Shown: in pieces, positions 1 through 64,000 of the stretch
Numbering within the stretch: position 1 is the first letter of the stretch
Layout: each line of letters starts with the position of its first letter
Translations under genes and position numbers: made by a program
Assembly: GCF_001956985.1 (NCBI RefSeq)
Contig: NZ_CP019082.1
Location: forward strand, 5,146,001 to 5,210,000
Origin: Paludisphaera borealis
GTDB lineage: Bacteria; Planctomycetota; Planctomycetia; Isosphaerales; Isosphaeraceae
Direction of reading: 5' to 3'
DNA: 64,000 bases
The notes under the pieces: generated by a model
The model's input: only the letters and a program-made list of their open reading frames with translations
Told to the model about the DNA's origin: nothing
Databases searched by the model: none

Positions 1-870
1 GCTGTCGCCCACCTGGGGGGTGGGGGCGAGCGAGAGGTCGACGATGCCGAAGGCGACCCCCAGCCGGGCGGCGACCTCGCGGCCGATCAGCTCGCCGACG
101 CGGGTCACGCGGAACGCGGTGCTCTTGATCTCCTCGGCGATGTCGCCCAGCGTCGGCTTGGTCGCCGAGTGCGCGACCAGGTCTTCAACGGCCGCCTTGA
201 CGACCCCCGGACCGCTGACGCCGATGTTGATGACGCAGTCGGTCTCGCCCGAGCCGTGGAACGCCCCCGCCATGAACGGGTTGTCGTTCGGCGCGTTGGC
301 GAAGATCACCAGCTTGGCGCAGCCGAAGCCGTCATGATCCCGGGTCCGTTCGGCCGTGTCCTTGAGGACGTGCCCCAGCGCCGCGATGGCGTCCATGTTG
401 ATGCCGGCGGCCGTCGTGCCGACGTTCACCGACGAGCAGACGCGGCTGGTGGTCGAGAGCACCTCGGGCAACGAGGCGATCAGCCGGCGGTCGCTGTCGG
501 ACCAGCCTTTCTGGACCAGGGCGGTGAAGCCGCCGACCAGGTCGACCTCGACCTCGGCGGCCACGGCGTCGAGCGTCCGGGCGACGGCCAGGAGCCCCTC
601 GGCCTTCTGGCCGGCGGCGATCCGGCCGATCGGGCTGACGGCGATCCGGCGGTTGACGATCGGGATGCCGTAGCGGCTCTCGACCTCGCGACAGACGGCG
701 GCGAGCCGGCCGGCGTAGTGGATCAACCGGTCGCGAATCCGGTCGCAGAGCACCGTGATGTCGGGCGAAGCGCACGGGGCCAGGTCGATCCCCATCGTCA
801 CCGTGCGGACGTCGAGCTTGTGCTGCCGGATCATGCTGAGGGTGGCGAGCACGTCTTCAGTGCGATGCAA
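1..870 (-). CDS. DUF711 / UPF0210 (PFL-like) protein, C-terminus cut by window edge
   Basis: The first 290 codons of a UPF0210 (DUF711, 'PFL family') protein run off the left edge. Recognisable conserved stretches are LDVRTVTMGIDL near residue 20, the CSSVNVGTTAAGINMDA segment, NAPNDNPFMAGAFHG, and the glycine-rich NIGVSGPGVV. The family has a glycyl-radical-enzyme-like fold but no established reaction. I chose TTG at 870 because AAGGAGAG lies 5 bases upstream and homologues begin about ten residues before the MI(R) helix. The start overlaps the 3' end of the ACT-domain gene by 14 bp, so the two are probably translationally coupled. The ACT + DUF711 pairing is a known conserved arrangement. 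Confidence 0.85.
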   Translation of the reverse strand, partial: MHRTEDVLATLSMIRQHKLDVRTVTMGIDLAPCASPDITVLCDRIRDRLIHYAGRLAAVCREVESRYGIPIVNRRIAVSPIGRIAAGQKAEGLLAVARTLDAVAAEVEVDLVGGFTALVQKGWSDSDRRLIASLPEVLSTTSRVCSSVNVGTTAAGINMDAIAALGHVLKDTAERTRDHDGFGCAKLVIFANAPNDNPFMAGAFHGSGETDCVINIGVSGPGVVKAAVEDLVAHSATKPTLGDIAEEIKSTAFRVTRVGELIGREVAARLGVAFGIVDLSLAPTPQVGDS

Positions 871-1456
871 GGGACTCTCCTTGGCTGCGAAGCGCGGAGC
901 CCAGGCGGACGGGGCTGGGCTCGGTGGTTGCGGCGAAGATGCTCTCGTGCTGGACGAACGCCTCCAGCTTGTGCGCCTTCCCGTACCGCTCCAGCTCCGA
1001 CCGGATCGCGGCGGGGGTCAGGTCGTGCGGGATCAGGGCCTCCATGACCAGCGCGAACCGGTCGCCGTCGACCCGCGCGTGCAGGTCGACGATGTTCACG
1101 CCGTGCGCCGCGAGAGAGCCGGCGATGTTGTGGACGATGCCCGGGCTGTCGTCGCCCAGGACGGTCAGGATGAACCGCTCGCCGCCGACGACCAACGGCT
1201 CGTCGCGGCCGTTCTTGACCTCGGTGACGAGCACCTTCAGGTCGAACCGCTTGCCGCGCTCCTGGATCGCCTCGGCGAGCTGCTGGGGCGATCGCGGGGT
1301 GGGGAAGTCGGCTTCGAGGATGATCGTGAAATAGCCCCGCATGACGGTCTGGCTCAGCTCCAGGACGTTGCCCCCCTGGTCGAGCAAGGCCCCGGTCACC
1401 GAGTAGACGATGCCCACCCGGTCGGCGGCGGTGACGGAGATGATGTAGCTGCTCAT
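857..1456 (-). CDS. Tandem ACT-domain regulatory protein
   Basis: 199 residues with two ACT domains (about residues 2-75 and 92-165). Each begins with a beta strand leading into a (D)xxGI(V) turn: TAADRVGIVYSVTGAL and GDDSPGIVHNIAGSL. This resembles GcvR-type and UPF0237 stand-alone ACT proteins, which usually bind amino acids as sensors. The ATG at 1456 begins MSSYIISVTA, exactly at the first ACT strand; a longer upstream reading frame exists but would add low-quality sequence overlapping the DUF423 gene. It is immediately followed by and overlaps the DUF711 gene, suggesting that it senses a ligand for, or regulates, that protein. The ligand is unknown. Confidence 0.85.
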   Translation of the reverse strand: MSSYIISVTAADRVGIVYSVTGALLDQGGNVLELSQTVMRGYFTIILEADFPTPRSPQQLAEAIQERGKRFDLKVLVTEVKNGRDEPLVVGGERFILTVLGDDSPGIVHNIAGSLAAHGVNIVDLHARVDGDRFALVMEALIPHDLTPAAIRSELERYGKAHKLEAFVQHESIFAATTEPSPVRLGSALRSQGESLASH

Positions 1457-1479
1457 GAACGGCTTTCGAGCGCCTTTCG

Positions 1480-1905
1480 TCAGAATTCCTTGGAATACCC
1501 GGCCGATGCGGCGACCGGAACCTCCGTCGTCGATCGCCCCGCCGCGACCGCGAGGGCCGCCCAGCCGACGAGGATCGCCACCCCGCCGATCGGCGTGATC
1601 GCCCCCAGCCATTTCAGGCCGGTGAGGCTCAGGACGTACAGACTACCCGAGAAGATCACCGAGCCGATCAGGAACGACCAGCCGGCGACCGACAGCGCGG
1701 TCCCTGATCGCCCCATGGCCTGGAGCAATCCGACGGCGACCAGAGCCAATGCGATATACATGTGATACTGCGCCGCGGTGTGGAAGTTCGCGGTCTGATC
1801 GAGGGCCGTGAGCCGGTCCTTGAGGCCATGCGCGCCGAAGGCGCCCATCGCCACCGCCAGAAAGCCCCAGACGGCCCCGATCCGAAGCCAGAATCCGTCG
1901 TTCAT
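1480..1905 (-). CDS. DUF423 small integral membrane protein
   Basis: 141 residues, close to the usual length of the DUF423 (YgdD/TMEM256) family. The N-terminus carries the family signature GAFGAHGLK followed by FHTAAQYHMYIALALVAVG. Four hydrophobic segments are visible (about residues 8-25, 48-65, 72-90 and 98-118). Function is unknown in the family. It ends 23 bp upstream of the ACT-domain gene on the same strand and could be cotranscribed with it. The C-terminal ~20 residues are polar and not conserved. Confidence 0.85.
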   Translation of the reverse strand: MNDGFWLRIGAVWGFLAVAMGAFGAHGLKDRLTALDQTANFHTAAQYHMYIALALVAVGLLQAMGRSGTALSVAGWSFLIGSVIFSGSLYVLSLTGLKWLGAITPIGGVAILVGWAALAVAAGRSTTEVPVAASAGYSKEF

Positions 1906-1950
1906 CGTTGCGTTGCTCCAGCGACTTCGATTCGTCTGAATGAGAAAGGT

Positions 1951-3345
1951 TCAGGCCGGGGCTTGGCCGACGACGGGCGACGGCTCGCGGTCGAGCACGA
2001 TCGCGCGGATCTCGGCGGCAAGAAACAGCGAGCCGGTGACGCAGATCAGCCCTTCCGGGGGCGTCAGCCGGCGAGCCGTCGCGAGCGCCTCGGCGGGGTC
2101 GGCCTCGATCCGAACGATGCGGCCGTCGATCGCGACCGCCGCCGCGGCGACCTCGTCGGGAGCGACGGCCCGAGGGTTGTGAGCGTACCGCGTCGCGATC
2201 ACCGTGTCGAACAGCGGCAACAGCTCGCGCAACTGGCCCGTCAGGTCCTTGTCGCGGGTCGTGCCGAAGACGAGGGTTCGGGTCGTCCGGGGGAACGAAC
2301 TCTGGAGCGTCTCGGCGAGGGCGGCGGCCGAGGCGACGTTGTGCGCGCCGTCGACCACCAGCCAGGGCGACTGTTCCATGACCTCGACCCGCGCCGGCCA
2401 CCGCAGGTCGGCGAAGCCGCGTACGACCGCGTCGCGATCAACGGCGAGTCCGGGGTCGGCCTCGGCCAGGGCGTCGAGACTGGCGAGCGCGACGGCCGTG
2501 TTGTGCGCCTGGTGGCGGCCGAGCAGCGGGACGTCGAGCGTTCCCCAGTCGGTCCGCCAGGTCTGGACCGCCACCTGGCCGGCGGTCGGCCGGTCGAGCG
2601 GCTGTCGGGGGTCGAACAACTGATACTGGAAATCGACGTCGACTTCACGGAGCCGGCAATGCCGCGCGGCGGCGATCCGGCGAATCGCCCGCCGGGGCTC
2701 GTCTTCCTGAACTCCGCTCACCGCCGGCCGCGACCGCTTGAAGATCCCGGCCTTCTCGGCGGCGATCGCGCCCAGGGTGTCGCCAAGCTGCCGGGTGTGG
2801 TCGAGCGCGATGCTGGTGACGACCGAGACGAGCGGGCGGACGACGTTGGTCGAGTCGAGCCGCCCTCCCATGCCGACCTCCAGCACGACCGCCCCGACTT
2901 TCTCGCGGGCGAAGTGCAAGAGCGCCATCGCCGTGGTGATCTCGAAGAAGGTCGAGCCCTCGTGCTGAAGCAGCGGCTCCTCGACCTCCAGCTCGTCGAC
3001 GGCGGTCCGGACCTGATCGACCAGGCCGACCAGCTCGTCGGCCGTGATCGCGCGGCCGTCGATGACGTAGCGTTCTTCCAGCCGGTGCAGGTGGGGCGAG
3101 CTGTACAGGCCGGTGCGGACGCCCGAGGCCGTCAGGGCCGCGGCGATCATCACGGCCGTCGACCCCTTGCCCTTCGTCCCCGCGATGTGGATCACCCGGA
3201 GGCCGAGTTGAGGGTCGCCCAGCTTGCGGAGCAGCCGGCGCATCCGGCCCAGCCGCAGCTCGGTGATGGCCTTGGGCATGCCGTCCCGCTCGTAGTTCAG
3301 GCGGGCGTACAGGTAGTCGAGGCGGTCCTGGTAGACGTCGAGCAT
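1951..3345 (-). CDS. folC: Folylpolyglutamate synthase / dihydrofolate synthase
   Basis: 464 residues of the Mur-ligase-like FolC family. It adds glutamate to dihydropteroate and/or tetrahydrofolates in the cytoplasm. Visible features are the N-terminal helix MLDVYQDRLDYLYARLNYER, the P-loop HIAGTKGKGSTAVMIAAAL (about residues 53-71), the FEITTAMALLHF segment, VVLEVGMGGRLDSTNVV, the SIALDHTRQLGDT loop, and the C-terminal VVDGAHNVASAAAL motif. A longer frame reaches upstream to 3420, but the MLDVYQDRL start at 3345 fits family N-termini and was chosen. Neighbours are the DUF423 gene downstream and a response regulator upstream; no pathway link is evident. Confidence 0.93.
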   Translation of the reverse strand: MLDVYQDRLDYLYARLNYERDGMPKAITELRLGRMRRLLRKLGDPQLGLRVIHIAGTKGKGSTAVMIAAALTASGVRTGLYSSPHLHRLEERYVIDGRAITADELVGLVDQVRTAVDELEVEEPLLQHEGSTFFEITTAMALLHFAREKVGAVVLEVGMGGRLDSTNVVRPLVSVVTSIALDHTRQLGDTLGAIAAEKAGIFKRSRPAVSGVQEDEPRRAIRRIAAARHCRLREVDVDFQYQLFDPRQPLDRPTAGQVAVQTWRTDWGTLDVPLLGRHQAHNTAVALASLDALAEADPGLAVDRDAVVRGFADLRWPARVEVMEQSPWLVVDGAHNVASAAALAETLQSSFPRTTRTLVFGTTRDKDLTGQLRELLPLFDTVIATRYAHNPRAVAPDEVAAAAVAIDGRIVRIEADPAEALATARRLTPPEGLICVTGSLFLAAEIRAIVLDREPSPVVGQAPA

Positions 3346-3438
3346 GGGGATCAGTTGAAGTCGAGACCGACTCCTCCAGGGCCGCAACCGGGTTTTCGTT
3401 CCAGACCTCGTCTCAGTCACCTTGATCCGCCCCTCCGC

Positions 3439-3828
3439 TTAGGTTGGGGGCGAATCCAGCAACGACTCGATTTTCGAGGAAAGCTCCAGCAGGGAGATAT
3501 CCTTCGTCCAGTACGCCGATGCGCCCAGGGCGAATCCTTCGAGCCGGGTGTCGGCGTCGCGCTGGTGGGTGAGCATGACGACCTTCAGGCCGACGGCGCC
3601 GCGATCTCCGCGAATCTGCTCGAGAACTTCCAGGCCGTTGAGGATCGGCATCCAGAGGTCCAGGAGCAGCAAGTCGGGATTGTGCGCGTGGACCATCGCC
3701 GCCGCCTCCGCGCCGTCGGCGGCTTCCCAGACCGTGTGGCCCGATCGCCTGAGGCACTCGGCGTACACCGCGCGGAGGTCGGACTCGTCTTCGGCCAGTA
3801 CGATGGTCGCACCCACGTCGTTTCTCAT
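3439..3828 (-). CDS. Single-domain response regulator (CheY-like)
   Basis: 129 residues, one receiver domain with no output domain. The acidic pocket is E13/D14 (LAEDESD), the phospho-acceptor is in LLLLDLWMP near residue 57, the switch Thr is in VVMLTHQ, and the conserved Lys is in YWTKDIS near residue 109. Such stand-alone receivers act through protein-protein contacts downstream of a histidine kinase. No kinase gene is adjacent, so its partner is unknown. The gene stands alone between folC and a divergent exported protein. Confidence 0.88.
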   Translation of the reverse strand: MRNDVGATIVLAEDESDLRAVYAECLRRSGHTVWEAADGAEAAAMVHAHNPDLLLLDLWMPILNGLEVLEQIRGDRGAVGLKVVMLTHQRDADTRLEGFALGASAYWTKDISLLELSSKIESLLDSPPT

Positions 3829-4095
3829 CGATTCGCGCGTTGGTGGTGATGGAGGATCGAGCCGCCGGCGTGGATCGGGCGAAACGGGAACGGGCGCGCT
3901 CGATCACGCAGCCAGCCCTTCCAGCATAACCTCCAGCCGGGGTGGTTCGCCATGCCACTGAGCCCCGCGGCCGCCTCGTTCCCGATGATCCAGCCGATTC
4001 CGCCTTCAGACATTTTCGCTCATGGGGTCTTCGCGGCACTGGAGTTGCTTGGCCAAAGACGAGTTGTCACCCATCATCGCCGAGGAGAAATCACC

Positions 4096-4764
4096 ATGTC
4101 ATTCACGAGGCGGAGTGGAAAGACGAGCGTCGTCATCGCGACCCTGCTGTTGGTCTGCGGCTCGTCGCCGGCCGACGACAAGCCGGCGGCCCCGGAGACG
4201 ATCTCGGGGCTGATCGTCAATGTCGACAAGTACCTGGCCAGCGGACAGACAGCCGCCGGCGCCGCCGCCGAGCGTTGGGTCGTGACCGTCAGCACCGACG
4301 TTCTCTGGCGCGATTTCGTCCGCGATCAGGCCGTCTCGCCCGAGCAGGCAGCGAAAAACTCGACCACCAGGGCCGCGTCCAAGGGGCGGAAATCGGTCGC
4401 GAGCGAGGGACAGCCCCTCGACTCCGCTCTGATCGCGACCGCTGACCTCGACTCGCAAACCAAGCTCGCGATGCGCTATCGCTTGTCGACCGACGAGGCC
4501 ACCCAGGGGGCCACGACTCCCGAAGGGGCGGCCAAGGCCGAAGCCGCCGTCGACAGCGGCGACACGACCAAGCCGGCGACCGCGTCGCGCACCGCCGCGA
4601 AGCCTCGCGCGATCACGACCAAGGATCTCAAGCCCGGCCTCTGGGTCGAGATCGAGATGCGCCCCGGCGACTCCAAGCACGCCCAGACTCTGACCGTCCT
4701 GCAACCCGTCGAGGACGTGAAAGTTCCCACAGAGTCGGTCAAGCCGGCGTCGCCTTCGAAGTGA
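4096..4764 (+). CDS. Exported protein of unknown function
   Basis: 222 residues beginning MSFTRRSGKTSVVIATLLL, a short basic N-region and hydrophobic core ending near CGSSPADD, consistent with a Sec signal peptide. The mature part has a predicted beta strand ETISGLIVNVDKY, a charged middle with low-complexity Ala/Thr/Lys, and a C-terminal strand pair around LKPGLWVEIEMRP and HAQTLTVLQPV. This resembles small beta-barrel (OB/KOW-like) domains, but I do not recognise a family. GAGGAG about 8 bases upstream supports ATG 4096 over in-frame upstream starts. It converges on the next gene with a 24-bp gap. Confidence 0.6.
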   Translation: MSFTRRSGKTSVVIATLLLVCGSSPADDKPAAPETISGLIVNVDKYLASGQTAAGAAAERWVVTVSTDVLWRDFVRDQAVSPEQAAKNSTTRAASKGRKSVASEGQPLDSALIATADLDSQTKLAMRYRLSTDEATQGATTPEGAAKAEAAVDSGDTTKPATASRTAAKPRAITTKDLKPGLWVEIEMRPGDSKHAQTLTVLQPVEDVKVPTESVKPASPSK

Positions 4765-4788
4765 AACTCGAAGGCGCGGCCGATCGCG

Positions 4789-5283
4789 TCAGTCGCCGGC
4801 GTTAGGAAGCTCGACGGCGGGCGCGGGGAAATCGACGGTGTCGTCGGGCGCGGCCAGGAGAGCGGCCGGGTCGACGCCCGGGATGGCCGGAAGCGCGGCG
4901 GCGATCTGCTTGAGGACGTCGGCCGGCAGGTGCGCCGAGAGGAACTGGAAAAGCTTCGGCAGGATCGCGGTGATCGAGCCGATGGGGACGCCCAGCTTGA
5001 TGAGCTTGCCCAGGAGATCGGTGGCACCGCCGGATTCGCCGCCGAGCAGCTTTCCGGCCAGGTCCGAGACCTTGCCCAACAGCCCTCCATCGGAGCCCTC
5101 GGCCTCGGCCTCGGTGAACCCGGAGACGATGCGTTGGGCTTCGGGGATCTTCGCCTCGATCGTTTCGTAAGTCTCGGGGTTGACGCGCGTTTTGAGGAAC
5201 GACAGCACGCCCCCCAGGACCTTTTCGATCGTGCCGGCGTCGACGCCCGTCGACGCCGCGAGGTTCTTCAAGGACTCGCTCAT
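4789..5283 (-). CDS. Hypothetical small helical protein
   Basis: 164 residues, start at ATG 5283 (MSESLKNLAAS). It is dominated by short amphipathic helices and Gly/Leu segments (KVLGGVLSFLK, GLLGKVSDLAGKLLGG, DLLGKLIKLGVPIGSI, AILPKLFQFL), a pattern seen in DUF937/DUF2780-type bacterial proteins. I cannot confirm membership of either. There is no signal peptide or obvious catalytic motif. The C-terminal ~30 residues are Pro/Ala/Asp-rich and probably disordered. Confidence 0.6.
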   Translation of the reverse strand: MSESLKNLAASTGVDAGTIEKVLGGVLSFLKTRVNPETYETIEAKIPEAQRIVSGFTEAEAEGSDGGLLGKVSDLAGKLLGGESGGATDLLGKLIKLGVPIGSITAILPKLFQFLSAHLPADVLKQIAAALPAIPGVDPAALLAAPDDTVDFPAPAVELPNAGD

Positions 5284-5428
5284 GATCGGTCTCAGCCTCG
5301 GTGGATCAGGGGCAGGGGAGCGGCACGAATCCGCGCCGACCGACTTCGTCCGGCGCGGGCCTTGACGGATTCTCTGATCCATGGACGGAGAAGGGAAGGG
5401 GGGACCGGTCGGTCGGTTCGCTTCCTCA

Positions 5429-6946
5429 TCATCGTTCGAGCTGATCGGCGACGATGGGTTTGCCTTCCCACGTCCAGACGCCGTTCTCCCGGGTCAGGAG
5501 CCGGAGGGCGCTCCCGGGGACGGCCGGGGCGTTCTGAGTGGGAAGCCATCGGGCGAGTTCCCGGAGAGTCGCGGCATGGGCCGGCGACTTGGCCAGGTTG
5601 GTCCACTCGTTGGGGTCGTCGCGGTGGTCGTAAAGCTCCTCGGAGCCGTCGGCGTAACGGATGTAGCGCCAGTCCTTGGCGCGGACGGCGTGGTTCCCCT
5701 GGTTGGACGTGGTGATCGCCGGCCAGGCGCGCGGGGCGTTCGCGTCCTTCAATTGGGGAACGAGGCTGTGCCCTTCCAGCCCCTCGATCGGCGGCAGACC
5801 GACGAGGTCGATGAAGGTCGGGTAGAGATCCAGCAGCTCGACGGCCTCGGCGCACCGCGCGCCGGCGGCGACGCCCGGCCCGGCGAAAACCAGCGGCACC
5901 CGGGTCGAACGCTCCCAGAGGGTGTTCTTGCCGGTGACGCCCTTCTCGCCGAGATGCCAGCCGTGATCCGACCAGAGCACGACCAGGGTTTCGTCCTGCT
6001 TCCCGGACGCCTTCAGGGCGTCGAGCAGGCGGCCGACCTCCGAGTCCATGTAGCTGACCGTGGCGAGGTACGATCGGACGAGGTTCCGCCATTGGTGGGC
6101 CTTGCGGAGCCACGACAGCCGAGGCTCGGGAAGCTTCCAGTGGAGATACCAGGCGAACGGCGGCACGTCGTCGCGGTCGTCGTCCTTCACCGGCGGCAGT
6201 TCGAGGGTTTCCTCCGGGTAGAGGTCGAACCATTTTTGGGAAGCGAAGCAGGGGACGTGGGGAAGCCGGAAGCCGGCGGCGACGAAGAACGGCTTGTCGG
6301 CGGGAAGCGCCCCGAGCCGCGCGATCGCGGCGTCGGCGATCTTGCGGTCGGCCTGGGAATCGTCGGTCTCGGGGAAGACGCCCCAGTCGAGGGCGCGGTT
6401 CGGTTCGGGGGTTTCGACGAGCTTCTTGGCCGGAAAGGGCATCGGCCCGCGTTCTTCCCAGGTCTGGAACTCGTCGTGGCGGTGGTCCCAGTCGATCGCG
6501 CCGTCGTGGAAGATCTTTCCCGAGCAGAACGTCGAGTAGCCGCGCTCCGCGAACGCCTGGGGCAGCGTGCGGCGGTCCTTGAGGGCGGCGACGCTGCGAA
6601 GACCCGGCAAGAGCCCGTAGACGCCGGTGGTCGACGGCCGCAGGCCGGTGAGCAGACTGGTTCGCGACGGGTTGCAGAGCGGCGCCTGGCAATGGGCGTT
6701 GGTGAAGACGGTCCCGCGGCGGGCCAGCGCGTCGATGTTCGGCGTCTTGACTTGCGGGTGGCCGCCGAGACAGCCGACCCAGTCGTTGAGGTCGTCGATC
6801 GCGATGAAGAGGACGTTCGGCGGTCGATCCGACGCCGTCGTCGGTCCAGAGGCGGCGGGCGTCACGCAGGCCAGGGCGGCCGCTAGGGCGGGGAAAAGTC
6901 CGAGCATGGCGAGAAGTCCTCCGAGGGATGCGTTGCGTTGTAGCAT
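5429..6946 (-). CDS. Exported sulfatase (iduronate-2-sulfatase-like)
   Basis: 505 residues, alkaline-phosphatase superfamily. A signal peptide covers about residues 1-30. The metal-binding FIAIDDLNDW stretch is near residue 50, and the sulfatase signature CNPSR (C91-R95) supplies the Cys converted to formylglycine by an FGE-type maturase. Further conserved parts are the GKIFHDG segment, the WSDHGWHLGE motif and a C-terminal RYIRYADGSEELYDH strand. It hydrolyses sulfate esters, probably on polysaccharides, outside the cytoplasm or in the periplasm. Planctomycetes carry many such enzymes. ATG 6946 is preferred over an upstream TTG, and an internal ATG (MLGLFPAL) is an alternative. No maturase gene is nearby. 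Confidence 0.9.
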   Translation of the reverse strand: MLQRNASLGGLLAMLGLFPALAAALACVTPAASGPTTASDRPPNVLFIAIDDLNDWVGCLGGHPQVKTPNIDALARRGTVFTNAHCQAPLCNPSRTSLLTGLRPSTTGVYGLLPGLRSVAALKDRRTLPQAFAERGYSTFCSGKIFHDGAIDWDHRHDEFQTWEERGPMPFPAKKLVETPEPNRALDWGVFPETDDSQADRKIADAAIARLGALPADKPFFVAAGFRLPHVPCFASQKWFDLYPEETLELPPVKDDDRDDVPPFAWYLHWKLPEPRLSWLRKAHQWRNLVRSYLATVSYMDSEVGRLLDALKASGKQDETLVVLWSDHGWHLGEKGVTGKNTLWERSTRVPLVFAGPGVAAGARCAEAVELLDLYPTFIDLVGLPPIEGLEGHSLVPQLKDANAPRAWPAITTSNQGNHAVRAKDWRYIRYADGSEELYDHRDDPNEWTNLAKSPAHAATLRELARWLPTQNAPAVPGSALRLLTRENGVWTWEGKPIVADQLER

Positions 6947-7015
6947 CGCCTCGGAGTGCGATCGGTTCAAGACGGTCCCGCCGGGCCTCCGGCGGCCGAA
7001 CCGTCGCGAGGCGCG

Positions 7016-7267
7016 TCAGGGCGACTCGGCTTGCTCGAAGTCCACCGGCTGATACGCCACGGTCCGGATCACGATGCGGGCCAGCAACAAGATCACAAGC
7101 GTCTCCGCCAGGACCAGGGCGCCGACGCTGAAGGCTCCCTTGAAAAGATACGCCAGCCCCTCCGCGACCGCCGCCGCGGCGAGCATCAAGCCGACGGCGT
7201 ACACAAACAACTTGGCCCAATGGATATGCCGCTGACCATTCCGACTGCTGACGAATACGGGTTTCAT
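7016..7267 (-). CDS. Small two-helix membrane protein
   Basis: 83 residues starting MKPVFVSSRNGQ, with GGAG correctly spaced before ATG 7267, so the longer upstream frame was not used. Two hydrophobic segments are visible, about residues 19-43 (LFVYAVGLMLAAAAVAEGLA) and 47-67 (GALVLAETLVILLLARIVI). A polar C-tail follows. No family recognised. It lies 69 bp upstream of the sulfatase on the same strand and may be cotranscribed with it. Confidence 0.55.
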   Translation of the reverse strand: MKPVFVSSRNGQRHIHWAKLFVYAVGLMLAAAAVAEGLAYLFKGAFSVGALVLAETLVILLLARIVIRTVAYQPVDFEQAESP

Positions 7268-7932
7268 GACGGGCTCCAAGTCTCCTCGTTTCTCGCGTTC
7301 ACCATTAATCCGTGATTGCACCAAGGGTTTCAAGGGATTCGCCGTCGCCGTCTCGGGATTGGTGGAAATCGCCGCGCCGGACTTCGAAGGCGTCAAAATG
7401 GCTTGTCACCTTTGGCATCGCTCTTGCGTAACCATACTTCGTAAACATGTCCGGAGTTTCCGAGTTGGGGAGTAGTAGGCTAACCTATGCTCATTTATGC
7501 GTTATAGTAAACGAGTTCGTGGGGCTTGGAATTCCGTGGTTGTGCCTGATTCATGGTCCTGGTATGAAAGGAGTTGCTCAGAGGAGCCTGTGGGGTCGAT
7601 GGTTTCGCGACGACGCGTCGGCAGGCTGCTTAACCTTGCGTCGGTGCATTTCGGGTTCAGAAGCCGGCGCTGGCCGAGGAACCTTGATCGCTTGCTCGAT
7701 CATGACCCAGTCGGTTGGTCGTCGTCGATGGAGGCGACGTTTCGAGTAGTTAGGTGTGAGGATTGATCCCATCAATCCTTGCGAGTCGATTTGTTGCATT
7801 CCGACGACTGCTCTCGCGATGAATCGGGATGGAGCGGTCGTTCTGCGGATGCCCGGAGTACCTGATTCTGGCGCCCTGTCGCATCGTCTCGCGGCCGAGG
7901 GCTCGCGGATGCAAGCAATGGGAGTTCCTTCC
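7268..7932. other. Intergenic region between divergent genes, 665 bp
   Basis: No convincing gene on either strand. The part around 7400-7570 is visibly less GC-rich than its surroundings and probably holds promoters for the divergent small membrane protein and response regulator genes. Short open frames on the plus strand here lack ribosome-binding sites and recognisable products. I could not assign a clear -35/-10 pair. Confidence 0.5.
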
Positions 7933-8322
7933 ATGGCAAGTCTCACTACGGTTCAGGCTGCGCGCGTCTTGATCGTCGACGACAACCGCGACACCGCCGA
8001 TACGACGGCGATGCTCCTCAGGATTCAGGGATACGACGTCGCGGTCGCCTACGACGGCCGGTCGGCCATCAGCACGGCCAAGCGGTACGACCCCGACGTC
8101 GTGCTCCTCGACCTTTCGCTGCCCGACATCGACGGTTACGCCGTCGCCGAGAGCCTCCAGAAAGACGGCATGAACCGGGCTTCGTTCATCGCCCTCTCCG
8201 GACACGGGCCCGACGACCGCTCGTGGGAGCAACGGCACTTCGTCGATTACCTGGTGAAGCCCGTGGAACATGAAACCCTGGTCTCCCTGCTCCTGCGCGT
8301 CCAGGCTCAGAAGCAGGTGTGA
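7933..8322 (+). CDS. Single-domain response regulator (CheY-like)
   Basis: 129 residues, receiver domain only. The acidic pair is in VLIVDDNRDTADTTAML (about residues 14-15), the phospho-acceptor Asp is in VVLLDLSLPDIDGY near residue 58, the Ser/Thr switch is in IALSGHG, and the Lys is in YLVKPVE. This sequence style is typical of receivers paired with hybrid kinases (the NRDTA motif). ATG 7933 is preceded by GGGAG about 8 bases upstream. A stable hairpin follows the stop codon. Confidence 0.88.
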   Translation: MASLTTVQAARVLIVDDNRDTADTTAMLLRIQGYDVAVAYDGRSAISTAKRYDPDVVLLDLSLPDIDGYAVAESLQKDGMNRASFIALSGHGPDDRSWEQRHFVDYLVKPVEHETLVSLLLRVQAQKQV

Positions 8323-8323
8323 C

Positions 8324-8356
8324 CCGACTCGATTCGATGGAATCGAATCGAGTCGG
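8324..8356 (+). terminator. Strong hairpin after response regulator
   Basis: A perfect 14-bp stem (CCGACTCGATTCGA paired with its complement) closes a 5-base loop directly after the stop codon of the receiver gene. There is no U-tract, so it may act as a transcript-end stabiliser or as a Rho-assisted terminator. Confidence 0.5.
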
Positions 8357-8409
8357 TGAGCGAAGGAAGTGAGAGGACGGCCGACGGAATCGACGGCCGG
8401 TGATATGTC

Positions 8410-8715
8410 ATGCTCGTTGTGCTCGTTCATGTTCACGTGAAGACCGAACTGGTCGACGCGTTCCAGGCGGCTTGCGTCGAGAACGCGCGGAACAGCCTTT
8501 TAGAGCCGGGTGTGGCTCGGTTCGACGTTCTGCAACAGCAGGACGATTCCACGAACTTCACGCTGGTCGAGATTTACCGATCGCCCGAGGCACCCGCCGC
8601 GCACAAGCAGACGGCCCACTACAAGAAGTGGGCCGAGGCGGTCGCCGACATGATGGCCGCGCCGCGGTACAGCGTGAAGTACGCCAACGTCTTTCCCGAA
8701 GACGAATCGCTATGA
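8410..8715 (+). CDS. Antibiotic biosynthesis monooxygenase (ABM) domain protein
   Basis: 101 residues of the dimeric alpha+beta ABM/LsrG family: [11 protein letters not shown] opens strand one, then the helix [32 protein letters not shown], the FTLVEIYRS strand, and the helix [15 protein letters not shown] with a conserved His. Family members include quinol monooxygenases and the autoinducer-2 phosphate isomerase LsrG. The substrate here is not known. Its stop overlaps the ATG of the alcohol dehydrogenase by 4 bp (ATGA), so the two form a coupled pair, probably handling one small carbonyl or aromatic substrate. Confidence 0.85.
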
Positions 8716-9866
8716 AATTCGAGTTCGCCGCCGCCGGCCGCGTCGTCTTCGGATGGGGGACGTTCGAGCAAGTCCCCGCGCTCGCGAAGGAGTTCGGCCG
8801 CGCGGCGATGCTGGTGCTGGGGCGCAGCGGCCGGCACGGCGACGCGCTGGCGACGGGTCTGGAGGCTGTCGGGATTCGCACCGTCCGCTTCCAGGTCGGC
8901 GGCGAGCCCGCGGTCGCGATGGTCGACGAGGCCGTCGCGCGGGCGCGCTCGGAAGGCTGCAACCTGGTGATCGCCGTCGGCGGCGGCAGCGTGATCGACG
9001 CGGGCAAGGCCGTGGCGGGCATGGTGAACCAGTCCGGAACCGTCCTCGACCATCTGGAAGTCGTGGGGGGAGGCAAGCCGCTCGACGCGCCCGTCCTGCC
9101 GTTCCTGGCGGTCGCCACGACGGCCGGCACCGGGGCCGAGGTGACGCGCAACGCGGTCCTCGACGTACCCGAGCACAAGGTGAAGGTCAGCCTGCGGAGC
9201 GTGCATCTGCTGCCCCGCGTCGCCGTAGTCGACCCCGAGCTGACGCTCTCGACGCCCCCCGAGATCACGGCTTACACCGGAATGGACGCCCTGACGCAAC
9301 TGATCGAGCCGTTCGTCAGCCACGCAGCCAACCCGCTCACCGACGGCCTCTGCCGCGAGGGGATCGGCCTCGCCGCCCGGTCGCTGGCGGCGGCCTACCG
9401 CGACGGCCGCAACCGTCCGGCGCGCGAGAACATGGCGGTCGCGGCCCTGTTCGGCGGGCTCGCCCTGGCCAACGCCAAGCTCGGTGCCGTGCACGGCCTG
9501 GCCGGCGTGCTTGGAGGTGCCTTCGGCCGTCCCCACGGCGCGATCTGCGCCCGCCTCCTCCCCTTCGTCATGGACGCCAATATCCAGACGCTCGAAAAAG
9601 AGCGCGCGGACGATCGGGCCCTGATCCGTTATACCGAGGTGGCGCGAATTCTGACCGGCGACCCGAAGGCCGACGCCCGGGAAGGCGTCGCCTGGGTTCA
9701 AACGCTCTGCGAGGAGCTGAAAATCCCCCCGCTTGCCATCGGCTCGCTCGGCTCGGCCGGCTCCGCCGCGATCATCGCGGGCGCCCAGCGCGCCAGCAGC
9801 ATGCAGGGCAATCCGGTCAAACTGACCGACGGGCGGCTTCTCGAAATCCTCGAACGGGCCGATTGA
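8712..9866 (+). CDS. Iron-containing alcohol dehydrogenase
   Basis: 384 residues of the Fe-dependent (type III) alcohol dehydrogenase family, a cytoplasmic NAD(P)-dependent oxidoreductase. The N-terminus [19 protein letters not shown], the nucleotide-binding [14 protein letters not shown], the [11 protein letters not shown] loop, the metal-site helix [12 protein letters not shown], and the His-bearing [25 protein letters not shown] are all present. The length matches the family. It could be a maleylacetate reductase or lactaldehyde/1,3-propanediol-type enzyme; the sequence alone does not decide. It is coupled by a 4-bp overlap to the ABM protein. Confidence 0.9.
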
Positions 9867-10011
9867 CCGGATCGGCCGCAGTAGTTCGCGTCACGTTTCC
9901 AGGCCTCGGTTCCCGCACGGTCGATTCAAGGCGTACGCCCGATTCATCCGATGTAGACCGCAGGCTGCGCATAAGCGCTGGATTCCCTGCCGTGCGTGGG
10001 GTGTCGCAAGG

Positions 10012-12738
10012 ATGCGGAGGTGGGCGTTGGCGAGTCAACGGAGAGGCATGATCTGGGCCGAGCGAGCGGTGGTCGCGCTCATCTTGGTGAGCCTCGCCGG
10101 AACCGTCCATCTGGTGATCTCGATCCACCGCCAGGCCCTGACGGCTCCAGGGCCGGTCGCGGTCGCGACGGTCCCCGAGATCGCCAAGCCGGCCGAGCCC
10201 CCTCCGGCTCAGGTCGTGGCGGCGCCATCTCGGCCTAAAATCCCTAAGCAGCCCAAGTCGGTCGATCCGCCACCTCCCCCGGAGGATCCGACCAAGAAGG
10301 CGCTTGCCGAGCTTTCGGGGGCGACGGCCCGTGAGATCGAGGAGACGAAGCAGCTCGACGAGCGAGCCACGGCGATGGAGAAAGCGCGCCGCGCGTCGGC
10401 GGCTGGGGCGGAGGGATGGCGGCGGCGTGAGATGCTGGTCAAGCAGCAGGTCTCGACCCTCGTCCGCCAGGCCGAGAAGATCGACCGCGACGTCGACGAG
10501 CTGGCGGCCCAGCGCGACGTGCTCGCCCGCGAGCGTGACGCACTCAAGGCGGCCCTGGCGAAAGTCCCCGGCAAAGGGAGCTTCGCCGTCTTGCCCTACA
10601 AGGGGGAGAACGGGACCTGGCGGCGGCCGATCGTGCTCGAATGCACCAACGGTTCGGTCACGCTTCGTCCCAACGGGCCCAGTTTCTCGATGCTCGACCT
10701 CTCGGGACTGATCAATCCCCGATCGAGCCCGGTCATCATCTCCATCGCCCGCGAACTCCTCAAAATCCAGGGGTCCGACTCGCCCGACGGCTCGCCCGTC
10801 GCGCCTTATTTCGTGTTCCTGGTCCGGCCAGACGGCATCCGCCCCTATTACGAGGCGCGCGCCCGGCTCGAACCGCTGGGCATCGCCTTCGGCTACGAGC
10901 TGATCGATCAGGATCTCAAGGTCGACGTCCCCGACTTCGACAACCTCGCGACCTGGGACGGCTCCACGCCCCTCGACGTCCCGCCTTCCAATCTCGCCGC
11001 CCTCGGATCGGGTTCGGGCTCCGGCTCGGGGCCTGGTTCCGGCTCCGGCCCCGGCTCGGGAATGGGCTCAGGTGGATCCGGAGCCCATGGCGGCAACGGC
11101 AGCGGCTTCGGGGGCGACGGTTCGAGCGGTCTCGGCGGCGGCGGTCTGGCCTGGCCCGGGGGGGCGGGCGGCTCGCGGTCGCGAACCGGCTCGGGGCCGC
11201 TGGCCGGCGCGTTCGGAACGGCCGGAGGATCACGGGCCGCCGGATCGAACGGCGGCGGCAATGGTAACGGCACCCGGGGCGGCGGCGGCTCGCCCGACGA
11301 TTTCGTGTGGCCGTCGGCGCGCGGCGGCGGTTCAGGTGCGGGCTCAGGCGGCGGCTCCTGGTCCGGGGGCTCGGCGGGGGGCTCTGGCGGCGGCGCCGGC
11401 GGGGGGGACTCGGACTCGCCAGGAGCGGGCGACAAGGGAACGGGAACCGCCCGAGAACCCGGGCGCGGATTGGGAATGGGATCGGGATCAGCGTTTGATC
11501 AGCTCCCCCCGCTCGAACCGGCCGATCCGTTGGCGAAGCTGGGTGGCGGCGGTGGGTCGGCGAAGCCCTCGGGGGACTCCGCCTCGGGGACGAAGCCGGG
11601 TACGGGGCGAGGAACCGGGGATCGCGTCGCGATCCATCCTGGGACGCTCGGGGCGGCGGGCTCGGCGAGGCAACCGGCGGGCGGTGGCGCGGGCGTCGGT
11701 CTGGCGGCTGGCGAAGGACTGAAAGCGCTCGCGGCTGGAACCGACGCCGGGCGGTCGCAAGGCGTGGGGATGGGGGCGGGGACGGAAACGGCCCCGAGCG
11801 GGCTTGATCCGACCGGAACGCGTCGGCCGGGCGGAGGGGCGAGCGCGGGACGCACGGCGGCGGCCGGCGAGCCTCTCCCGTCGCTTGAAGCCGCGCCTGG
11901 GACGGGGGCGGGCTCGGGCCTGGCCGCGGCTTCGGAGTCCAGCGCGATGACGGGAGAGCCGGGCTTGATGTGGGGAGGCGGAACGCCGGGGGCCGGAGGA
12001 TCGGGAACTGCGGCGGGCGCGGGCACCGGTGCCGGATCGAAGGACGAGAACGCGGCGAAAGGCTCGGGCTCGACCGGCGGCTCTCGCGCGTTGCTCGGGC
12101 TCGGCTCGGGCGCCAGCCAGGGAACGCCGAACAGCGGCAGCCCGAATTCCGTACCGCCCGGCGGAATCGGAGTCGGGCTCGGCTCGCTCGCCAGTGCGGC
12201 CTCGGCGTCGAACAGCCTGGGCTCGCTCGGCGGCTCGACCTCGTCGTCGTCGAGCAGCAGTAGCAGCGGCTCCAGCGGCGGCTCGGGATTGACGCTCGGC
12301 TCGGCGGCCAGTCAGGGCGGCGGCGGTTCGAGTTCCAGTTCGGCGTCGAAAGACCCCGACATGGAGCCGCTCGTCAAGAGCCGGATCGCCGATCGTCCCA
12401 CGCCGGCGATCGACGTGCCGTTCGAGATCGTGGTCGCGTGCGGGGCCGACGGCCTGGTGGTTCATCCGGGAGGGTATCGGATCACCGCGCGGTCGCTCAA
12501 GGAAGAGCGGAAGGACAGCCTGCTGATCCGGCAGCTCGTGGCCGTGGCGGTGCAACGCGCCGAGACCGACCCGAGCATCCGGCCGAAGCCCCGGGTGAAG
12601 TTCCTGGTCGAGGACAACGGCGGCTCGACGTTCTGGGAGGCGCGCAGGCAGGTGCTGTTCGCCGGCCTCGACTGGCCGATGACGCTCCACGTGACCGGAA
12701 CGCAGAATCCTCGTCTCCGCGACAAGGAGGCATGGTAA
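10012..12738 (+). CDS. Membrane-anchored coiled-coil protein with a giant Gly/Ser-rich linker
   Basis: 908 residues, no family recognised. The order is: one N-terminal transmembrane helix (about residues 14-36, AERAVVALILVSLAGTVHL); a Pro-rich stretch (45-95); a charged coiled coil (about 100-185); a folded domain (about 190-320) containing PYFVFLVRPDGIRPYYEAR followed by LEPLGIAFGYELI; an extremely Gly/Ser-rich low-complexity stretch (about 331-780); and a C-terminal domain (about 785-908) containing VKFLVEDNGGSTFWEARRQV. The two folded parts look like the same beta-alpha-beta module, reminiscent of ExbD/TolR periplasmic domains (inference). ATG 10048 with GGAGAGG just upstream is an alternative start. 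The stop overlaps the next start (TAATG). Confidence 0.75.
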   Translation: MRRWALASQRRGMIWAERAVVALILVSLAGTVHLVISIHRQALTAPGPVAVATVPEIAKPAEPPPAQVVAAPSRPKIPKQPKSVDPPPPPEDPTKKALAELSGATAREIEETKQLDERATAMEKARRASAAGAEGWRRREMLVKQQVSTLVRQAEKIDRDVDELAAQRDVLARERDALKAALAKVPGKGSFAVLPYKGENGTWRRPIVLECTNGSVTLRPNGPSFSMLDLSGLINPRSSPVIISIARELLKIQGSDSPDGSPVAPYFVFLVRPDGIRPYYEARARLEPLGIAFGYELIDQDLKVDVPDFDNLATWDGSTPLDVPPSNLAALGSGSGSGSGPGSGSGPGSGMGSGGSGAHGGNGSGFGGDGSSGLGGGGLAWPGGAGGSRSRTGSGPLAGAFGTAGGSRAAGSNGGGNGNGTRGGGGSPDDFVWPSARGGGSGAGSGGGSWSGGSAGGSGGGAGGGDSDSPGAGDKGTGTAREPGRGLGMGSGSAFDQLPPLEPADPLAKLGGGGGSAKPSGDSASGTKPGTGRGTGDRVAIHPGTLGAAGSARQPAGGGAGVGLAAGEGLKALAAGTDAGRSQGVGMGAGTETAPSGLDPTGTRRPGGGASAGRTAAAGEPLPSLEAAPGTGAGSGLAAASESSAMTGEPGLMWGGGTPGAGGSGTAAGAGTGAGSKDENAAKGSGSTGGSRALLGLGSGASQGTPNSGSPNSVPPGGIGVGLGSLASAASASNSLGSLGGSTSSSSSSSSSGSSGGSGLTLGSAASQGGGGSSSSSASKDPDMEPLVKSRIADRPTPAIDVPFEIVVACGADGLVVHPGGYRITARSLKEERKDSLLIRQLVAVAVQRAETDPSIRPKPRVKFLVEDNGGSTFWEARRQVLFAGLDWPMTLHVTGTQNPRLRDKEAW

Positions 12739-13829
12739 TGGGTGCGAATCTTCAAGGCGCGAACGATTCGACGCTGTCGCGCATCCGAGTGCTGCTGCCA
12801 CTGCCGAGCGTGCTCGCCGCGATCGTGGCGCTGAGCTTCTGGACGTCTCGGGATCGCGGCCCGCGCGACCCGGCGGCGACGGTCGCCGCGCCCGCTTCGG
12901 CCGTCGCCGCGCCTGCTCCGGCCGTGGCCGAGGTTCCCGTCGAAGTCGTCGAGGAGGCGCCCGACGAGGAGCCGGCGCAGGTCGCGCCCGAGCCTCCCAA
13001 GCTCGATCGCGCGGCGGTCGCGAAAGCGGAGGCGGCCCTTGACGAGGCCAGCCGCGACCACGCCCGCGCCGAGGCTCGGACCGACGCCGCCAAGCGGAGC
13101 CTGGAAGCCGCCGCCAACCAGTCGGCGCTGGAGGCGAGCAAGGCGCGGAAGCTGGCGTTTCGAGTCCGCGACCCGTCCGCCCAGATCGCTCGGGCCTCGG
13201 CTCGCGGTGGTTTCCTCAAGGCCGATCGCGACAAGCTCAAGACCGAGGTCGCCTCGCTGCGGAGCCTGCCGTTGCCCAAGGCGACCACGATCCTCAGCAA
13301 GAACCCGGTCTCGCAGCCGGCGGGGGGCGACGAGTTCCATTTCGAGCTGCGCCGCGAACGCGTCAGCTACGTGAACCTCGACCGGCTCCTCGAACTGGCC
13401 AAGTCCGACGCCCAGGTTCGCATTCGGATGGCCGATCGGATGGGGATGGTCACCTCCGAGGTCGGCCCGGTCGGCTGGTTCTCGCTCACGTACGTCCTGG
13501 GCCGGGCCCAGCCGGGTATCGAGGAGCTGATGGAGCGGCACAGCATCCGGTTCGATCTCCGGGGCTGGGAGGTCGTCCCCACCTCGGACCATCGCGGCGA
13601 TACCTACGAGGCGACACGCAACCCGATCTCCCAATACGCGATGGCGATCAAGCGTCTCACTCCAGGGCGGTCGGTCGTGACGATGTGGGTTTATCCCGAC
13701 AGCTTCAAGCTGTTTCGCAAGCTCCGCGACGAGCTGAACGACCGCGGCTTCAGCGTCGCCGGCCGCCCGCTTCCCGAAGGCATGACGATTCGAGGCAGCC
13801 CGATGGGCTCGGTGTCGGCCACGCAATAA
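12738..13829 (+). CDS. Membrane-anchored coiled-coil protein, partner of the Gly/Ser-rich protein
   Basis: 363 residues. The start at ATG 12738 shares one base with the preceding stop (TAATG) and has AAGGAGG seven bases upstream, so the two genes are translationally coupled. The layout mirrors the upstream protein: N-terminal hydrophobic segment (about residues 17-36), Ala/Pro/Val-rich linker, coiled coil (about 95-185, KAEAALDEASRDHARAEAR...), then a folded domain ending in SVVTMWVYPDSFKLFRKLRDEL and GFSVAGRPLPEG. That end resembles the strand-helix-strand units of the partner. It is probably exposed outside the cytoplasmic membrane as part of a complex with the partner. Function unknown. 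Confidence 0.75.
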   Translation: MGANLQGANDSTLSRIRVLLPLPSVLAAIVALSFWTSRDRGPRDPAATVAAPASAVAAPAPAVAEVPVEVVEEAPDEEPAQVAPEPPKLDRAAVAKAEAALDEASRDHARAEARTDAAKRSLEAAANQSALEASKARKLAFRVRDPSAQIARASARGGFLKADRDKLKTEVASLRSLPLPKATTILSKNPVSQPAGGDEFHFELRRERVSYVNLDRLLELAKSDAQVRIRMADRMGMVTSEVGPVGWFSLTYVLGRAQPGIEELMERHSIRFDLRGWEVVPTSDHRGDTYEATRNPISQYAMAIKRLTPGRSVVTMWVYPDSFKLFRKLRDELNDRGFSVAGRPLPEGMTIRGSPMGSVSATQ

Positions 13830-13840
13830 GACATAAGCCG

Positions 13841-14725
13841 TCAGCGGGCCGGGACGCCGCCGCCCTGGAGGTTTCCGGGGCGCGAGGCGTACCGGCCGCC
13901 GCTGTCGTGGGCGATGCGCTGGAGGTGGTCGCCGGCCAGGCCGCCGGCCAGGTCGATGCAGTGGATCGGTATGTTGCGGGTGTTGGCGCCCGCGACAGCC
14001 TCGACGGTCCCGTCGGGGAACTCGCCGTCGGAGAGCAGGAACACGGCGTCCGGCCGCAGTGCGAGCGCCTGCTTGATCGCGCGTCGCGGGCTGGTTTCGC
14101 CGTCAGGGTCGATCAGCCGCAGCCAGGCGGTCAGCAGGTCCTTGTTGTGCTGGTCGGCGGGGCGGGGGATCGGGCCGCCGGGCATGGTCGTCGTCTCGTC
14201 GTTGTAGAAGATGACCTCGAACTGTTGCGGGCTCTGGAGCGCGAAGACGCTTCGCCTCAGCTCGATCGTGGCGCGCGTCAGCCGGTCGTCGTCGATCATG
14301 CTCCCCGACTGGTCGACGACGTAGATGAAGAACCGCCCGCGCGCCCGGATGCCGAAGAACGCCGCCTGCCGCCAGGGGGGCTCGTCGCGCGCGTCGTCGA
14401 CCTCGTAGCCGGGTTGCGGGTCGCCGGGAGACGCGCCGGGGGGCAGCAAGAACGGGCTCCGCCGCCGCGCTTCGGCCTCGGCCTTGGTGAGAACCCGGGT
14501 TTCTCCGCTCGGGTCGCTTTTGGGCTTGGCCTTGTCCTTGTCCTGGGGCCTGGTCTTGTCTTTTTCCTTGGCTTTGGCCGTCTTGCCGCCGGGCGCGGGC
14601 TGGGCTTTCGACTTGGCCGGCGGCGGCGCGGGTTTCGAGGCGGGCGCGTCTTGAGCCGCGAGGCCGCCGGCCGCGACCAGCAAGACAAGCCCGAGCGCGA
14701 CGGTGCTTCGATGTGACAGCCGCAT
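13841..14725 (-). CDS. Exported von Willebrand factor A (VWA) domain protein
   Basis: 294 residues. A signal peptide ends near residue 25 (LVLLVAAGGLAAQDA). A Lys/Pro/Ala-rich linker follows (25-80), then a VWA domain from about residue 130. The MIDAS motif DxSxS is intact as D138-S140-S142 (VVDQSGSM), followed by VIFYNDETT and the later FLLSDGEFPDGT. Such domains bind ligands through a divalent metal ion. The gene converges on the coiled-coil pair with an 11-bp gap. A functional link is possible but not shown. Confidence 0.85.
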   Translation of the reverse strand: MRLSHRSTVALGLVLLVAAGGLAAQDAPASKPAPPPAKSKAQPAPGGKTAKAKEKDKTRPQDKDKAKPKSDPSGETRVLTKAEAEARRRSPFLLPPGASPGDPQPGYEVDDARDEPPWRQAAFFGIRARGRFFIYVVDQSGSMIDDDRLTRATIELRRSVFALQSPQQFEVIFYNDETTTMPGGPIPRPADQHNKDLLTAWLRLIDPDGETSPRRAIKQALALRPDAVFLLSDGEFPDGTVEAVAGANTRNIPIHCIDLAGGLAGDHLQRIAHDSGGRYASRPGNLQGGGVPAR

Positions 14726-14814
14726 TCGACGCGCCCCCGAGGGCCAGGGATCTCAACCCGGAATCGCCGCTTCGTCCAGGTTACGGAATCGGCGATCACC
14801 CGACCAGCCAGAGG

Positions 14815-15639
14815 TCAGTCGGCGGCCTGGGTCTGGAGGACGTCGCGCAGCTTCTGGATGACGCGCGTCTTCTCATTGCTGACGGTCTTGGGGGCGACTC
14901 CCCAGTGAAGGGCGATCTCGGCGGGGGTTTTGCCTTTGAGGGTCTCGTAGATCAGAGAGGCTTCGCGAGCGGTGAGCGAGCGGTCGATGGCCTCCTGGAG
15001 CGAGTCGCGCCAGGATCGCGTTTCGAGGTCGCTGGACGAGCCGGCGACGTCGACCGAATCGATCGACTGGAAGACCCGCTCGCGCTGGGCCCGTTTCTTC
15101 ACCATGTCGACGGCGCGGAAGAAATCGAGCCCTTCAGTCGTCTCGCGTGAGAAGACCTCCTTGACCCCCCCACGGCCGACGTCGCTGAGCAGGGCGTCGA
15201 ACCGGGGACGGCCGAGCTGCTGGAGCAACGTGGCGTAGACGGCCTGAGAGCAGTCTTCGTGAGCCTGGAGCGGGATGGCCGCGCGATACCACGAGCGGTT
15301 GAGGTACTTGTTGAGCTGCAACAGACCCGAGGCCGTCGACTCGGCGTCGGCCCTCGGGACGATCGACGGCTCGGCGGTGTAGGAGGATGCGCGAACCGAG
15401 AGCAGGCCGTCGAGCCCGGCGTCGTGAAGCGCCGCGTCCCAGGCGTGATCGGTGACGGCGGGCGAATCGAGCGTCGGCGCGGCCAGGCCGGAATCGACCA
15501 GCATGTGGTGCTCGGCCGCCACCGCCGGGAACGTCGCCGTGGCCGCCGCGCCCGAGAGCAGGCGCAAGACCTCCATCGCCTCGACGGCCGGCTTGTACGA
15601 TCGGTGCGCTCGTCGCTTGTGGTCAACGCCTCCCGCCAA
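14815..15639 (-). CDS. Sigma-70-like regulator with LEPR-XLL-type N-terminal leader
   Basis: 274 residues. The C-terminal part (about 215-270) is a sigma region 4 helix-turn-helix: SLQEAIDRSLTAREASLIYE then KTPAEIALHWGVAPKTVSN. The middle (about 110-190) looks like a divergent region 2 (QLNKYLNRSWYRAAIPLQ, DCSQAVYATLLQQLG, FFRAVDMVKKRAQRER). The N-terminus HRSYKPAVEAMEVLRLLSG closely resembles the LEPR-XLL leader of planctomycete surface proteins (consensus like RP.LE.LE.R.LLS), which is odd for a transcription factor. The start is TTG 15639, the only start after an in-frame stop, with a G-rich ribosome-binding site. It lies 89 bp upstream of the VWA gene on the same strand. Confidence 0.7.
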   Translation of the reverse strand: MAGGVDHKRRAHRSYKPAVEAMEVLRLLSGAAATATFPAVAAEHHMLVDSGLAAPTLDSPAVTDHAWDAALHDAGLDGLLSVRASSYTAEPSIVPRADAESTASGLLQLNKYLNRSWYRAAIPLQAHEDCSQAVYATLLQQLGRPRFDALLSDVGRGGVKEVFSRETTEGLDFFRAVDMVKKRAQRERVFQSIDSVDVAGSSSDLETRSWRDSLQEAIDRSLTAREASLIYETLKGKTPAEIALHWGVAPKTVSNEKTRVIQKLRDVLQTQAAD

Positions 15640-16027
15640 GTCGTATCGCCCCCTTCACATCGGACCTCGATCAAACCAAACACCGCGCCGCATGAAACTC
15701 TAAATCGGCCAGGCCGAGCTTTTCGTTCGCTTTTCTCAGGATGCGATACGCCGCGAACCACCGCTCATTACAACAAATACGACACGACGATCGGATCGCG
15801 AACCGCCACCGCTAACTTAATCGAATCGCCATCCTGCTTCGAGGTCAAATCGATTATGGCGATACTATGGTATGTTGCATGCATTCGATATTCCAGAGAA
15901 ATCTCTTGGGAATGTCGCAAGAAAACTTCAAGAAGTGGCGTGAGAACGACTTGTGCCGGAAGATAGGGGCCTGGCGACGGCGGGGAAGTCGTTGCTTTTG
16001 GGCCACATAAAGCGGAGTCGTTGCTTG
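15640..16027. other. Divergent intergenic region, 388 bp
   Basis: Separates the sigma-like gene (minus) from the CocE hydrolase gene (plus). It is noticeably AT-richer than the coding DNA, especially 15770-15950, and probably contains both promoters. I saw no gene, terminator or clear operator. Confidence 0.5.
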
Positions 16028-17929
16028 ATGCATACATTCCTGATGAAGTCGGTCGTCGTCGGAGTCGTCGTCTTCGCCGCCGCCGGCGAGGGCCGGGCGC
16101 AGGCGGTGGGGCCGGGCGTGGCGAATCGGCCGGCCGAGTACGGCGTCGCGGTCGAGCGGAACACGATGGTCGTCGTTCACGACGGCGTCCGCCTCGCGGT
16201 GGACGTTTACCGGCCCGAGCGCGACGGCAAGCCGGCGGAAGGGCGGTTTCCGACGCTGTTGACCCGAACTCCCTACGACAAAAAAGGCGTCGCGGGCGAG
16301 GGGGCGTATTACGCCGCGCGCGGCTACGTCGTCGTGGCCAACGACACGCGCGGGCGGTACGCCAGCGAAGGGACCTGGCGCGGGCTGGCCGACGATCCCC
16401 AGGACGGTTACGACGTCGTCGAGTGGATCGCCTCGCAGCCGTGGTCCGACGGCAAGGTCGGGACGTTCGGGACGAGCTATCCGGGAGGGACGCAGCACGC
16501 GCTCGCCGAGATGAACCCGCCCCACCTGACGACGATGGTCCCGGTCGACGCCCTGTCCAACTGCGGCGTCAGCGGCATGCGGCACGGAGGAGCGTTCGAG
16601 CTTCGGTTCGTGAACTGGATCTTCCAGATCGGCGCGCCTAACAGCAAGGCGGCCCTCGCCCGGCCCGCGCTGCGGCAGGCGCTCGTCGAGAACGGCATGC
16701 GGATTCAGCAGCACGTCGACAGCCTGCCGGTCCGCCCCGGCCTGACGCCCCTCAAGGTGGTCCCCGAATACGAAGCCTGGCTGGTCGAGGCGCTTCGGAG
16801 TGGTCCCGAGGCGGCGTTCTGGCACGCCAAGGGGATGTCGGTCGTCGACCACGTCGCCGATTACCGCGACGTGCCCGTCTTGCACCTGACCGGCTGGTAC
16901 GACTCGTGGACCCGGCAGGTGACGATGAACTACGAGGCGCTCGCGAAGGCCAAGAAGTCGCCTCAGCGGCTGACCATCGGCCCGTGGACCCACGGGGCGC
17001 AAGGATCGAACGTCGCGGGCGAGGTCGAGTTCACGAAGGACGCGGCCATCGACCTCTCGGCCTATCGCCTGCGGTGGTACGACCGCTGGATGAAAGACGC
17101 GGGCAACGGAGTCGAGAACGATCCGCCGGTGATGCTCTACATCATGGGGACCGGCGACGACCGCCGCTCACCCGCCGGCCGGCTCCAGCACGGGGGCTAC
17201 TGGCGGGCTGAACGCGAGTGGCCCCTGGCCCGAGTTCGTCCCACGTCGTTCTACCTGAATAAGGACGGTTCGCTGATGACGACCCCCTCCGCCGAGGTCG
17301 CGAGCAGCACGACGTACACGTTCGACCCGCTGCATCCGACGCCGACGATCGGCGGCAACATCTCGTCGAGCCAGGGCCTGATGGCGGCCGGCGGTTACGA
17401 TCAGCGGAGGCGTGACGACACGTTCCCGCTCGGCCCGAAGCTGCCGCTCTCGGAGCGTCGCGACGTGCTGGTCTATCGGACGCCCCCCCTGGAGGCGGAC
17501 GTCGAGGTCGTGGGGACGGTCGAGGTCAAGCTCTGGGTCGGCTCGACCGCCCCGGACACCGACTTCACCGCCAAGCTGATCGACGAGATTCCGCCCAACG
17601 ACGATTATCCGCTGGGCTTCGACCTGAACATCGGCGACTCGATCTTGCGGACGCGGTACCGCGAGGGGAACGACCACCAGGCGGCCTGCCTCAAGCCCGG
17701 CGAGGTCGCGCCGATCGTAATCACGCTCTATCCCACGGCCAACGTCTTCAAGCGCGGGCACCGCATCCGGCTCGACGTGTCGAGCAGCAACTACCCGCGG
17801 TTCGACGTCAACCCGAACACCGCCGACCCGCTAGGCGACTACCGCCGGACCGTCGCCGCCGACAACACGGTCCACCACGACGCCGGCCGGCCGTCGCAAG
17901 TGATCCTCCCGATCGTGCCGAGACCGTAG
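16028..17929 (+). CDS. CocE/NonD-family (X-Pro dipeptidyl-peptidase S15-like) hydrolase, exported
   Basis: 633 residues. MHTFLMKSVVVGVVVFAAAGEGRAQA is a signal peptide. The alpha/beta hydrolase domain follows: FPTLLTRTPYDKK, GYVVVANDTRGRYASEG, then the nucleophile motif GTSYPGG with S150. The acid is in HLTGWYDSW and the His in GPWTHGAQGS. The C-terminal jelly-roll (about residue 400 on) is the PepX_C domain (DVEVVGTVEVKLWV, RGHRIRLDVSSSNYPRFD). The family cleaves acyl or peptide bonds (glutaryl-7-ACA acylase, cocaine esterase, Xaa-Pro peptidase). The substrate is unknown. ATG 16028 places the signal peptide at the N-terminus. Confidence 0.9.
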   Translation: MHTFLMKSVVVGVVVFAAAGEGRAQAVGPGVANRPAEYGVAVERNTMVVVHDGVRLAVDVYRPERDGKPAEGRFPTLLTRTPYDKKGVAGEGAYYAARGYVVVANDTRGRYASEGTWRGLADDPQDGYDVVEWIASQPWSDGKVGTFGTSYPGGTQHALAEMNPPHLTTMVPVDALSNCGVSGMRHGGAFELRFVNWIFQIGAPNSKAALARPALRQALVENGMRIQQHVDSLPVRPGLTPLKVVPEYEAWLVEALRSGPEAAFWHAKGMSVVDHVADYRDVPVLHLTGWYDSWTRQVTMNYEALAKAKKSPQRLTIGPWTHGAQGSNVAGEVEFTKDAAIDLSAYRLRWYDRWMKDAGNGVENDPPVMLYIMGTGDDRRSPAGRLQHGGYWRAEREWPLARVRPTSFYLNKDGSLMTTPSAEVASSTTYTFDPLHPTPTIGGNISSSQGLMAAGGYDQRRRDDTFPLGPKLPLSERRDVLVYRTPPLEADVEVVGTVEVKLWVGSTAPDTDFTAKLIDEIPPNDDYPLGFDLNIGDSILRTRYREGNDHQAACLKPGEVAPIVITLYPTANVFKRGHRIRLDVSSSNYPRFDVNPNTADPLGDYRRTVAADNTVHHDAGRPSQVILPIVPRP

Positions 17930-17973
17930 AGCGGTTTGCATTTGGGATGCATACGAGCCGAGGCCGAATGCCC

Positions 17974-17995
17974 TTCTCCCCGCATGCGGGGAGAA
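17974..17995 (+). repeat. 22-bp perfect palindrome, dispersed REP-like unit
   Basis: A self-complementary 22-mer with core TCTCCCCGCATGCGGGGAGA lies 45 bp after the hydrolase stop. A related copy (CCCTTCTCCCCTGCGGGAGA) occurs at 63281-63300; both are followed by similar sequence containing GC-TTGCGA/CTCGCGA and GCATG. It can form a hairpin at the transcript end, but two related copies 45 kb apart suggest a dispersed element. Confidence 0.7.
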
Positions 17996-18112
17996 ATAGT
18001 GCTCGCGAAAGCATGTTTTGATTATTGTATGCAGCTCAAATGTAAACCGCGCTAGGCCGTAGGCGCGGCGGCAAGCCGCCGCACTCCAAAGAAGATAATC
18101 TTATTTCAATCA

Positions 18113-18128
18113 GACTAGACTTTCGGAC
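18113..18128. repeat. Left terminal inverted repeat (16 bp)
   Basis: GACTAGACTTTCGGAC, the exact inverse of 20047-20062. Bases inside and outside the repeat do not match between the two ends. Confidence 0.8.
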
Positions 18129-18178
18129 TTTTTCAGCAGTTCTTGACTATGCAGGACGAGCGGACAAACACTCCGACC

Positions 18179-18520
18179 TCACGACTCTGGATCAAACCCG
18201 AATACTCGAAGCTCCTGATCACAGCGACACGCTTTCGCGATACGTGCGGCCCATGCGATGGCCTCCTTACTTGAAGGCAGCTCAAGTACAGTGAATCCAC
18301 CATTGAGCGGAGGCGCCCACGGGTAGCCTCCCTCAGCGACTGAGCCATTGGCCGAAACTAGAACAGGCGGTACTGTTTCATCAATACCACCGCCGAAAAC
18401 GTAGACGCCCGCTTCCTTCGCCTCGCGTATCACGGCATGAGAGTCTCGACCCACCGCCTCCCACTCACTGTCGGGTACATTCATTGCAGCACTGGGGAAT
18501 GAAATTAGATACTTTGCCAT
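18179..18520 (-). CDS. YciI-like (YCII/DGPF) protein, passenger inside IS element
   Basis: 113 residues with the YCII-related ferredoxin-like fold: MAKYLISFPSAAMNVPDSEW, a helix, then AGVYVFGGGIDET, VLVSANGSVAEGGYPWAPPLNGGFTVLELPSSKEAIAWAARIAKACRC and a final ELRVFGFDP. This matches the YCII/DGPF family found near ECF sigma factors or as small dehalogenase-like enzymes. Biochemical function is mostly unknown. GC content is visibly lower than in neighbouring chromosomal genes. The gene lies between the left terminal repeat and the transposase of an IS4-type element, which suggests mobile carriage. Confidence 0.8.
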   Translation of the reverse strand: MAKYLISFPSAAMNVPDSEWEAVGRDSHAVIREAKEAGVYVFGGGIDETVPPVLVSANGSVAEGGYPWAPPLNGGFTVLELPSSKEAIAWAARIAKACRCDQELRVFGFDPES

Positions 18521-18718
18521 GATCTTCTTTCTCTAAGAAGTTTGCGGTTAGTGATACAGGCCGTGCCTAACAGTGGTTTGAGTCGTTCCACCGGGTTGGG
18601 AATCCCCCTCATCATCGCGCGAAACTGACCCTCGGAGACGGTACCATCACGCGCGAGGCCGGTATCCTGGAGGGTGTTCAAGCACGCCAGGATCGGGCAA
18701 CGCACGGAGGTCCGCTCG

Positions 18719-20045
18719 ATGGATCAGCTTATCCCCGGCCTCGCCGCGCTGGTAGAGGCGTTCCGCGATGTCTTCCATCCCCAGGTCTTCTCCACCTTCC
18801 AGGGGCTGACCGCCGGTTGGATCGTCTGCCTTGGCCCGCATACCATCAGCGAGGTCTGGCCGGCCACCGGCCTGGCTGCCCGGTGCCACCACGACACCGC
18901 CTATGCCGTGTTTCCACTCCGCATGCTGGGAGTGGGACGACCTGGGGATCGTCCTGGCCACGCTGATCCTCACCCATCTGGTCCCCGGCGGTGTCGTCTG
19001 GGTGGCCGTCGACGACACGCTCTGTCACAAGCGCGGCGCCAAGGTCGCCTTCGGCGGGATCTTCCTCGACGCCGTGATGTCGTCGAAGGGGCACAAGACC
19101 TTCCGGTTCGGCCTCAACTGGGTTGTGCTCGGCATCGCCTTGCCGATCCCGATGCGCGCCGATCGCTACTACTGCCTGCCGGTGCACTGGCGGCTCTTCT
19201 GCAAGAAGGGCCAGCCGGAATACCAGACCCGCCCCCAGTCGGCCGCGGCGCTGGCGCGGAAGTTGGCCCAGGCCAATCCCGAGCGGACCTTCTGGCTGGT
19301 CGGCGACAGTGCCTACGTCAACGCGGCCGTGCTGCGGGATCGGCCTGCGAACCTCCAGGTCATCGGGCCGCTGCACTGGAAGGCCGCGCTGTACGAGCGG
19401 TCCGCCCCGCGACAGCTCAAGCAGAGGGGCACCTTGCGCAAGAAGGGGGATCGCCTCCCGAACCCCAAGGCGATGATCGAGGACACCACGACCTACCCGG
19501 CGGAACTCCTGACGATCGACTTCCCGAAGGGGGCACGCGAGTTTCGGGTGCAGGTGATCCGTGACATGCTCTGGTACAAGGGGAGCAAGACCGATCCGGT
19601 GATGGTGGTGCTGGTCCGCGACCCGCTGGGCCAATGGCGCGTCGAGGCGTTGGTGTCGACGGACACGACGGTCTCGGCAGGTTTCGTGATCCTGGGATAC
19701 TGCCGAAGATGGAGTGTGGAACTGGCGTCCTTCGACAGCAAGCAGTTCCTCGGGCTGCACGATCCGCGGGTGCGGAGCGAGCGGAGCGTGGAGCGGGCGC
19801 ACCCGATGGCGTGGTTCGTGGGATCGCTGACGATCCTGTGGTACTGCGTGAAGGGTCATGAGGGATCCCACGTCGAACGGGAACGTCCGTGGTACGAGGA
19901 CCGAGTGATGCCGACGTTCACGGACATGCTGGGTGCGTTACGCTTGCAGATGTGGGAATTCAAAGTTTACGGAGAGTCCGGCGAGGAGCTACCCTCACCA
20001 GAATGCATCAGGAAACTACTCCACAAGCTATCAGCCGTGGCCTGA
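18719..20045 (+). pseudogene. IS4-superfamily DDE transposase, two frames joined by +1 shift
   Basis: The N-terminus (MDQLIPGLAALVEAFRDVF, with GGAGG eight bases before ATG 18719) is read in one frame as far as about 18910. The rest (HSACWEWDDLGIVLATLILTH... onward to 20045) continues one base further on. A single extra base near 18911-18914 (GTGTTTCCAC) explains the shift. Catalytic residues are visible: D in VAVDDTLCHKRG, D in WLVGDSAYVN, and E in YCRRWSVELASFDSK, which fits the Y-2-R-3-E-6-K signature of the IS4 superfamily. Total length when joined is about 442 residues. It is either a dead transposase or one made by programmed +1 frameshifting. Confidence 0.75.
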
Positions 20046-20046
20046 G

Positions 20047-20062
20047 GTCCGAAAGTCTAGTC
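20047..20062. repeat. Right terminal inverted repeat (16 bp)
   Basis: GTCCGAAAGTCTAGTC, the exact inverse of 18113-18128. Its last two bases form part of the minus-strand TGA stop of mmsA (20061-20063). Confidence 0.8.
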
Positions 20063-21596
20063 AAACCCATCCATCCATAGGCCCCTCGGAACCGAACCAG
20101 CGTTCCGTGATCACTTTCTTCCGCGTGTAGAAAGCGACGGCGTCAGCGCCCTGCGTATTGAGATAACCGTAGATTGAGTTCTTCCAGCCGCCGAACGGAA
20201 AGAACCCCATCGGCGCCGGCACGCCGACATTGATGCCGATCATCCCGGCCTGGATACGTTCGCGGAAGGTGCGGGCCGCCGCCCCGGATTGCGTGAAAAG
20301 GCAAGCCGTGTTGCCGTATCGGCTGCGGTTCGTCAACGTGATCGCCGCGTCCAGGTCCGGGGCGCGCATCAGGCTCACCACCGGGCCGAAAATCTCCTCC
20401 CGGCCGACGAACATCTCCGGTGTCACGTCGTCGAAGACCGTCGGCCCGATGAAGCAACCCCGCGGCCTGTGGGGTACGGTTTGGGAACGGCCGTCGAGGC
20501 GAAGCCGGGCTCCTTCCGCCATCCCGCGCTCGATCGCGGCCCGGATCCGCTTTTCCTGCTCCGGGTTCACAACGGGACAGAGCGTCGCGGTGTCGTCCAG
20601 GCCGTCTCCCAGCTTGAGTTCACCCGCCGCGCGGATGAAGGCGTCTACGACGGCGTCCTGTCGCGCTCGATCGCCGATCGCCACCAGCACGCTCCCGGCA
20701 AGACAGCGCTGTCCCGCAGAGCCGAAGCACGATCCGATCAGGTCGGGCAGGATGCGCTCCAGGTCGGCGTCGGGCAGGACGAGCAGATGGTTCTTCGCTC
20801 CGCCGTGCGCCTGGACACGCTTGCCGTGAGCCGCCGCGGTCCGGTAGACCGATTCCGCCACTGCCGACGTGCCGACGAAGGAAACCGCCTGGACATGCGG
20901 GTTGGCGATGAGCCGTTCGCTTACTTCCTTGCTCCCCTGCACCACGCCGACGACGCCCGACGGCAAGCCGGCATCAGTGAACAGCTCCACGAGTCGGGTG
21001 CCGGTGAGCGGCGCCTTCTCGGCGGGCTTGAGGAGGAATGTGTTCCCGCAGGCGACGGCGACCGACATCATCCATAGCGGAATCAAGGCCGGGAAATTGA
21101 ACGGCGGAATGCCGACCACCACGCCCATGGGTTCGCGGAAGGTGAGGCAGTCGACATCCCGCGAAACGTCGGTCAGAGTCTGCCCCATCATCTGGGAGGG
21201 AATGCCGCAGGCGAAGTCGACGACGTCGAGCCCGCGCCGCAGCGAGCCGCGCGCCTCGCTCAACAGCTTGCCGTTTTCGCGGACGATGCTGTGCGCCACG
21301 TCCGAGAAGTTCTTCTCCAGCAGCCCTCGGAACTTGAACAGGACGTGGGCCCGATCCGGCGCCGGAGTGGCGCGCCAGCCGGGGAAGGCTCGGGCGGCGG
21401 CGGCGCATGCCTCGTCCACCTGCTCCGGCGCGGCCTCGCGCACCGGTGCCAGCATCTCGGCCTTGTCCGCCGGATTGTAGATGTCGCGGCTCGTGTTCCC
21501 ATGGCCCTCGACCCAGCTTCCGCCGATCAGATTCAGCGCGGAAGCCGGACGCGAGGGGGTTGCAGGCGACCGATCAGGGGCGGCAGTGGTGCTCAT
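20061..21596 (-). CDS. mmsA: CoA-acylating methylmalonate-semialdehyde dehydrogenase
   Basis: 511 residues of the aldehyde dehydrogenase superfamily, MmsA/IolA clade: NLIGGSWVEG, the signature PPFNFPALIPLWM, the catalytic Cys in SAGQRCLAGS, the GAKNHLLVLPDAD segment, and the C-terminal GGWKNSIYGYLNTQG followed by AVAFYTRKKVITERW. It oxidises methylmalonate or malonate semialdehyde with NAD+ and CoA to propionyl- or acetyl-CoA (valine, inositol or pyrimidine breakdown). GGAGGACTTC precedes ATG 21596. The last residues FGSEGPMDGWV exceed the usual end, and the TGA stop is completed by the IS4-like element, so the C-terminus may have been altered by the insertion. Confidence 0.92.
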   Translation of the reverse strand: MSTTAAPDRSPATPSRPASALNLIGGSWVEGHGNTSRDIYNPADKAEMLAPVREAAPEQVDEACAAAARAFPGWRATPAPDRAHVLFKFRGLLEKNFSDVAHSIVRENGKLLSEARGSLRRGLDVVDFACGIPSQMMGQTLTDVSRDVDCLTFREPMGVVVGIPPFNFPALIPLWMMSVAVACGNTFLLKPAEKAPLTGTRLVELFTDAGLPSGVVGVVQGSKEVSERLIANPHVQAVSFVGTSAVAESVYRTAAAHGKRVQAHGGAKNHLLVLPDADLERILPDLIGSCFGSAGQRCLAGSVLVAIGDRARQDAVVDAFIRAAGELKLGDGLDDTATLCPVVNPEQEKRIRAAIERGMAEGARLRLDGRSQTVPHRPRGCFIGPTVFDDVTPEMFVGREEIFGPVVSLMRAPDLDAAITLTNRSRYGNTACLFTQSGAAARTFRERIQAGMIGINVGVPAPMGFFPFGGWKNSIYGYLNTQGADAVAFYTRKKVITERWFGSEGPMDGWV

Positions 21597-21694
21597 GAAG
21601 TCCTCCGGAAGCTGGAGATTCAGTTCACCGACAGAGCCTCGCATCTCGTCTGGAGCGCGGGAGCTTGCTCCCGCGGACCTGGCCCGAGGTTGGT

Positions 21695-23425
21695 TCAGGG
21701 GGTGGCTTCGGCGACGGGGATCGTGGCCGCGCCGAGGATGCTCTTGTCGGCGTCGTCCTGGACGAACGCGACGACGCTGAGGTTCTTGAAGGCGATCTCG
21801 GGGAGGGGGAACGGGAACGGCCGCTCCTTGGCGGCTTGGCTCAGGTATCCTTCGAGGTCGCGCTTCAGCTCGGGGAGGTTCACCTTGATCTCGACGCGCC
21901 CCTTGCCGTCGACGAGCTTCTTGCCCTCGGGGCCGCCGGGGAACGCGCGGACGACGTGGTTGTGGAACCGCAGGCGGTTGCCGCCCACGTAGCGGATCGA
22001 TTCCTCGGTGAGCGCCAGGCGGAGCGAGAGCCGGTTGGAGGTTCGTTCGCCAGTCTTGGGGGCGTCGGCGTCGGCCGTCTTGGCGGCCTCGGCCGTGATC
22101 GCGATTTTATCGCCTTCGAGCTTGGCCGAAACCTTGACGTCGACCCTGGCCTTCTTTTCGAGAAGCTCGTCGACGAGGCCGCGGAGTTCCTTGTACTTCT
22201 CTTCGGACGCTCCCATCGGACCGCCGCCGGAACCGTCGGCCCGGCCGTTGAAGAAGGTCGACGGCGTGCCTTGTATCTCTTCGCCGTAATAATTCTGGCG
22301 GGCGATCGAGTCGGTGTTGGTCAGCGGGTCGGGGCCGGGGATGTGCAGGTGGTACTGAAGGCCGATGAACTCGGTCGACTTGTAGGTCTTCAAGAGGGCG
22401 TCGAAGGCCACGTCGACGGCGATGCACGGCGGGCACTGGGCGCCGGTGAACAGTTCGAGCACGACGACGCGGTTGGCGTCGGCCTTCTTGCGGCCTGCGA
22501 ATGCGGTCGTCTTGAACGGCGGCACTTTCTCGTGGTACTCGGCGTCAAGTTCGCCTTCGAGCTTCGCGAGGCGGGCCTCGGCGTCTTTCACCAGGTCGGC
22601 CTTGCCGGCGTTCTTGGCGGCCGTCGCGAGCAGCCCGACGATGACGACCCGGCTTCCGAGCGTGGCGTCGGGGGCGACGGCCTTGTCGGCTTCCTGGGCC
22701 AGCCTCAGGGCCGTCTCGGCGTAGTTCTTGCTCAGCGTCAGAGCCTTGACCGCTTTGAGGCGGACCTCGTCGGTCCAGGTTTTCCCGTAGGGTTTCGCGT
22801 CGTTCTGCCATGTCTCGACGTGGTTGTCGACCTCGGCGGCGGGCAGACCCGCTTCGGGAGCCGCCGCGAGCAATTGGGTGTACAGCGCTTGGCTGGACGG
22901 CGCGCCGGCGTTCCGGGTGATCAGCTCCTGGAGCTTTTTGACCCTGGACTTCGGACCGTGCTCGCGGACGGCCTTGAGAAGCTCCTGCATGATCGGGTTC
23001 GGCTCGGACTCTCCGATCTTGTCGTTCTTGGTTCTTTCCAGGCGGGCCGGATAGACCTCGCCGAGGAGCTTGACGGTGCCCAGGAACCGACCCGCCTCAG
23101 GGCCGTCGGCGACCGGCTGGCCCGCGAACTGGATCGCGACCGCCGGGCCCTTCAGGCCGAACGACACGGCGTCTCCCTGGACCTTGAGGTTCTCGAGCGC
23201 GACGTCGCCGATCATCTTCCTCTGCCAGTCGAGCAAGACGCCCTTCGGCTTGCCGTCGTCGTTCTGGACGTCGACGACGGCGAGGTCGTCCGCGCCGAAC
23301 GCCAGGATGACGAGCTTCCATTTCCCCGTCGTTTCGTCCGCCGCCTGGGCGGACGTCGTCGCCAGGAGACACAGGGTCGCGAGAAGCCAGGCTGTCGGCG
23401 TTCGACGCGAAAAGGAGAGTTCCAT
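21695..23425 (-). CDS. Exported thioredoxin-fold protein of unknown function
   Basis: 576 residues. The signal peptide is MELSFSRRTPTAWLLATLCLLATTSAQA. The first third has a beta-rich segment (GKWKLVILAFGADDLAVVDVQ). The middle (about 130-300) is helical with TPR-like character. A thioredoxin-like domain begins with VVVLELFTGAQCPPC (CxxC near residue 330), followed by IGLQYHLHIPGPDPLT and GTPSTFFNGRADG, as in DUF1223-like or thioredoxin-fold proteins. The C-terminus is an immunoglobulin-like beta domain. Probably a periplasmic or surface redox protein. ATG 23425 has AAGGA upstream; a longer frame to 23479 was rejected. Confidence 0.75.
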   Translation of the reverse strand: MELSFSRRTPTAWLLATLCLLATTSAQAADETTGKWKLVILAFGADDLAVVDVQNDDGKPKGVLLDWQRKMIGDVALENLKVQGDAVSFGLKGPAVAIQFAGQPVADGPEAGRFLGTVKLLGEVYPARLERTKNDKIGESEPNPIMQELLKAVREHGPKSRVKKLQELITRNAGAPSSQALYTQLLAAAPEAGLPAAEVDNHVETWQNDAKPYGKTWTDEVRLKAVKALTLSKNYAETALRLAQEADKAVAPDATLGSRVVIVGLLATAAKNAGKADLVKDAEARLAKLEGELDAEYHEKVPPFKTTAFAGRKKADANRVVVLELFTGAQCPPCIAVDVAFDALLKTYKSTEFIGLQYHLHIPGPDPLTNTDSIARQNYYGEEIQGTPSTFFNGRADGSGGGPMGASEEKYKELRGLVDELLEKKARVDVKVSAKLEGDKIAITAEAAKTADADAPKTGERTSNRLSLRLALTEESIRYVGGNRLRFHNHVVRAFPGGPEGKKLVDGKGRVEIKVNLPELKRDLEGYLSQAAKERPFPFPLPEIAFKNLSVVAFVQDDADKSILGAATIPVAEATP

Positions 23426-23535
23426 GAAGAAATCCTTGCGCGGTGGGTGAGTGAGGCGTGTGAGTCGGTTCGACCGCATCAGCAGCCGAGTTTATCCTTG
23501 GGCATGGATCGGCGACAACCGTTGAACGGACCGGC

Positions 23536-24303
23536 TTACTCGACGCCCAGGAACCGGCCGCCGTCGACGCGGTAGCAGACGCCGGTGACGAAGTTGGTCT
23601 CGTCGAGCAGGTAGACGATCAACCGGTTGACGTCGGCCGACGAGCCGAACCGGCGGAGGGGCGTCTCGTCGAGCACCGCGCGCTTTTCCTCTTCGGAGAA
23701 GTCGGGCGGCGCGTCGATCATCGCGGGCTGGATCATCGCCACGGGGATGTGCGGCGCAAGCTCCTTGGCCAGGGCCAGCGTCATGGTCGTCAGCCCCCCC
23801 TTGGCCGTGAGGTACGGGAGATAATCCTTGTAGGGACGTTCCGTGGCCCAGTCGCCGATCTGGATGATCTTCCCCTTGATCCCGTCGCGCGCGTCCTGGG
23901 CGAGCATCCGTTTGGCGGCGGCGATCGCGGCGTGATACGGGGCGGCCAGGTTGGCGGCGATCATCTGGTGGAAGTCGGCCGGTTTCAGAGCGTCGAACGG
24001 CGTGCGGCGATAGACGCTGGCCATGTTGACGAGGGCGTCGATCCGACCGAACCGCTCGACGGTCTCGGCGACGGCGCGCTCGGCCTGGCCCGGATCGGTC
24101 AGGTCGGCCTGGACGGCCAGGCCCTCGGAGCCGGCGGCCTCAACGTCGGCGATCGTCGCTTCGATCGTCTCGCGGCTGTGAAGGTAGGTCATCGCGACCC
24201 GGGCGCCCCGGCCGGCGAGCATCCGGGCGAGGTCGCTCCCCACCCGGCGACCGCCGGTGATCAGGACGACCTTGGGGCCTTCGGCTGCGTCAGCGGGCAT
24301 CAT
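23536..24303 (-). CDS. SDR-family oxidoreductase (pteridine-reductase-like)
   Basis: 255 residues. A classical short-chain dehydrogenase core with a variant cofactor loop VVLITGGRRVGSDLARMLAGRG (the RR after TGG favours NADPH, as in pteridine reductases), VNMASVYRRTPF (NxAS motif), and the active-site pair in YLPYLTAKGG (YxxxK). The C-terminal VDGGRFLGVE strand is typical. Substrate unknown; FolM/PTR1-like dihydropteridine reduction is one possibility. The ATG overlaps the stop of the upstream adenosyltransferase gene by ATGA, so the two are coupled. Confidence 0.87.
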   Translation of the reverse strand: MMPADAAEGPKVVLITGGRRVGSDLARMLAGRGARVAMTYLHSRETIEATIADVEAAGSEGLAVQADLTDPGQAERAVAETVERFGRIDALVNMASVYRRTPFDALKPADFHQMIAANLAAPYHAAIAAAKRMLAQDARDGIKGKIIQIGDWATERPYKDYLPYLTAKGGLTTMTLALAKELAPHIPVAMIQPAMIDAPPDFSEEEKRAVLDETPLRRFGSSADVNRLIVYLLDETNFVTGVCYRVDGGRFLGVE

Positions 24304-24851
24304 GGGCTGGGTTTCCAGGGGACGTCGGCGACCCCCGCCCGGTGGTTGACCGCGCGGGCCAGGACGAACAGGAGGTCGCTGAGGCGGTTGAGGTAGATGA
24401 TCAAGGCCGACGGGACGTGTTCGCCGGGCTGATGCGCCAGGTGGACCACGAGTCGCTCGGCCCGTCGGCAGACGGTGCGCGCCAGGTGGAACTGCGCGGC
24501 CGGCAGACTGCCGCCGGGCAGGATGAAGCTCCGCATCGGCTCGACCTCGTCGACCAGGGCGTCGATCGCCGCTTCCAGCCGCGCGACGTGGGCGTCGTTG
24601 ATCTGGTTGTGGAACCGACCCTCGGGGTTGGGATCGGCCAGCGCCGCGCCGACGTTGAACAGATCGTCCTGAAGCTGGGCCGCCAGGGCGTCGGCCGAGG
24701 GGTCGAGCCCGCCGGCCCGGGCCAGGCCGAGCACGGCGTTCAGCTCGTCGACCGTCCCGTAGGCTTCGATCCGCGCGTCGTCCTTGCGGAGCCGCTGACT
24801 GCCGAGGACTCCGGTCAGACCCTCGTCGCCGGTTTTCGTGTAGATCTTCAA
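24300..24851 (-). CDS. PduO-type ATP:cob(I)alamin adenosyltransferase
   Basis: 183 residues, full family length. It begins with the diagnostic MKIYTKTGDEGLTGVLG (ATP-binding loop), followed by AYGTVDELNAVLGLAR, the FILPGGSLPAAQFHLARTVCRRAER motif and YLNRLSDLLFVLAR. It transfers adenosyl from ATP to cob(I)alamin to make adenosylcobalamin in the cytoplasm. It is coupled to the downstream SDR gene by a 4-bp overlap. mmsA, which makes propionyl-CoA, lies about 2.7 kb downstream on the same strand; adenosylcobalamin is the cofactor of methylmalonyl-CoA mutase, although no mutase gene is in the window. Confidence 0.94.
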   Translation of the reverse strand: MKIYTKTGDEGLTGVLGSQRLRKDDARIEAYGTVDELNAVLGLARAGGLDPSADALAAQLQDDLFNVGAALADPNPEGRFHNQINDAHVARLEAAIDALVDEVEPMRSFILPGGSLPAAQFHLARTVCRRAERLVVHLAHQPGEHVPSALIIYLNRLSDLLFVLARAVNHRAGVADVPWKPSP

Positions 24852-25009
24852 CGTCGCCTCGCGATCTTCATTTCCTTGGCGGTCTTGACCAGCGGCTCTA
24901 TACTAGGCTTTTGAACCGTGCCGGGGAAGATCGCCGGAGGCGCGACGTCGACTCGTCCCGAGAGCCGATCCGCCCGCCCGTCCTTGATCTCGACGAGGGA
25001 GTCCGTTCG

Positions 25010-26089
25010 ATGTCGTTCACCGCGTCCGTCTTGCTCGTGTGCACAGCCTTGACCGCCCAGGCTCACGGTGGAGGCGGCGAACGCCCGCTCTCGGCCGAGG
25101 AAGTCGCGAAACTCGAATCCAAACACATCACGAACGTCCGTCAGGCGACCTTCGGCTTCTTCCGCGCGGGCGAGGGTTACTTCAGCCCCGACGGCAAGAG
25201 CATCGTCTTCCAGGCGGTGCCCAACCTGCCGGAATCGATCTTTCTCAAGCCCAGACCGAACCAGTACGAGTACCAGATCTTCACCGCCGAGCTGGCCCCC
25301 GGCGCGAAGCCGAAGCGGGTGAGCACCGGCGAGGGCGCCTGCACGTGCGCCTTCTTCGCCCCCGACGGCAACAGCCTGATCTTCGGATCGACGCATCTGA
25401 GTCCGTCGCCGGCCGCTCCCAAGAGCGCGGCGTACGGGCGGTCCGGCAGCCGCTACCGCTGGAGCTTCCCCGAGGGGATGGACATCTTCCAGGCCGACCT
25501 CAACGGCGAAATCATCAAGCGATTGACCGACGCCGACGGCTACGACGCCGAGGGGAGCTACTCGCCCGACGGCAAGCAGATCATCTTCACGTCGCACCGC
25601 GACGGCGACGGCGAGATCTACATCATGGACGCCGACGGCAAGAACCCGCGCCGGATCACCCATGCGAAGGGCTACGACGGCGGCCCGTTCTTCTCGCCCG
25701 ACGGCAAGCGGATCATCTACCGCAGCGACCGCAAGGGGGACGACCTGCTCCAGCTCTTCGTCAACAACGTCGAGGGGACCGACGAGCGCCAGTTGACCGA
25801 CGACAAGTCCGTCAACTGGGGGCCGTACTGGCACCGCGATGGCCGGCACATCATTTATGCGACCAGTCGGCACGGGCATTCGAATTACGAACTGTACCTG
25901 ATGAACGTCGACACCAAGGCCGAAGAGCGGATCACATTCCACGACGGCTTCGACGGCCTGCCGGTCTTCAGCCCCGACGGCAAGCAATTGATGTGGACCT
26001 CGAACGGCCGAGGGACCGACCGCAACAGCCAGCTTTTCATCGCCGACTTCACCCTCGATCCGGCGCCCCAGACGGCCTCGAACCGCTGA
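25010..26089 (+). CDS. Exported TolB-like beta-propeller (PD40 repeats) protein
   Basis: 359 residues. A short signal peptide (MSFTASVLLVCTALTAQA) is followed by at least five PD40/WD40-like blades with the SPDGK signature: YFSPDGKSIVFQA, FAPDGNSLIFGS, YSPDGKQIIFTSHRDGDGEIYIMDADG, FSPDGKRIIYRSDR and FSPDGKQLMWTSN. This is the TolB C-terminal propeller type, but the TolB N-terminal domain is missing, so it is not the Tol-Pal TolB itself. Probably periplasmic binding or scaffold role. GAGGGAG lies upstream of ATG 25010. Confidence 0.85.
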   Translation: MSFTASVLLVCTALTAQAHGGGGERPLSAEEVAKLESKHITNVRQATFGFFRAGEGYFSPDGKSIVFQAVPNLPESIFLKPRPNQYEYQIFTAELAPGAKPKRVSTGEGACTCAFFAPDGNSLIFGSTHLSPSPAAPKSAAYGRSGSRYRWSFPEGMDIFQADLNGEIIKRLTDADGYDAEGSYSPDGKQIIFTSHRDGDGEIYIMDADGKNPRRITHAKGYDGGPFFSPDGKRIIYRSDRKGDDLLQLFVNNVEGTDERQLTDDKSVNWGPYWHRDGRHIIYATSRHGHSNYELYLMNVDTKAEERITFHDGFDGLPVFSPDGKQLMWTSNGRGTDRNSQLFIADFTLDPAPQTASNR

Positions 26090-26148
26090 CCTCGCCGGAT
26101 TCCTCATTGTGTTTCGTCACGATCGATTCTCTCCACGGAAAGGCGTTT

Positions 26149-26640
26149 ATGTCTCCCAAGGACGTGCTTCGCAGCAATCTCGAGGTTTCCCGATTCATCG
26201 TCGACGGCTACCTGGCGGACTTCAGCGATGGGGACCTCTTGGTCCGTCCGCTCCCGGGGATGAACCACGTCGCCTGGCAGCTCGGCCACCTCATCGGCAG
26301 CGAGCGGCACTTCGCCGAGCTGGTCCATCCGGGTGGGTCGCCGCCGTTGCCCGAGGGGTTCGCCGAAGCGCACGCCAAGGAGGCGGCCGGGGTCGACGAT
26401 CCCTCGAAATTCAAGACGCTGGCCGAGTACCGGTCGATCTGGGAACAGCAGCGCGCCGCGACGCTGGCCGCGCTCGACGCCGCTCCCGAGGCGGACCTCG
26501 ATAAGGCTGATCCCGAGAAGTACCCGGACTACGCGCCGACCATCTCCCGGATCCTGCTCTTGATCGGCACGCACCCGGTGATGCACGTCGGCCAGTTCGT
26601 GGCCGTCCGTCGCGTGCAAGGCAAGCCGATCATCATGTGA
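26149..26640 (+). CDS. DinB-family protein
   Basis: 163 residues, a four-helix DinB/YfiT-like metalloprotein fold. The His ligands are suggested by HVAWQLGHLIGSERHF (helix 2) and the C-terminal GTHPVMHVGQFVAVRRV. Family members include bacillithiol/mycothiol S-transferases and uncharacterised damage-inducible proteins. It starts 59 bp after the propeller gene and could be cotranscribed, but no functional link is evident. Confidence 0.85.
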   Translation: MSPKDVLRSNLEVSRFIVDGYLADFSDGDLLVRPLPGMNHVAWQLGHLIGSERHFAELVHPGGSPPLPEGFAEAHAKEAAGVDDPSKFKTLAEYRSIWEQQRAATLAALDAAPEADLDKADPEKYPDYAPTISRILLLIGTHPVMHVGQFVAVRRVQGKPIIM

Positions 26641-26650
26641 TCGCACGCGG

Positions 26651-27511
26651 TCAATGTCCGATGAAGTCGTCTCGCGCCTCGAACGTCGCGGCGGCTTCCT
26701 CGGACGCGACGAGCGCGACGGCGTCCTCGAGCGTCGTCTCGTCGACGCGTTCGACCTCCCGTTGCGCGAGGTAGTTGCCGACCAGGAACGCGAGGAAGGT
26801 CGTCAGGAAGATTTGCCCCATGAGGGCTTCGAGAATCGACAAGACCCGCGACAGCGAACGCGCCGGAACGATGTCGCCGTAGCCCACCGTGGTGAGGGTG
26901 ATGAAGCTGAAGTAGATCGCCTCCGGCCTCCGCTCGATCTGGCCGGACGCATTCGCGGTGGGCCTGAGCTGCATGTTGTTCTGGACCAGCGAGCCGGGGA
27001 AGACCGTCTCCACCATCGAGAAGACGTAGCCGAAGATGACGCCGATCAACAGGAACACGCTCACGCCGCCGAGGATCGTGTCGAGCGTGACGCGCTCTTG
27101 CCTGGCGATATGGCCGAGGATCTTGGCCCCGGTGAAACTCAAGAATCCGACGTGGAACAACGACCCCACGGCCGCCAACCAGTCGCTCCCGCCGAACACC
27201 ATGATCCACAGGTCGATCGCGACGACCGGCGTGAGCATCATGAGATAGTGACGTCGCCGAACCTGGGCCGACGTCGCCGCATTGGCGCCCGAGTAGAGGA
27301 TCGCCACGACGAGCAAGCCGAATAGATCCCCGTAACCCGCTTCGCGCAGCGGCAGGCCCGTCAGGATCGCCAGCACGAGGATGGCGCAGAGCCAGGCGTA
27401 CCGCCCCCCCATCTTCTTCAGGCGGAACAGGCTCGGCCTTGGATGTTCCATCGCGTGATGCGTCGGCTCCCGCGCCTCGGCCTTCGATTTCGTTTCCGGT
27501 CCGTCGGCCAT
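26651..27511 (-). CDS. Voltage-gated-like potassium channel
   Basis: 286 residues with about six transmembrane helices. The pore carries the K+ selectivity filter FITLTTVGYGDIVP, flanked by a pore helix and a final helix (ALMGQIFLTTFLAFLVGNYLA). The N-terminal part (residues 35-160) has four hydrophobic segments, without an obvious Arg-rich S4. The C-terminal ~35 residues are acidic. It conducts K+ across the cytoplasmic membrane. The start is ATG 27511 (MADGPETK) or ATG 27526 (MDARIMADG). A 27-bp palindromic repeat pair sits 30 bp upstream. It converges on the DinB gene. Confidence 0.88.
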   Translation of the reverse strand: MADGPETKSKAEAREPTHHAMEHPRPSLFRLKKMGGRYAWLCAILVLAILTGLPLREAGYGDLFGLLVVAILYSGANAATSAQVRRRHYLMMLTPVVAIDLWIMVFGGSDWLAAVGSLFHVGFLSFTGAKILGHIARQERVTLDTILGGVSVFLLIGVIFGYVFSMVETVFPGSLVQNNMQLRPTANASGQIERRPEAIYFSFITLTTVGYGDIVPARSLSRVLSILEALMGQIFLTTFLAFLVGNYLAQREVERVDETTLEDAVALVASEEAAATFEARDDFIGH

Positions 27512-27541
27512 GATTCTCGCATCCATCGGGAAGTTTGCGTT

Positions 27542-27627
27542 GTAGGGGCGTCCCTTGTGGGCGCCCGAATCGCCAGGGCCGCCGCGGTCGGCCACGCCGA
27601 TCGGGCGCCCACAAGGGACGCCCCTAC
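27542..27627. repeat. Palindromic element with perfect 27-bp arms, MITE-like
   Basis: The left arm at 27542-27568 begins GTAGGGGCGTCCCTTGTGGG, and the right arm at 27601-27627 is its exact reverse complement; a 32-bp spacer separates them. The sequence is not coding. It lies between the K+ channel start and the glutaredoxin-like gene on the same strand, so transcripts from the latter would form a long hairpin. The shape matches short non-autonomous dispersed repeats. Confidence 0.85.
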
Positions 27628-27651
27628 GTGTGCAACCCAATCGAAACCGCG

Positions 27652-27960
27652 CTATTCCGCCGCGTCTCTTGCGGCCTCGGCGACCAGCAACCGTTCCAGA
27701 AGCGCGGGGTTGACCTGGCCCCGGAACCGGACCTTGCCGTCGACCGCGACGACCGGAACCTCGGTGTCGTACTTCGCGACCAGCTCGGGATCGTCGTCGA
27801 CGTCGACCGTCTCGATCCGGAAGCCGTACCGCTTCCGGAAGCCTTCGAGCACGTCGATCGCCTTGTGACAGCAACCGCACTGCTTCCGGGTGTAGACCGT
27901 GAAAGTCAGATGCTCGGCGGTCGGCTTCCGCCCGAAAATCCGGCGCAACAGCGAGGTCAT
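27652..27960 (-). CDS. Glutaredoxin/thioredoxin-like thiol protein
   Basis: 102 residues, glutaredoxin fold. After a basic N-terminus (MTSLLRRIFGRKP) comes the strand LTFTVYTRKQCGCC with a C28-x-x-C31 site, then KAIDVLEGFRKRYGFRIETVDVDDDPELVAKYDTEVPVVAVDGKVRFRG, including the cis-Pro of TEVPVV. It likely reduces disulfides or mixed disulfides. ATG 27960 is preceded by GGGGAG. This is the DUF836-like group found next to diverse genes. Confidence 0.87.
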   Translation of the reverse strand: MTSLLRRIFGRKPTAEHLTFTVYTRKQCGCCHKAIDVLEGFRKRYGFRIETVDVDDDPELVAKYDTEVPVVAVDGKVRFRGQVNPALLERLLVAEAARDAAE

Positions 27961-28203
27961 GTTTCGGCTCCCCGTCGCCCCGTCCCGCCCGTCCAGGCTG
28001 GCCGCGACGCGCCCCCATGTTATGCTTCGGAATGGACGACGACCAGTCCCGCGACCCGGGATGAATTCCCCGGCCCACGGATTCCGCGAGAGCGGGTGCA
28101 CTTCTCGATTCTGGATGCGATTGCGCGGGATAGTCGGGTCGAGGCGAATCTTTGGGCTTGAGGGCGCCGCCTCGACACGGCGGCTTCTATATCTCATCGC
28201 GAC

Positions 28204-28894
28204 ATGACTTGCTCGACGTATATTCATAATGGCGAGTTAGCGAGTGAGACGGTCTTTGACAATCCGGCGGTTGATGCGTCCCCGCGTGCGAAACCGCCCG
28301 GGACCACGGGGGGAGATCGTCGCGAAAGGCGACGAACGAACCCAAACCGATCGGCCGGCGACACCGCCGGTGGCGGACGCGGCCGGACGGAAAACGCGCG
28401 AACGAACCCAAGTCGCGGCGCGGGGCGTTCCAGGTACAAGCCGGGTCATACCGACAGCCGACGCGGGCTCACCACAGCGTCGCGGGCATCGGAATCGGCG
28501 CGAACGAACCCAAACGCGGCGGGTCTGTGATCGGGTTAAAGCATTGTGGGTAGTGTGGTTGCGGCGAACGTCGTCGGAGCGGGCGTGGTGTTTCGGCGCG
28601 AACGAACCCAACGGCTCGGGGGAGGGCCTGATCCCGTTCGGGCGGGGACCACGGAAGGACGCCGTGGCGAGCGGCCGGGGGTTTTCGGCGCGAACAAACC
28701 CAAACGCGGCGGGCGGCGGCGCAGTGTCCTCGTCCGAGGTTTCGGCGCGAACGAACCCAAACGCGGCGTCGCCTGGAAGGGGGGCGGACCGTCGCGTTCG
28801 GTCGCGTGATCTGGGAAAAAAGATGAGGGAACGATGCGTGGCTCGCGGCACTACTCCTGGGAACTGGGCCGATCCAAAGCCAGGAGGTGAGGAA
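28204..28894. repeat. Cluster of GCGAACGAACCCAA repeats upstream of the giant ECF gene
   Basis: Six copies of a CGCGAACGAACCCAA-type unit are in one orientation, at about 28333-28347, 28395-28412, 28496-28523, 28592-28614, 28682-28713 and 28740-28768. The last four share a longer core starting TTCGGCGCGAACGAACCCAA, usually followed by ACGCGGCG. Spacing is irregular (about 56-101 bp). The opposite orientation (AATTGGGTTCGTT) recurs at 59657-59680, 59781-59799 and 59990-59997. No gene is supported in this ~690-bp interval; the reading frame open through it lacks any conserved start. Confidence 0.75.
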
Positions 28895-31369
28895 ATGATG
28901 ACCCGCTTTCAAACGACTCCGTTCGCGAGGGACTTGCAGACGCTCTGCCGGCTGGGCGCCGTCGGCGGCGTGGGCGATGGCGAGTTGCTCGCCCGGTTCG
29001 TCGCGGGGGCCGGCGACGACCGCGAGCTGGCCTTCTCGGCGCTCATCGATCGCCACGGCTCGATGGTGCTCCGCGTCTGCCTGGGCGTGTTGAAGGACCG
29101 CCACGACGCCGAGGACGCCGCGCAGGCGAGCTTTCTGATCCTCGCCCGCCGTGCGCGATCGATCCGGAGTCCCGGCTTGCTCGGCTCCTGGCTGCACGGC
29201 GTGGCCCTCCGCACGGCCTCTCGGGCGCGGGCCGGCACCGCCCGTCGTCGGGACCTCGAACGCAAGGCCGGCGAGGAGGTCGCGATGCGGGAACAGACCG
29301 AAAATCGCTTCGCCCACGACGAGGAATTGCACGAGGAGATCGACCGCCTGCCGGCTCGCTATAAGGCCGCGGTCGTCGCCTGCGACCTTGAAGGCCTGAC
29401 CCACGCCCAGGCGGCCGAGCGGCTGTGCGTCCCGGTTCGCACCCTGGAGACACGGCTCTATCGCGGCCGCGACCGACTGCGGGCGAAGCTGATGCGCCGG
29501 GGCGTCGGCCTGGCCTCGGTCGAGGCCGCGCTCGCCTTGAGCAAGCCGGCCGAGGCCGCTCTGTCGGCGAGCTGGAAGGAAGTCACGGCCCGCGCGGCGG
29601 TGAGCATCCTCGAAGGCGCGAGCCCGGTCGCGTCGGGCCTCGTCGCCGAGCGGGTCTACTCCTTATCGCAGAGCCTGGCGAGCGGGAAGATCGGCTCCCT
29701 CGCGGTCTCGGCCGTCGCCCTGCTCGCGTCGCCCGGCCTCTTGGTCGGCGGCGCGGCCCTGGCGAGCCGCAATCCGGCCGTCCCCGACGCCGATCCGCCG
29801 CCGGTCGCGCAGGCGCCCGCCCAGCCCGACAAGAAGAACGACGCCCCGAACCTGCTCATCGTACCGCTGCCCAAGCCCGACGAGATCAAGCAGGTACTCC
29901 GCGAAGCGGCGGAAGCCGCGATCCGGCTCTCGCGGGAAGAGCCGAGCCCGGGATCGTCCGCGCTGCTGATGATCTCTTCGGCTCAAAGCGCGGCAGGCGA
30001 CGACGACGGCGCGTTGCAGACGCTCCGGGCGGCCGAAGCCGAATCGAAGGGGCGGAAGATCAAGAACCCGTATCCCAGTTGGCCCTGCAAGATCGCGGGA
30101 CGCCTGTTCCACATGGGCCGCAAGGAAGAGGCGTTGCGCACGCTCCAGGAGGCCGCCCGCGAGGTTCCGGGAGTCTCCGACAACCCCAACGAAAACTACG
30201 ATGCCGCTTCCAGGCTGGTCGAGATCGTTCAGAGTCAGCTTCGCTTCGGCGACGCCGAGCACGCCAGGGAGAATGTGAAGCGGATCGAGAAGATCGCGGC
30301 AGACGGCGACGATCGGAAGACCCGTGACCTGGCGCCCGTACTCCTCCGCCAACTGGCCGTCGCGCAGACGGCCGTCGGGGATGTCGACGGCGCCTTCGCC
30401 ACGGTGGATCGGGCGGCGAAAAGCGACACTCGCCTTACGGAAAGTCGAGGGCTGTTGCTTCCCGTGATCGCCTATGAGGCCATGAGTCTCGATCCCCGCG
30501 ACGCGCGTCGCGTGTTCGATCGTCTGACGAAGGAGATCGAGAAATCGAAAACCTTGGAAGTGAAGCAGGCGATTCAGTACGCGCTGGTCGGGCTGCTGGC
30601 CACGCTGGGGGACGTCGCGGAGGCTCGACGGTTCGCCCGGGAAGCCGCGGCGGCCTGGGGCGGCGGCCCGGACGCGGTGGCCCGAACGGAATTTGGACTG
30701 CTGGAGAGAATCGCTTACGCGCAGCAAGGAAGGGACGATCCGGCGGCCTCGCGAGAATCGTTTCGGCTGGCGTTCGAGGTGATCAAAGGTCAGTCCAGGA
30801 CCTTGGAGGGGGCCAACAACTGCCGGCAGATCGCCGCGCAATTGGCCTACGCGGGTGATCTGGACGGTGCATTGCGGATCGTGGAGTCACTCGAACCCGG
30901 TCAAGAAAAGGGCATGGTTTACCCGCTGGCGGCCTGGAAGCTCGCCCTGGAAGGTAAGACGGATCGAGCCTCGGAGTTGCTTCGCAAGGCCAGAGAGGAC
31001 CTTCAAGCCAACTGGAAAGAACTCCCCGACGACAGATCCAGGGCGGTGGCGTTCGACCCGACGAAAGCCATCGACGCCCTGACGCAGACGGCCGCGGTCC
31101 TTGCGCTGGCGGGCGAGGTCGAGCCCGCGCTGCAGGCAGCCCGACAGATACCAAGCGACGACTTGAGAGGAAGGGCGCTGGCCGGGGTGGTCCAGTCGCG
31201 CGCCCAGGCCGGTGACCTCCGCGAGGCCCTGAAGCTGGCCAGGGGCTTCGACTCGCCCGACGACCGCCGGCGGGCCCTCGAACACCTGGCGATGGGGCTC
31301 GCCGGGCGGATCGGCGCCGAGGAGCAGCTCAAGACGCCGGACGGCGTCAAACCGAAGGAGGTTCGGTAG
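28895..31369 (+). CDS. ECF sigma factor with transmembrane segment and long TPR-like extension
   Basis: 824 residues. Sigma region 2 spans about residues 43-110 (FSALIDRHGSMVLRVCLGVL, DAEDAAQASFLILARRA). Region 4 spans about 145-200 (LPARYKAAVVACDLEGLTHAQAAERLCVPVRTLETRLYRGRDRLR). One transmembrane helix follows (about 265-290), then a Pro-rich linker and about 500 residues of helical repeats (ALQTLRAAEAESKGRK, EEALRTLQEAAREV, DLDGALRIVESLEPG, EVEPALQAARQIP). This is a planctomycete ECF class in which the extracytoplasmic part probably senses a signal or binds a partner. AGGAGG and GAGG precede ATG 28895. No separate anti-sigma gene is adjacent. Its 3' end overlaps the convergent oxidoreductase gene by 23 bp. 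Confidence 0.88.
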   Translation: MMTRFQTTPFARDLQTLCRLGAVGGVGDGELLARFVAGAGDDRELAFSALIDRHGSMVLRVCLGVLKDRHDAEDAAQASFLILARRARSIRSPGLLGSWLHGVALRTASRARAGTARRRDLERKAGEEVAMREQTENRFAHDEELHEEIDRLPARYKAAVVACDLEGLTHAQAAERLCVPVRTLETRLYRGRDRLRAKLMRRGVGLASVEAALALSKPAEAALSASWKEVTARAAVSILEGASPVASGLVAERVYSLSQSLASGKIGSLAVSAVALLASPGLLVGGAALASRNPAVPDADPPPVAQAPAQPDKKNDAPNLLIVPLPKPDEIKQVLREAAEAAIRLSREEPSPGSSALLMISSAQSAAGDDDGALQTLRAAEAESKGRKIKNPYPSWPCKIAGRLFHMGRKEEALRTLQEAAREVPGVSDNPNENYDAASRLVEIVQSQLRFGDAEHARENVKRIEKIAADGDDRKTRDLAPVLLRQLAVAQTAVGDVDGAFATVDRAAKSDTRLTESRGLLLPVIAYEAMSLDPRDARRVFDRLTKEIEKSKTLEVKQAIQYALVGLLATLGDVAEARRFAREAAAAWGGGPDAVARTEFGLLERIAYAQQGRDDPAASRESFRLAFEVIKGQSRTLEGANNCRQIAAQLAYAGDLDGALRIVESLEPGQEKGMVYPLAAWKLALEGKTDRASELLRKAREDLQANWKELPDDRSRAVAFDPTKAIDALTQTAAVLALAGEVEPALQAARQIPSDDLRGRALAGVVQSRAQAGDLREALKLARGFDSPDDRRRALEHLAMGLAGRIGAEEQLKTPDGVKPKEVR

Positions 31370-33500
31370 GCGAATCCACCGCCGCCCGCACTTCGACGAG
31401 GTTGTCGAAGAACGTGGCGCCTCCGCCCATGTCGCTGAGGGCGGAGGAGGTGGTGCTGTTGACGTTCGACCGGCCGGGGGAGAGCTTGTTCCAGTAGATG
31501 CCGGTCGCGACGGCGACGCCGGGGCGGACGGTCTTGGAGAGCGACACGCGGGCGCGGAACGAGCCCCGGGCGTTGAAGACCTCGGCCCACTGGCCATCGA
31601 CGAGGCCCCGCGATCGGGCGTCGGAGTCGGCCATCTCGATCGTCGGCTCGCCGGCCCCGGCGCGGTGGCGGGGGGAGTTGGCGAAGGTCGAGTTGAGGAA
31701 CTGCGGGCGCGGCGGGCTGAGCAACTGGATCGGGAACTTCGCCGCGAGGTCGGGCTTCGTCTGGGGGTCTTCATGGGGCGGAATATACGTCGGCAGCGGG
31801 TCGAAGCCGTCGCGGAGCATCCGCTCGGAGTACAACTCGCACTTGCCCGACGGCGTCGGGAAAACGCCGTCGGCGAACGGCGCGTAATTTTCGGGAAGGT
31901 TCAGTCGCACCGAGCCTTCCGCCTCCAGCCGTTCGAGCGTCACGCCGCGCAAGTTCGGCCCGCCGTCGAGGGCCTCGCGCATCAGCGTGCGGTCGTCGGG
32001 GAAGATGTCAGGCTCGAAGCCCATCCGGCCGGCCAGGGCTCGGAAGACGTCGTTGTTCGACCGGCATTCGCCGAGCGGGTTGATCGCGGCGGGATTGTAC
32101 ATCACCTCGTGATGCCCGTACGAGCCGTGCAGGTCGACGTGTTCGAGCTGCGAGGTGGCCGGCAGGACGACGTCGGCGTAGTCGACCGTGTCGGTCGCGA
32201 ACAGCTCGTGGACGACCGTGAACAGGTCTTCACGCAACAGGCCTCGGAGCACCTTCGCCTGGTTGGGCGCGACGGCGGCGGGGTTCGAGTTGTAGACGTA
32301 GAGCGCGCGGACCGGCGGCCCGGGCAACTCGCCCGCGAGCGCCTCGCCGAGCTGGTTCATGTTGACCGTGCGGGTGCCGGGGGGCGAGAGGTCGGGGCGG
32401 GTGAGCCTCGGGTCGAAGTCGTACGCGCCGCTGGTCGAGAGCATCGCGCCACCGCCGGGATGTCGCCACGAGCCGACGACCGCCGGCAGACAGGCGATCG
32501 TCCGCACGGCCATGCCGCCGCCGTGATGGCGCTGCATCCCGTAGTTGAGACGGATCAACGACGGCTGATCGGTCGCCAGCCGCCGCGCGAACGTCTCGAT
32601 TGTGTCGATATTAACGCTCGTGATCGCCGCCGTGCGGTCGGGAGGGTAGTCGGACAGCACGCGGTCGCGCAACAGCTCGGCTCCGACGGTCGCCCTGGCG
32701 AGGTAGTCGTCGTCGGCCAGGCCGTCGCGCCAGATCACGTGCATCAGGCCGAGAGCCAGGGCGGCGTCGGTTCCGGGGCGGGGCTGGATGTGCCAGTCGG
32801 ACCGTCGGGCGGTGGGGCTCAGGTACGGGTCGACGGTGACGATCGTCGCGCCGCCCCGCTTGCGGGCCTCGATCATCAGGCTCCAGAGGTGCGAGTTGGT
32901 GTTGACCGTGTTCGAGCCCCAATTGACGACGAACCGGCAGTTCGGCACGGCCAGCGGGTCGGCGCTCAGGCGTCCCGGACCGACGGTGTACTCGTAGCCG
33001 ATCGTCCCGGCCGAGGCGCAGATGGTGCGGTCGAGCTTCGACGCGCCGAGCCGGTGGAAGAACCGGCGATCGAGGCTGCTCGCCTGGAGCTTGCCCATCG
33101 TGCCGTAATAGCTGTAAGGCAGGATCGCCTGCGGGCCGTCGGCCGATTGCGCGACCGCGTCGAAACGCTCGGTAATCGTCGCCAGCGCCTCGTCCCACGA
33201 GATCCGCTCGAACCGTCCCTCGCCCTTCGGCCCGACGCGTTTCATCGGGTGCATCAGCCGGTCGGGGCTGTACACGCGGTCGAGGTAGCGGGCCATCTTC
33301 TGGCAGAGGAACCCGCGCGTGAACGGGTGCTCGGCGTCCCCCTTCAGCTCGACCGCCGCGCCATCGCGGACCGTGACTTTCATGCTGCACGTGTCGGGAC
33401 AATCGAGCGGGCAGACGTTCTTGAAGACGGCCGATGCGGGGCGCGGCACGAAGGACGCTCCTGGAAGTCGCCGGAGGGCGGTCACGAGACGACCCGCCAT
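31347..33500 (-). CDS. Molybdopterin oxidoreductase with N-terminal [4Fe-4S] motif
   Basis: 717 residues, DMSO-reductase family catalytic subunit. The iron-sulfur ligands C30, C34, C38 and C66 lie in CPLDCPDTC and FLCQKMARYLDRV. Conserved Mo-bis-MGD parts include FERISWDEALATITERF, ILPYSYYGTMG, FVVNWGSNTVNTNSH, TIVTVDPYLSPTARRSD, RLNYGMQRHHGGG, YVYNSNPAAVAPNQ, VVLPATSQLEHVD and the C-terminal domain LLSPPRPQFLNSTFAN. No Tat signal is visible, so a cytoplasmic enzyme is likely. The substrate is not predictable. It starts 1 bp after the DUF1501 stop, implying one transcript with the DUF1549/1553 and DUF1501 genes. Confidence 0.9.
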   Translation of the reverse strand: MAGRLVTALRRLPGASFVPRPASAVFKNVCPLDCPDTCSMKVTVRDGAAVELKGDAEHPFTRGFLCQKMARYLDRVYSPDRLMHPMKRVGPKGEGRFERISWDEALATITERFDAVAQSADGPQAILPYSYYGTMGKLQASSLDRRFFHRLGASKLDRTICASAGTIGYEYTVGPGRLSADPLAVPNCRFVVNWGSNTVNTNSHLWSLMIEARKRGGATIVTVDPYLSPTARRSDWHIQPRPGTDAALALGLMHVIWRDGLADDDYLARATVGAELLRDRVLSDYPPDRTAAITSVNIDTIETFARRLATDQPSLIRLNYGMQRHHGGGMAVRTIACLPAVVGSWRHPGGGAMLSTSGAYDFDPRLTRPDLSPPGTRTVNMNQLGEALAGELPGPPVRALYVYNSNPAAVAPNQAKVLRGLLREDLFTVVHELFATDTVDYADVVLPATSQLEHVDLHGSYGHHEVMYNPAAINPLGECRSNNDVFRALAGRMGFEPDIFPDDRTLMREALDGGPNLRGVTLERLEAEGSVRLNLPENYAPFADGVFPTPSGKCELYSERMLRDGFDPLPTYIPPHEDPQTKPDLAAKFPIQLLSPPRPQFLNSTFANSPRHRAGAGEPTIEMADSDARSRGLVDGQWAEVFNARGSFRARVSLSKTVRPGVAVATGIYWNKLSPGRSNVNSTTSSALSDMGGGATFFDNLVEVRAAVDSPTEPPSV

Positions 33501-33501
33501 T

Positions 33502-34746
33502 CTACCCGATCAACGACCGGATCGCACGGCCTTCGCTGAGCTTCATCGGCCGGCCGGTGAGCGGGGCGACGTTCTCCTTGAGCGGGTTGAGGCCCAGGGC
33601 GGTGAGGATCGTGGCGTGGACGTCCTGGACGGTGGTGGGATCAACCGGGTCCTTGACCGCCTCGGGGTCGGTCTCGCCGATCGCCACGCCGGATCGAATT
33701 CCGCCGCCGGCCAGGGCCAGGCTGAAGCCGGTGGGCCAGTGGTCGCGACCGCCGAACGGGTTGATCTTCGGCGTCCGGCCGAACTCGCCGCAGCAGAGGA
33801 CGACCGTCCGGTCGAGCAGCTTGCGGGCGCGGAGGTCGCGGAGCAACGCGGCGAACGCCGGGTCGAGCTGCTTGACCAGCTTGCGATGGATCTCGTGGTT
33901 GTTGACGTGCGAATCCCAGCCGTTGAGCGTGACCTCGACGCACCGTACGCCGACCTCGATCAGCCGCCTCGCGGCCAGGCAGCCCCGGCCGAACGGCGAA
34001 TCGCCGTACTCGGCCCGGAGGTTCGCCGGCTCCTGCGAGACGTCGAACGCCTTGAGCTGCTCCGACGTCATCATCGTGCGGGCCGAGGCGATGGTCTCGC
34101 GATGCAGGGTGGCGTCGACCCGGGCCTTGCGACGCAGGCTGAAGGCTCGGTCGACGACGTCGAGGTCCAGAACCCGGCGCTGGTCGCGAACGGCCGCGAC
34201 CTGGCTGGCGACGTCCGGCAGCTTCCCCTTGGGATCGTCGATCTGGAAGGCGTCGAACTCGCCGCCGAGGAACCCCCCCCGGCTCGGCCACTGGCCGGTC
34301 AGGATCGAGATGTGCCGCGGGATGTCGGTCGTCCCCACCGGCAGCTCGTGGCAGCAGACCGCGCCGATCGACGGGTGCACGACGGTCGGGTCGGGGCGGT
34401 AGCCGGTCTTGAGCATGTACGTCCCGCGCTCGTGGTCGCCCTCCTTGCTGATCATCGACCGGATCAGCGAGACCGAGCCCATCTGGTCGGCCAGTTGCTC
34501 GAAGCCCGACGAGAGCTGAATCCCCTTGACGGCCGTCTCGATCGCCTTCGTGCCGCCGGCGAAGCTGGTGCCGGCGTGCGGGTCGAAGGTCTCAAGCTGG
34601 CTGGGTCCGCCGGCGAGCCACAAGAGGATCACCGACCGGGCCGGTTCGCGCGAACTCTCCGACTGCTGGGCGAGCAGTCGGCCCACGGGCGTCAGCCAGC
34701 TCAGGCCGGCGAGCGACAGGAAGGCGCGGCGGTCGAGGGATGTCAT
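33502..34746 (-). CDS. DUF1501 protein with Tat-like signal
   Basis: 414 residues. The N-terminus MTSLDRRAFLSLAGLSWL fits a twin-arginine signal. Family features are the WLAGGPSQLETFDPH motif, the GDSPFGRGCLAARRLIEVGVRCVEV segment, NGWDSHVNNHE, and CGEFGRTPKINPFGGRDHWP, which resemble the alkaline-phosphatase/sulfatase fold. DUF1501 proteins are abundant in planctomycetes and nearly always pair with DUF1549/DUF1553 proteins, as here (8 bp downstream of one). Biochemical role unknown. It is the second gene in a likely three-gene operon. Confidence 0.9.
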   Translation of the reverse strand: MTSLDRRAFLSLAGLSWLTPVGRLLAQQSESSREPARSVILLWLAGGPSQLETFDPHAGTSFAGGTKAIETAVKGIQLSSGFEQLADQMGSVSLIRSMISKEGDHERGTYMLKTGYRPDPTVVHPSIGAVCCHELPVGTTDIPRHISILTGQWPSRGGFLGGEFDAFQIDDPKGKLPDVASQVAAVRDQRRVLDLDVVDRAFSLRRKARVDATLHRETIASARTMMTSEQLKAFDVSQEPANLRAEYGDSPFGRGCLAARRLIEVGVRCVEVTLNGWDSHVNNHEIHRKLVKQLDPAFAALLRDLRARKLLDRTVVLCCGEFGRTPKINPFGGRDHWPTGFSLALAGGGIRSGVAIGETDPEAVKDPVDPTTVQDVHATILTALGLNPLKENVAPLTGRPMKLSEGRAIRSLIG

Positions 34747-34753
34747 GCGGGCC

Positions 34754-36361
34754 TCAGTGGTTCCAGGAGAATTCGGTCGCGTTGAGGAGCGTCCAGTAGA
34801 GGTCGGTCAGCAGGTCGACGCGGCGGTCGCCCTTGATCCCCTCGAAGCGGTGCTTGAAATGGGCCGCTTCCTCGGGCGTCGGCCGGCGGGTCAGGACCGC
34901 CAGGTAGGTCAGCTCGACGGCCTTGTCGTCGTCGGGGGCGAGCTGAGCGATCCGTTTCGAGGCGTTGAACATGTCGCCCTTGATCTTCTTCTCGACCATC
35001 TCGCCGTTCATGAGCAAGAGCCGTTGGGGGATCGTGCCGCCGCGCGGGGCGAACTCGTCCTCGCCGGTGTCGCCGTAGCGACGGACGAAGTCGTTGCGCT
35101 CGGTGTAGGAGATGAACCGGACGACCCACGACGACTCGGGGCCGATCGTCGTGACGGCGGCGGCCTGATGGATGCCGCCGGCCACCTGCTCGGGCCGCAG
35201 CCGGGTCATCGGGAAAGCCGCCCAGGTCTCGTCCTTGGGCTCGGCCGTCGGCGACGGCGGCGCGTCGCTTTCGAGCCGGAACGCCTCGGTCGCGACGATC
35301 GTCCGGATCAACCGGTGGAGGTCGCAACCGTGTTCCGCGAAGTCGGCCGCGAGGATGTCGAGGACTTCCGGGATCTCGTCGGCCGTGGCGAGATCGTCGA
35401 TCGGGTCGACGAGCGGACGGCCGAACGCGAACGCCCACGCGCGGTTGACCGTGGCCCGGGAGAAGTACGGGTTGCGCGGGTCGACGATCCAGCCCGCGAG
35501 CTGCTGGCGCGGCGTCCCCTCCTTGGGCTGAAGCTCGGGATGCGACGGCACGCGGGCCTCGACGGTCGTCGGGGCCTTGGTCTTGCGGTCGAGCGGTTTG
35601 TAGAAGACCTCGCCGTCGGAGATCCCTCGAAGGTTGGAATGGACGCCGCCGAAGAACGCCGCCAGGGCCCGGAAATCGGCCTGCTTCCAGTGCTGGAACG
35701 GGTGGTCGTGGCATTGCGCGCAATCGATCCGGGCACCGAGGAACGCCCGCGACACCCGCGCGGCCAGACGCTCGGGGTCGGGCAGCTCGACCGCCGGGTC
35801 GAACGTCACGGAGACGAAGTTGGTGGCCGGATGGTCGGTCCAGATGCCGCGGTCGGCGATCAGGTCGCGGACGATCGCCGAGTACGGGCGGTTCTCCAGC
35901 AAGGCGTCGCTCAGCCAGGAAATGAATCGGCGGCGGCGGAACTGGATGAACGGGCCGTCCTCGGTCCCCACGAACGCCCGGGCGAACCGCTCGGCCAGGT
36001 AGTCGGCCGACCGGCGGTCTCGGAGCAGGTCGTCGAGCCAGCCGTCGATCCGGCGCTCGGGGGGCTGGGCCTCGAACCGGCGAATCTCCTCCAGCGAGGG
36101 CAGCGTGCCGGCCAGGGCCAAGGAGAGCCGGCGCATGACGGCGAGGTCCGGGGCGGGGGGCGCCGGCTCGATCCCGCGCTCATTCCACGATCGTCGGAAC
36201 GCCTCGTCGACCCTCCCGACGACGTTCGGCCGATCAGGGAGCGGCTGCGACACGTCGGCCTTGACGGCCGTGACGCTCGCCGACGACCGGAACACGCCCC
36301 GGCCCAGGGCCAGGCCGCAAGCGACGATCAGGCAGACGAATCCCAGGTCGCGCAGCCGCAT
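34754..36361 (-). CDS. DUF1549/DUF1553 (PSCyt2/PSD1) protein
   Basis: 535 residues. A signal-anchor helix lies at residues 5-22. DUF1549 follows (about residues 60-220) with RRLSLALAGTLPSLEEIRRF and the CAQCHDHPFQHWKQADF motif, a c-haem-like CxxCH. DUF1553 spans about 270-530 with NPYFSRATVNRAWAFAFGRPLVDPIDD and the closing LYWTLLNATEFSWNH. These domains are planctomycete/verrucomicrobial hallmarks, probably extracytoplasmic. It leads an operon-like run with the DUF1501 and molybdopterin genes (8-bp and 1-bp gaps). ATG 36361 (MRLRDLGFV) was preferred to ATG 36394. Confidence 0.9.
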   Translation of the reverse strand: MRLRDLGFVCLIVACGLALGRGVFRSSASVTAVKADVSQPLPDRPNVVGRVDEAFRRSWNERGIEPAPPAPDLAVMRRLSLALAGTLPSLEEIRRFEAQPPERRIDGWLDDLLRDRRSADYLAERFARAFVGTEDGPFIQFRRRRFISWLSDALLENRPYSAIVRDLIADRGIWTDHPATNFVSVTFDPAVELPDPERLAARVSRAFLGARIDCAQCHDHPFQHWKQADFRALAAFFGGVHSNLRGISDGEVFYKPLDRKTKAPTTVEARVPSHPELQPKEGTPRQQLAGWIVDPRNPYFSRATVNRAWAFAFGRPLVDPIDDLATADEIPEVLDILAADFAEHGCDLHRLIRTIVATEAFRLESDAPPSPTAEPKDETWAAFPMTRLRPEQVAGGIHQAAAVTTIGPESSWVVRFISYTERNDFVRRYGDTGEDEFAPRGGTIPQRLLLMNGEMVEKKIKGDMFNASKRIAQLAPDDDKAVELTYLAVLTRRPTPEEAAHFKHRFEGIKGDRRVDLLTDLYWTLLNATEFSWNH

Positions 36362-36489
36362 GTCCGTTTCCCCTCTCGATCTACTTCGCTTCATCCTCGA
36401 TCGTAGCTTACTACCCGGCCCGCCCTCGCCGCGTTTCAGGAAACCGGTCCGGGCCGCCGGCTTGAAACACGAATCGATCCGGGCGAGTA

Positions 36490-37689
36490 ATGGATGGTAT
36501 GCACGAAGCTCTGTTGCTCGAAGAACCGCCGGTCGTCATTGAAGCCGCACTTCCGCCGGCCGACGCCCCTCCGCGCCGGTTTCGGCGAGTCCGGGGGCTG
36601 TTGTGGCGGTCCATCCGGGGGCTGGGCTCGGCGATCGGCTGGGTTTTCGGCATGGTTTCGTTGATTTTGGGCCTGTCGATCCTGGCGGCTTTGCCGATTC
36701 TCCAGTTCTTGAGCATGGGCTATCTCCTGGAGTCGTCGGCGCGGGTTGCTCGGTCGGGGAGGTTGCGCGACGGGGTGATCGGCGTGCGGCTGGCGGGTCG
36801 GGTCGGGGGGACGGCCGTCGGCGTCGTCGCGTCGCTGATTCCGCTCTGGTTGGCGGGTCTGTACGCCGGTTCGGCGGCGATCATCGATCCGGGAGGATCG
36901 GTCGAGCGGACCTGGCGGATCATCCGGGCCGTCGTCTGGGCGCTCACCTGTTTGCACCTGCTGGCGGCCTTCGCCCGAGGCGGTCGCATCCGGCATTTTC
37001 TCTGGCCGTTCGGCAACCCGTTGTGGGTTTACCGAAGGCTCCGCGAGGGGGGGCTGTACGCGGCGTCGCGCGACGGGTTCTGGAGCTTCGTCGGGCGGCT
37101 TCGGCTGCCGCATTATTTTCGGCTCGGCTTGATCGGCTTCCTGGGGACGCTCGCCTGGCTGGTTTTGCCGTCGGCCCTGCTGGCGTCGACCTCCCGGTTC
37201 CCGTTGCTGGGGATCGTGGGGGCGATTTCGCTGGCTTTCGTGGCGCCTCGCCTGCCGTTCTTGCAGGTGCGGTACGCCGTCGAGGGCCGGACCTCGGCCT
37301 TGTTCTCATTCCGGGCCGTGCGCCAGGGCTTTGGACGGGCGCCCTGGGCCTTCGCGTTCGCCCTGGCGGTGTTGCTGCTGGCCTCGGTCCCGCTCTACCT
37401 GCTCAAAATCGAGATGATCCCGCGCGAGGCCGCGTGGCTGCCGAGCCTGGTCTTCGTGATCTTTCTGGGGCCGGCTCACCTGCTGGTCGGCTGGGCTTAC
37501 GCCCGTTCGCGCCGACGCGATCAGCCGCGACACTGGTTCTTCCGCATCCTCGGCCGGCTCGCCATCGTCGTCGTCGCTCTCTTCTACGTGCTCGTCGTGT
37601 TCATCTCCCAGTACACCTCGTGGGGAGGCCTCTGGAGCGTCTACGAGCAGCACGCCTTCCTCTTGCCGGTCCCGTTTCTCACCATGTGA
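36490..37689 (+). CDS. Multipass membrane protein of unknown function
   Basis: 399 residues. An acidic, Pro-rich N-terminus (about 40 residues) precedes six to seven hydrophobic segments: about 55-80, 115-135, 147-160, 212-235, 240-257, 290-312, 320-340 and 358-380. The repeated gene-internal pattern ILQFLSMGYLLESSARVARSGRLRDG resembles DUF4013-type membrane proteins, but I am not sure. It is transcribed divergently from the DUF1549/1553 gene, separated by 128 bp. ATG 36499 (MHEALL) is a possible alternative start. Confidence 0.7.
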   Translation: MDGMHEALLLEEPPVVIEAALPPADAPPRRFRRVRGLLWRSIRGLGSAIGWVFGMVSLILGLSILAALPILQFLSMGYLLESSARVARSGRLRDGVIGVRLAGRVGGTAVGVVASLIPLWLAGLYAGSAAIIDPGGSVERTWRIIRAVVWALTCLHLLAAFARGGRIRHFLWPFGNPLWVYRRLREGGLYAASRDGFWSFVGRLRLPHYFRLGLIGFLGTLAWLVLPSALLASTSRFPLLGIVGAISLAFVAPRLPFLQVRYAVEGRTSALFSFRAVRQGFGRAPWAFAFALAVLLLASVPLYLLKIEMIPREAAWLPSLVFVIFLGPAHLLVGWAYARSRRRDQPRHWFFRILGRLAIVVVALFYVLVVFISQYTSWGGLWSVYEQHAFLLPVPFLTM

Positions 37690-37869
37690 CGCCCGACGTG
37701 GCGCCCCGGCGACGTCGCTCCCGCGCCCATGGTCCTCCGACGACCGGTTCTTGACAAATCGCGGATGGCATGCGACGTTGAATTTGAGTTGGATACTTCT
37801 TGAACTCCCCGCCCCATCGCCTTCCCCCCTGTACGGCTGCGCGATCTGTCAACTACGGAGTTGGATCTC

Positions 37870-40218
37870 ATGAGCCGAATCCTCGGACGTGCCGTCGTCG
37901 TGTTAGTACTCAGCTGGATCGCCGAACCGTCACTCAGGGCCGAGCCGCCGACGATCGGCGAGGTGTCGCCGTTCGGGGTGAAACGGGGCGAGAGCGCGGA
38001 GGTCAACTTGACGGGGGCGAACCTCGCGGGCAATCCGCGGCTGATCGCGCCGTTCCCGTTCCAGCTTGAGCCGACGCCTCCCGAGAAGAGTAACGCCGGG
38101 GCCTGGGTGTTCAAGGTCAACGTGCCGGCGACGGTCGCGGTGGGCGTTTACCCGATCCGGGTGCAGACCGACGACGGGATTTCGAATCCGTTCTTGTTCG
38201 CGGTCGGCCAGCTCCCGCAGGTCGCCGAGAAGGAAGAGAACAGCACGTTCGAGACGGCCCAGGCGGTTCCGGCCCCTCCCTTGGTGATCGAGGGGCGGGC
38301 GGCGGCCAACGACGTCGATTATTTCAAGTTCACGGGCAAGAAGGGGCAGAAGATCGTCGTCGACGCCCAGTGCGCGCGGCTGGGTTCGGGGGTCGACCCC
38401 TCGATCCGGCTGACCACGGCGTCGGCTTCGCGGCGGTTCATCGCCTCGGCCGACGACTCGCCGGGCCTGTTGACCGACGCCCGGCTCGTAGCCGAGCTTC
38501 CTGAGGACACGGATTACGTGGTCGAGATCTCCGACTCGCGTTATCTGGGAGGCGGTCGGCCGGTCTATCGGCTGACGATCGGCGTCGTGCCGATCGCCGA
38601 GGAGATTTATCCGCTGGGCGGCCGCGCGGGCGAGACGGTGGGCTTTGAGCTTCGGGGGGGGACGCTGAACGACCTGGCGATCGCCGCCGATCGGGTGTCG
38701 CCTCTCGGCAACGCCTGGATTCACTGGCCGAAGGTCGCCAGCCCGACGCCCGGCGCGGCGGGAGCGACTGACGTCGAATCGCTGCGTCCGATCTTGGTTT
38801 CGCGCTATCCCGAGATCCGCGAATCGACCAATCCGGCCGACGGGCCGCCGAAGGGGGTGGCGCCGGTCGTCTTCAACGGGCGGATCGACCCGCCAGGCGA
38901 CGAGGATCGGTTCACGGTGGCGGTGACGCCCGGTCAGAAGGTGCGGATCAAGGTCGAGGCGTCCCAGCACGGCTCGAAGCTCGACGGCGTGTTGCAGGTC
39001 TTGAACCCCAAGGGCGCCGCGATCGGCAACGCCGACGACACGACCACGCCCGGACCTATGAAGAACGGCGTGGTGCAGAACATCGTCGAGCCCGACCCGT
39101 CGCTGACGCTCGCCGTCCCCGGCGACGTGAACGAGGTCACGCTCGTTCTGCACGACCTCGAAAAGCGCGGCGGGATCGGCTTCCCGTACCGGATTCTCGT
39201 GGAACCGGTCGCACCGGATTTCGACGTGCACCTCAACGACGCCCAGGCGAGCATTCCCAAGGGGGGCACGGCCGTTGTGGGCGTGACCTTGACCCGCCGC
39301 GAGTTCGACGGGCCGATCACGCTTTCGGTCCTCGACCCGCCCGCCGGGTTGACCTTCCGGCCTGGAACGATCGCGGCCGGGCAGGTCGTCGGGGCGCTCT
39401 CGCTGTCGGCGACCGCCGACGCCGCCTTCCCGCTCTCGACGCTGAAACTGGTCGGCGTGGGGCAGGGGCCGAGCGGGCCGATCCAGAAGCTCGCCGTCCA
39501 TCGCACCACCTTCGCGTCGCAGGAATTCCTGCCGACGAACGTCCTCGACGAGGACGGGCTGACCTCGGCGACCGCGCAGCCGACGCTCGCGACCCTCGAC
39601 GCGCCGGCTGGTCCGCTCGAAGTGGCCCACGGCCAGAGCGTGTCGATCCCCATCAAGGTGGTTCGCGCCAAGGACGCGAACGCCGCGCTCGCGATCGCGT
39701 CGCTCGCCCTGCCGCCGGGCCTCACGGCCCCCGCCGCGACGATCGCCGAGAAAGCCGGCGAGGGAACCGCGACGGTGGCCGCCGCGCCTGAGGCGGCCCT
39801 GGGCGCCATGACCGTCGCGCTGACGGCCAAGGGGAAGTTCGCCCCCGGCGAGCGGACGCTCGCGATCCCCGCCGTGACGCTCAACGTCGTCCGACCGATC
39901 GAGCTGACGCTGGCGGCGCCCGCCGTCGAGCTGGCCCCGGGCGCGACGGTTGAAGTGAAGGGCAAGGTCGTCCGCAAGGGAAGCTTCAAGGACCCGGTCG
40001 TGATCCGCCTCGACGGCCTTCCCGCCGGACTCAAGGCCGACCCGGCGACGGTCGCTCCCGGAGCGTCGGACTTCGTCGTCAAGGTCACGGCCGCCGCCGA
40101 CGCCAAGCCGGCCGAAGCTGCCGCCAAGGTCGCCGCCGTCTTCCAGATCGACAAGAAGGATTACGCCTTCCCCCCCTCGGCCCTGGCCGCCAAGATCGTC
40201 GCGCCCAAACCGAAATGA
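37870..40218 (+). CDS. Exported PPC-domain (pre-peptidase C-terminal) Ig-like protein
   Basis: 782 residues. The signal peptide is MSRILGRAVVVLVLSWIAEPSLRA. Then come an IPT/TIG-like opening (TIGEVSPFGVKRGESAEVNLTG), a PPC domain (about residues 110-210: ANDVDYFKFTGKKGQKIVVDAQ, DSPGLLTDARLVAELPEDTDYVVEI) and a second PPC domain (about 330-430: PPGDEDRFTVAVTPGQKVRIKVEA). Several Ig-like beta domains finish the protein. Such proteins are secreted or surface-bound in planctomycetes and often sit beside c-haem/WD40 proteins, as here. GGAG nine bases before ATG 37870 fixes the start. No catalytic site seen. Confidence 0.83.
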   Translation: MSRILGRAVVVLVLSWIAEPSLRAEPPTIGEVSPFGVKRGESAEVNLTGANLAGNPRLIAPFPFQLEPTPPEKSNAGAWVFKVNVPATVAVGVYPIRVQTDDGISNPFLFAVGQLPQVAEKEENSTFETAQAVPAPPLVIEGRAAANDVDYFKFTGKKGQKIVVDAQCARLGSGVDPSIRLTTASASRRFIASADDSPGLLTDARLVAELPEDTDYVVEISDSRYLGGGRPVYRLTIGVVPIAEEIYPLGGRAGETVGFELRGGTLNDLAIAADRVSPLGNAWIHWPKVASPTPGAAGATDVESLRPILVSRYPEIRESTNPADGPPKGVAPVVFNGRIDPPGDEDRFTVAVTPGQKVRIKVEASQHGSKLDGVLQVLNPKGAAIGNADDTTTPGPMKNGVVQNIVEPDPSLTLAVPGDVNEVTLVLHDLEKRGGIGFPYRILVEPVAPDFDVHLNDAQASIPKGGTAVVGVTLTRREFDGPITLSVLDPPAGLTFRPGTIAAGQVVGALSLSATADAAFPLSTLKLVGVGQGPSGPIQKLAVHRTTFASQEFLPTNVLDEDGLTSATAQPTLATLDAPAGPLEVAHGQSVSIPIKVVRAKDANAALAIASLALPPGLTAPAATIAEKAGEGTATVAAAPEAALGAMTVALTAKGKFAPGERTLAIPAVTLNVVRPIELTLAAPAVELAPGATVEVKGKVVRKGSFKDPVVIRLDGLPAGLKADPATVAPGASDFVVKVTAAADAKPAEAAAKVAAVFQIDKKDYAFPPSALAAKIVAPKPK

Positions 40219-40266
40219 ACTCATGGGGGCCGTCCGCGAACAACGTCCAACGCTCGAAGAGATTCA

Positions 40267-40344
40267 ACCACGGAGGACGCGGAGGAAAAGACAAGAATTC
40301 CATCCGAGGTTTTTCTTCTCCGTGTCCTCCGCGTCCTCCGTGGT
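40267..40344. repeat. Palindromic element with perfect 20-bp arms
   Basis: ACCACGGAGGACGCGGAGGA (40267-40286) is matched exactly in inverse at 40325-40344 across a 38-bp spacer, 48 bp after the PPC gene stop. It can form a long hairpin at the end of that transcript. The purine/pyrimidine-biased arms and position suggest a dispersed palindrome rather than a normal terminator; there is no T-run after it. Confidence 0.8.
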
Positions 40345-40437
40345 GAGTCTTCCCGACCTCCAAGTTATGCGAAAGAGTTGGAAGCTATTTTTGGACGGCC
40401 CCATCACCCGCTCTCTTCTTCACCCGGGGGTTCGCGC

Positions 40438-42012
40438 ATGCGTTCGCCTTCCTCGATGATGCGATGGTCCGCAATCGCCAGCGTCTCCGCCCTGCTGCTG
40501 CTCCCCGCCGGTCTCGCGTTCGGCCAGGCCGAGCCGTCGAAAGACAAGCCCGCCGCACCGGCCAAGCCCGCCGCACCGGCCAAGCCCGCCGACGCTGCGA
40601 AGCCGGCTGACGCGAAACCCGCCGACGCTGCGAAGCCGGCTGACGCCAAACCGGCTGATGCGAAGCCCGCCGACGCCAAGCCCGCGGCGGCGGGGGTGAA
40701 GCCGGTGAGCTTCATGAACGACGTGGCGCCGATTTTCGTGCGCAACTGCATCGCCTGCCACAATCCCAAGAAGCCCGAGAGCAAGTACGTGATGACGACC
40801 TTCGCGCAGCTTGCCAAGGGGGGCAAGGTGGGCGACGGGATCACGCTCGAACCGGGCAAGCCGGACGAGAGCTATCTCCTTGAGACGCTCGGCCCCGACG
40901 CCCAGCCTCGGATGCCCTACAAGCAAGACCCGCTCCCCCCGGAAGACGTCGCGATCCTCACCCGGTGGGTGAGCGAGGGCGCCAAGTACGACGGTACGGC
41001 TCCCACCGAGGATTGGACCTTCTTGCTCCGCAAGACCCGGAAGACGGCGATCCCTGACGCGTATCCCACGACCGTCCCCGTCACGGCGTTGCAGTTCACC
41101 CCCGACGGCCAGCGGATCGAGGCTTCAGGCTACCACGAGCTGACCACCTGGAAGACGGCCGACGGCGCGCTCGACGGCCGCGTCCAGGGCTTGCCCGAGC
41201 GGACCTACGACATCGCCATCAGCCGCGACAGCAAGTGGATGGCCACCGCGGGCGGCGACCCCGGCCAGTACGGCGTCGCTCGGCTCTGGTCGCTCGAAGC
41301 CGGCAAGCCGCCCAAGCCGGTGCGCGATCTGGCCGAGGCCCAAGACGTGGTGTTCGCCGTCGCCTTCAGCCCCGACGGCCAGAAGGTCGCCACAGCCGGC
41401 GCCGACCGGGCGGTCCGCGTCCACGAGACGGCCACCGGCAAGATCCTCGTCCAGATCGAGGACCACGCCGACTGGATCTACGACATCGCCTTCAGCCCCG
41501 ACGGCAAGCTTCTGGCCAGCGCCAGCCGCGACAAGACGTGCAAGGTGTTCGACGTCGAGAAGAAGGAGTCGCTGGTCACGTTCACCGGCCACGGCCAGAC
41601 GGTCTACGCCGTGGCGTTCACGCCCGACGGCAAGCAGGCGTTCTCGGCCGGCGAGGACAACCACGTCCGCTTCTGGTCGCTCGACGGCGAGGCCAAGGAA
41701 GTCCGCCAGATCGGCGTCTTCGGCGGGCCGGTCTTCGCGATCGCCATGGCGCCCGACGGCAAGACCCTCGCCGCCAGCGGCGCCGACAAGGTCGTCCGTC
41801 TGTTCAACCCGGCCGACGGTTCCACGCTGCGTAAGCTCGAAGGACACGGCGACTGGGTCTACGCGCTGGCGATCTCCCCGGACGGCAAGACGATCGCCTC
41901 GGGAAGCTGGAACGGCGAAGTCCGCCTCTGGAACCTCGCCGACGGCAAGGCCCTCCGCACCATCACCGCCGCCCCCGGCTACAAGCCTCCGGGAGCCCAG
42001 GCGGCGCGTTAA
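40438..42012 (+). CDS. Exported c-type-haem domain fused to WD40 propeller
   Basis: 524 residues. Signal peptide (about 1-30), then a low-complexity KPADA/AKPA repeat stretch (about 35-80), then a planctomycete cytochrome-C-like domain with NDVAPIFVRNCIACHNPK (CxxCH near residue 103) and GDGITLEPGKPDESYLLE. From about residue 200 a seven-blade WD40 propeller follows with FSPDGQKVATAGADRAVRVHE, FSPDGKLLASASRDKTCKVFD, FTPDGKQAFSAGEDNHVRFWS, APDGKTLAASGADKVVRLF and SPDGKTIASGSWNGEVRLW. Likely extracytoplasmic redox or binding role. It probably shares function with the upstream PPC protein. Confidence 0.88.
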   Translation: MRSPSSMMRWSAIASVSALLLLPAGLAFGQAEPSKDKPAAPAKPAAPAKPADAAKPADAKPADAAKPADAKPADAKPADAKPAAAGVKPVSFMNDVAPIFVRNCIACHNPKKPESKYVMTTFAQLAKGGKVGDGITLEPGKPDESYLLETLGPDAQPRMPYKQDPLPPEDVAILTRWVSEGAKYDGTAPTEDWTFLLRKTRKTAIPDAYPTTVPVTALQFTPDGQRIEASGYHELTTWKTADGALDGRVQGLPERTYDIAISRDSKWMATAGGDPGQYGVARLWSLEAGKPPKPVRDLAEAQDVVFAVAFSPDGQKVATAGADRAVRVHETATGKILVQIEDHADWIYDIAFSPDGKLLASASRDKTCKVFDVEKKESLVTFTGHGQTVYAVAFTPDGKQAFSAGEDNHVRFWSLDGEAKEVRQIGVFGGPVFAIAMAPDGKTLAASGADKVVRLFNPADGSTLRKLEGHGDWVYALAISPDGKTIASGSWNGEVRLWNLADGKALRTITAAPGYKPPGAQAAR

Positions 42013-42023
42013 CGCGGTGTTGT

Positions 42024-42103
42024 CATTGTAGCCGGGGTCTGTGACCCCGGGCCGGGACGCGCGGCGTGGGACCGGACCGGCCTCACAGAGGCCGGCTACA
42101 ATG
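42024..42103. repeat. Imperfect 25-bp-arm palindrome, GTAGCCGG family
   Basis: The left arm (42024-42048, starting CATTGTAGCCGGGGTCTGTG) and right arm (42079-42103, ending GGCCGGCTACAATG) pair at 21 of 25 positions; the mismatched bases are compensatory-looking G/C swaps around TCACAGA. It lies between the convergent WD40 and kinase genes. Related GTAGCYGG units occur at 58949-59022. Confidence 0.75.
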
Positions 42104-42111
42104 ACCATCCA

Positions 42112-43818
42112 TCAGGAAACCGCGGCGGCTTCGGCCGCCGCCTCGGCCGGGCCGGGGATGGGCTGGACCAGCTTCCGCCACCATTCCTCGGCCCGTTCTT
42201 CGTTCCACTCGTGGCTCGCCTGGCAGGCGGCCAGGTCCTTCGAGAGCGCCTTGACGTTCGAGTAGCGGTCCTCGGGCTTCTTCGCGAGGCAGCGGAGGAC
42301 GACCTGTTCGAGGTCGGCGGGGACGGACTCGTTGATCTGGGAGGGGGGGACGACGGGATCGCGGGCGTGGGCGATCATCACGGCCATCGGGGTGCTCCCC
42401 TTGAACGGCGGCTGGCCCGTGAGCGCGAAGTAGGCGATCGCGCCGAGAGAGTAGACGTCGGTTCGCGGGTCGAGGGCGCTGTCGCCGGTCGCCTGCTCGG
42501 GGGACATGAACGTCGGCGTGCCGCTGACGGTCTGGTCGGTCGTCAGCTCCGGCGCGTCGGGGTCGCCCGTCAGTTTCACCAGGCCGAAATCCAGGACCTT
42601 GGCGACGTCGGCCTCGCCGCCGCGCAGCGCGACGAAGAGGTTGGCCGGCTTCAGGTCGCGGTGGATGATCCCCAGCGAGTGCGCCTCGGCCAGCCCGGCG
42701 CAGACCTGGCGGAGCAGGAAGATCAGCCGTCCCGGAGGCATCGGGCCGTACTGTGTCACCAGGTCTTGAAGGCTCAGCCCGGGCAGGTATTCCATGACGT
42801 AGTAGAACGTGCCGTCGTCGGTGTGGCCGTAGTCGTAGATCGCGATCGTGTTGGGGTGCGAGAGCCGCGCCGCCGACTTGACCTCGCGTTCGAACCGGGC
42901 CAGGGCGATTGGGTCGGACACCGCGCCGGGCTTGATCAACTTCAGGGCGCAGGGCCGTTTGAGGAGCTGGTGCTCGGCCATGTAAACCTCGCCCATGCCG
43001 CCGACGCCAAGCTGCTGGCCGAGCTGATACTGGCCGTACTTGCGGGCGTTGTGCAGGTCTTTCCGCAGGCCGTTGAGGATGTGCGCGCCGTAGATCGCCA
43101 GCCCCGCGCCGATCATCAGCGACAGCGCGTTCGACCCGGCGTGCTCGCCCCCTCGCATCCCTTCAAGCTCCTCGACGAGGTCGGGGTGTTCGGCTTCCAT
43201 GAGCAGGGCGAACGACACGATGGGGACCAGGGCCATCGTCAGGATGACCGTGGCGGCCGTCCGGGTGTCGTTGGGGATGAAGGTCCCGTAGAGCACCATC
43301 AGCACGATCATGCCGATCACGCCGTTCTTCATGTATGTCGCCGCCGCGAGAACGTCGCCTCGTCGGAGGAACTCGACGTCCACAACGTACTGGGTGACGG
43401 CGATGAGGACCGCCATCAAGCCGAACAGGCCGTACTCCATGAGCCGGACCCGGTCGGTCGAGATCGGCAGCTTGCTGAGCAACAGACCCGCGACGGTCGA
43501 CGCGACGACGAGCCGCAAGCCCATCATTGCGGTGATCACCCAGTGCATCGACGTGCCGTTGAAGAAACTCCAGATCAGCAGCACCGCCGAGACGACCGCC
43601 ATGAAGAGCGCCGCGGAGGTCAGTCGATTCCGCCGCAGGTCGTGCGTCTCGCTCCGCAGGCTCCGCCAGCTTCCATCCACCAGGGCGACGCCCCCCCCGG
43701 CGCGAGTCGAAAACGAGCCGGCGGAAGCCAGCTCCAAGGATTGAGTGGGCTCCAGGTCGACGATCGAGTCGTCATCGGGTTGATCGCCCGCGAGAGCCGT
43801 GTTCTGGGAGGTCGTCAT
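42112..43818 (-). CDS. Serine/threonine protein kinase with N-terminal membrane domain
   Basis: 568 residues. About five to six transmembrane helices lie at residues 68-250. The Hanks-type kinase domain follows at about 264-530. Visible motifs: glycine loop LGVGGMGEVYMAEH (271-279), the ATP Lys in ALKLIKPG (K293), catalytic loop GIIHRDLKPANLFV, KVLDFGLVKL (DFG), GTPTFMSPEQATG, and DVYSLGAIAYFALTGQPPF. The usual bacterial PknB layout (kinase first, transmembrane helix after) is reversed. It would phosphorylate cytoplasmic targets in response to a membrane signal. Target unknown. Confidence 0.92.
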   Translation of the reverse strand: MTTSQNTALAGDQPDDDSIVDLEPTQSLELASAGSFSTRAGGGVALVDGSWRSLRSETHDLRRNRLTSAALFMAVVSAVLLIWSFFNGTSMHWVITAMMGLRLVVASTVAGLLLSKLPISTDRVRLMEYGLFGLMAVLIAVTQYVVDVEFLRRGDVLAAATYMKNGVIGMIVLMVLYGTFIPNDTRTAATVILTMALVPIVSFALLMEAEHPDLVEELEGMRGGEHAGSNALSLMIGAGLAIYGAHILNGLRKDLHNARKYGQYQLGQQLGVGGMGEVYMAEHQLLKRPCALKLIKPGAVSDPIALARFEREVKSAARLSHPNTIAIYDYGHTDDGTFYYVMEYLPGLSLQDLVTQYGPMPPGRLIFLLRQVCAGLAEAHSLGIIHRDLKPANLFVALRGGEADVAKVLDFGLVKLTGDPDAPELTTDQTVSGTPTFMSPEQATGDSALDPRTDVYSLGAIAYFALTGQPPFKGSTPMAVMIAHARDPVVPPSQINESVPADLEQVVLRCLAKKPEDRYSNVKALSKDLAACQASHEWNEERAEEWWRKLVQPIPGPAEAAAEAAAVS

Positions 43819-43891
43819 GCGGATTCTCGACTGATTCGTGGATTCGGATCGATGATCGGAATGAGGGCGAGGCGAAACGCGGGAGCCGCAA

Positions 43892-44956
43892 TCACTGGGG
43901 CTGCGCCGATTGGCGGATCTGGTCGGCCTGGTTGCGAATCATCTCCTTCGCGCCCTGGACCTTGGTCTCCAACTGCTGCAAAGCGCCCGGACCGTCGCTT
44001 CCACCGGCCGGCTTCGACTCGGCCGGCGCGGGGGCGGCGAGCGACTTCAGATCGAGGTTCTTGAGCTGGCCGGCCTCGCTCTGGATCGACTGTTTCAGGT
44101 CCGTGACGGTCGCTTTCAACCGGCCTTTCACGCCGCCCGAGGCCGCGGCCTTGCCCGAAAGCGACGGGATGAACGTGAACGCCAGAATCACCAGGCCGAT
44201 GGTCAAGAGCGGCCCCATCACCCGCTGGGTCGGCTTCCTGAGCTTGCTCCAGTGGTTCGCCATGTAAAAGAACGTGATCGGAGGAATCAGGAAGAGAATC
44301 CCCTGGAGCGGGCTCTCGCGGAACGGGATGACGACGATGTTCGCCAGGCCGCTGACGATCCGCCCGATGTTCAGCACGACCACGACCGCCGCGCCCAGAA
44401 GGGCCATCGGGCGGTTGTGCATCATCGCCCCCAGGAAGATCAGCATAATGAACGGAACCGAGATCAGGTACGCCGTCTCGTTGATCCAGCGGAACGCCTT
44501 CTGGATCGTCCCGAGCTGCCGCCGCCAGAGAATCTTGACCTCGCCGGCGGGCTTGCTGGACCCCACGCTGACGCGACGCGTTTTGGGCGCTTCAACCAGG
44601 GCGTACGGATTCGAGTTCTCATCCGGGGCGTCGTCCATGGGGGTCAGCTTGGGTTTCGGCTTCCGCAGCCCGGGCATGCGGTCGACGGTCAAGGGGGCGA
44701 GCACGGCCTGACTCCCCATCCGCGCCAGCCAGTCCGGGCCGCCCTCCGCGGAAGACGCGTCGGCGGTCACCCGTGCGGCCGTGGCCGTGGCCATGGCCCT
44801 CGCGAGGTGCGGCGTCGCGGCGAGCGACGCTAGGCTCCCCGCCTGGGGAACCACCATCTTCTGGCCGCAGTGCTTGCAGCGCCCTTGTTTGCCCGCGGCG
44901 TGGGCGTCCACGTCGAAGCGGGCGCCACAGTTCTGGCAGAAGAAGACGATGCTCAT
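43892..44956 (-). CDS. Zinc-ribbon multipass membrane protein
   Basis: 354 residues. An N-terminal zinc ribbon has C7, C10, C27 and C30 (CQNC and CKHC). A low-complexity linker follows, then about four to five transmembrane helices (about residues 160-285: TAYLISVPFIMLIFLGAMM, MALLGAAVVVVLNIGRIV, GILFLIPPITFFYMAN, PLLTIGLVILAFTFIP), and a charged C-terminal tail with helical QLETKVQGAKEMIRNQADQIRQ. ATG 44956 has AAGGA upstream; the frame is open further but without conserved sequence. It starts 73 bp upstream of the kinase on the same strand, so both may be one transcript. Confidence 0.75.
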   Translation of the reverse strand: MSIVFFCQNCGARFDVDAHAAGKQGRCKHCGQKMVVPQAGSLASLAATPHLARAMATATAARVTADASSAEGGPDWLARMGSQAVLAPLTVDRMPGLRKPKPKLTPMDDAPDENSNPYALVEAPKTRRVSVGSSKPAGEVKILWRRQLGTIQKAFRWINETAYLISVPFIMLIFLGAMMHNRPMALLGAAVVVVLNIGRIVSGLANIVVIPFRESPLQGILFLIPPITFFYMANHWSKLRKPTQRVMGPLLTIGLVILAFTFIPSLSGKAAASGGVKGRLKATVTDLKQSIQSEAGQLKNLDLKSLAAPAPAESKPAGGSDGPGALQQLETKVQGAKEMIRNQADQIRQSAQPQ

Positions 44957-45119
44957 CGGACGGCTTCCTTCGGAAATGGAACCGACGATCGGTCGCGGCG
45001 ACGGTCGGAAATGGGTGTCGTCGGGGTCGTCCTCGTCTCGGAGCACAAGGTGGACGTTCCACCCGACGGCCTTCAGCCGCTCGCGCGGAACGTCCACCCG
45101 AGTCTCGGAAGTCTGCTTC

Positions 45120-46283
45120 CTAGGAGAATAGTTCGTAAACCGGACTGAAGTCGGCCGCCGGCGTCGGAATCTCGGACGCCGACTCGTTCAAGAGCTGCGA
45201 CGGGTCGACGTCGAGCGCGTGGTACATCGAGGCCAACAGCTCTTGAGGGACGACGGGGCGGTCGATCGGAGCCGCCGCGTGAGGATCGCTGGCGCCGATC
45301 ACCTGGCCGCCCCGCACGCCGCCGCCGGCCAGCGCGACGCTCCAGACGCCGGGCCAGTGGTCGCGACCGCCGGCCCCGTTGATCCGAGGCGTTCGGCCGA
45401 ACTCGCCGACGGCCGCCACGAGCGTCGACTCCAGCATCCCGCGCGAGCCCAGGTCGTCAAGCAGCGCGGAAAACGCCTGATCGAACGTCGGCAGAAGCTG
45501 GCGCTGGTAGTCGTCGAGCGTGCTGAACGGACCGGAGCCGTGGCAGTCCCAGGTGATCTTGTCGAACACCGTGTCGAACATGTTGACCGTCACCACGCGA
45601 ACGCCCGACTCGACCAGCCGCCGGGCCAGCAGGCAGCTCCGCCCGAAGCTACTCGGCCCGTAGGCCCGGAGTAGCCGCTCGGGCTCCCCCTCCACGTTCA
45701 ACGTCGCGTTTTGGAACGGCGCGTGGGTCGCGCCGAGCCATCCGGCCGTCTGGCCTCGGGGCACGACGACGCCGGTGTTCTGGATCGCGCCCGGGACCAT
45801 CATGAACGGGGGCGTCGAGCCGATGGGCCCCTTCAACCGCGACACCACCGAGCCGATATGCGGGTGCACCTCCTCCGATCGGCTCAGGCGGCCGGTCTGG
45901 AGCAGTTGCAGTCCCGTCTCGTGGATCGGCGCCTCGTCGTGATGGAGCGAGCGAATCAGCGCCAGCTTGTCCATCCGCGCGGCCAGCCGGGGCAGGTTCT
46001 CATTGATCCGCACGCCCGGAACGCGAGTCGCGATCGACCGGAACGGCCCGCGAACCTCCTCGGGCGCGTCGGGCTTGGGGTCCCAGGTTTCGAGCTGGCT
46101 CGGCCCCCCCACCAGCATGAGCAGGATCAGCGCCTTCTCGTTCCGAGGAGTCGGCGAACCGAAGAGGCTCGTTTCCGACAGCGGAAGGCCCAACGCGCCC
46201 AACCCCATCCCGCCCGCGAGCAGGAAATCGCGGCGGTTGACCCCGCCGCAGCCGCTCGCAACACCTCGACCGACGGTAATCAT
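45120..46283 (-). CDS. DUF1501 protein
   Basis: 387 residues. The N-terminus carries NRRDFLLAGGMGLGALGLPL, a twin-arginine-like signal. Family motifs: LMLVGGPSQLETWDPKPDAPEEVRGPF, LPRLAARMDKLALIRSLHHD, GPSSFGRSCLLARRLVESGVRVVTV, WDCHGSG, AAVGEFGRTPRINGAGGRDHWPG. Function unknown. Unlike the copy at 33502-34746 it has no DUF1549/1553 partner next to it in the window. GGAGAGA upstream favours ATG 46283 over GTG 46304. Confidence 0.9.
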   Translation of the reverse strand: MITVGRGVASGCGGVNRRDFLLAGGMGLGALGLPLSETSLFGSPTPRNEKALILLMLVGGPSQLETWDPKPDAPEEVRGPFRSIATRVPGVRINENLPRLAARMDKLALIRSLHHDEAPIHETGLQLLQTGRLSRSEEVHPHIGSVVSRLKGPIGSTPPFMMVPGAIQNTGVVVPRGQTAGWLGATHAPFQNATLNVEGEPERLLRAYGPSSFGRSCLLARRLVESGVRVVTVNMFDTVFDKITWDCHGSGPFSTLDDYQRQLLPTFDQAFSALLDDLGSRGMLESTLVAAVGEFGRTPRINGAGGRDHWPGVWSVALAGGGVRGGQVIGASDPHAAAPIDRPVVPQELLASMYHALDVDPSQLLNESASEIPTPAADFSPVYELFS

Positions 46284-46635
46284 ATAAATCGTCTCTCCGC
46301 TCACCTCGGGGGACCGAGGGGAAAGGGTCGAAATGTTTCGACTCCACGCCCCTAAAACGTACCCTCCGTCGGACGTTTGCGACAGGGCCCACTGCTTGGA
46401 TTATCCCGCGCACTCGCCATCCTCCGCTACTTATCTCCATGGATGGTAAGCCGATTGGGTTGTGTCGATTAAAAAGAATTTAGGGTGAGTGCTGAGGGAA
46501 GGGGCTTCGGGATGTCCGGGTAAGATCGATTCATTCCGAGAAGCGGTTCGGTCCGATAGAACCGTGGGAGCAGGATGCACGGGATTCCTGGGTCGGCCTT
46601 CGACGTGGGTCGTCCTGAGCCTGGGAGGGGCGGGT
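46284..46635. other. Divergent intergenic region, 352 bp
   Basis: Between the DUF1501 gene (minus) and the TolC-like gene (plus). The central part (about 46420-46500) is AT-richer and likely carries promoters. A frame is open from 46489 into the TolC-like gene, but its first 49 residues show no signal peptide or conserved sequence. Nothing else seen. Confidence 0.45.
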
Positions 46636-48282
46636 ATGGAGAAGCTGGGAACAACCCAAGAGGGCGCGAAATCGAGTTCGGCGCGGGTTTCGGCGAGGTT
46701 GGCGGTGGCGATCGCGCTGTTCGGCGCGGCGACGCCCAGGGTCGCCTGGTCGCAGTCGGCGGTGATCGAGACGGTCGAGCCGGCGATGAGGGGGGGGGCG
46801 GCGAGCCCGGGATCATCGGAGTCGCGGCTGGGCACGCCGCCGGGGACCGATCCGATGCTGCTGGGATCGCAACCGGGGGGCGACGCGCCGCTCATGGGAC
46901 GCGTGGGGACGGCGGGCTCGCGCGCCCCGGCGTCGATCTCCCGGCCCATGGAAGGACGGACGCCGCCGCCTCGGGGCATCGCCGCGCCCGAGGCGCTTCC
47001 GGTGCCAAGGGCCCCGCTGTACGGCTCGCTGGCGCTCCCCACCGAGGGGGAGTCGGAGGGGCCCCCCGACGGCATGACCATCGACCAGGCGATCGACCGC
47101 CTGATCCAGGAGAACCTTGATCTCCGTTCCAAGTCGTTGGAGATCCCCCAGGCCCGCGCCGACGTCTTGACCGCCAGCCTGCGGGCCAACCCGATCCTCT
47201 ACGCCGATTCGCAGCTCATCCCCTACGGCCGCTGGTCGGAGCAGCGCCCCGGCGGCCCGGTCCAGTACGACGTCAACATCTCCCACCCCGTCGATTTCTC
47301 GCACAAGCGGCAAGCTCGCACCGAGTACGCCTCGCGCGCCTTGCGGGTGACCGAGGCCCAGTACCAGGACGCCGTCCGGATCGAGATCAACAACCTCTAC
47401 ACCGCCTACCTCGACATCCTTTCCGCCAGGCAGACCAGCCGGTACGCGAAAGCCAGCGCCGAGGGGCTCGCCAAGCTGATCCGGGCGACCCAGATGCTGT
47501 ATGAGAAGGACAGGGCGTCACGTGCGGACGTGAACCAGATCAAAGCCCAGCAGCAGATCGCCGCGGTCGGCATGGTCGATGCGGATGAGAACCTGAAGCG
47601 GGCCAAGCGGGCGCTCGGCCTGATGCTGAACATCGACCCCGAACAGGCCGAAGCCATGGAATTTCAGGGGACCATCGAAGACCGAAGCCCACCGCCCCCT
47701 CCCGTCGACTCTCTGGTGGAGATGGCCTGCGCGAACCGGCCCGACGTCGTCTCGTATCGGCTGGGGCTCCAGGCCGCCGAGGCCGGCCTGCGGCTCGCCA
47801 TGGCCAACCGCTACCAGGACGCCTACGTCCTCTACCAGCCCTACACCTTCCAGGACAACTCGCCGTTCGGCAAGAAGAGCGGGACGGCGTGGGCCCTGGG
47901 CGTGACGGTCCCCCTGCCGGTCTACAACCGCAACCAAGGGAACATCGAGCGGGCCCGGATCAACATTCAACAGTCGAAGATCGAACTGGCGAACATCGAG
48001 CGCCGGGTTCGCAACGAGGTCGTCCAGGCGGCCCGGGAATACGTGGTCACCGCCCAGATCGTCGAGAAGATCCGTACGAGCATCCTCCCAGCCTCGGAGC
48101 AGGCGAAGGACGACCGCTTCACGCTCTTCCAGACGGGCGACGAGCAGCAGACCGTCGTGTCGTACCTGGAAGCCCAGCGCATCTACAACGACAACGTCAA
48201 GGCGTATCTCGATACGGCCGTGCGGCACCGTCGCAGCATGCTCAATCTGAACACGGTGGTCGGCCAGCGGCTGCTGCCGTGA
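46636..48282 (+). CDS. TolC-family outer-membrane efflux protein
   Basis: 548 residues. An N-terminal signal segment covers about 1-40, followed by a Gly/Pro-rich linker (40-135) absent from most homologues. The two TolC repeats follow (about 140-330 and 350-540): MTIDQAIDRLIQENLDLRSK, QARADVLTASLRANPIL, a coiled-coil part with TRAEYASRALRVTEAQYQD-like spacing, then GVTVPLPVYNRNQGNIERARI and VVSYLEAQRIYNDNVKAYLD. It resembles CusC/CzcC-type channels of RND metal or drug efflux pumps. No inner-membrane pump or adaptor gene is adjacent. ATG 46636 is preceded by GGGAGGGG. Confidence 0.9.
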   Translation: MEKLGTTQEGAKSSSARVSARLAVAIALFGAATPRVAWSQSAVIETVEPAMRGGAASPGSSESRLGTPPGTDPMLLGSQPGGDAPLMGRVGTAGSRAPASISRPMEGRTPPPRGIAAPEALPVPRAPLYGSLALPTEGESEGPPDGMTIDQAIDRLIQENLDLRSKSLEIPQARADVLTASLRANPILYADSQLIPYGRWSEQRPGGPVQYDVNISHPVDFSHKRQARTEYASRALRVTEAQYQDAVRIEINNLYTAYLDILSARQTSRYAKASAEGLAKLIRATQMLYEKDRASRADVNQIKAQQQIAAVGMVDADENLKRAKRALGLMLNIDPEQAEAMEFQGTIEDRSPPPPPVDSLVEMACANRPDVVSYRLGLQAAEAGLRLAMANRYQDAYVLYQPYTFQDNSPFGKKSGTAWALGVTVPLPVYNRNQGNIERARINIQQSKIELANIERRVRNEVVQAAREYVVTAQIVEKIRTSILPASEQAKDDRFTLFQTGDEQQTVVSYLEAQRIYNDNVKAYLDTAVRHRRSMLNLNTVVGQRLLP

Positions 48283-48346
48283 GGGGGGCGGGCGAGCCAA
48301 GGACCGGCCCCGAGAAGCGGGGACGGTCCTGGATGGGTGGGCGTGG

Positions 48347-48742
48347 TCAGGCGATCAGGTTCTTGACGACGCGAGCCAGCTCGGCGCCGGTGTCGGTCAG
48401 GCTGTAGAAGTTGTTCTTGCCCTGGCGGCGGGGGGCGATGATGTTGCCGTGGCGGAGCAGGGCCAGGTGATGGCTCACCGCCGGCTGGCTCTGGCTGAGC
48501 TGGGCGCACAGGGCGCCGACGTGGCGTTCGCCTTCGGCCAGGATCAAGATCACCTGGAGGCGGGTGGGGTCGCTCACGTGCTTGAGCAGGATCGACGCGC
48601 GCTTGGCCTGCTGGAACCGCTGGTCGGCGGCCTTGGCCGACTTGGTGGTCCGGGTCGCGGCCGCCTTGGGGGCCACGACGACGGTGGTGGTGGCGGCCTT
48701 GGGGGCGGCGGTGGACTTAGGACTCGCTTTCGCTACTGCCAT
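48347..48742 (-). CDS. ArsR-family regulator with Lys/Ala-rich N-terminal tail
   Basis: 131 residues. The winged helix-turn-helix spans about 45-131: ASILLKHVSDPTRLQVILILAEGERHVGALCAQLSQSQPAVSHHLALLRH, then the wing ARRQGKNNFYSLTD. The helix-3 metal site of ArsR/SmtB is reduced to one Cys (C79 in ALCAQL), so classical arsenite sensing is doubtful. The first ~40 residues (MAVAKASPKSTAAPKAATTT and on) are Lys/Ala/Thr-rich like histone H1 tails. CAGGAGG precedes ATG 48742. It converges on the TolC-like gene and may control it. Confidence 0.88.
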   Translation of the reverse strand: MAVAKASPKSTAAPKAATTTVVVAPKAAATRTTKSAKAADQRFQQAKRASILLKHVSDPTRLQVILILAEGERHVGALCAQLSQSQPAVSHHLALLRHGNIIAPRRQGKNNFYSLTDTGAELARVVKNLIA

Positions 48743-49226
48743 GACGATACCCTCCTGATACTGTTCAGAGATGCAGTTTAACGGTCGCCGTAACGGACCC
48801 CGAACCCGTCCTCGGCCCGATGGCGGAAGTTCAGGCGAGGACGAGGTTTCCATCCAAGGAATCGATGGCCGCGGCTAGGGTCCACGGACTCGAGGCGGAC
48901 CTACGAGTCGACGGCGGCGGCCCGGGGAGGTCCTCCCGCGCGGGCCGGCTCGACGGCGGCTCGAAATCCCACAACGAGTCGATCACAACCTTGCGCGAAC
49001 GTATCTCAACGTGGGTGGTTGTCGACATCTTATAGCTAATCTAACTCATGTCAATCGCGATCTGCAAACTTTAATGCCTTAAATTCGTCCATTTGTTGGC
49101 GCGAGGAGGGCGTGCCGCCGGGGCGGCCGGCCTCCGCGCCGGCCGGTTCACCCACGAAGGCTTGTACTTGTGTGCGTTCGAGCAAGAGAACGAGGGCCGC
49201 GCCGGGCCCTCGCCTCGGGGGGCTGG
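48743..49226. other. Intergenic region, 484 bp, leader of the ArsR gene
   Basis: No gene is supported. It contains a promoter-like pair on the minus strand at 49027-49054, giving the ArsR gene a leader of about 280 nt. The stretch 49000-49090 is markedly AT-rich. A frame open upstream of ATG 48742 has no conserved sequence. Confidence 0.5.
49027..49054 (-). promoter_or_regulatory. Sigma-70-like promoter for the ArsR gene
   Basis: On the minus strand TTGACA (49049-49054) and TAAGAT (49027-49032) are separated by 16 bp; an overlapping TATAAG is also present. It sits in the only strongly AT-rich stretch of this region, and the next gene in that direction is the ArsR regulator. No clear ArsR-type dyad was found beside it. 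Confidence 0.45.
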
Positions 49227-50234
49227 TCAGCCGGGAGAGGGCGTGGGGAAGAGGGTTTTGAGGAGGTCGGCGGTCGTCCAGCGGTTGTTCTTCGTGCCGA
49301 CTTCGAGGCGGACGAGCTTGCCGTCGGGGCCGATCACCGCTGTACAAAGGTTGTGTATGATTTCATTCTTGCCGGGCCCGTACACCAGTCCGAGCGGGAC
49401 CGCGATCTTGGCCAGCTCGTCATGCGAGGCCACCGCGAAGGTCCACAACGGCGGCGTCGCCCCCCTGATCCGCGCATGCTTGCGCAAGACTTCCGGGGTG
49501 TCGTTTTCGGGGTCGAACGACAGCGAGACCAGGCGGACCTTCTCCGACCGGCTCGGCGACGTGGAGAGCGACTGGGCCAGCTCGGCGAACCGACGGTCCA
49601 TGGCCGGGCAGAAGTCCGGCAGCGGGCATCGCGTGTAAATGAATGTCAGCACGACGACATGGCCGCGGAGGTCGGACAGCTTGGACGTCTTGCCGTCCTC
49701 GCCAGTCATCGTGAAGTCGGGGACCGCCTCCCCCGGTTCAAGCCGCTTCGACCTCGGCAGCACCGAGACGGCCTTTCCCGAGGAGTCGACGACTAGCGGA
49801 AGAGGAGGAGCGGCGAGGGCCGGCTTGGAAACCGCCAAGTCCTGAAGTTGATAGTCGCTTGTCTCGCCGTTCTCGAGCTCGACCCGCAACGTTCCTTCCA
49901 CGATGTCGCCCACCTGGAAGTCGTCGAAGTCGGTCTCCTTGGGGAGTTGGAACGGCATCGTCATGGCTCCCATGAAGCCCGGAATGGCCTCGTGGCGGAT
50001 CACCAACTGGTGGTTCTCCTTCTCGATCTTGCGCACCTCGCCTTTGAGAGCGTAATTCTTGGTCTCGACCTTGGGGGCCGCGGTGCCTTTTCCGCTCGCG
50101 AACGCGGCCTTCGGCGACGAACCGACCCCCGCCGGCTCGTCGGCCGGCCCGCAGGCGCAGGCGAAGGCCAGGCCGCAGACGACGCCGAGGCCGGCCCAGG
50201 CGATGATCTTCGACCCCGCGCGTGCGGACGGCAT
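49227..50234 (-). CDS. CusF-like plus SCO1/SenC fusion lipoprotein
   Basis: 335 residues. The N-terminus MPSARAGSKIIAWAGLGVVC...LAFAC has a lipobox-like end, so a lipoprotein is likely. A copper-binding CusF/YHYH-like domain (about 50-125) has NYALKGEVRKIEKENHQLVIRHEAIPGFMGAMTMPF (His and Met ligands). The thioredoxin-fold SCO1 domain (about 155-335) has VVLTFIYTRCPLPDFCP, LVSLSFDPENDTPEVL and the distal His in IIHNLCTAVIGPDG. The usual CxxxC is replaced by CPLPDFC (C-x5-C). SCO1 proteins deliver copper to cytochrome oxidase. The start is ATG 50234 (GGAG nine bases upstream); ATG 50249 is an alternative. Confidence 0.9.
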   Translation of the reverse strand: MPSARAGSKIIAWAGLGVVCGLAFACACGPADEPAGVGSSPKAAFASGKGTAAPKVETKNYALKGEVRKIEKENHQLVIRHEAIPGFMGAMTMPFQLPKETDFDDFQVGDIVEGTLRVELENGETSDYQLQDLAVSKPALAAPPLPLVVDSSGKAVSVLPRSKRLEPGEAVPDFTMTGEDGKTSKLSDLRGHVVVLTFIYTRCPLPDFCPAMDRRFAELAQSLSTSPSRSEKVRLVSLSFDPENDTPEVLRKHARIRGATPPLWTFAVASHDELAKIAVPLGLVYGPGKNEIIHNLCTAVIGPDGKLVRLEVGTKNNRWTTADLLKTLFPTPSPG

Positions 50235-50281
50235 GTCATAATTCTCCATGTTCCTATCCAGATTTGGGTTCAAGTCCACGT

Positions 50282-51049
50282 TTAAAAAGGGAAGTCGGCG
50301 TCGAGCGGGGCCTCCGCCAGTTCGGCGAGGAAGAGGCCGATCCGTTCGGCGACGCGGGCGGTGACGGCCTCGCCTTTCTCGGCCGTGGCGGCGTGGGGGT
50401 TTCCGGCTCCCGAGTTGGTGGTCAGCAAGTGCCAGGGGCGGGTGAGTTCCACCCAGCCGCGGTTGACGGCGTCGAACCGGCTCGCCCGCACCGCGCCGTC
50501 GTCGGCCGCCGGCAGGTTCACGAGGTCTGGGAAGTGGGCGAGCCCCATGCTGGTCTCCATCTCGCCGGCGTGGTCGTCCTTCTTCTCGAAGATCGAATCG
50601 TAACCGTCGGCCGCGACCTTGTACCAGTTGCATAGGAACAGGCGGACAGGCGTGGATCGATGCAGCTCGCGGAGGACCCATTTCAGGTCGTTGCCGCCGT
50701 GGCCGTTGAGCAAGAGCAGCTTGTGGATTTTATGCTTGGCCAGCGATTCGACGAGGTCGGCGATCACTTTCGCGAGGGTCGATGGGTTGAGGTTCATCGC
50801 CATCGGGAATTCCATCTGGTTGGTCTCGGTGCCGTAGGGGATCGCGGGGAGCTGGAGCACCCGGGCACCCTTGGCCGTGGCGATCTCGCAGGCGCGCGAG
50901 GCGATGGTCTCCACCTGGAAGGTGTCGGTGCCGTAAGGCAGGTGGAGGTTGTGGGGCTCGGTCGCGCCCAGCGGGAGGACGGCCGCCTGGTATTCGGGTT
51001 TCGATTTCAGCTCGCCGTAGGTGATATCCGCCAGTTTCCAGGGTGTCAT
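50282..51049 (-). CDS. Creatininase-family amidohydrolase
   Basis: 255 residues. Metal and active-site motifs of the creatininase family: LPLGATEPHNLHLPYGTDTFQ, LLLLNGHGGNDLKW, and KKDDHAGEMETSMGL, with an ATNSGAGNP-like segment near residue 225. The family includes creatininase and MftE-type peptidases and FAPy deformylases. The specific substrate is not clear. It ends 47 bp upstream of the SCO1 gene on the same strand. ATG 51049 (MTPWKLADITYGELK) matches family N-termini; upstream open sequence is Pro/Arg-rich and not conserved. Confidence 0.88.
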   Translation of the reverse strand: MTPWKLADITYGELKSKPEYQAAVLPLGATEPHNLHLPYGTDTFQVETIASRACEIATAKGARVLQLPAIPYGTETNQMEFPMAMNLNPSTLAKVIADLVESLAKHKIHKLLLLNGHGGNDLKWVLRELHRSTPVRLFLCNWYKVAADGYDSIFEKKDDHAGEMETSMGLAHFPDLVNLPAADDGAVRASRFDAVNRGWVELTRPWHLLTTNSGAGNPHAATAEKGEAVTARVAERIGLFLAELAEAPLDADFPF

Positions 51050-51316
51050 CAGTGCGTTCGCCTTTTCGATTATCGATGGGTGGTCGGTGGAATCGGCCGG
51101 GCTCGGTGATCGGCGCGGTCGAGGGGCGGCGTCCCGAGCAGCGGGAAGTCGGCCGCGGCGAATCGATCGGAGGGGCCGGGCGGGGGGCGTCGGCCGGGAG
51201 GGCGGGCCGGGGGGCCATTCCCATTGCGAGGGGGTGGGTGGTCCGTTAGGATCGGATCTTGGGTCGTCCATCCCTGCTCTACCGCCTTGTTCCGTTATCC
51301 TTGGATCGGCGTCGCG

Positions 51317-52546
51317 ATGCAAGCGTTCGAGGCCACCAGTCATTATTTCGACCAGGCCGCCAAGCTGCTTGGCCTGTCAGAGAACATTCGGACGCTGCTG
51401 GTCACTCCCGACAGGGAAGTCCGCGTCGAGGTCGTGATCGAGCTCGATTCCGGCCAGATCGGCAACTTCATCGGCTATCGGGTGCAGCACGACAACGCCC
51501 GGGGGCCGTTCAAGGGGGGCTTGCGATATCATCCGCATGTCGACCAGGACGAGGCCCGGTCGCTGGCCAGCCTGATGACCTGGAAGACCGCGCTGGTGGA
51601 TCTGCCGTTCGGCGGGGCCAAGGGGGGGATCAACTGCGATCCGACCAAGCTCTCGCGGGCTGAGACCGAGCGGCTGACGCGGCGGTTCACCGAGAAGATC
51701 CATGACATGATCGGCCCGGTGAAGGACATCCCCGCGCCCGACATGGGGACAGACGCCCAGGTGATGGCCTGGATCATGAACGAGTACGGCAAGTTCGCCG
51801 GCTTCACTCCCGCTTGCGTGACCGGCAAGCCCGTCGAGCTGCACGGCTCACCCGGTCGCGAGGCGGCCACGGGCTACGGCGTCGCGATCATCACCCGCGA
51901 AATCCTGGGGCGGCTCGGCCGGACGATCGGCGGCTCGACGTTCGCCATCCAGGGCTACGGCAACGTCGGCAGCTACACGACGCGGTTCCTGGCGGAGCAG
52001 GGGGCCAAGATCGTCGCCGTCTCCGACGCCTACGGCGCGGTGTTCAATCGCGAGGGGCTGGACGTCGCTGAGCTCGACCGCCACGTGGCCATCGCCCGCA
52101 AGATCGTGGGCTTCAAGGGGGGCGAGGCGACCACCAACGAGCAACTGCTGACGATGCCCGTCGACGTCCTGATTCCCGCCGCCCTGGGAGGGGTGTTCGA
52201 CAAGACCCTGGCCGAGGCGGTCCAGGCCAAACTGATCGTCGAGGCGGCCAACAGCCCGACCTGGCCCGAGGCCGACGAGGTCTTCAACGCACGCGGCATT
52301 CCCGTCGTCCCCGACATTCTGGCCAACGCCGGGGGGGTGATCGTCAGCTACTTCGAGTGGGTCCAGAACCTCCAGAACTTTCGCTGGCCTCTCGAACAGG
52401 TGCAGCGCGAGGAGGAACGCCGGCTGGTCGACGCGTTCCACGAGATGTACGACATCGCCCACCGCAAGAACATCACAATGCGCACCGCCGCCTTCTACCG
52501 GGCCATCTCCCGCGTCGGCCGGGCGCACGCCCTGGCCGGAATCTGA
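51317..52546 (+). CDS. gdhA: Glutamate dehydrogenase (Glu/Leu/Phe/Val dehydrogenase family)
   Basis: 409 residues. Substrate-binding GYRVQHDNARGPFKGGLRYHP, catalytic Lys in VDLPFGGAKGGI, the conserved Asp in PAPDMGTDAQVMAWIMNEY, Rossmann GYGNVGSYTTRFLAEQGAKIVAVSD, and the C-terminal DILANAGGVIVSYFEWVQN. It interconverts glutamate and 2-oxoglutarate with NAD(P) in the cytoplasm. The fairly short length (about 410) matches hexameric NAD-type enzymes. ATG 51317 gives MQAFEATSHYFDQAAKLLG, the normal start. It is followed 60 bp later by purB on the same strand. Confidence 0.94.
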   Translation: MQAFEATSHYFDQAAKLLGLSENIRTLLVTPDREVRVEVVIELDSGQIGNFIGYRVQHDNARGPFKGGLRYHPHVDQDEARSLASLMTWKTALVDLPFGGAKGGINCDPTKLSRAETERLTRRFTEKIHDMIGPVKDIPAPDMGTDAQVMAWIMNEYGKFAGFTPACVTGKPVELHGSPGREAATGYGVAIITREILGRLGRTIGGSTFAIQGYGNVGSYTTRFLAEQGAKIVAVSDAYGAVFNREGLDVAELDRHVAIARKIVGFKGGEATTNEQLLTMPVDVLIPAALGGVFDKTLAEAVQAKLIVEAANSPTWPEADEVFNARGIPVVPDILANAGGVIVSYFEWVQNLQNFRWPLEQVQREEERRLVDAFHEMYDIAHRKNITMRTAAFYRAISRVGRAHALAGI

Positions 52547-52606
52547 GGGCCGCCCGCGTCCCCTTCCCGTGCGCCGGATTCAACCTCAACGGACGTTGAC
52601 GTGACG

Positions 52607-54037
52607 ATGAAAGACTACCAGACGTACGATAATCCCCTGATCCAGCGGTACGCCAGCCGGAAGATGGCCCACCTGTGGTCGCCGCAGGTGAAGTTCTCGA
52701 CCTGGCGCCGGTTGTGGGTCGCGCTGGCCCAGGCCGAGCGCGAGCTGGGGCTGAACATCACCGCCGAGCAGGTCGAGGCGCTGCGGGCGCAGATCGAGAC
52801 GATCGACTTCGCCGCCGCCGAGAACTACGAACGGCGGTTCCGCCACGACGTCATGGCCCACGTCCACACCTTCGCCGACGCCGCGCCGAGCGCCGGGGCG
52901 ATCATCCACCTGGGCGCGACGAGCTGCTACGTCACTGACAACACCGACCTGATCCTGTCGCGCGAGGCGCTCGGCATGGTTCGCGACCAGCTCGTCGGGG
53001 CGATCGACGCCCTGGCCCGGTTCGCCGACCGCTGGAAGGATCTCCCCTGCCTGGGCTACACCCATTTCCAGCCCGCCCAGCTTGTGACCGTCGGCAAGCG
53101 GGCGACGCTCTGGTGCTACGAGCTGATTCTCGACCTCGGCGAGATCGAGCGCCGGCTGGCCGACTTGCGGTTCCTGGGGGTGAAGGGGACGACCGGCACG
53201 CAGGCGAGCTTCCTCGCCTTGTTCGACGGCGACCACGACAAGGTCAAGGCGCTCGACGACAAGGTCGCGGCGGCGTTCGGTTTCGATCAGACCTACCCAG
53301 TGGCCGGCCAGACCTATTCGCGGAAGATCGATTCGCAGACCGTCTCCGCTCTGGCGGCCGTCGCCGAGTCGGGCCACCGGTTCGGCATGGACCTCCGGCT
53401 GCTGGCTCATGAGCAAGAAGTAGAGGAGCCGTTCGAGGCCGAGCAGATCGGCTCGTCGGCGATGGCCTACAAGCGCAACCCGATGCGGGCCGAGCGGATG
53501 TGCTCGCTCGCCCGGTTCGTGATGGGTCTGCCGGCGGGGATGGCTCACACAGCGGGCACCCAGTGGCTGGAGCGCACGCTCGACGACAGCGCCATCCGGC
53601 GGCTGATCATCCCCCAGGCGTTCCTTGGGGTCGACGCCATCCTCAACCTGTACAACAACGTCGTGCCGGGCATGGTGGTTCACCCACCAAGGATCGCCGC
53701 CCACATCGCCGAGCAACTGCCGTTCATGGCGACGGAGAACCTGCTGATGGCGGCCGTGCAGGCCGGCGGCGACCGCCAGGCGCTCCACGAGCGCATCCGC
53801 GTCCACTCGCACGACGCCGCGGCTCGCCTCAAGGGGGGCGCGGCCGACAACGATCTCATCGCGCGCCTGGAGAAGGACGCCGCCTTCCCACCCTTGGATT
53901 TCGCCGGGGTCATGGACCCGTCGAAGTTCACCGGCCGATCGGCGCGGCAGGTCGAGGAGTTCCTCGAAGCCGAGATCGAGCCAATCCGCCGCCGCTACCC
54001 CGGTCGGACCGAGACTCGGACCGAGATCCACGTCTGA
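52607..54037 (+). CDS. purB: Adenylosuccinate lyase
   Basis: 476 residues, fumarase/aspartase superfamily. The N-terminus [38 protein letters not shown], the [12 protein letters not shown] and [12 protein letters not shown] catalytic loops, the conserved [11 protein letters not shown], and the signature [16 protein letters not shown] are all visible. It cleaves adenylosuccinate and SAICAR in purine synthesis. ATG 52607 (MKDYQTYD) is preferred; GTG 52601 is in frame just upstream. The gene is followed by a strong hairpin and by rpsU in the opposite direction. Confidence 0.95.
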
Positions 54038-54082
54038 TCACGCGGGTGTGAGACCGACGCGGCGGTAAACGACCAAAGGCCG

Positions 54083-54104
54083 GGGGGGCTGGGTGCAGCC
54101 CCCC
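54083..54104. terminator. GC-rich hairpin between convergent purB and rpsU
   Basis: A perfect 9-bp stem (GGGGGGCTG with CAGCCCCCC) closes a GGTG loop. It lies 45 bp after the purB stop and 20 bp after the rpsU stop on the other strand. There is no T-run, but its location between convergent stops suits a bidirectional terminator. Confidence 0.6.
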
Positions 54105-54123
54105 GCTCGCCTTGTGGTGGTCG

Positions 54124-54318
54124 TCAAACGCGGGAGCTTTGGTGCTGCCGGGCTTTGCGGAGTCGCTTGAGTTCCTCGCGCCGGCGGCGTTCGCTGGGCT
54201 TCTCGTAGTAAGCCTTGCGGCGCATCTCCTTCCGGAGGCCGCTGCGCTCGCAGAGCTTCCGGAACCGTCGGACTGCTTCCTGAATCGACTCTCCCGCGCG
54301 AACCCGTAACTTCACCAC
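54124..54318 (-). CDS. rpsU: 30S ribosomal protein S21
   Basis: 64 residues, normal S21 length, from GTG 54318 ([16 protein letters not shown]). Conserved parts: [48 protein letters not shown], very basic. GAGAG lies nine bases before the GTG. A longer frame from 54366 would add RREREYKT and is less likely. S21 helps the 30S subunit initiate translation on mRNA. The gene has its own promoter-like sequence 210 bp upstream with a hairpin in the leader. Confidence 0.9.
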
Positions 54319-54461
54319 AGTTTTGTACTCTCTTTCCCTTCGAAGCGATCGCGCCGGTCTCGCCATTCGGACCGGCGGTCCTCAGGAATTCGACCCGCGT
54401 CGTGTTGTAAGCCCAATCGCCAATCCGTTTTAAGATCCTGCAACGGCGGTCTGGGCGGAGG

Positions 54462-54488
54462 CTCCGTTCCCGATTGCGGGAATCGGAG
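54462..54488 (-). promoter_or_regulatory. Stem-loop in the rpsU leader
   Basis: Arms CTCCGTTCCCG and CGGGAATCGGAG pair with one bulged base around a 4-base loop. It lies between the likely rpsU promoter and start codon, so it is a candidate regulatory structure such as an autoregulatory S21 leader. No known riboswitch class is recognised. Confidence 0.4.
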
Positions 54489-54534
54489 TTTCAGCCCGAG
54501 CACGCGCCTGCGCACGAACCGGCGAGAATCCCAA

Positions 54535-54563
54535 AGTATATCGTCGGATATCGCCCATGCCTA
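54535..54563 (-). promoter_or_regulatory. Sigma-70-like promoter for rpsU
   Basis: On the minus strand TAGGCA (54558-54563) and TATACT (54535-54540) are spaced by 17 bp, four and five matches to consensus. It is the best promoter-like pair upstream of rpsU. Confidence 0.5.
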
Positions 54564-54624
54564 GCTCCAGATGGGGGCTGGACCGGCGAAATCCGCAATA
54601 ATCCCCTGTAGGCGGCATGACGAC

Positions 54625-54667
54625 GGCCGGCGCGGTCCGTTGAGGGACGGCGCGCCGGCCGGGTTTT
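54625..54667. terminator. Intrinsic-terminator-like hairpin
   Basis: A 10-bp perfect stem (GGCCGGCGCG with CGCGCCGGCC) extended inside by GTCC/GGAC is followed on the plus strand by GGGTTTTTG. It lies 29 bp after the minus-strand stop of the aldo/keto reductase, so it can end that transcript as a hairpin, while the T-run faces plus-strand transcripts. Confidence 0.55.
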
Positions 54668-54695
54668 TGAAAAGTTCGCTTTTGCTGAAAACGGG

Positions 54696-55940
54696 TCAGG
54701 CCAGGTTCTTCTCGACGCGGGCCAGGAGGTCGGCGAAGTCGAGCTTGCTGTGGCAGGCTTCGCGGGCGGCGGCGAGGTCGGCGCCGGTCCAGTCGCGGGC
54801 CTCGGGGCGGAGGTCGGCGTACTGGCGGCGGGCTTCTTCGCGGTAGCCGTGGTGGTCGTGGTAAGTGAGCAGCCGGGTCAGGGTGCCGAGTTCGGCGTCG
54901 GTGCCCCCGGCGCGGCTGCAACTGCCGTCGCAGGCGGCGCAGAAGGTCGGACCGGCGGCGAGGCAGGCGTCGCGGAGGCGGCTGATCTCGGCCTTGGTCA
55001 TCGGCTTGAACCGCTGGGCCGCGTCGGTGTTCTCGCGGACCTGATCGGTGTTCCGCATCGACACGCAGACGGAGGAGAACCGCTCGTCGGTCCAGATCGC
55101 GTGCAGCAGGCCCTGGTAGGGGGTCAGCCCTTTCTCCTTCAACTCGGGGAGCAGTGCGGCGATGTCGTCGATCTTCGTATTGCCGGCGATCTGTTTCATC
55201 GAGATCAGGCCGATGCCCGCCTTGTGGCAGGCGTCGAGGGCCTTGTCGAACGGGGCTTCATGGTTCGCCCAACTGCTGTTGCGGACCATGATGGCGTCGA
55301 CGAAGCCCCCCTCGGCGGCGTTCTGGAGGATCTCCGCCTGGCGGGGATGGTGGCACGAGAAGCCGACGAACTTGGCTTTGCCCGACTTGCGGATGGCCTC
55401 GGCCGTCTCCTTGAACTCGCGGCTCTTGGGCCACTCGATCTGCTTGTCGATGTTGCTGTCGCCCAGGGCGTGGATGAAGATCAGGTCGATGTAGTCGGTC
55501 TGGAGTTGCTCCAGCCGCTTGTCGAGCCCGGCGATCAGGTCCTTGGGCGTATTGGCGTGCCCGTCCTTCGTGACCAGGAACAGATCCTTGCGGACGCCCG
55601 GATTCTCTTTCATCCAGCGGCCGATCGCCGGCTCCGAGCCGTAGCTCGCGGCCGTGTCGATGTAGCGGAGGCCTCGCGACCAGGCCAGCCGCAGGATGCG
55701 GTCGAGCCCGACGCTCTTCCAGGTGCCGAGATTGAGCATCGACACTTCGACGCCCGTCTTGCCCAGCACCCGCTTGGGAATCAAGGCGGACGCCTTGGCG
55801 GCCGGCTGGTCTTGAGCCCGGGCGGTTTCCGTCTGGCCGAGCAAGGCGGCGGCGGTCACCGCGCCGGCCCCGGTCCCCAGAAACGCACGACGGTCGACGT
55901 CCGACCCGCCGTCTTCATTCAACCCTCGACAATCAGACAT
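54696..55940 (-). CDS. Tat-exported aldo/keto reductase with C-terminal Cys cluster
   Basis: 414 residues. The N-terminus SDVDRRAFLGTGAGAVTAAALLG is a twin-arginine signal. The TIM-barrel AKR domain follows (about 55-320): KRVLGKTGVEVSMLNLGTW, RYIDTAASYGSE (active-site Asp and Tyr), DLFLVTKDG (Lys), DLIFIHALGD (His) and FVGFSCHHP. A C-terminal extension contains CAACDGSC (about residues 334-341), like the ferredoxin-type Cys cluster of YhhX/DUF4-type planctomycete AKRs, though a full CxxCxxxCxxxC is incomplete. Probably a periplasmic oxidoreductase; substrate unknown. It may receive its cofactor folded with the enzyme in the cytoplasm. Confidence 0.88.
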   Translation of the reverse strand: MSDCRGLNEDGGSDVDRRAFLGTGAGAVTAAALLGQTETARAQDQPAAKASALIPKRVLGKTGVEVSMLNLGTWKSVGLDRILRLAWSRGLRYIDTAASYGSEPAIGRWMKENPGVRKDLFLVTKDGHANTPKDLIAGLDKRLEQLQTDYIDLIFIHALGDSNIDKQIEWPKSREFKETAEAIRKSGKAKFVGFSCHHPRQAEILQNAAEGGFVDAIMVRNSSWANHEAPFDKALDACHKAGIGLISMKQIAGNTKIDDIAALLPELKEKGLTPYQGLLHAIWTDERFSSVCVSMRNTDQVRENTDAAQRFKPMTKAEISRLRDACLAAGPTFCAACDGSCSRAGGTDAELGTLTRLLTYHDHHGYREEARRQYADLRPEARDWTGADLAAAREACHSKLDFADLLARVEKNLA

Positions 55941-56085
55941 CGCTGAGTCTCCCCCGCGGTTCAGTATGGGAACCGATCGGACTTGGTCAAAGAGAAGTTC
56001 TCCGCCAAGCTAACTGTTCCGCTCGCTGGTTTCAATCCGCGTCCCCATGGGAGACGATCGAGGGTGATCCAGAGCGTCGATCGTC

Positions 56086-56280
56086 TCAGACGCCGACGAG
56101 TACCGCGCCCGCCGGGCGATCCTCGTGCATCTTGCCGGCGATCTCCTCGCGGAAGATCTTCACATGGCTGGGGGCTTCGATGCCCAGGCGAACCTGACCG
56201 CCTTCGATTTTGACCACGGTCACGACGATTCCGCCGTCGATCACGATCTTCTCATTAACCTTGCGGCTGAGAACCAACAT
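56086..56280 (-). CDS. csrA: Carbon storage regulator CsrA
   Basis: 64 residues, typical length. MLVLSRKVNEKIVIDGGIVVTVVKIEGGQVRLGIEAPSHVKIFREEI shows the five strands and the RNA-binding residues near R6 and the VKIFREEI helix. It binds GGA motifs in mRNA leaders to control translation, and in many lineages flagellin expression. AAGGAGGA precedes ATG 56280. It stands alone, 146 bp upstream of the aldo/keto reductase on the same strand. Confidence 0.96.
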   Translation of the reverse strand: MLVLSRKVNEKIVIDGGIVVTVVKIEGGQVRLGIEAPSHVKIFREEIAGKMHEDRPAGAVLVGV

Positions 56281-56853
56281 AACAGTCCTCCTTGCTCGGT
56301 GGCTGTAGCGTCTTGCGTTTGTTTGTGTGAGCGTCCGTCGCTGGGTTTAGGCCAACCTTGCCGGCTTGGCGTCTCGATCCCTCAGCCAGGGTCGCAAACG
56401 ACATCCCGAAGATACTGCACTCGCCATGCCAGCGGCAACTCGATTTCTGTTGTCGGTGCCGCAAGATATTGTCTTGTAAGCAATAAGAACTTTGGAATAT
56501 CGTTTTAATGCATCCTTGCTCTGGTGGTCGAAAGTCCATGGCTTGAAACTTTTCTTCCCAAAATCCGAGATCCCGTGTGAAAAATGGGAACAGACGGCCG
56601 AAGCTGCTTGGGATAGGCAGAGTTCCGCGGACTGGTTACGATTTTGGGCGCGGTGGAAGCCTCGGCAGGGCTTTTCCGTCTCGGGCGACCGCGGTTGGGA
56701 AGCGGCTCGCGAGCGACCCAGGCGATTGGGAAGGTCGCGTCGTCCCGCCTTGACGGTTCCCGTCCATCCGATGGAAACGAGGCGGACGACGAGCGGTCTC
56801 CGGTATCGGGTGGTCGAGTTGCACCTTCTGTCGACGGGCCTGGAATCTTGCCC
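56281..56853. other. Divergent intergenic region, 573 bp
   Basis: Between csrA (minus) and ispF (plus). No gene supported. The stretch 56430-56640 is AT-rich relative to the window and probably carries the csrA promoter. An open frame leads into ispF from 56644, but the MRVGIGHDTH start is unambiguous, so the upstream part is untranslated. No clear regulatory motif identified. Confidence 0.5.
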
Positions 56854-57339
56854 ATGCGAGTGGGAATCGGACACGACACGCATCGGCTGGTGGAAGACCG
56901 GCCGCTGATCCTGGGCGGTCTGCGGATCGAGCATTCTCGGGGACTGGCCGGGCACTCCGACGCCGACGTCGTTTGCCACGCCGTGGCCGACGCCCTGCTG
57001 GGGGCCGCGGCCCTCGGCGACATCGGCGAGCATTATCCCGACGACGACCCCCAGTGGCGCGACCTCGACAGCGCCCAGCTGCTGGCCGAGGTCGTCGACC
57101 GCGTCGGCCGCGAGGGCTGGCGGCCGGTCAACTGCGACGTGATCGTGCACGCGCAGGCCCCCAAGCTCGGCCCTCACAAGGCGACGATCCGGGCGAACCT
57201 CGCGCGGTTGCTGGGGCTTCCGGAAACAGCGGTGAACGTGAAGGCCAAGACCGGCGAGCACGTCGGGCCGGTCGGCCGGGCCGAGGCGATCGCCTGTCAC
57301 GCCGTCGTGCTTCTCGAATCCTGTACGCCAGAGCGCTGA
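56854..57339 (+). CDS. ispF: 2-C-methyl-D-erythritol 2,4-cyclodiphosphate synthase
   Basis: 161 residues. It begins MRVGIGHDTHRL with zinc ligands D8 and H10; H42 is in GHSDADVVCHAVADALLGA. The DIGEHYPDDDPQW loop, NCDVIVHAQAPKLGP and the VNVKAKTGEHVGPVGRAEAIACHAVVLL C-terminus are all standard. It cyclises CDP-ME 2-phosphate in the MEP isoprenoid pathway. It is followed 114 bp later by cysS in the same direction. Confidence 0.96.
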   Translation: MRVGIGHDTHRLVEDRPLILGGLRIEHSRGLAGHSDADVVCHAVADALLGAAALGDIGEHYPDDDPQWRDLDSAQLLAEVVDRVGREGWRPVNCDVIVHAQAPKLGPHKATIRANLARLLGLPETAVNVKAKTGEHVGPVGRAEAIACHAVVLLESCTPER

Positions 57340-57453
57340 CCCCCTTTCCGCCCCGGCCGGAAGCGTTCCCGGGCGTCGGGACGGTCGGGTTCGACTTGCG
57401 TGACGACGGCTCGTTTTCCTCATCCCACCATCCTGCAAGAGAATGCAAAACCC

Positions 57454-58932
<1,479 letters not shown>

Positions 58933-58948
58933 GGCGGTTTCGCGGTTT

Positions 58949-59022
58949 GTAGCCGACCTGATTTGTAGCTGGCCTCTCTGAGGCCGGCCTGATTTGTAGC
59001 TGGTCCCACGGCCAGCGTACAA
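58949..59022. repeat. GTAGCYGG dispersed repeat units
   Basis: Three copies of a TTTGTAGCYGRCCT-type unit lie head to tail between cysS and ruvC (starting near 58949, 58961 and 58990), including TGGCCTCTCTGAGGCCGG. The same unit forms the palindrome at 42024-42103. Confidence 0.6.
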
Positions 59023-59039
59023 AGAAGGGAGCGACTCTC

Positions 59040-59624
59040 ATGGTGCGGGGATCGTGCGAATCCGATGCGGGCCTGGAGTCCGACGCGGCCCCCCCGGCCG
59101 ACGGCGGCGCATCGCCCGTCTGGGACCGGGTCGTCGGCATCGACCCGGGGCTCAACGTGACCGGCTACGCGGTGGTCGACCCCGGTCCGCGAGGGCCCGT
59201 AGTCGTGGAAGCCGGCGTGATCCGGCCCGGCTCCGGGTGCCGGGCCTTGGGCCAGCGGCTGGACTACATCTTCCGGAACGTCCAGGAGCTGCTGGCCGCC
59301 TACCCGCCCGGCGCCCTGGCGATCGAGCGGGTCCACAGCCACGTCAAGTTCCCCCGGACGGCGATCCTGATGTCGCACGCCCGAGGGGTGATCGTGCTGG
59401 CCGCCGCGTCGCGCGGGATTCCGGTTTTCGGCTACGCCGCGGCCCGGGTCAAGAAGACTCTCACCGGCAGCGGCAAGGCACCCAAGGAGCAGATGCAGCG
59501 CGCCATCCAGACCGAGCTGAGGCTTGAGGAACTCCCCGAGCCCCACGACGTCGCCGACGCCTGCGCGCTGGCCCTCTGCCATTACCAGGTCGGCCGCAGC
59601 CTCCGGGGCCTGAAGGGGCTCTGA
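59040..59624 (+). CDS. ruvC: Holliday junction resolvase RuvC
   Basis: 194 residues. The RNase-H-like core starts at about residue 31: RVVGIDPGLNVTGYAVVD (D35), ALAIERVHSHVKFPRTA (catalytic Glu), the RVKKTLTGSGKAPKEQM loop, and PHDVADACALALCHYQ (catalytic Asp pair region). It resolves four-way junctions with RuvAB. About 28 residues precede the usual N-terminus; GGGAG supports ATG 59040, but a shorter start is possible. RuvA and RuvB are not in the window. Confidence 0.93.
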   Translation: MVRGSCESDAGLESDAAPPADGGASPVWDRVVGIDPGLNVTGYAVVDPGPRGPVVVEAGVIRPGSGCRALGQRLDYIFRNVQELLAAYPPGALAIERVHSHVKFPRTAILMSHARGVIVLAAASRGIPVFGYAAARVKKTLTGSGKAPKEQMQRAIQTELRLEELPEPHDVADACALALCHYQVGRSLRGLKGL

Positions 59625-59997
59625 CGCCGGCCCGGACCGATCGCCCCCTCTCCGGAAATTGGGTTCGTTTGCTCGGAAAACCCCTCGTCCCTTCGCCGGG
59701 CCGACGCACCTTCGGGCCCCTCGGAACCGCATTTCCTCCCCCGACGATCCGCGCCCGCCGGGGGCCTCGACGGCCGCCGGAATTGGGTTCGTTCTCGCCC
59801 GCTTTTGGACCGGTGTGGACGACGTAAAGCCTTTTGGGGTAATCGATTCGGCCGCGGATTCAGGCTTGGCTTCGTTCGGCCGAAAACGCGGTTGATAATG
59901 GGGGCGTCGGGGCCTCGTTCGGCACCGATCACCGGCAGCCGAGGCCTGTGGCCGCCGATCGTCGCGAGGGGCGGATCGGGGCACGGCGAATTGGGTT
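59625..59997. repeat. Intergenic repeats AATTGGGTTCGTT, 373 bp gene-free
   Basis: Three copies of AATTGGGTTC occur at about 59657-59680, 59781-59799 and 59990-59997 (the last cut by the IS110 insertion). They are the reverse orientation of the repeat cluster at 28204-28894. No gene supported; the plus-strand open frame 59659-59895 runs through repeats and has no recognisable product. Confidence 0.65.
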
Positions 59998-60023
59998 CTT
60001 CTGAAAATCTTCCGGGCCATGTG

Positions 60024-61172
60024 TCAGGCTGCAGGGGCTGGTAGTTGGCGTTCGCGGTAGTCGGCCCCGTTCTTGAGCAGGTGCCAGATCACCACCAGGA
60101 TCTTGTGCGCCACGGCGATCAGAGCCTTCTTTTTCCCGAGTCGTGGGACCCATCGACGGTAGCAGATGCTGAAGGCGGTGTTCTTGGCGTGGCTGGCCGA
60201 CCACGCCGACTGCACCAGGAGCGAACGCAGCCACGGACTCCCCTTGGTCGTCTTGCCGCTGCGGCGTTTGCCGGCGCTTTGGTCGTTGCCCGGGCACAGC
60301 CCCGCCCAGGAGCAGAGGTGGCCCGCGGTCGGGAACGACTCCACGTCCGGCCCGATCTCCCCCACGATCACCTCCGCCGCCCGATCCCCCACTCCGGGGA
60401 TCCCCTGGAGCCGGCCCGCCGCCTCGTCGAACGGCCTCATGGCCTCGTCGATCCGCTCGTCCAGCCGCTCGATCAGGCGTTCCAACGCGTCGATCTGATC
60501 CGTCAGCAGCCGGAGCACGAAGCGGTGGTGGTCGGTGACCCGGCCCAACAGCGCCCGCCTCAGCTCGGGGATCTTGCCCCGGAGCCGCTGCTTGGCCAGA
60601 TCGGCCAGCTTCTCCGGGTCGTCCTGGCCGTCGATGATCGCCCGGATCATGGCGCGCCCCGAGGCCCCCAGGACGTCGCTGGCCACCGACCCCAGCTTGA
60701 CGTTGGCGTCCTCCAGCGTCTTCTGGAGGCGATTGGCCACCGCGGCGCGGTCGCGGACCAACTCGGTGCGCTGCCGGGTCAGGTCGCGAAGCTCGCGGAT
60801 CTCCGGCTTGGGGATGAAGCTGGGCGACAGCAGGCCGTGCTGGAGCAACTGGGCGATCCACTCGGCGTCCTTGACGTCGGTCTTGCGGCCGGGGACCTGC
60901 TTGAGCCGCCCGGCGTTGACCAGCATCACGTCGAATCGCCCTTCCAGGATGTGGAAGATCGGCTTCCAGTAGACGCCCGTGCTCTCCATGGCGACCTCGC
61001 GGACGCCGTGGGCGTCGAGCCAGTCGGCCAGGGCCAGCAAGTCCGCGGTCATCGTGCCGAAGGTGTGGACCACCGAGGCGACCGAGCCGTCGGGGTTGAT
61101 GTGGCGGACGCAGGCGACGACGGTCTTCTTGTGGACGTCGAGCCCGGCGCAGCGATCGTGAACGATGTCCAT
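60024..61172 (-). CDS. IS110-family recombinase (DEDD), copy 1
   Basis: 382 residues. The RuvC-like DEDD domain carries D12 (CAGLDVHKKTVVA), E63 (VREVAMESTGVYWKP), D99 and D102 (GRKTDVKDAEWIAQLL). The C-terminal Transposase_20 domain has GIPGVGDRAAEVIVGEIG, FPTAGHLCSWAGLCPG and NDQSAGKRRSGKTTKGS with the candidate nucleophilic Ser. These enzymes insert and excise circular intermediates guided by an element-encoded bridge RNA. GGAGGGG precedes ATG 61172; a frame open further upstream runs into the non-coding left end and was rejected. The protein is identical to copy 2. Confidence 0.95.
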   Translation of the reverse strand: MDIVHDRCAGLDVHKKTVVACVRHINPDGSVASVVHTFGTMTADLLALADWLDAHGVREVAMESTGVYWKPIFHILEGRFDVMLVNAGRLKQVPGRKTDVKDAEWIAQLLQHGLLSPSFIPKPEIRELRDLTRQRTELVRDRAAVANRLQKTLEDANVKLGSVASDVLGASGRAMIRAIIDGQDDPEKLADLAKQRLRGKIPELRRALLGRVTDHHRFVLRLLTDQIDALERLIERLDERIDEAMRPFDEAAGRLQGIPGVGDRAAEVIVGEIGPDVESFPTAGHLCSWAGLCPGNDQSAGKRRSGKTTKGSPWLRSLLVQSAWSASHAKNTAFSICYRRWVPRLGKKKALIAVAHKILVVIWHLLKNGADYRERQLPAPAA

Positions 61173-61596
61173 GACGTCCCCTCCAACTCGAGTGGTCGGA
61201 AACGAAGCAGTCCGAGCCGGTGGGACGACCTCGGGGCGTAAAGCAGTTTCTTCTACGTGCTCCCCCGCTTCCGGGGGGCGACAGGACGGGGTTCGACATG
61301 AAGTCGAGCCGAGGCCGGGACCAAGTTCCTTCGCGGGTTCGCGACACCAAAGCCAATGACGGCCTCTCGCCCAGGGCCGGACATCCGCAGCATAACCCAA
61401 CCCGACCCCATTTTCATGGGACGGGTTGAGCCAAAGGCTCATGACCGTTCCTTCGTCGGTTTTTTGCGTTCCGCTCGCCCGCGCCGAGGGTTTTTTTCGT
61501 CGCATCGCGCATTGTCAAAGAACGCCGGGAAAGCCGATCGTCACCCCATAGTTTACGACAGGTCGCCCGCGACTCATTCAGTGATCGGATTGTGTT
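61173..61596 (-). ncRNA. Candidate bridge RNA region, copy 1
   Basis: 424 bp of non-coding left end upstream of the recombinase. It contains two adjacent stem-loops at 61398-61428 (CAACCCG / CGGGTTG with an inner CCCAT/ATGGG) and 61428-61440 (GAGCC-AAA-GGCTC). In the IS110 group, as opposed to IS1111, bridge RNAs are encoded at this position. The exact RNA ends and guide loops cannot be fixed by eye. Confidence 0.5.
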
Positions 61597-61622
61597 CTTC
61601 TGAAAATCTTCCGGGCCATGTG

Positions 61623-62771
61623 TCAGGCTGCAGGGGCTGGTAGTTGGCGTTCGCGGTAGTCGGCCCCGTTCTTGAGCAGGTGCCAGATCACCACCAGGAT
61701 CTTGTGCGCCACGGCGATCAGAGCCTTCTTTTTCCCGAGTCGTGGGACCCATCGACGGTAGCAGATGCTGAAGGCGGTGTTCTTGGCGTGGCTGGCCGAC
61801 CACGCCGACTGCACCAGGAGCGAACGCAGCCACGGACTCCCCTTGGTCGTCTTGCCGCTGCGGCGTTTGCCGGCGCTTTGGTCGTTGCCCGGGCACAGCC
61901 CCGCCCAGGAGCAGAGGTGGCCCGCGGTCGGGAACGACTCCACGTCCGGCCCGATCTCCCCCACGATCACCTCCGCCGCCCGATCCCCCACTCCGGGGAT
62001 CCCCTGGAGCCGGCCCGCCGCCTCGTCGAACGGCCTCATGGCCTCGTCGATCCGCTCGTCCAGCCGCTCGATCAGGCGTTCCAACGCGTCGATCTGATCC
62101 GTCAGCAGCCGGAGCACGAAGCGGTGGTGGTCGGTGACCCGGCCCAACAGCGCCCGCCTCAGCTCGGGGATCTTGCCCCGGAGCCGCTGCTTGGCCAGAT
62201 CGGCCAGCTTCTCCGGGTCGTCCTGGCCGTCGATGATCGCCCGGATCATGGCGCGCCCCGAGGCCCCCAGGACGTCGCTGGCCACCGACCCCAGCTTGAC
62301 GTTGGCGTCCTCCAGCGTCTTCTGGAGGCGATTGGCCACCGCGGCGCGGTCGCGGACCAACTCGGTGCGCTGCCGGGTCAGGTCGCGAAGCTCGCGGATC
62401 TCCGGCTTGGGGATGAAGCTGGGCGACAGCAGGCCGTGCTGGAGCAACTGGGCGATCCACTCGGCGTCCTTGACGTCGGTCTTGCGGCCGGGGACCTGCT
62501 TGAGCCGCCCGGCGTTGACCAGCATCACGTCGAATCGCCCTTCCAGGATGTGGAAGATCGGCTTCCAGTAGACGCCCGTGCTCTCCATGGCGACCTCGCG
62601 GACGCCGTGGGCGTCGAGCCAGTCGGCCAGGGCCAGCAAGTCCGCGGTCATCGTGCCGAAGGTGTGGACCACCGAGGCGACCGAGCCGTCGGGGTTGATG
62701 TGGCGGACGCAGGCGACGACGGTCTTCTTGTGGACGTCGAGCCCGGCGCAGCGATCGTGAACGATGTCCAT
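61623..62771 (-). CDS. IS110-family recombinase (DEDD), copy 2
   Basis: 382 residues, identical in sequence to the copy-1 recombinase, with the same DEDD residues D12, E63, D99 and D102, the same Ser region, start codon and ribosome-binding site. The identity implies a recent duplication or ongoing activity. Confidence 0.95.
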   Translation of the reverse strand: MDIVHDRCAGLDVHKKTVVACVRHINPDGSVASVVHTFGTMTADLLALADWLDAHGVREVAMESTGVYWKPIFHILEGRFDVMLVNAGRLKQVPGRKTDVKDAEWIAQLLQHGLLSPSFIPKPEIRELRDLTRQRTELVRDRAAVANRLQKTLEDANVKLGSVASDVLGASGRAMIRAIIDGQDDPEKLADLAKQRLRGKIPELRRALLGRVTDHHRFVLRLLTDQIDALERLIERLDERIDEAMRPFDEAAGRLQGIPGVGDRAAEVIVGEIGPDVESFPTAGHLCSWAGLCPGNDQSAGKRRSGKTTKGSPWLRSLLVQSAWSASHAKNTAFSICYRRWVPRLGKKKALIAVAHKILVVIWHLLKNGADYRERQLPAPAA

Positions 62772-63195
62772 GACGTCCCCTCCAACTCGAGTGGTCGGAA
62801 ACGAAGCAGTCCGAGCCGGTGGGACGACCTCGGGGCGTAAAGCAGTTTCTTCTACGTGCTCCCCCGCTTCCGGGGGGCGACAGGACGGGGTTCGACATGA
62901 AGTCGAGCCGAGGCCGGGACCAAGTTCCTTCGCGGGTTCGCGACACCAAAGCCAATGACGGCCTCTCGCCCAGGGCCGGACATCCGCAGCATAACCCAAC
63001 CCGACCCCATTTTCATGGGACGGGTTGAGCCAAAGGCTCATGACCGTTCCTTCGTCGGTTTTTTGCGTTCCGCTCGCCCGCGCCGAGGGTTTTTTTCGTC
63101 GCATCGCGCATTGTCAAAGAACGCCGGGAAAGCCGATCGTCACCCCATAGTTTACGACAGGTCGCCCGCGACTCATTCAGTGATCGGATTGTGTT
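62772..63195 (-). ncRNA. Candidate bridge RNA region, copy 2
   Basis: Same 424-bp non-coding left end as copy 1, including the paired stem-loops at the equivalent positions (about 62997-63039). It is flanked on its outer side by host DNA instead of another element, so its promoter context differs from copy 1. Confidence 0.5.
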
Positions 63196-63283
63196 GATTC
63201 GGTTGGCTTTGGCGACTTCGCTGGAGATGCGGATTCTGGCGCGGTTTGCCTTTGGGCCGTCGACGGGCCGGGCCTGAATTCCC

Positions 63284-63301
63284 TTCTCCCCTGCGGGAGA
63301 A
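63284..63301. repeat. TTCTCCC/GGGAGAA short palindrome
   Basis: A 7-bp stem with a 4-base loop. It is related to the 22-bp palindrome at 17974-17995 (shared CCCTTCTCCCC and GGGAGAA halves, similar right flank). Confidence 0.6.
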
Positions 63302-63334
63302 TGTATGCTTGCGACAGCGCTTGGCTAGGTTACA

Positions 63335-63402
63335 AGCCCGAAGCGCCAGCGAGTGAATTCCCCGCTGTCCGACCGGAAATTCACTCGCTGGCGCTTCGGG
63401 CT
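63335..63402. repeat. Palindromic element with perfect 25-bp arms
   Basis: AGCCCGAAGCGCCAGCGAGT and five more bases (63335-63359) are repeated in exact inverse at 63378-63402 across an 18-bp spacer. Non-coding, located between the IS110 pair and the small lipoprotein gene; it can form a very stable hairpin. Typical of a dispersed short palindrome. Confidence 0.85.
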
Positions 63403-63513
63403 CCATTCGGAGGCCGCCCGCGTGACTTCTCGTCAGCTCATTTTCATGAGGCCGGGTGTCGCCACGGCGTCATGATGGTTTGTATCGCCGGTCGACTGTC
63501 GAAAGCCCGCGGC

Positions 63514-63741
63514 TCAGAGATCGTTGGCGGTCGACGACTGCGCGGGGCCGGTCTGCATGGGGAGCTTGTGAGAGCGGGCGGCTCCCCTGGCGCCCGGCTT
63601 GCCTTTCAGGCCGGTTCGGACCGAGGAGTGAGCCACGGGCGCGGGGTCGGTCGAAGTGGCGTCGGGCTTGGTTTCGCAGCCCGTGGCGACCGCCAAGGCG
63701 GCCGTCGCCGCGGCGAGGAGGACGAACGTACGAATCGGCAT
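63514..63741 (-). CDS. Small lipoprotein
   Basis: 75 residues. MPIRTFVLLAAATAALAVATGC is a lipoprotein signal with the lipobox ATGC (Cys near residue 22). The mature part is short, Thr/Ala/Pro/Gly-rich and lacks a recognisable domain. It follows a DUF1559 gene by 42 bp on the same strand, an arrangement often seen in planctomycetes, where small lipoproteins trail DUF1559 pseudopilin-like genes. Function unknown. Confidence 0.7.
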   Translation of the reverse strand: MPIRTFVLLAAATAALAVATGCETKPDATSTDPAPVAHSSVRTGLKGKPGARGAARSHKLPMQTGPAQSSTANDL

Positions 63742-63783
63742 CGAGTGGGTCCTGGAATCGGGGTCGTGAATCGTTGAGAAGCG

Positions 63784-64000
63784 TTACTGGTCGGCGCTGA
63801 CGACTTCGCTGCCGGCGCGGGTGGCCATGGCGCGGTAGGCGGCGACGCTGACGCCGTCCTTGATGAACCGGACCGAGCCGTCGGCCAGCGCGAAGTTGGC
63901 TCCGCCGGGGTGCATGCTGCGGAAGCCCATGTTCCCGTAGTTCTGGCACGACGGCACGCTGATCCAGTCGGGCGGATAGAGCGCGGTCCCCAGGCAGTCG
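63784..64000 (-). CDS. DUF1559 pseudopilin-like protein, 3' end only
   Basis: The last 71 codons and stop (TAA at 63784-63786); the gene enters from the right edge. It contains the DUF1559 hallmark FRSMHPGGANFALADGSVRFI followed by KDGVSVAAYRAMATRAGSEVVSADQ. Full-length members begin with a type IV pilin-like N-terminal methylation helix and are highly multiplied in planctomycete genomes. Function unproven, probably extracellular or cell-surface. Confidence 0.9.
   Translation of the reverse strand, partial: DCLGTALYPPDWISVPSCQNYGNMGFRSMHPGGANFALADGSVRFIKDGVSVAAYRAMATRAGSEVVSADQ

Follow-up and report, generated by a model that had tools for sequence, protein, structure and literature searches.

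The analysed window is a 64 kb stretch of the Paludisphaera borealis genome, a member of the family Isosphaeraceae, and all coordinates below are window positions. Two adjacent genes, here called A (10012-12738, 908 residues) and B (12738-13829, 363 residues), lie on its forward strand; both reading frames are located where the initial annotation had put them and contain all three motifs that it quoted. The A protein is composed of a membrane helix (10057-10125) whose cytoplasmic edge carries Glu17 (10060-10062), a long helix (residues 93-184, 10288-10563), an N-module (residues 190-305, 10579-10926) with the pattern GT.RRPI.IEC ... PY..L.VRP.G...YY.AR..L....GYEL, a Gly/Ser-rich linker (residues 317-790, 10960-12381) and a C-module (residues 800-894, 12409-12693). 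The B protein carries a membrane helix that has no acidic residue (residues 17-36, 12786-12845), a long helix (residues 91-140, 13008-13157), a module (residues 199-353, 13332-13796) in which a conserved WVYPDSF-helix-strand core lies towards the end and, as seen in the alignment, a near-invariant tail, I.GSP.GS.SA.Q (13782-13826). The reading frame upstream of A, when read in frame, codes for an iron-containing alcohol dehydrogenase.

The common order of transmembrane helix, putative coiled coil and module that had been proposed for these neighbours is borne out, with a long helix in the coiled-coil position, by the reading frames together with AF2 models built on 7-8 sequences (7 for A), where the long-helix segments of both proteins are modelled as single long helices. 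A and B from one relative (L007) gave sub-threshold matches to SMC coiled-coil models. Full-length hydropathy analysis located the hydrophobic stretch of B at the N-terminus only, and that of A at the N-terminus plus a single window of borderline hydropathy (1.66) around residue 799, where a strand is predicted.

The two genes are closely coupled. The TAA stop codon of A (12736-12738) overlaps the ATG start codon of B at 12738, and a ribosome-binding-like AAGGAGG sequence lies ahead of B on the same strand (12724-12730). A second in-frame ATG for B is present at 12732. Reading the junction from the first start codon near the end of A in 21 other family loci gave overlaps of 1-7 nt in 15 cases, one abutting pair and five gaps of 35-94 nt. 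B was detected in 42 of 45 family genomes, among them all 26 good ones, with one match per genome. A homologue of A precedes B in 26 of the 27 loci read, the 27th (L004) beginning inside B, and co-occurrence of the two genes is therefore complete wherever the DNA preceding B is available (26 of 26 loci). The modules are conserved in alignments across the family and show no sign of decay apart from one locus (L041) in which the A gene is split.

The modelled helix of A (93-184) leads into the N-module, whose block pLDDT is 70-89, while the C-module has a block pLDDT of 73-88 and the region between them (residues 319-796) falls below 50. This linker, described initially as some 450 residues of Gly/Ser, is indeed long at 474 residues, although at 49% Gly plus Ser (32% Gly) it is Gly/Ser-rich and not pure. 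Its length at 11 other family loci measured ranges from 258 to 578 residues. The N- and C-modules have an identical order of elements, consisting of strand, strand, short strand, short helix, helix, strand, helix and strand, and differ by short additional strands with which the N-module begins and ends. Comparison of their profiles gave a probability of 97.7 and an E-value of 2.2e-12 over 93 columns, and with a widened N-module profile none of 100 column shuffles scored equally well; this sequence comparison indicates that the two modules of A are homologous, in agreement with the repeat first noted. The N-module alignment was made without nine family loci that the motif search did not pick up (L030, L032, L035, L037, L038, L042, L043, L045 and L046), the split gene of L041, three loci that were not entered (L005, L040 and L044) and the near-copies L100 and L101. 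As a negative control, profile comparisons with seven VWA proteins gave E-values of 0.41, 0.21 and 0.24.

The claim that B ends in a similar module stands in part. In the AF2 model the B module carries a long insertion, and its core weakly matches the C-module profile (E 0.0012 over 33 columns; 0 of 100 shuffles equally good in widened form). Against the widened N-module profile B reached an E-value of 6e-5, yet 2 of 100 shuffles did equally well, and narrower profiles gave only 0.17. Because of these two results the kinship of the B module appears weaker than that between the two modules of A.

We compared these proteins with ExbD and TolR at the levels of structure and profile. For A, structural comparison using VIA ranked ExbD and TolR as the first five of 996 chains aligned (Z 7.1-7.7), with the ExbD score of 7.7 tied within 1 with a ribosomal chain at Z 6.9. 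Foldseek searches with the A model ranked chains of small ribosomal subunits, which we take to be protein S11, above ExbD; neither model produced a Foldseek match with E <1e-3, and the B model had none under E 0.02. For B, the VIA list did not include ExbD or TolR, and its best scores (Z 6.3) were to pantothenate kinase and CD38, a likeness that we read as a common arrangement. At the profile level the C-module weakly matched ExbD (E 0.002, 0 of 100 shuffles equally good), and no match was obtained for the N-module (E 0.22) or the B module (E 0.05). Searches of Pfam (E up to 1) and NCBIfam (E up to 0.1) returned no match for A or B, the A-B locus was absent from an own-genome search for ExbD (PF02472) at E up to 1, and a sequence search of solved structures using the N, C and B profiles gave a best E-value of 0.025, to an enolpyruvyl transferase, which is not convincing. 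The resemblance to ExbD/TolR periplasmic domains that had been proposed for all three modules is thus retained for the second module of A, where a kinship of fold may exist, with the qualification of the ribosomal tie, and does not extend at profile level to the other two. The P. borealis genome also contains four other ExbB loci, each with one or two neighbouring ExbD genes recognised by PF02472. Given these four ExbB-ExbD loci, and given that A and B match no Pfam or NCBIfam model, we rejected the idea that A-B is a canonical Tol or Ton system.

Relatives of the same class outside Isosphaeraceae have a more complete arrangement. A match occurred in 36 class genomes, of which we fetched 25; one of these (L108) is cut by a contig end, and in all 24 readable loci the gene order is ExbB-like, A, B. 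The ExbB/TolQ-like partner anticipated for related genomes is therefore found, directly upstream of A in each of these loci (E 1.8e-27 to 2.6e-76) and also in L007, where it passes PF01618 with 43.5 bits. Leaving aside L122 and L123, which have no adequate helix match, both Asp residues of a DSFLD motif are invariant in the membrane helix of B from outside the family (27 of 27 rows), and in the membrane helix of A an LFPFL motif precedes Ala, Thr or Ser (27/27). These A-type and B-type pore helices are related to each other (profile E 2.4e-5), and neither matches the ExbD profile (E 0.06 and 0.07). Paralogous sets of ExbB, a short A and B occur elsewhere.

These features were not detected at the Isosphaeraceae locus. 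A tblastn search with 11 ExbB-type proteins (E up to 0.01) found no match in the 64 kb window or in 24 family loci, and the conserved membrane Asp is absent from both A and B of the window; a local ExbB/TolQ-like partner is accordingly not found by this search. The core of the B membrane helix is free of acidic residues in 22 of 25 family loci, and a Glu is present at the A membrane helix in all 25 (24 genomes). Profiles of the class pore helices retrieved nothing from the P. borealis genome at E up to 1. Among 14 family genomes they gave one clear match (G034, E 8.8e-4), which belongs to another module, and otherwise weak ones (E 0.06-0.9).

The family does have an ExbB-like gene of its own away from A-B, at about 1.63 Mb in P. 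borealis (G000 C1), and 43 of 45 family genomes contain such a match. In a tree from which L126 (wrong strand), L129 (duplicate) and L138-L141 (same genes as operon rows) were dropped, the family proteins of the 9 genomes placed form one separate clade (99/97). A short protein with one helix is encoded within about 2.5 kb of this gene in 8 of 9 genomes inspected, and at about 15 kb in G034. Full-length copies were recovered from all 7 family genomes tested and from none of 22 other class genomes, four of which gave weak partial matches only. Its helix is near-invariant (8/8), has no acid in its core, and over 18 columns resembles the class pore helices of B-type (E 0.0015) and A-type (E 8e-4). 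This likeness hints that the short protein may have acquired the class pore helix, and is only suggestive because the helix has no match to the ExbD profile and class pore-helix profiles failed to recover the protein from the P. borealis genome (E up to 1).

Taken together, we consider that A-B is probably the diverged axle pair of a motor of TolQ/TolR type from whose wheel it has become separated. A and B would be two different axle subunits of ExbD/TolR type, made as the paired product of coupled genes, and would descend from a three-gene motor module (an ExbB/TolQ-like wheel, A and B) that other class members have kept. In those relatives, proton flow past the membrane Asp of B may drive the wheel, and A and B would transmit motion or force into the periplasm, where the second module of A on its long flexible linker could engage a distant target, for example the wall or outer membrane. 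In Isosphaeraceae the wheel gene would no longer adjoin A and B, each of which would have had its canonical pore helix replaced. The pair most likely persists there as the periplasmic arm, anchored in the membrane, of the ancestral system.

Two rival readings are variants of this diverged-axle explanation and differ in whether A-B is still driven. One holds that motor coupling has been lost and that A-B now merely bridges the inner membrane and the wall or outer membrane. The lack of a neighbouring wheel gene in the tblastn search, the acid-free core of the B helix in 22 of 25 loci, the undetected canonical pore helices and the long, variable linker would all fit such a passive role, whereas the strict retention of the A Glu and the family-wide conservation of the modules, with decay only as the one split A, count against it, and on balance we rate it as possible at somewhat less than even chances. 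Alternatively, A-B might be driven in trans by the distant ExbB-like protein and the short one-helix protein, with the A Glu taking the place of the B Asp. Consistent with this are the near-universal ExbB-like match and its separate clade, the family specificity and near-invariance of the short protein, its likeness to the A-type pore helix and the presence of the A Glu in 24 of 24 genomes. However, the distant locus is tied to A-B solely by presence in one clade, a single evolutionary event; the short protein's helix lacks a core acid and escaped the class profiles, and the tree gives no order of branching between the family and operon clades. We regard drive in trans as unlikely. A fuller version has the motor split over two loci, with the wheel encoded elsewhere together with a pore-helix protein that lacks the acid, A and B having lost their pore helices, the invariant A Glu replacing the B Asp, and the tandem modules of A forming a one-chain equivalent of the ExbD/TolR dimer; this we would call improbable.

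A different proposal is that A and B were never motor parts, the ExbD resemblance being a common alpha/beta arrangement and the ExbB-like gene an unrelated neighbour. The middling Z scores, the high rank of ribosomal chains, which lie close to ExbD or above it, and the N- and B-modules lacking an ExbD profile match speak for this proposal. The order ExbB-A-B in every readable class locus, the DSFLD and LFPFL motifs and the paralogous sets elsewhere speak against it, and we give it a small probability. We give almost no weight to a Zorya-type defence system consisting of a MotA-like channel and a partner. The ExbB-like protein of the relatives does match ZorA models (best E 1e-9), as MotA/ExbB relatives do, but PADLOC gives no match for A and only LmuB for B (E 0.061), the two L007 proteins match components of other systems weakly (E 0.0046 or worse), none of the four proteins matches ZorB, and A-B is present in nearly every family genome with a single match each. 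A convergent VWA gene considered as a force transducer was set aside; of two such sequences, one has no His ahead of the hydrophobic stretch.

Several known motors offer comparisons. According to PMC9389320, the AglRQS gliding motor of Myxococcus has one MotA-like and two MotB-like subunits, and a membrane Asp is predicted for AglQ as well as AglS; the combination of one channel-type with two axle-type subunits is shared, whereas here the Asp is found only in B of the relatives and in neither Isosphaeraceae protein. The same paper describes GldM as dimerising with itself and GldLM as having a long multi-domain periplasmic shaft on its axle protein, which A-B resembles by description, although neither A nor B has a match in Pfam or NCBIfam. 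With TolQ-TolR/ExbB-ExbD (PF01618, PF02472) A and B would have in common a predicted single-helix axle architecture, small alpha/beta modules that are periplasmic in the known motors, and, in the relatives, the ExbB-like neighbour gene and the membrane Asp of B. In contrast, A and B would be two dissimilar axle proteins with long helices, A has two modules and a 474-residue linker, neither matches an ExbD model, and no adjoining wheel gene or canonical Asp was found in the family. A published cluster of one wheel and two unlike axles has identical gene logic, the difference being that the ExbD genes at the four other ExbB loci of P. borealis pass PF02472 and A-B does not.

The usual picture of an ion-driven 5:2 motor is that of a single wheel and a dimeric axle whose acid is essential. 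The class-wide operon presents instead two unlike axle proteins, only one of which has the acid. Transposon essentiality data for Planctopirus limnophila (PMC10632474, whose main text does not mention TolQ, MotA or a proton channel) would make the intact version testable, provided that the operon is present there. In Isosphaeraceae, wheel, axle and acid have apparently come apart, and this family may thus offer a naturally occurring test of which components are required in motors of this kind.

Genes A (window 10012-12738) and B (12738-13829) are coupled on the + strand and code for products of 908 aa and 363 aa, with one base common to the stop of A and the start of B and a ribosome-binding-like AAGGAGG preceding B. 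The pair has an iron-containing alcohol dehydrogenase gene as its upstream neighbour and a convergent VWA-domain gene (13841-14725, - strand) downstream of B, and VWA homologues are close to A-B in 14 of 27 loci, the window counted. A transposase ORF (Pfam DDE_5, E 3.4e-14) is located at 18831-20045 (+).

Within Isosphaeraceae, a single match to B per genome was found in 42 of 45 genomes, with B present in 26/26 good genomes, in 21/21 genera and as one copy in the Paludisphaera borealis genome. When 392 genomes drawn across Planctomycetota were searched, strong B matches were, among the matches listed, confined to Planctomycetia, where 38 of the 40 genomes listed have one (P. borealis and G022 counted); in G388, one of the two class genomes with no match, gene A is truncated by the contig end. 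Weak matches occur in 13 genomes outside the class (E 1.8e-10 to 9e-4), and the four non-class loci that were fetched all have an ExbB-like gene, with an A-type helix match in three, one of them weak (E 0.026). At L041:6439-8918 (genome G031) gene A is broken across two frames between the N- and C-module matches, reflecting a frameshift or a sequencing error.

The initial annotation had proposed looking for a conserved ExbB/TolQ-like partner, and this partner is present in the class outside the family. B matches occur in 36 such genomes, from which 25 loci were fetched, and the order ExbB-like gene, A, B is found in 24/24 whose sequence extends upstream of A. The planctomycete contig L007 comes from a metagenome assembly, and there the gene preceding A passes PF01618. 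A contig labelled Candidatus Kuenenia stuttgartiensis (L008) has an operon ExbB-like protein 91% identical to its L007 counterpart and is probably misbinned. The B membrane helix in class loci reads DSFLD or close to it, with both Asp invariant, and that of A reads LFPFL followed by Ala, Thr or Ser. Since these A and B helices are related (E 2.4e-5) and only B has Asp, one axle (ExbD/TolR-like) type retains the acid and the other is without it. Further loci (L059, L120, L121, L212-L214, L122, L123) have an ExbB-like gene plus short one-module A and/or B-type genes, and the membrane helix of some short A proteins has an Asp (SLFAFQD, SLFSFQD or TLFAFQD).

AF2 models were built from only eight sequences for B (mean pLDDT 69, module blocks 50-93) and seven for A (mean pLDDT 52, modules 70-89 and 73-88, linker <50). 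The predicted N- and C-modules of A have an identical core order of elements and, judging by profile comparison (E 2.2e-12), are homologous, which bears out the earlier proposal of two repeated modules. The B core matches the C-module at E 0.0012 and a widened N profile at E 6e-5; in column-shuffle controls 0/100 shuffles outdid the real comparison for N-C, B-C and C-ExbD, and 2/100 did for N-B. Ten loci were scanned for other sets; their short A proteins carry a single module each, and the C-module profile had no match there at E up to 0.1, so the C-module looks like a later duplication within this class.

The likeness to ExbD/TolR that had also been put forward held in part. ExbD/TolR periplasmic domains are the first five of 996 chains aligned to the A model (Z 7.1-7.7 over 70-90 residues), scores that do not reach the level the tool sets for a clear match and are tied with a small ribosomal subunit chain (Z 6.9); Foldseek by itself favours small ribosomal subunit chains. 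Two of these five alignments, with TolR 5by4 and the ExbD dimer 8pek, cover A-model residues 279-897, parts of both modules, and as a lead only, in a model with pTM 0.28 and no error matrix, these modules may lie side by side as the subunits of an ExbD or TolR dimer do. Against an ExbD profile that we built from 31 phylum sequences the C-module matches at E 0.002 (VWA control, 0.41), whereas neither the N-module nor the B module matches. Neither A nor B passes the ExbD/TolR family's own tests. Overall, A and B probably work like ExbD/TolR-type proteins and may descend from them.

In Isosphaeraceae no adjacent partner was found: 11 ExbB-type proteins used as tblastn queries (E up to 0.01) hit no ExbB gene in the window, nor in any of 24 family loci reaching 2.3-7 kb upstream of A. 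The class pore-helix profiles (DSFLD in B, LFPFL in A) gave no match in the P. borealis genome at E up to 1, and across 14 family genomes their sole clear match was another module of G034. In this family an invariant Glu opens the membrane helix of A (25/25 loci, 24 genomes), and the B helix core is without an acid in 22/25 loci.

PF01618 genes are present in 45/45 family genomes, and the gene whose product is most similar to that of L007 occurs in 43/45. This family-specific ExbB-like gene lies with a gene for an adjoining 257-aa protein at about 1.629-1.631 Mb of contig C1 in P. borealis (L056:6033-8267, - strand). The membrane helix of the 257-aa protein, GEDSFVAVVVTKLTGALLFILLLTMVIMALLP, is near-invariant in 8/8, and the full-length protein is found in 7/7 family genomes tested versus 0/22 other class genomes. 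Nine sampled members of the family-specific ExbB-like protein form their own clade and 25 operon ExbB-like proteins form another, with the tree not placing the former relative to the latter. Elsewhere on C1 (6726618-6731660) a 2946-aa open frame has many repeats resembling the central portion of the 257-aa product.

The class operon is most simply read as a motor of the 5:2 type whose two axle proteins are unlike, by extension from what is established for TolQR, ExbBD and MotAB (reviewed in PMC9389320). The ExbB-like protein would supply the wheel, B would bear the proton site, and A and B would carry the motion outward, with A's second module held on a flexible tether. The general kind, one wheel with two unlike axle genes, is already known; in the portions of the literature that were covered there is no mention of the tandem-module A, of its not matching ExbD models or of a wheel-less form in a single family. 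We favour A and B as a diverged axle pair of a TolQ/TolR-type motor, separated from its wheel in Isosphaeraceae. Within this reading the family's pair could be a passive tether, which is possible though doubtful, or a motor driven in trans, which we regard as unlikely. In Isosphaeraceae the coupling is not visible, and the arm is retained.
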